7,927 bases of DNA, from the NCBI GenBank assembly GCA_023484185.1, contig JAMDBC010000169.1, positions 3,673 through 11,599 of the forward strand. Direction: 5' to 3'. Source of the DNA: Chloroflexota bacterium. Its GTDB lineage: Bacteria; Chloroflexota; Anaerolineae; Anaerolineales; Villigracilaceae. The stretch's first letter is position 1; each line of letters opens with the position of its first letter. Shown here one piece after another: positions 1 through 7,927 of this stretch. A program made the position numbers and the translations under genes. The notes under the pieces were generated by a model, which saw only the letters and a program-made list of their open reading frames with translations, was not told the origin of the DNA and ran no database searches.

Positions 1-126
1 TGTTGATCCCGTTATGGTCGCTGGCGGCGCTTGAGCTGGCGCGCAATTTAAAAGTTTTCAGCGAGGAACGCGTCGAGGTGTTGGGCGTGGTCGGCTTGAG
101 CGTTTTGATTTTGGCCTTTTCATGGC
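1..126 (+). repeat. Left arm of a 126-bp perfect inverted repeat (copy of an internal glycosyltransferase gene segment)
   Basis: Seen directly: base i in 1-126 is the exact complement of base 1181-i in 1055-1180, with no mismatch; identity ends sharply at 127 (c here, t expected). Read on the plus strand in frame 3 the arm encodes the peptide of residues 307-347 of the glycosyltransferase gene, then runs through a few unrelated codons to a TAA at 144-146. It has no start and no room for a functional protein in this window. The copy may continue to the left of position 1. Perfect identity including synonymous sites means either a very recent inverted duplication or an artefact (de Bruijn graph overlap, or a fold-back amplification chimera). 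Confidence 0.95.
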
Positions 127-407
127 CGGCCCGTCAATTGCGATAATGTCAGGTTTTCTTTTCGTCATTATTTTTAAACCACAGATGAATCGGGATGAAA
201 AAAATCAACCGCAAAGTGCGAAGATTTTTAAAGGCTTTCGTCAGAACATTCGCCACGAAGTCACAAAGGCACGAAGCCATAAAATTTTTACAATTGGTGC
301 CTTTGAGACTTAGTGCCTTCGTGGTAGATTACGTTGAGTTTTCGGATAGCGCTCTTAGAGCTCTTGGCACACGTGCAGTTCAAAAAAATCAACGGCATCC
401 AGAGTCA
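127..407. other. Non-coding region downstream of the operon, with degenerate repeats
   Basis: This 281-bp AT-rich stretch follows the stop of the last operon gene. Open frames crossing it on the plus strand have no ribosome-binding site and translate repeat-like, non-globular peptides, so I call no gene. Around 178-226 there is a motif of the type 'accacagatgaatcgggatg' followed by 'accgcaaagtgcgaag', then the inverted repeat at 253-324. This order resembles a degenerate intergenic repeat I recall from Anaerolineae and other environmental bacteria. A 12-bp direct repeat (aaaaaaatcaac) occurs at 198-209 and 382-393, flanking most of this material. I see no strong intrinsic terminator for the minus-strand operon. 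Confidence 0.7.
253..324. repeat. Imperfect inverted repeat, 'ccacgaag...cttcgtgg' type
   Basis: Two nested stems are visible. The outer stem is ccacgaag (253-260) with cttcgtgg (317-324); the inner stem is aaaggcac (265-272) with gtgccttt (297-304). The loop is AT-rich (about 280-292). The right arm carries about eight extra bases between stems, so the fold is asymmetric. It lies downstream of the minus-strand operon and could form a hairpin in its 3' transcript, but no T-run follows it closely in the minus direction. From memory, related 'cttcgtgcctttgtgg' elements are dispersed between genes in many environmental bacteria. Confidence 0.7.
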
Positions 408-2096
408 TTAAGGTTTTGGCGAAGTGGAGTCGATGAACAGATCGTCCCGCACCCAGACGATGACCGTCTCGGAATTTTGCGGCATTTGATGGAACGCCAC
501 CCAGCGCATCCAATCGACAACCTGGGCATCGTTCCATAATGGTGACTGCCGCCAGATAAAACTCTGTCCGCGATAGCCAGCCGCCAAACTTGGATTATCC
601 TGTCCAGTCGTGACAACGATGGGCGGCGATGCCGAGGCGTCCAGCGAACTCACAACTTCAACTTTATGCTTATGCAAAAGCCATTCCAAAGCAGGCGAGT
701 CAATTCCTGCAATGGTCACAGGTTGGGCATTGATGTTGGTTTTACTCCAATCGGATATTTGATCCACGGTCATCAGCAACAAATCAGACTCTGCCGGCGC
801 TGTACCTGCATTCCATAACTCCACCCCGGGTGCGACCCGCAGGCCGCCTGCGCTCAACATCGCGTTCAGTGAATAAATTCCCAAAGTCGCAACCAGCCCC
901 CACACTGCGCCGAGCCGAGCCGAACGAATGGACCATCCAACCGCCACCAGCAAAACGCTCATGACCAAAAGGAACAACGAACCGAACAATAACCACGCCC
1001 TCAGATTCGCCTGGTCAGAAGGCATTGCCGTTTGGTTCAGCGCCAAAAAATCCAGCCATGAAAAGGCCAAAATCAAAACGCTCAAGCCGACCACGCCCAA
1101 CACCTCGACGCGTTCCTCGCTGAAAACTTTTAAATTGCGCGCCAGCTCAAGCGCCGCCAGCGACCATAACGGGATCAACATCCACGCCAGGTCGCTTACC
1201 TGGCGCGCCGGATAGAACAGTGCCAGCAACAAGCCCACCAGCGCCCACAAACTCAAGCGCTTCAGGCGTCGGTTTTTGCTTCGCAATCCGCGTACAACCG
1301 CGATCAATCCCAATATCAGCGCCAGCGGCTGATACACGACCAGCGAGAACAACAACATTCCAAAAGAAATTCCCGACGGATTCCGCCAGCCCGCGACATA
1401 TTCGGGCAGGGACGACATCCATGCGCCCAAACCGTTCGGAGATAAGAAGAACAACGTCCCGCCCAGGATGAGCGTGCCGAGTCCGAACCACAAAGCGGAG
1501 TACCACTCGCTGCGCGCGGGACGTTGGGCGGATTCCGTCTTCGGGCCGCGTTCCCACGCTTGAAGAATCGCCCACGTCAAGATCAAACCTAACAGCCCGG
1601 CCCACAGAGCAGGCCCGGAAAGTAAGGCCAACCCGACAAAGACACCTGCCCAGCGCGCGTTCTTCTGTCGCCAGAATCCCCAGGCGAGGAATAGAAACGT
1701 GATGGCGAGGATGGAACTGCCAGCCTGACGCGAGAGGGCTACCAGCCCCGGGTCGAGTGCAAGGAAGAAGGCCAGGATCAGGCTGGGCCGGGGTTTGAGG
1801 CGGTCCCTAAAAAGTATCGGAGCAAACACCAGCGCGCTTCCGGTCAAAGCTGGGACAAGTCGCGCCAGAAAATTCGTTCCGCCACCGTAGAGAAAAAAGA
1901 AAATACTGGTCAGCAGAACGTAGGCGGGTTGCGAGCCCAGCGCGGGGCGAGTCCCTTGCGCCACTCCTAGAGCTTGCAAAGCCCATTTTGCTTCAAGGTC
2001 GGTGAGAGGCAATGTGCCAAGCCTGATAAGCCGGACGGCCAACGCCAAAACAAAGGCGAGTAGATAGAGAACGTTTTCGCGGCGGAATGATTTCAT
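408..2096 (-). CDS. GT39-like / TIGR03663-like membrane glycosyltransferase
   Basis: This 562-residue polytopic membrane protein has about a dozen hydrophobic segments between residues 8 and 415, then a soluble C-terminal region of about 145 residues. The first non-cytoplasmic loop holds an acidic motif (TDLEAKWALQAL, residues 32-43), where GT-C enzymes of family 39 have their catalytic Asp/Glu. The tail contains SPALEWLL (467-474) and ends with a DWMRW...VIVWVRDDLF pattern (528-554), which I recall from the family found beside DUF2298 proteins (TIGR03663, sometimes named Agl23). Such enzymes are thought to move sugars from polyprenyl-phosphate donors to acceptors outside the membrane; here that is inferred. 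The ATG at 2096 follows the upstream gene by 26 bp with no clear Shine-Dalgarno. It is the last operon gene, and its interior (1055-1180) is duplicated in inverse at the left window edge. The exact family assignment is moderate; the membrane glycosyltransferase character is firmer. Confidence 0.8.
   Translation of the reverse strand: MKSFRRENVLYLLAFVLALAVRLIRLGTLPLTDLEAKWALQALGVAQGTRPALGSQPAYVLLTSIFFFLYGGGTNFLARLVPALTGSALVFAPILFRDRLKPRPSLILAFFLALDPGLVALSRQAGSSILAITFLFLAWGFWRQKNARWAGVFVGLALLSGPALWAGLLGLILTWAILQAWERGPKTESAQRPARSEWYSALWFGLGTLILGGTLFFLSPNGLGAWMSSLPEYVAGWRNPSGISFGMLLFSLVVYQPLALILGLIAVVRGLRSKNRRLKRLSLWALVGLLLALFYPARQVSDLAWMLIPLWSLAALELARNLKVFSEERVEVLGVVGLSVLILAFSWLDFLALNQTAMPSDQANLRAWLLFGSLFLLVMSVLLVAVGWSIRSARLGAVWGLVATLGIYSLNAMLSAGGLRVAPGVELWNAGTAPAESDLLLMTVDQISDWSKTNINAQPVTIAGIDSPALEWLLHKHKVEVVSSLDASASPPIVVTTGQDNPSLAAGYRGQSFIWRQSPLWNDAQVVDWMRWVAFHQMPQNSETVIVWVRDDLFIDSTSPKP
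1055..1180 (-). repeat. Right arm of the 126-bp perfect inverted repeat, inside the glycosyltransferase gene
   Basis: This segment encodes about residues 306-347 of the glycosyltransferase (from the MLIPLWS stretch to LILAFSW). It is the exact reverse complement of 1-126, with 928 bp between the arms. This copy is in an intact frame with normal sequence on both sides, so it is the original and the left-edge copy is the derived or artefactual one. Confidence 0.95.
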
Positions 2097-2122
2097 CGGG
2101 TGTATTTTACTTGAATAATGGT

Positions 2123-4597
2123 TTACGGCACTTCATATATTGTCACATCGCCTAATTGATAAACCTGCGTAAGATGCTGTTTGAATTTATCTTCCTGCAC
2201 GTGATAAGTGGAACGTTCCAGGCCGCCGATGTAAATATAGCGGACATTGTATTGCTTGATAATATCGAGAGCGGTCTGCCAATTGGATGTGGTGTAAAGC
2301 ATTTTGACATCGTCTTCGCGCGTTGCCAGTTCTGCTCCATTGCGCCCCCACTGGGATTCGTGAAAGCGCCAGCCAAGCACAGTGGATGAGCCTGTGTACG
2401 TTGAGATCCGTGCGTAGCCGGTATAACTTCCGCCATTGGGACCCACAGCTTCAACAATCGCTCCATCCGGCGCAGACTTGAGCCAATCAATCGCCGCGGC
2501 TTCGTCCGGGTTCTCACGTTGGACGCGGGCGAAATCGTCAAGCGTCCAGCCGAATGGCGGGTTGAAATTATTTGTTTTGTTCGCAAGAGCCAGCACCGGA
2601 TAGGTCAATCCTATGAACAGCAAAAGGACGAGGCCAATGCGGAAAGCCCAATCAACAACGCCGCGCAAGTTTTGTAACAGCATCGCCACTCCAAAAGCAG
2701 CAGCGATGCTAAACAACAACCAGGCCTGATAATAAAATTTGAAAATGGTGTTCATGCGCGAACCAAATTGGTCACGTAGATAGACGAATTCAGGTGTGAG
2801 GATGAGGAGAGTGGCGAGAGTGATGAGAAGAAACACAAAGGATGAAGGATGAAGGATGAAGGATGACTGCTCACCTTCTGTTTTTCTTTCTTCCTTCATC
2901 AAAAACGCAACGGCGGGAATAAGCAACGCCAGCATCGTCAACAATCCACCGATGGTTGACAATCGGCGCAAAGACGCGGCGGCAAATAATTCTCCGATAC
3001 TGGCAACACCTTGCGATGCAAGATATTGCTGGGCAAAGACAGGATCATGCAAATTGGCCAGCCAGCCAGCCAGCCACGAGATTCCCCACAAAAGAAAAGT
3101 TAAACCGATGACGGATAGGAAAGCCAGCTTCCAGTTTGCGCTTTGCTTTTTGTTCCAAATCACATAAGCCAGATATGCAAAGATGGGAATGAAAAGCGTT
3201 CCGAACATCACCCACAGTTGCGCACCGCGCGTCGGGTTGACGAGGTTGGGCAGGATGCCGCCCGCCTGCGACGAAAATCCAAAATAAAAGGGCAGGAAAA
3301 GCAAAATGGCGGAAAAGAGAAGCGGCAATCCAAGAACGAACGCGTCTTCGAGGCGCGTCCACGACCAGCCATCTTCACGCACGCGGAATAACACATAAGC
3401 CAGAACGATCAAGACTCCCGCGGCGAGAATATCCCAGGTGTTGAGGAAAGCCAGCCCACCGAGAATCAACGCGGCAGAGAAGAAGCCGCTCTTGCTGATC
3501 TGCAAGCGGAAACCGAACAAATTGAATTCGCCGCGCCAACCGCCGAGGAATAGATTCAGCGCGACGGCAATCGCCAACAAATTGAACGGAATCGCCAGCA
3601 CATGCGGATGAAGGTCGCCGAGCAGGAAGGAGAAGAAAGGGAACTCATCGATGATCTCTATAAAATTATGTGAAAGACTATAGTCTGAAATGACGCGTGA
3701 GGCGCGCCACCACCACAAATAACGGTTGGGAATCCAGCCAAGAGGCAGGGTCGGCGCGTCGCTTAATTCTCTGATACCAAGCCATGTCCAAAAATTGGAT
3801 GGATTGGAATTCCAGAAAAAACCTTTTTGATGAAGGACTTCGAGGAAGCCTGCCAGGTTGCTAACAAGCAAAAGAAAAAGTGGAGCGAGGAATGAGAGAC
3901 CGAAGACCGAGGAAGATGAACGGTCTACAGTCTGCGGTCTACGGTCTAATAAAGCCAACAGGTTGTAAAGAATTCCATACGCGCCAATCGCGGCCAGACC
4001 AAAGATGAGCGAGGTCATTAAGTTGTGTGCGATGGTAGCCGGAACACTTGCCAGCTTGGCAAGCATGGCTGTCAGCACATAGCCAAAGTAATAATAAGAA
4101 ATAGCATAACCTGAGAGCCACGAGTCATGCGGAGGAAAAGTCGGCGAGCGCAAAATGGAATTGATGAACATCAACTCCATCGGCCTTTCCGTGCCATTCA
4201 ATTCGGGATTGCCTGCGCGAATGAAAGCAAGGAAGGCAAACGTGATCAGGAGGAAAACAAGAACCGAGAAAACATAGCGGAGATTGGATTTGAGCCAAGC
4301 AAGGAGTTCCGATTTTCGATTTTCGATTTTCGATTCTGGGAGAAAGAAGAAAGCTGAAAGGCTCAATCCCGTCAACACAAGCAGACCAAATAAGATTCCA
4401 CCAACGGTGTTTTGCGTCAATCCAAGTGAAGTGAACAGCCAGAAGATGTATCCCCAGATGAGGAGTCCCGCCACGCGCGAAAGACTGTAGCCGCGATCCG
4501 CCAGCGCGGGAAAAAGCCGATACGCCAGCGGAAAAGTCAGCCAGCCGAGCAGGGTCAGGAGAAGATACCACGAGATAAATGCAGTGATGGAATTCAC
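2123..4597 (-). CDS. DUF2298 / Chlor_Arch_YYY family membrane protein (complete copy)
   Basis: This 824-residue, strongly hydrophobic protein fits the usual 700-900 residues of single-domain family members. Visible motifs in order: ERPMELMF (137-144), TFPPHDSW (153-160), the hallmark YYYFG (168-172), DEFPFF (317-322) with GDLHPH (327-332), RMNTIFKFYYQAW (614-626), and a soluble C-terminal part with YTGSSTVLGW (734-743) and YNVRYIYIGGLER (783-795). All recur in the paralog at the right edge. Molecular function is not established; the context and the acidic ERPM/DLHxH loops suggest a GT-C-like enzyme (inference). The start is GTG at 4597, overlapping the acetyltransferase stop, with AAGGA six bases upstream; the N-terminal segment WYLLLTLLGWLTFP aligns with the paralog. 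Three loops contain translated heptanucleotide repeats (residues about 89-96, 217-233 and 571-587), and a GCCA tetranucleotide repeat lies near residues 507-513. Confidence 0.9.
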   Translation of the reverse strand: MNSITAFISWYLLLTLLGWLTFPLAYRLFPALADRGYSLSRVAGLLIWGYIFWLFTSLGLTQNTVGGILFGLLVLTGLSLSAFFFLPESKIENRKSELLAWLKSNLRYVFSVLVFLLITFAFLAFIRAGNPELNGTERPMELMFINSILRSPTFPPHDSWLSGYAISYYYFGYVLTAMLAKLASVPATIAHNLMTSLIFGLAAIGAYGILYNLLALLDRRPQTVDRSSSSVFGLSFLAPLFLLLVSNLAGFLEVLHQKGFFWNSNPSNFWTWLGIRELSDAPTLPLGWIPNRYLWWWRASRVISDYSLSHNFIEIIDEFPFFSFLLGDLHPHVLAIPFNLLAIAVALNLFLGGWRGEFNLFGFRLQISKSGFFSAALILGGLAFLNTWDILAAGVLIVLAYVLFRVREDGWSWTRLEDAFVLGLPLLFSAILLFLPFYFGFSSQAGGILPNLVNPTRGAQLWVMFGTLFIPIFAYLAYVIWNKKQSANWKLAFLSVIGLTFLLWGISWLAGWLANLHDPVFAQQYLASQGVASIGELFAAASLRRLSTIGGLLTMLALLIPAVAFLMKEERKTEGEQSSFILHPSSFVFLLITLATLLILTPEFVYLRDQFGSRMNTIFKFYYQAWLLFSIAAAFGVAMLLQNLRGVVDWAFRIGLVLLLFIGLTYPVLALANKTNNFNPPFGWTLDDFARVQRENPDEAAAIDWLKSAPDGAIVEAVGPNGGSYTGYARISTYTGSSTVLGWRFHESQWGRNGAELATREDDVKMLYTTSNWQTALDIIKQYNVRYIYIGGLERSTYHVQEDKFKQHLTQVYQLGDVTIYEVP
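2838..2900. repeat. Heptamer repeat (aaggatg)x4 with inverted partner, inside the DUF2298 gene
   Basis: Four perfect copies of aaggatg occupy 2838-2865. A short inverted partner, tccttcatc at 2892-2900, is the reverse complement of gatgaagga at 2841-2849, so the whole insert is an imperfect palindrome. On the coding strand it gives the low-complexity peptide KTEGEQSSFILHPSSF (residues 572-587). It sits between two membrane segments where the paralog has only a short loop (RPNMPDVKRF). Confidence 0.9.
3057..3076. repeat. Tetranucleotide repeat (gcca)x5 inside the DUF2298 gene
   Basis: Five perfect tandem copies of gcca (tggc on the coding strand) encode the WLAGWLA stretch at residues 507-513, near the end of a hydrophobic segment. 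The unit is not a multiple of three, so gain or loss of one copy would shift the frame and truncate the protein. The array is short and may be coincidental Trp/Leu/Ala/Gly codon use. Confidence 0.8.
3897..3948. repeat. Palindromic heptamer insert (agaccga)x2 ... (cggtcta)x4, inside the DUF2298 gene
   Basis: Two copies of agaccga (3897-3910) are followed by a 10-bp spacer and four copies of cggtcta (3921-3948), the second degenerate (cagtctg). The halves are inverted relative to each other (agaccg against cggtct). On the coding strand it reads DRRPQTVDRSSSSVFGL (residues 218-234), in the loop between the membrane segment ending YNLLALL and the one starting SFLAPLF. This is the same loop that carries an unrelated heptamer insert in the paralogous gene. 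Confidence 0.88.
4310..4335. repeat. Heptamer repeat (cgatttt)x3.7 inside the DUF2298 gene
   Basis: Three perfect copies of cgatttt (4310-4330) are followed by a partial fourth (cgatt). The coding strand gives ESKIENRKSE (residues 88-97), a charged loop between hydrophobic segments. The paralog has a different charged loop here (MRRAELREEWKLRRN) without the repeat. Confidence 0.88.
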
Positions 4598-5199
4598 GCC
4601 AAGTCCTTGACCATGCGATGATAACCGGGCGCCTTGTTTTTCTCCTGAACGGTCAATAAGATTTGATAACCGTTTCGTTCGTAAAGACGGCGGGCGCCTT
4701 CATTCTTCAAACTTACAAGCAGGGAACATTTCAGCAAATGAGCGTTGCGGGCAATCCCGTCCGCATATTCGAGCAAACGCGTGCCGATGCCGCGTCCCTG
4801 TGCAGAGGAAATAACGCCGAGGTTGCTGATGTAATATTCACCGGCCTCAGCTTCCTTTCCGCCGGGGAGGGAAATGCCTCTCCGAAGAAAATCGAAGACG
4901 CGCGGCAGACCCATCACAGAAAAAAGATGAGGCAGCGTCTGCAGGTCGAGGATCGGAAGTTTGTTTCCGGGATACGAAACTAGAAGGCCGACAGATTCAT
5001 CGTCCGCTTCGGCGACAAACGCGTTCTTAAACCCAAAACGACTGGCGTTGCGCGAGAATAATTTCATCAAACTAATTTCTGCAAAACGAGAATCATTATC
5101 AAAAAGATAATCGGCCAGACTGCCCATGGAAAGTTGAAACAACTGCGCCGCAAGAGACGCGTCCGCCGGCCGGGCAGGGCGAATATGGATCGAGTTCAT
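4594..5199 (-). CDS. GNAT family N-acetyltransferase
   Basis: This 201-residue soluble protein has a standard GNAT fold signature. The acetyl-CoA-binding motif A is ISNLGVISSAQGRGIGTRLL, with the pyrophosphate loop QGRGIG at residues 134-139. Motif B-like NEGARRLYERNGY lies at 166-178. Members transfer an acetyl group from acetyl-CoA to an amine; the substrate cannot be read from the sequence. I chose the ATG at 5199 because it overlaps the DUF952 stop as ATGA, matching the other junctions. A GTG six codons upstream (5217) is possible, but has only a G-rich stretch immediately against it. Neither start has a well-placed Shine-Dalgarno, consistent with translational coupling. An unusual N-terminal half (residues 20-110, LADYLFDND...) may set acceptor choice. 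Its position between two YYY membrane proteins hints at a shared pathway, but that is inference. Confidence 0.9.
   Translation of the reverse strand: MNSIHIRPARPADASLAAQLFQLSMGSLADYLFDNDSRFAEISLMKLFSRNASRFGFKNAFVAEADDESVGLLVSYPGNKLPILDLQTLPHLFSVMGLPRVFDFLRRGISLPGGKEAEAGEYYISNLGVISSAQGRGIGTRLLEYADGIARNAHLLKCSLLVSLKNEGARRLYERNGYQILLTVQEKNKAPGYHRMVKDLA
4604..4608 (-). promoter_or_regulatory. Ribosome-binding site deciding the GTG start of the second DUF2298 gene
   Basis: The minus strand reads AAGGA, six bases before the GTG at 4597-4595, inside the last codons of the acetyltransferase gene. With the GTGA overlap this supports a GTG start rather than a downstream ATG. Confidence 0.7.
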
Positions 5200-5561
5200 A
5201 ACGTTGGAAGAGTCCACTCCCCATCCGCGTTGGGCTCGAACTTCACAACTTTTGTGACGGCATCCAGATTGATCGGGCCATAAACATGCGGGAACAGGTC
5301 AACGGCGGGAGCTCCAGGCGGAGGCGCGCCGTCGAAAGGCGGCTCCCACTTCAAGTCGGAGGAAAGACGCGCCGGATCGATCACGAGCAGGACGAGTCCG
5401 GTTTGTCCCTTGTAAAATTTTTCGGCAACCGGCACGGCTTGCAGTCGAGTCGAGCAGTGGATAAATCCTTCGCCCGCCAGACTCGGCGCGACATATTGTC
5501 CGGTCTTTTGTGCGGAAGTCCAGGCATCGTTCGATGTGATGTGCAAAATAATTTCGTTCAT
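5196..5561 (-). CDS. DUF952 domain protein
   Basis: This is a 121-residue single-domain soluble protein. The family signature is visible as GEGFIHCST (residues 30-38) and FPHVYGPI (90-97), with LVLLVID (56-62) between them; the length matches the family. The biochemical role is not established. From memory the fold has been compared with ADP-ribosyltransferase-like folds, which I cannot confirm here. The frame stays open 17 codons upstream, but the ATG at 5561 is clearly preferred: it forms an ATGA overlap with the upstream DUF2298 stop, has AGGTGA four bases upstream, and begins MNEIILHIT, the family's usual N-terminus. The gene overlaps the next (GNAT) by another ATGA, so it is probably translated in step with both neighbours. 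No membrane segment or signal peptide is seen. Confidence 0.9.
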   Translation of the reverse strand: MNEIILHITSNDAWTSAQKTGQYVAPSLAGEGFIHCSTRLQAVPVAEKFYKGQTGLVLLVIDPARLSSDLKWEPPFDGAPPPGAPAVDLFPHVYGPINLDAVTKVVKFEPNADGEWTLPTL

Positions 5562-7927
5562 GGATTCACCTGATAGATGACTGTGTCGCCGTCGCGATAG
5601 GCAGAGTTCCACAGTTGCCCGTTGTATTGTTCGAATTTATTAATGCCGGGGCCAGGATATTCAAGCCGTTCCAACTGCCCAACGATAATATATTTAACAT
5701 TGTACTTCTTGAGAAAATCACGCGCAGCCTGCGGATCTTCCGTGGTGTAGAAGGATGTGATTTCGGCGATTCTTTCCTCGACCAGTTGCGGCGTCAGCGT
5801 GCGCTGTTGACGTTGATGCCAGCTCCAGCCGACCACGCCGGGCAAGCCGGTATAAATCGTGAAGCGCGTGCCCCATTTATATTCGGTGGTGTTGGCCTCG
5901 ACAATCACAGGCGAACCTTGAACGTTATCCTGCATCCAGCGGATAGCGCGATAGTCGTGACTCAAATCCATCGTTCCGCCGAAATCGGCATATTGGGCGT
6001 ATTGCATATAAGTGATGCTATCGAGTGTGAACGGCACACCCGGAGCCATGCGGTCGGCAACTTTATCAGCCGCCGATGAGATCGTGGTCAGCGCCGCGCC
6101 CGCCAGTACAAATGTCACACCGATCTGGAAGAAGTTACGCCAACCCGGCAGCCATTTGCGGACTTCGGGCAGAACCCACGCGAAAGCTGCCGCGGCGGAA
6201 ACGGATAACAATGCCCAGGCTTGAAGATAAAACTTGAAGACCGTGTTCATGCGTCCGATGTCGCCGCGCACAACAACCAACTCGACCACGATGGTGATGA
6301 CCATGGCAGTGCCGATCAGGAAAAGAATGAAGCGTTTAACGTCTGGCATATTCGGGCGCAGGATAAGCAGCCCGGCCCAGACCGCGATTGGCAACGCGAC
6401 CCACCCGATCTCCACGCCGCGATAAACAAAATAAACCAGAGACGCCAGCATAAATGCGATGCCAGCCTCGATCAAAATTTGATATGGGCGCAACTTATTC
6501 AGGGATGAAACCGGGGTGTTCGCCATCCATTCGTGTGTCTCCCACGCCATCCATGCCACGATGATGAACAGGAACACGCCCCAGTGCGTGAGATAAGACC
6601 AGATCGGCGTCTGAGAAGCCGTCCATGGATCGAGCGCACTATAAGGTTGATAATATGAAGCGCGATAAGGTTCGTACAGCACAAAGGAAAGCAAGGTCAA
6701 TAAAATAATCGAACCAAGAATCAATCCCAATTTTTTGACAGTATCGGGAACATTAGTCGACCACTTCCACGCCACGGTTCCGTAACGCCAAAGCGAATAA
6801 GCAAGCGCGGCAAAACCGATCGGGAGATAAGTGTAAATATCCGAGAGGTTGGTCGGATACAACGCGCCGATAATCAACCCGCCAATCAGAAGCGAAAGCC
6901 ACGAAGTGCGACGGCCTTTGATAATCGAAAGCGCCCAGGCCAGCGCCATCAAAGCCAGCGGCATCGCCATCATGTGCGCATGCAGATCGCTGTACACAAA
7001 AGTGAAGAACGGGAATTCGGTGATCTCGTTGCCGGGCCCGGGCGGAATAACCCGGCTCGGATTCCAGTACCAGTCGCCTCGTCCGTAAGGAAGCGCCTGC
7101 CCCGCGATGGCTTTGAATAATCCTTCAGATGCCCAGATAAAACGTTGCACAAGATTCGCATTGTCGATGATGCCGCCCGGCGCGGCCATGCGCTCGAAGC
7201 CCTGATACAACATCCGCAGCGTGCCGAGATTGCCAAGCGCCACCATCAACAAAGCCGCAAGCAAGCCGGCAATCAGTGGGAGGTTGAACGTTGAAGGTTC
7301 AGAACTTTCAACATTTGACCTTGAACCTTCAACCAGGTTCCAACCGATCGAGAACGCACACAAAGCCGTCGTTGCAAACAGAGTCGGCAAAATAAAATTG
7401 TATGCAATGGTCGGCACAATGCCAAGCAGCTTGACCGGCATCGCCACCAGCACGAAGCCGTAATAATAATAGTTGATATATCCGCCCGCGAACCACGGAT
7501 CATACGGCGGGAAAGTCGTGCTCTTCAACACGGCGTTGAAATATGAAAAGTCCATCGGACGTTCGCCGCCCTTGGCCGGATGCCACAGGTCAGGATTGCC
7601 GATGCGGATGAGCAGGTCGAAGAGGAAGAATGCGAGGAAGACTCCCTCGACCATCAGGAAATAATTTCGACGCAACTTCCATTCTTCGCGCAGCTCAGCG
7701 CGGCGCATCCAACCCAGACCCAAACCGGTCGCCGCTAAAACAGCAAACACCACGCTGACAGTTAATCGTGTGTTCGGCACGCCGACAGATCCACTCAGCC
7801 ACGCGAGATAACCGAAGATCACAAGTCCCAATGCGCGTGAAAGCGGATAGCCTTTGTCTCCCAAACCGGGGAATGCCATGCGGACGATCGGATACGTGAC
7901 CAGCCCGAGCACAAAGATGAACAGATA
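5558..7927 (-). CDS. DUF2298 / Chlor_Arch_YYY family membrane protein (5' end cut by window edge)
   Basis: At least 789 residues are visible. The frame is still open at the right edge: upstream of the GTG at 7912 the codons read Y-L-F-I-F, and YLFIF-VLGLVTYP aligns with YLLLTLLGWLTFP near the paralog's N-terminus. The GTG is therefore internal, and the true start should lie about ten codons beyond the window. Motifs, numbered from that GTG: GERPMDF (116-122), TFPPYDPW (133-140), YYYYG (148-152), EFPFF (299-303) with SDLHAH (308-313), RMNTVFKFYLQAW (554-566), YTGLPGVVGW (687-696) and YNVKYIIVGQLER (737-749). The C-terminal part looks soluble. Function is unknown; glycosyl transfer at the membrane is inferred from the GT39-like neighbour. 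A heptamer-derived loop (residues about 196-210) is the main oddity. The stop overlaps the DUF952 start. Confidence 0.9.
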   Translation of the reverse strand, partial: YLFIFVLGLVTYPIVRMAFPGLGDKGYPLSRALGLVIFGYLAWLSGSVGVPNTRLTVSVVFAVLAATGLGLGWMRRAELREEWKLRRNYFLMVEGVFLAFFLFDLLIRIGNPDLWHPAKGGERPMDFSYFNAVLKSTTFPPYDPWFAGGYINYYYYGFVLVAMPVKLLGIVPTIAYNFILPTLFATTALCAFSIGWNLVEGSRSNVESSEPSTFNLPLIAGLLAALLMVALGNLGTLRMLYQGFERMAAPGGIIDNANLVQRFIWASEGLFKAIAGQALPYGRGDWYWNPSRVIPPGPGNEITEFPFFTFVYSDLHAHMMAMPLALMALAWALSIIKGRRTSWLSLLIGGLIIGALYPTNLSDIYTYLPIGFAALAYSLWRYGTVAWKWSTNVPDTVKKLGLILGSIILLTLLSFVLYEPYRASYYQPYSALDPWTASQTPIWSYLTHWGVFLFIIVAWMAWETHEWMANTPVSSLNKLRPYQILIEAGIAFMLASLVYFVYRGVEIGWVALPIAVWAGLLILRPNMPDVKRFILFLIGTAMVITIVVELVVVRGDIGRMNTVFKFYLQAWALLSVSAAAAFAWVLPEVRKWLPGWRNFFQIGVTFVLAGAALTTISSAADKVADRMAPGVPFTLDSITYMQYAQYADFGGTMDLSHDYRAIRWMQDNVQGSPVIVEANTTEYKWGTRFTIYTGLPGVVGWSWHQRQQRTLTPQLVEERIAEITSFYTTEDPQAARDFLKKYNVKYIIVGQLERLEYPGPGINKFEQYNGQLWNSAYRDGDTVIYQVNP
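5566..5571 (-). promoter_or_regulatory. Ribosome-binding site of the DUF952 gene
   Basis: The minus strand reads AGGTGA four bases before the ATG at 5561, within the final codons of the upstream DUF2298 gene. It favours this start over the in-frame upstream candidate at 5612. Confidence 0.7.
7282..7334. repeat. Palindromic heptamer insert of the ggttgaa type, inside the partial DUF2298 gene
   Basis: The left half reads ggttgaa-cgttgaa-ggttcag (7282-7302). The right half, reverse-complemented, reads ggttgaa-ggttcaa-ggtcaaa-tgttgaa, giving an imperfect palindrome of heptamers with ggttgaa/ttcaacc at its ends (7282-7288 and 7328-7334). The coding strand gives EGSRSNVESSEPSTFNL, in the loop between the membrane segment ending SIGWNLV and the one beginning PLIAGLL. 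It matches the position, not the sequence, of the cggtcta insert in the paralog. Confidence 0.85.

Follow-up and report, generated by a model that had tools for sequence, protein, structure and literature searches.

Seven-base repeat arrays with species-specific units in coding loops of tandem DUF2298 paralogs from uncultured Chloroflexota

Introduction

Long simple sequence repeats (LSSR) of bacteria were reportedly described by Mrazek in 2007, and the original papers on STRR are said to have dealt with cyanobacterial heptamers. The palindromic elements of Rickettsia are inverted repeats translated in frame, which belong to one homologous family and are not known to hold seven-base arrays with a changing unit. 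To explain why bacterial simple repeats favour seven-base units, a polymerase contact spanning 7 nt has been proposed (excerpt of PMC4679880, citing Mrazek 2007); the same paper gives multiples of three as the likeliest units in coding DNA. Inverted repeats of GGGAATC have been noted in Xanthomonas (excerpts of PMC4679880 and PMC4692102), and a published table already gives a faint sign of a heptamer excess in Chloroflexi.

Here, a stretch of 7,927 nucleotides from a Chloroflexota bacterium, called the window, was analysed together with its orthologous loci. The arrays described here resemble the heptameric LSSR and cyanobacterial STRR, as excerpted in PMC4679880 and PMC4692102, in being tandem, dispersed, of seven bases and mixed in their units, and also in being mostly intergenic and patchy among lineages. 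They differ from what those excerpts describe in that the units are numerous and mutually unrelated, copies lie in frame within orthologous loops, and the unit can switch at a single site. The tandem repeats of Borgs are, like those here, fast-evolving genic DNA repeats that yield disordered segments, the affected proteins often being extracellular or membrane-bound, but in the excerpted account (PMC9879509) all genic units are divisible by three, whereas the unit here is seven. Inverted repeats translated in frame are also found in the mitochondria of Nematomorpha, although the excerpted description (PMC6649704) is of long single palindromes and contains no seven-base arrays with a changing unit. 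Template switching, which homogenises the arms of inverted repeats in yeast genes (PMC8604942, in excerpt) and is also reported for hairpins (PMC8794818, in excerpt), likewise produces arms copied alike and clustered protein changes; however, in the excerpt of PMC8604942 it is known without heptamer arrays, and the test for paired changes in register was negative here. In the literature searched, no report was found of in-frame heptamer copies whose unit switches between orthologous loops, nor of genome-specific sets of heptamer units.

With so many orthologous loops that share conserved flanks and a single frame, one can measure the seven-base step, how units are copied and how they spread. 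The loops record the growth, change and protein tolerance of heptamer repeats in an uncultured group of Chloroflexota, and such loops will mislead annotation and homology searches in these bacteria.

Results and Discussion

Host genes and heptamer arrays of the window

The window contains tandem DUF2298 paralogs on the minus strand, namely a complete gene of 824 aa (gene 1, 2123-4597) that hosts loops A, B and C, and a partial paralog (gene 2, 5558-7927; 789 aa in the window, continuing past its end) that hosts loop B2. Gene 2-type ORFs in the sampled loci measure 1620-1856 aa from stop to stop in 60/67 cases. PF10060 exceeds its cutoff of 27.8 bits in both genes, with 348.6 bits for the complete gene and 385.4 bits for the partial paralog (5558-7912). 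In the AlphaFold2 model of the gene 1 product (pLDDT 77, pTM 0.85) loops A, B and C fall on low-confidence segments. Foldseek searches with this protein gave weak matches to GT-C glycosyltransferases, the best being 7zlg (E 5.6e-5, TM 0.35); the three matches with E of at most 0.001 are all to DPY19 (TM 0.33-0.36).

A sequence-only reading of this DNA had described unrelated heptamer palindromes at one homologous loop of the two paralogs, translated without breaking the frame. In loop B (3897-3948, minus strand) inverted AGACCGA and CGGTCTA heptamers encode the peptide DRRPQTVDRSSSSVFG from residue 217. The exact repeats AGACCGAAGACCGA (3897-3910) and CGGTCTACGGTCTA (3935-3948) are mutually inverted, and neither the top lag-7 match of 12/14 nor the inverted-repeat score of 10 (arms 3897-3909 and 3935-3947) was reached by any of 1000 shuffles. 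Loop B2 (7282-7334, minus strand) encodes VEGSRSNVESSEPSTFN through imperfect GGTTGAA heptamers; its period-7 signal is weaker (lag-7 match 11/14, 1/1000 shuffles), and it is absent from the Tandem Repeats Finder listing of the window. It contains a perfect 12-bp inverted repeat pairing 7290-7301 with 7322-7333 (1/1000 shuffles). With such scores reached by 0-1 of 1000 shuffles, the heptamers and inverted arms of both loops are real, and both palindromic loops are indeed translated without a break, each lying in an open reading frame. The paralog proteins align lengthwise with 32% identity (E 1e-66), and because the alignment places loops B and B2 together, the site is homologous as had been read.

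Beyond the two arrays first described, two more lie in frame in the complete gene, also on the minus strand. In loop A (4310-4335) a CGATTTT array (AAAATCG on the coding strand) encodes SKIENRKS at residues 88-95; Tandem Repeats Finder reports (CGATTTT)3.7 with 100% match, the lag-7 match is 14/14 (0/1000 shuffles), and an inverted partner was looked for in this loop and none was found. Loop C (2838-2900), encoding MKEERKTEGEQSSFILHPSS from residue 566, combines an AAGGATG array at 2838-2866, reported as (AAGGATG)4.1 with a lag-7 match of 14/14 (0/1000 shuffles), with an imperfect inverted arm at 2888-2900 (stem score 10, 17/1000 shuffles). None of the remaining 370 tiles of 65 nt in the window has a lag-7 match of at least 12 or a stem of at least 10.

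Period seven among orthologous loops

Gene 1 is matched in 148/152 genomes, and the ortholog sample comprises 80 of 537 confirmed loci plus the window gene (81 for gene 1). Stop-to-stop ORFs shorter than 400 aa and regions with fewer than 8 aligned residues were excluded before counting (leaving 79/81 at site A), as was one loop B region containing N from the stem, double-substitution and register tests. The orthologs are not mutually independent, and fractions over pairs therefore carry no p-value.

In gene 1, lag 7 accounts for 110 arrays and lag 14 for 65, with 0-7 at the other lags from 4 to 16 and only 7, 5 and 6 at the frame-neutral lags 6, 9 and 12; the period-7 arrays are nearly all confined to loops A, B and C. 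The corresponding counts for gene 2 are 86 at lag 7, 52 at lag 14 and 0-20 at other lags. Exact arrays over 1.48 Mb number 99 at period 7, 41 at period 14, 11 at period 8, 7 at period 15 and at most 5 at each remaining period within 3-13, and a Markov control yields over 1.48 Mb, at the 12-match bar, one array, of period 14.

The repeat unit is species-specific at orthologous loops across the 81 gene 1 orthologs, and along some arrays it changes gradually (L060 and L064 at site B, L024 at site C). Neighbouring units tend to share their changes, identical double substitutions amounting over the four sites to 21-28% at lag 7 compared with 6-13% at lags 3-6 and 8-13. The dominance of period seven in the DNA, and the variation of unit and presence among close orthologs, agree with the earlier suggestion that a process of period 7 expanded arrays independently at a loop that tolerates them. 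The aligned orthologous loops are not a set of shared ordinary loops devoid of period seven and of insert-free alleles: alleles without a scored array make up 53/79 at A, 46/81 at B, 52/81 at C and 51/67 at B2.

A filter against stops is apparent in the units, with stop codons in 35/190 sense units and 81/190 antisense units. Because seven is not a multiple of three, a stop-free heptamer array yields an identical cyclic heptapeptide whichever frame is read, and repeats that are not built on triplets can thus supply protein sequence.

Dispersal through genomes and proposed origin

The GGATGAA doublet occurs in 108/152 genomes, at up to 136 places, and the GGTTGAA doublet in 85/152, at up to 91 places. 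Within one genome there are many unrelated units rather than a single homologous palindrome family, and lag 7 is not universal: in genome G183, 33 arrays at lag 7 stand beside 18 at lag 9, G512 has 8 at lag 8 and 5 at lag 7, and G018 has 7 at lag 15 and 6 at lag 7. In whole genomes heptamer arrays are commoner between genes than chance, with 31/87 arrays of six sampled genomes inside called ORFs although ORFs cover 81-91%. At the DUF2298 loci most arrays are coding (113/156), and densities per Mb are 213.7 in DUF2298 ORFs, 154.7 in intergenic DNA (only 11 arrays) and 36.0 in other ORFs. Because arrays are also dense between genes, selection on the protein is not needed for making them, and the proposal of a surface region diversified by selection finds no support here.

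The arrays are probably heptameric simple repeats of the known bacterial kind that arise by seven-base slippage and by local template switching, and within genes selection probably decides which of them persist. Direct repeats would be created and extended by a seven-base step in replication or repair, copying from adjacent units would keep units alike and spread variants along an array, and occasional copying of the complementary strand would give rise to inverted partners. Genic arrays would survive in flexible loops between helices, most other gene positions presumably being unable to tolerate them, and the copies retained would be those leaving the frame intact and free of stops. Enzymes presumably lie behind the seven-base step, and the arrays themselves may serve no selected protein or RNA function.

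An identical unit is present at different sites of one genome in 15/155 site pairs, with site N covering any array of gene 2 that precedes the window end; the average is 1.6% when units are permuted freely and 2.8% when they are permuted inside eight GC bins, and 0/400 permutations reach the observed value. This sharing exceeds the prediction of local slippage and counts against the mechanism just described. It favours instead a trans-acting copying with a 7-nt step, templated by the other arrays of the genome, that would move units between distant loci and rewrite tolerant coding loops. The preference of genomes for different units (136 GGATGAA and 2 GGTTGAA doublets in G152, 31 and 91 in G151) points in the same direction, as do the B2 loops of L001 and L002, both 81 nt long with unlike units in genes 92% identical. 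If such copying took place, it would rewrite protein loops from a template, a process distinct from both transposition and ordinary local slippage, by which orthologous or paralogous loops of conserved length acquire unrelated heptamer arrays with inverted arms. We nevertheless consider it unlikely. Equal sharing could result from a mutational bias finer than GC or from inherited old arrays, and neither an enzyme nor a template was found; the reverse transcriptase family PF00078, present in 13/20 heptamer-rich and 8/20 heptamer-poor genomes (sets chosen by two heptamers only; a poor genome may carry other units), is not decisive.

Loop length and mobile elements

Array-bearing loops are longer at sites A, B and C (p=0.039, 0.00055 and 0.0077, respectively), which indicates net growth there. 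Where loop lengths differ at site A, the difference is a multiple of seven residues, or three heptamers, in 58/95 cases; seven-residue steps were looked for at B, C and B2 and none was found. At site C, L002 exceeds L001 by 63 nt, equal to nine heptamers, in genes 90% identical. Loops at B2 are equally long with and without arrays (median lengths of 28 and 29 aa, p=0.91), and insertion as a general account was dropped for this reason.

The longer loops at A, B and C, like the inverted arms and the genome-wide dispersal, would also be expected of a small mobile palindromic element of the REP/RAYT, MITE or Rickettsia-palindromic-element type put into loops by a transposase; a mobile element family of period 7 was one of the origins raised in the sequence-only reading. 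Y1_Tnp matches of at least 75 bits occur in 16/20 rich and 7/20 poor genomes of the same two-heptamer sets (kinship uncorrected), and in 16 rich and 4 poor genomes within a band of 75-91 bits picked post hoc. The equal loop lengths at B2 argue against such an element, however, as does the lack of relation among units from array to array, in which no constant element is seen. Arrays are, moreover, not enriched near Y1 genes, with 9 arrays in 82,206 bases, or 109.5 per Mb against a background of 120.9, around 20 places taken from the family search, at 1/20 of which the ORF motif was recognised and at 4/20 of which the stretch was shortened by contig ends. Mobile insertion is thus quite improbable.

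Inverted arms

A stem of score at least 9 is formed at B2 within species in 22/67 orthologs, compared with 89/1319 chimeric halves and 5/335 codon shuffles. The excess over chimeras could be taken for selection on a hairpin of RNA or DNA within the coding sequence, regulatory or structural in role, its shape conserved while its sequence drifts. An association between N/D codons in the second arm and T/C in the first, sought after one ortholog pair had been noticed (11/13 scorable of 67 orthologs, p=0.03), could be read likewise. Such a hairpin is very improbable, since 45/67 orthologs have no stem reaching that score, site-by-site compensatory pairing in a fixed register was not found (301/1147, or 0.26, against 0.20-0.28 when slid), and mismatches in the stems of the four sites are 8 of the sense G-U type, 21 of the antisense type and 25 other. 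That a low-complexity hydrophilic loop simply diverged under protein constraint is scarcely credible, for although the B2 residue pattern VE..RSKVED..STF[ND]LxL is partly retained among several orthologs and ordinary array-free loops are common to some close orthologs (L009/L012, L015/L038), protein constraint cannot produce a 7-nt period, and the lag spectrum, near empty at lags 6, 9 and 12 in gene 1, contradicts it; the nearly array-free Markov control also counts against it.

For slippage with local template switching, the preferred origin, inverted partners would be an occasional product. Strong stems have 7-periodic arms in 22/119 cases, but with five other lags tried, 15/119 pass equally at one of them. 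Inverted partners exceed the same-genome control in G152 (7/16 vs 1) and G018 (3/6 vs 0), and in the other four sampled genomes they number 8/65 vs 7 in the control. The inverted layout is clear in only 2/6 sampled genomes and was dropped as a genome-wide rule. In a single pair of orthologs, L021 and L011, T is replaced by C along one arm and A by G in the other.

Heptamer arrays in the tandem DUF2298 genes

Two DUF2298 genes lie in tandem on the minus strand: gene 1 is complete (2123–4597; PF10060, 348.6 bits against a cutoff of 27.8), and gene 2 is represented by its last 789 residues (5558–7927; 385.4 bits, cutoff 27.8), gene 2-type ORFs in related loci running to 1620–1856 aa, stop to stop, in 60 of 67 cases. 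The sequence-only reading held that unrelated heptamers occupy the same loop of both proteins. The protein alignment (32% identity) does place loop B of gene 1 (3897–3948) and loop B2 of gene 2 (7282–7334) at the same position, and the observation is real and wider than was claimed: Tandem Repeats Finder reports period-7 arrays at 2838–2866 (within loop C, 2838–2900), 3920–3948 (within loop B) and 4310–4335 (loop A), a fourth, weaker array lies at 7282–7334 (11/14 at lag 7), and arrays recur in the loops of orthologs. Inverted arms score 10 at B, 10 at C and 12 at B2, matched by 0, 17 and 1 per 1000 shuffles, respectively; site A has no inverted arms, and none of 370 other window tiles reaches the thresholds used for period-7 or inverted arms. 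In the gene 1 structure model, loops A, B and C overlap three of the ten low-confidence segments, and the other seven carry no recurrent array. The predicted fold appears weakly akin to GT-C glycosyltransferases: DPY19 accounts for all three Foldseek matches with E ≤ 0.001. Overlapping ORFs for a GNAT acetyltransferase (4594–5217) and a DUF952 protein (5196–5612) sit between the paralogs.

Period and unit turnover in orthologs

Contigs were scanned with a 37-homolog alignment and the best 80 of 537 confirmed places were taken, all Chloroflexota by title, which together with the window supplied 81 gene 1 and 67 gene 2 ORFs. Within this 1.48 Mb, period 7 accounts for 99 exact tandem arrays, period 14 for 41, period 8 for 11, period 15 for 7 and each remaining period from 3 to 13 for at most five; a Markov control yielded only one, of period 14. 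Imperfect arrays follow the same pattern in gene 1 (110 at lag 7, 65 at lag 14, 0–7 elsewhere) and gene 2 (86, 52 and 0–20). Because the frame-neutral lags 6, 9 and 12 give few arrays in gene 1 (7, 5 and 6), period seven is a property of the DNA, not of the protein. Gene 1 arrays are almost confined to the three loops, occurring in 26 (A), 35 (B) and 29 (C) of 81 genes, with at least one in 45 loci. The B-homologous loop of gene 2 bears arrays in 16 of 67 genes, and 28 of 67 have arrays anywhere before the window end, positions being pooled in the mapping.

The unit at each loop varies by species (AATCGTC, AATTACC, CACGCAT, AGACCGT and CTTCATC are examples), and it changes gradually along single arrays in two loci at B (L060, L064) and one at C (L024). 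Very long arrays with a shifting unit also occur at 10098–10201 of locus L182 and 3117–3245 of L216. Two loci whose gene 2 is 92% identical (L001, L002) have B2 loops of 81 nt each with different units, and at site C the second exceeds the first by 63 nt and has a CCTCCAT array absent from it; other close pairs (L009/L012, L015/L038) have ordinary loops in common. An alignment of 120 database homologs, of which 70 rows were inspected, includes loop peptides resembling KIENRKS, STINHQP, SSFILHP and STFNLQP. (AAAATCG), (TCATCCT) and (TTCAACC) translate to KIENRKS, SSFILHP and STFNLQP, and the peptides of the database proteins are probably heptamer-derived. In equal-length alleles, double substitutions seven bases apart are identical changes in 21–28%, against 6–13% at lags 3–6 and 8–13; these percentages are tendencies without a p-value because the orthologs are not independent, and the lag-7 signal would also arise from any two unlike arrays at a site, whatever their origin.

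A stop-free heptamer array encodes one cyclic peptide, alike in all three frames. Among 190 coding units, 35 have a cyclic stop in the sense direction and 81 in antisense, and where a window copy would otherwise give an in-frame stop, CAG replaces TAG at B and TCA replaces TGA at B2.

Inverted layout

The arms are alike at B2: a stem score of at least 9 is reached by 22 of 67 orthologs, compared with 89 of 1319 chimeras that join halves from different species and 5 of 335 codon shuffles; for a score of at least 14 the numbers are 7, 5 and 0. The gene 1 sites show a small effect (score at least 10 in 2/79, 4/80 and 3/81 orthologs at A, B and C, against 0/1564, 18/1577 and 12/1605 chimeras). A reverse-complement copy of the unit lies within 120 bp of 15 of 156 locus arrays; when each array is paired with the flanks of another, the result is 0 of 156. 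The corresponding numbers for direct copies are 23 and 6. A conserved hairpin is not supported, no compensatory change being evident at fixed register (301/1147, 0.26, against 0.20–0.28 in slid registers). The arms match because they have a common unit, complementarity returning every seven registers. The arms are 7-periodic in 22 of the 119 strong stems, but 15 stems pass that threshold at one or another of five alternative lags. In two of six sampled genomes, inverted partners clearly exceed same-genome controls (G152, 7/16, control 1; G018, 3/6, control 0); the other four show no clear excess (8/65, control 7).

Dispersal through genomes

The GGATGAA doublet (GGATGAAGGATGAA) occurs in 108 of 152 genomes of one family (that of G001), at up to 136 places, the reversed control totaling 9. 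In a phylum-wide draw of 400 genomes, 50 have it; setting aside the 24 that also belong to the 152, of which 19 were positive, the count is 31 of 376. The reversed word does occur in this draw: G512 contributes 107 and G516 23 of its roughly 145 places, a distribution suggesting that it is itself a local unit there. The GGTTGAA doublet (GGTTGAAGGTTGAA) occurs in 85 of the 152 genomes (reversed control 7), and preference for the two words differs by genome (136 + 2 in G152, 31 + 91 in G151, 81 + 8 in G116). Different sites of one genome have an identical unit in 15 of 155 pairs; permutation gives means of 1.6% freely and 2.8% within eight GC bins, with 0 of 400 attaining the observed value.

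Lag 9 is also common in G183 (18, against 33 at lag 7), lag 8 in G512 (8 against 5) and lag 15 in G018 (7 against 6); the G183 and G512 samples (L176–L202) indicate that the step may be other than seven in other genomes. ORFs were called throughout on length alone, without a gene finder; they cover 81–91% of the six genome samples and contain 31 of their 87 arrays. Across the 80 loci and the window, arrays per Mb number 213.7 in DUF2298 ORFs (113), 154.7 in intergenic DNA (11) and 36.0 in the remaining ORFs (32), part of the last figure coming from neighboring genes that themselves have recurrent sites. Putative orthologous ORFs of 263–270 aa (L025, 770–1570; L030, 750–1562; L035, 899–1690; L050, 669–1460; L068, 169–963) have a recurrent coding site, with heptamer-derived peptides directly after the start, followed by KDFLFLxL. 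A 560–591 aa ORF after gene 1 in eight loci (L004, L019, L024, L029, L041, L050, L060, L064) has arrays near residues 186–220 and is possibly the ortholog of the gene at window 408–2096.

Origin of the arrays

The best-supported account is that slippage in seven-base steps would build arrays, that neighboring units, and now and then the complementary strand, would be copied, and that purifying selection would act on arrays in genes. The period, the position of the arrays, the turnover and sharing of units, the likeness of the arms at B2 and the stop filter are observed; the steps and enzymes of the account are inferred. Length differences at site A favor slippage, 58 of 95 nonzero differences being multiples of seven residues; those at B, C and B2 lend it no support. 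Unit sharing within a genome is the feature for which plain local slippage accounts least. Modest explanations of this sharing would be fine mutational bias or descent; a bolder one would be a copying activity. A link to Y1 transposases, examined through family presence and array neighborhood, is unsupported: Y1_Tnp matches of at least 75 bits occur in 16 of 20 heptamer-rich and 7 of 20 heptamer-poor genomes, uncorrected for kinship, and arrays are not enriched beside Y1_Tnp genes.

Passages of earlier work, citing Mrazek 2007, describe heptamers as the commonest class among longer simple repeats and a polymerase contacting a seven-base stretch (PMC4679880). Others report G-rich heptamers of Xanthomonas and Nostoc (PMC4692102), a median of +1 on a −4 to +4 scale for Chloroflexi (eight genera; at least three heptamers; PMC4060949), heptamer-derived satellites, with Chloroflexus aurantiacus among satellite-rich genomes (PMC6749651), Borg repeats in genes with units divisible by three (PMC9879509), template switching (PMC8604942) and coding palindromes (PMC6649704). 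Among the literature matches listed, with subscription journals largely outside the search, there is no account of heptamer arrays within Chloroflexota genes or of unit switching at orthologous loops. The arrays are a variant of already described repeats; the in-frame copies with a changing unit at orthologous loops and the genome-specific unit sets are of specialist interest and need explaining.

Other repeats in the window

Positions 1–129 and 1052–1180 form a 129-nt inverted duplicate, 99% complementary and 922 nt apart, in which 1–129 duplicates part of the gene at 408–2096; it is possibly an assembly or amplification chimera. An intergenic inverted repeat at 254–275 and 294–315 (86% complementary) has octamer-like CACGAAG/CACAAAGG units, which a minor lag-8 peak in the loci suggests are eight-base relatives of the heptamers.
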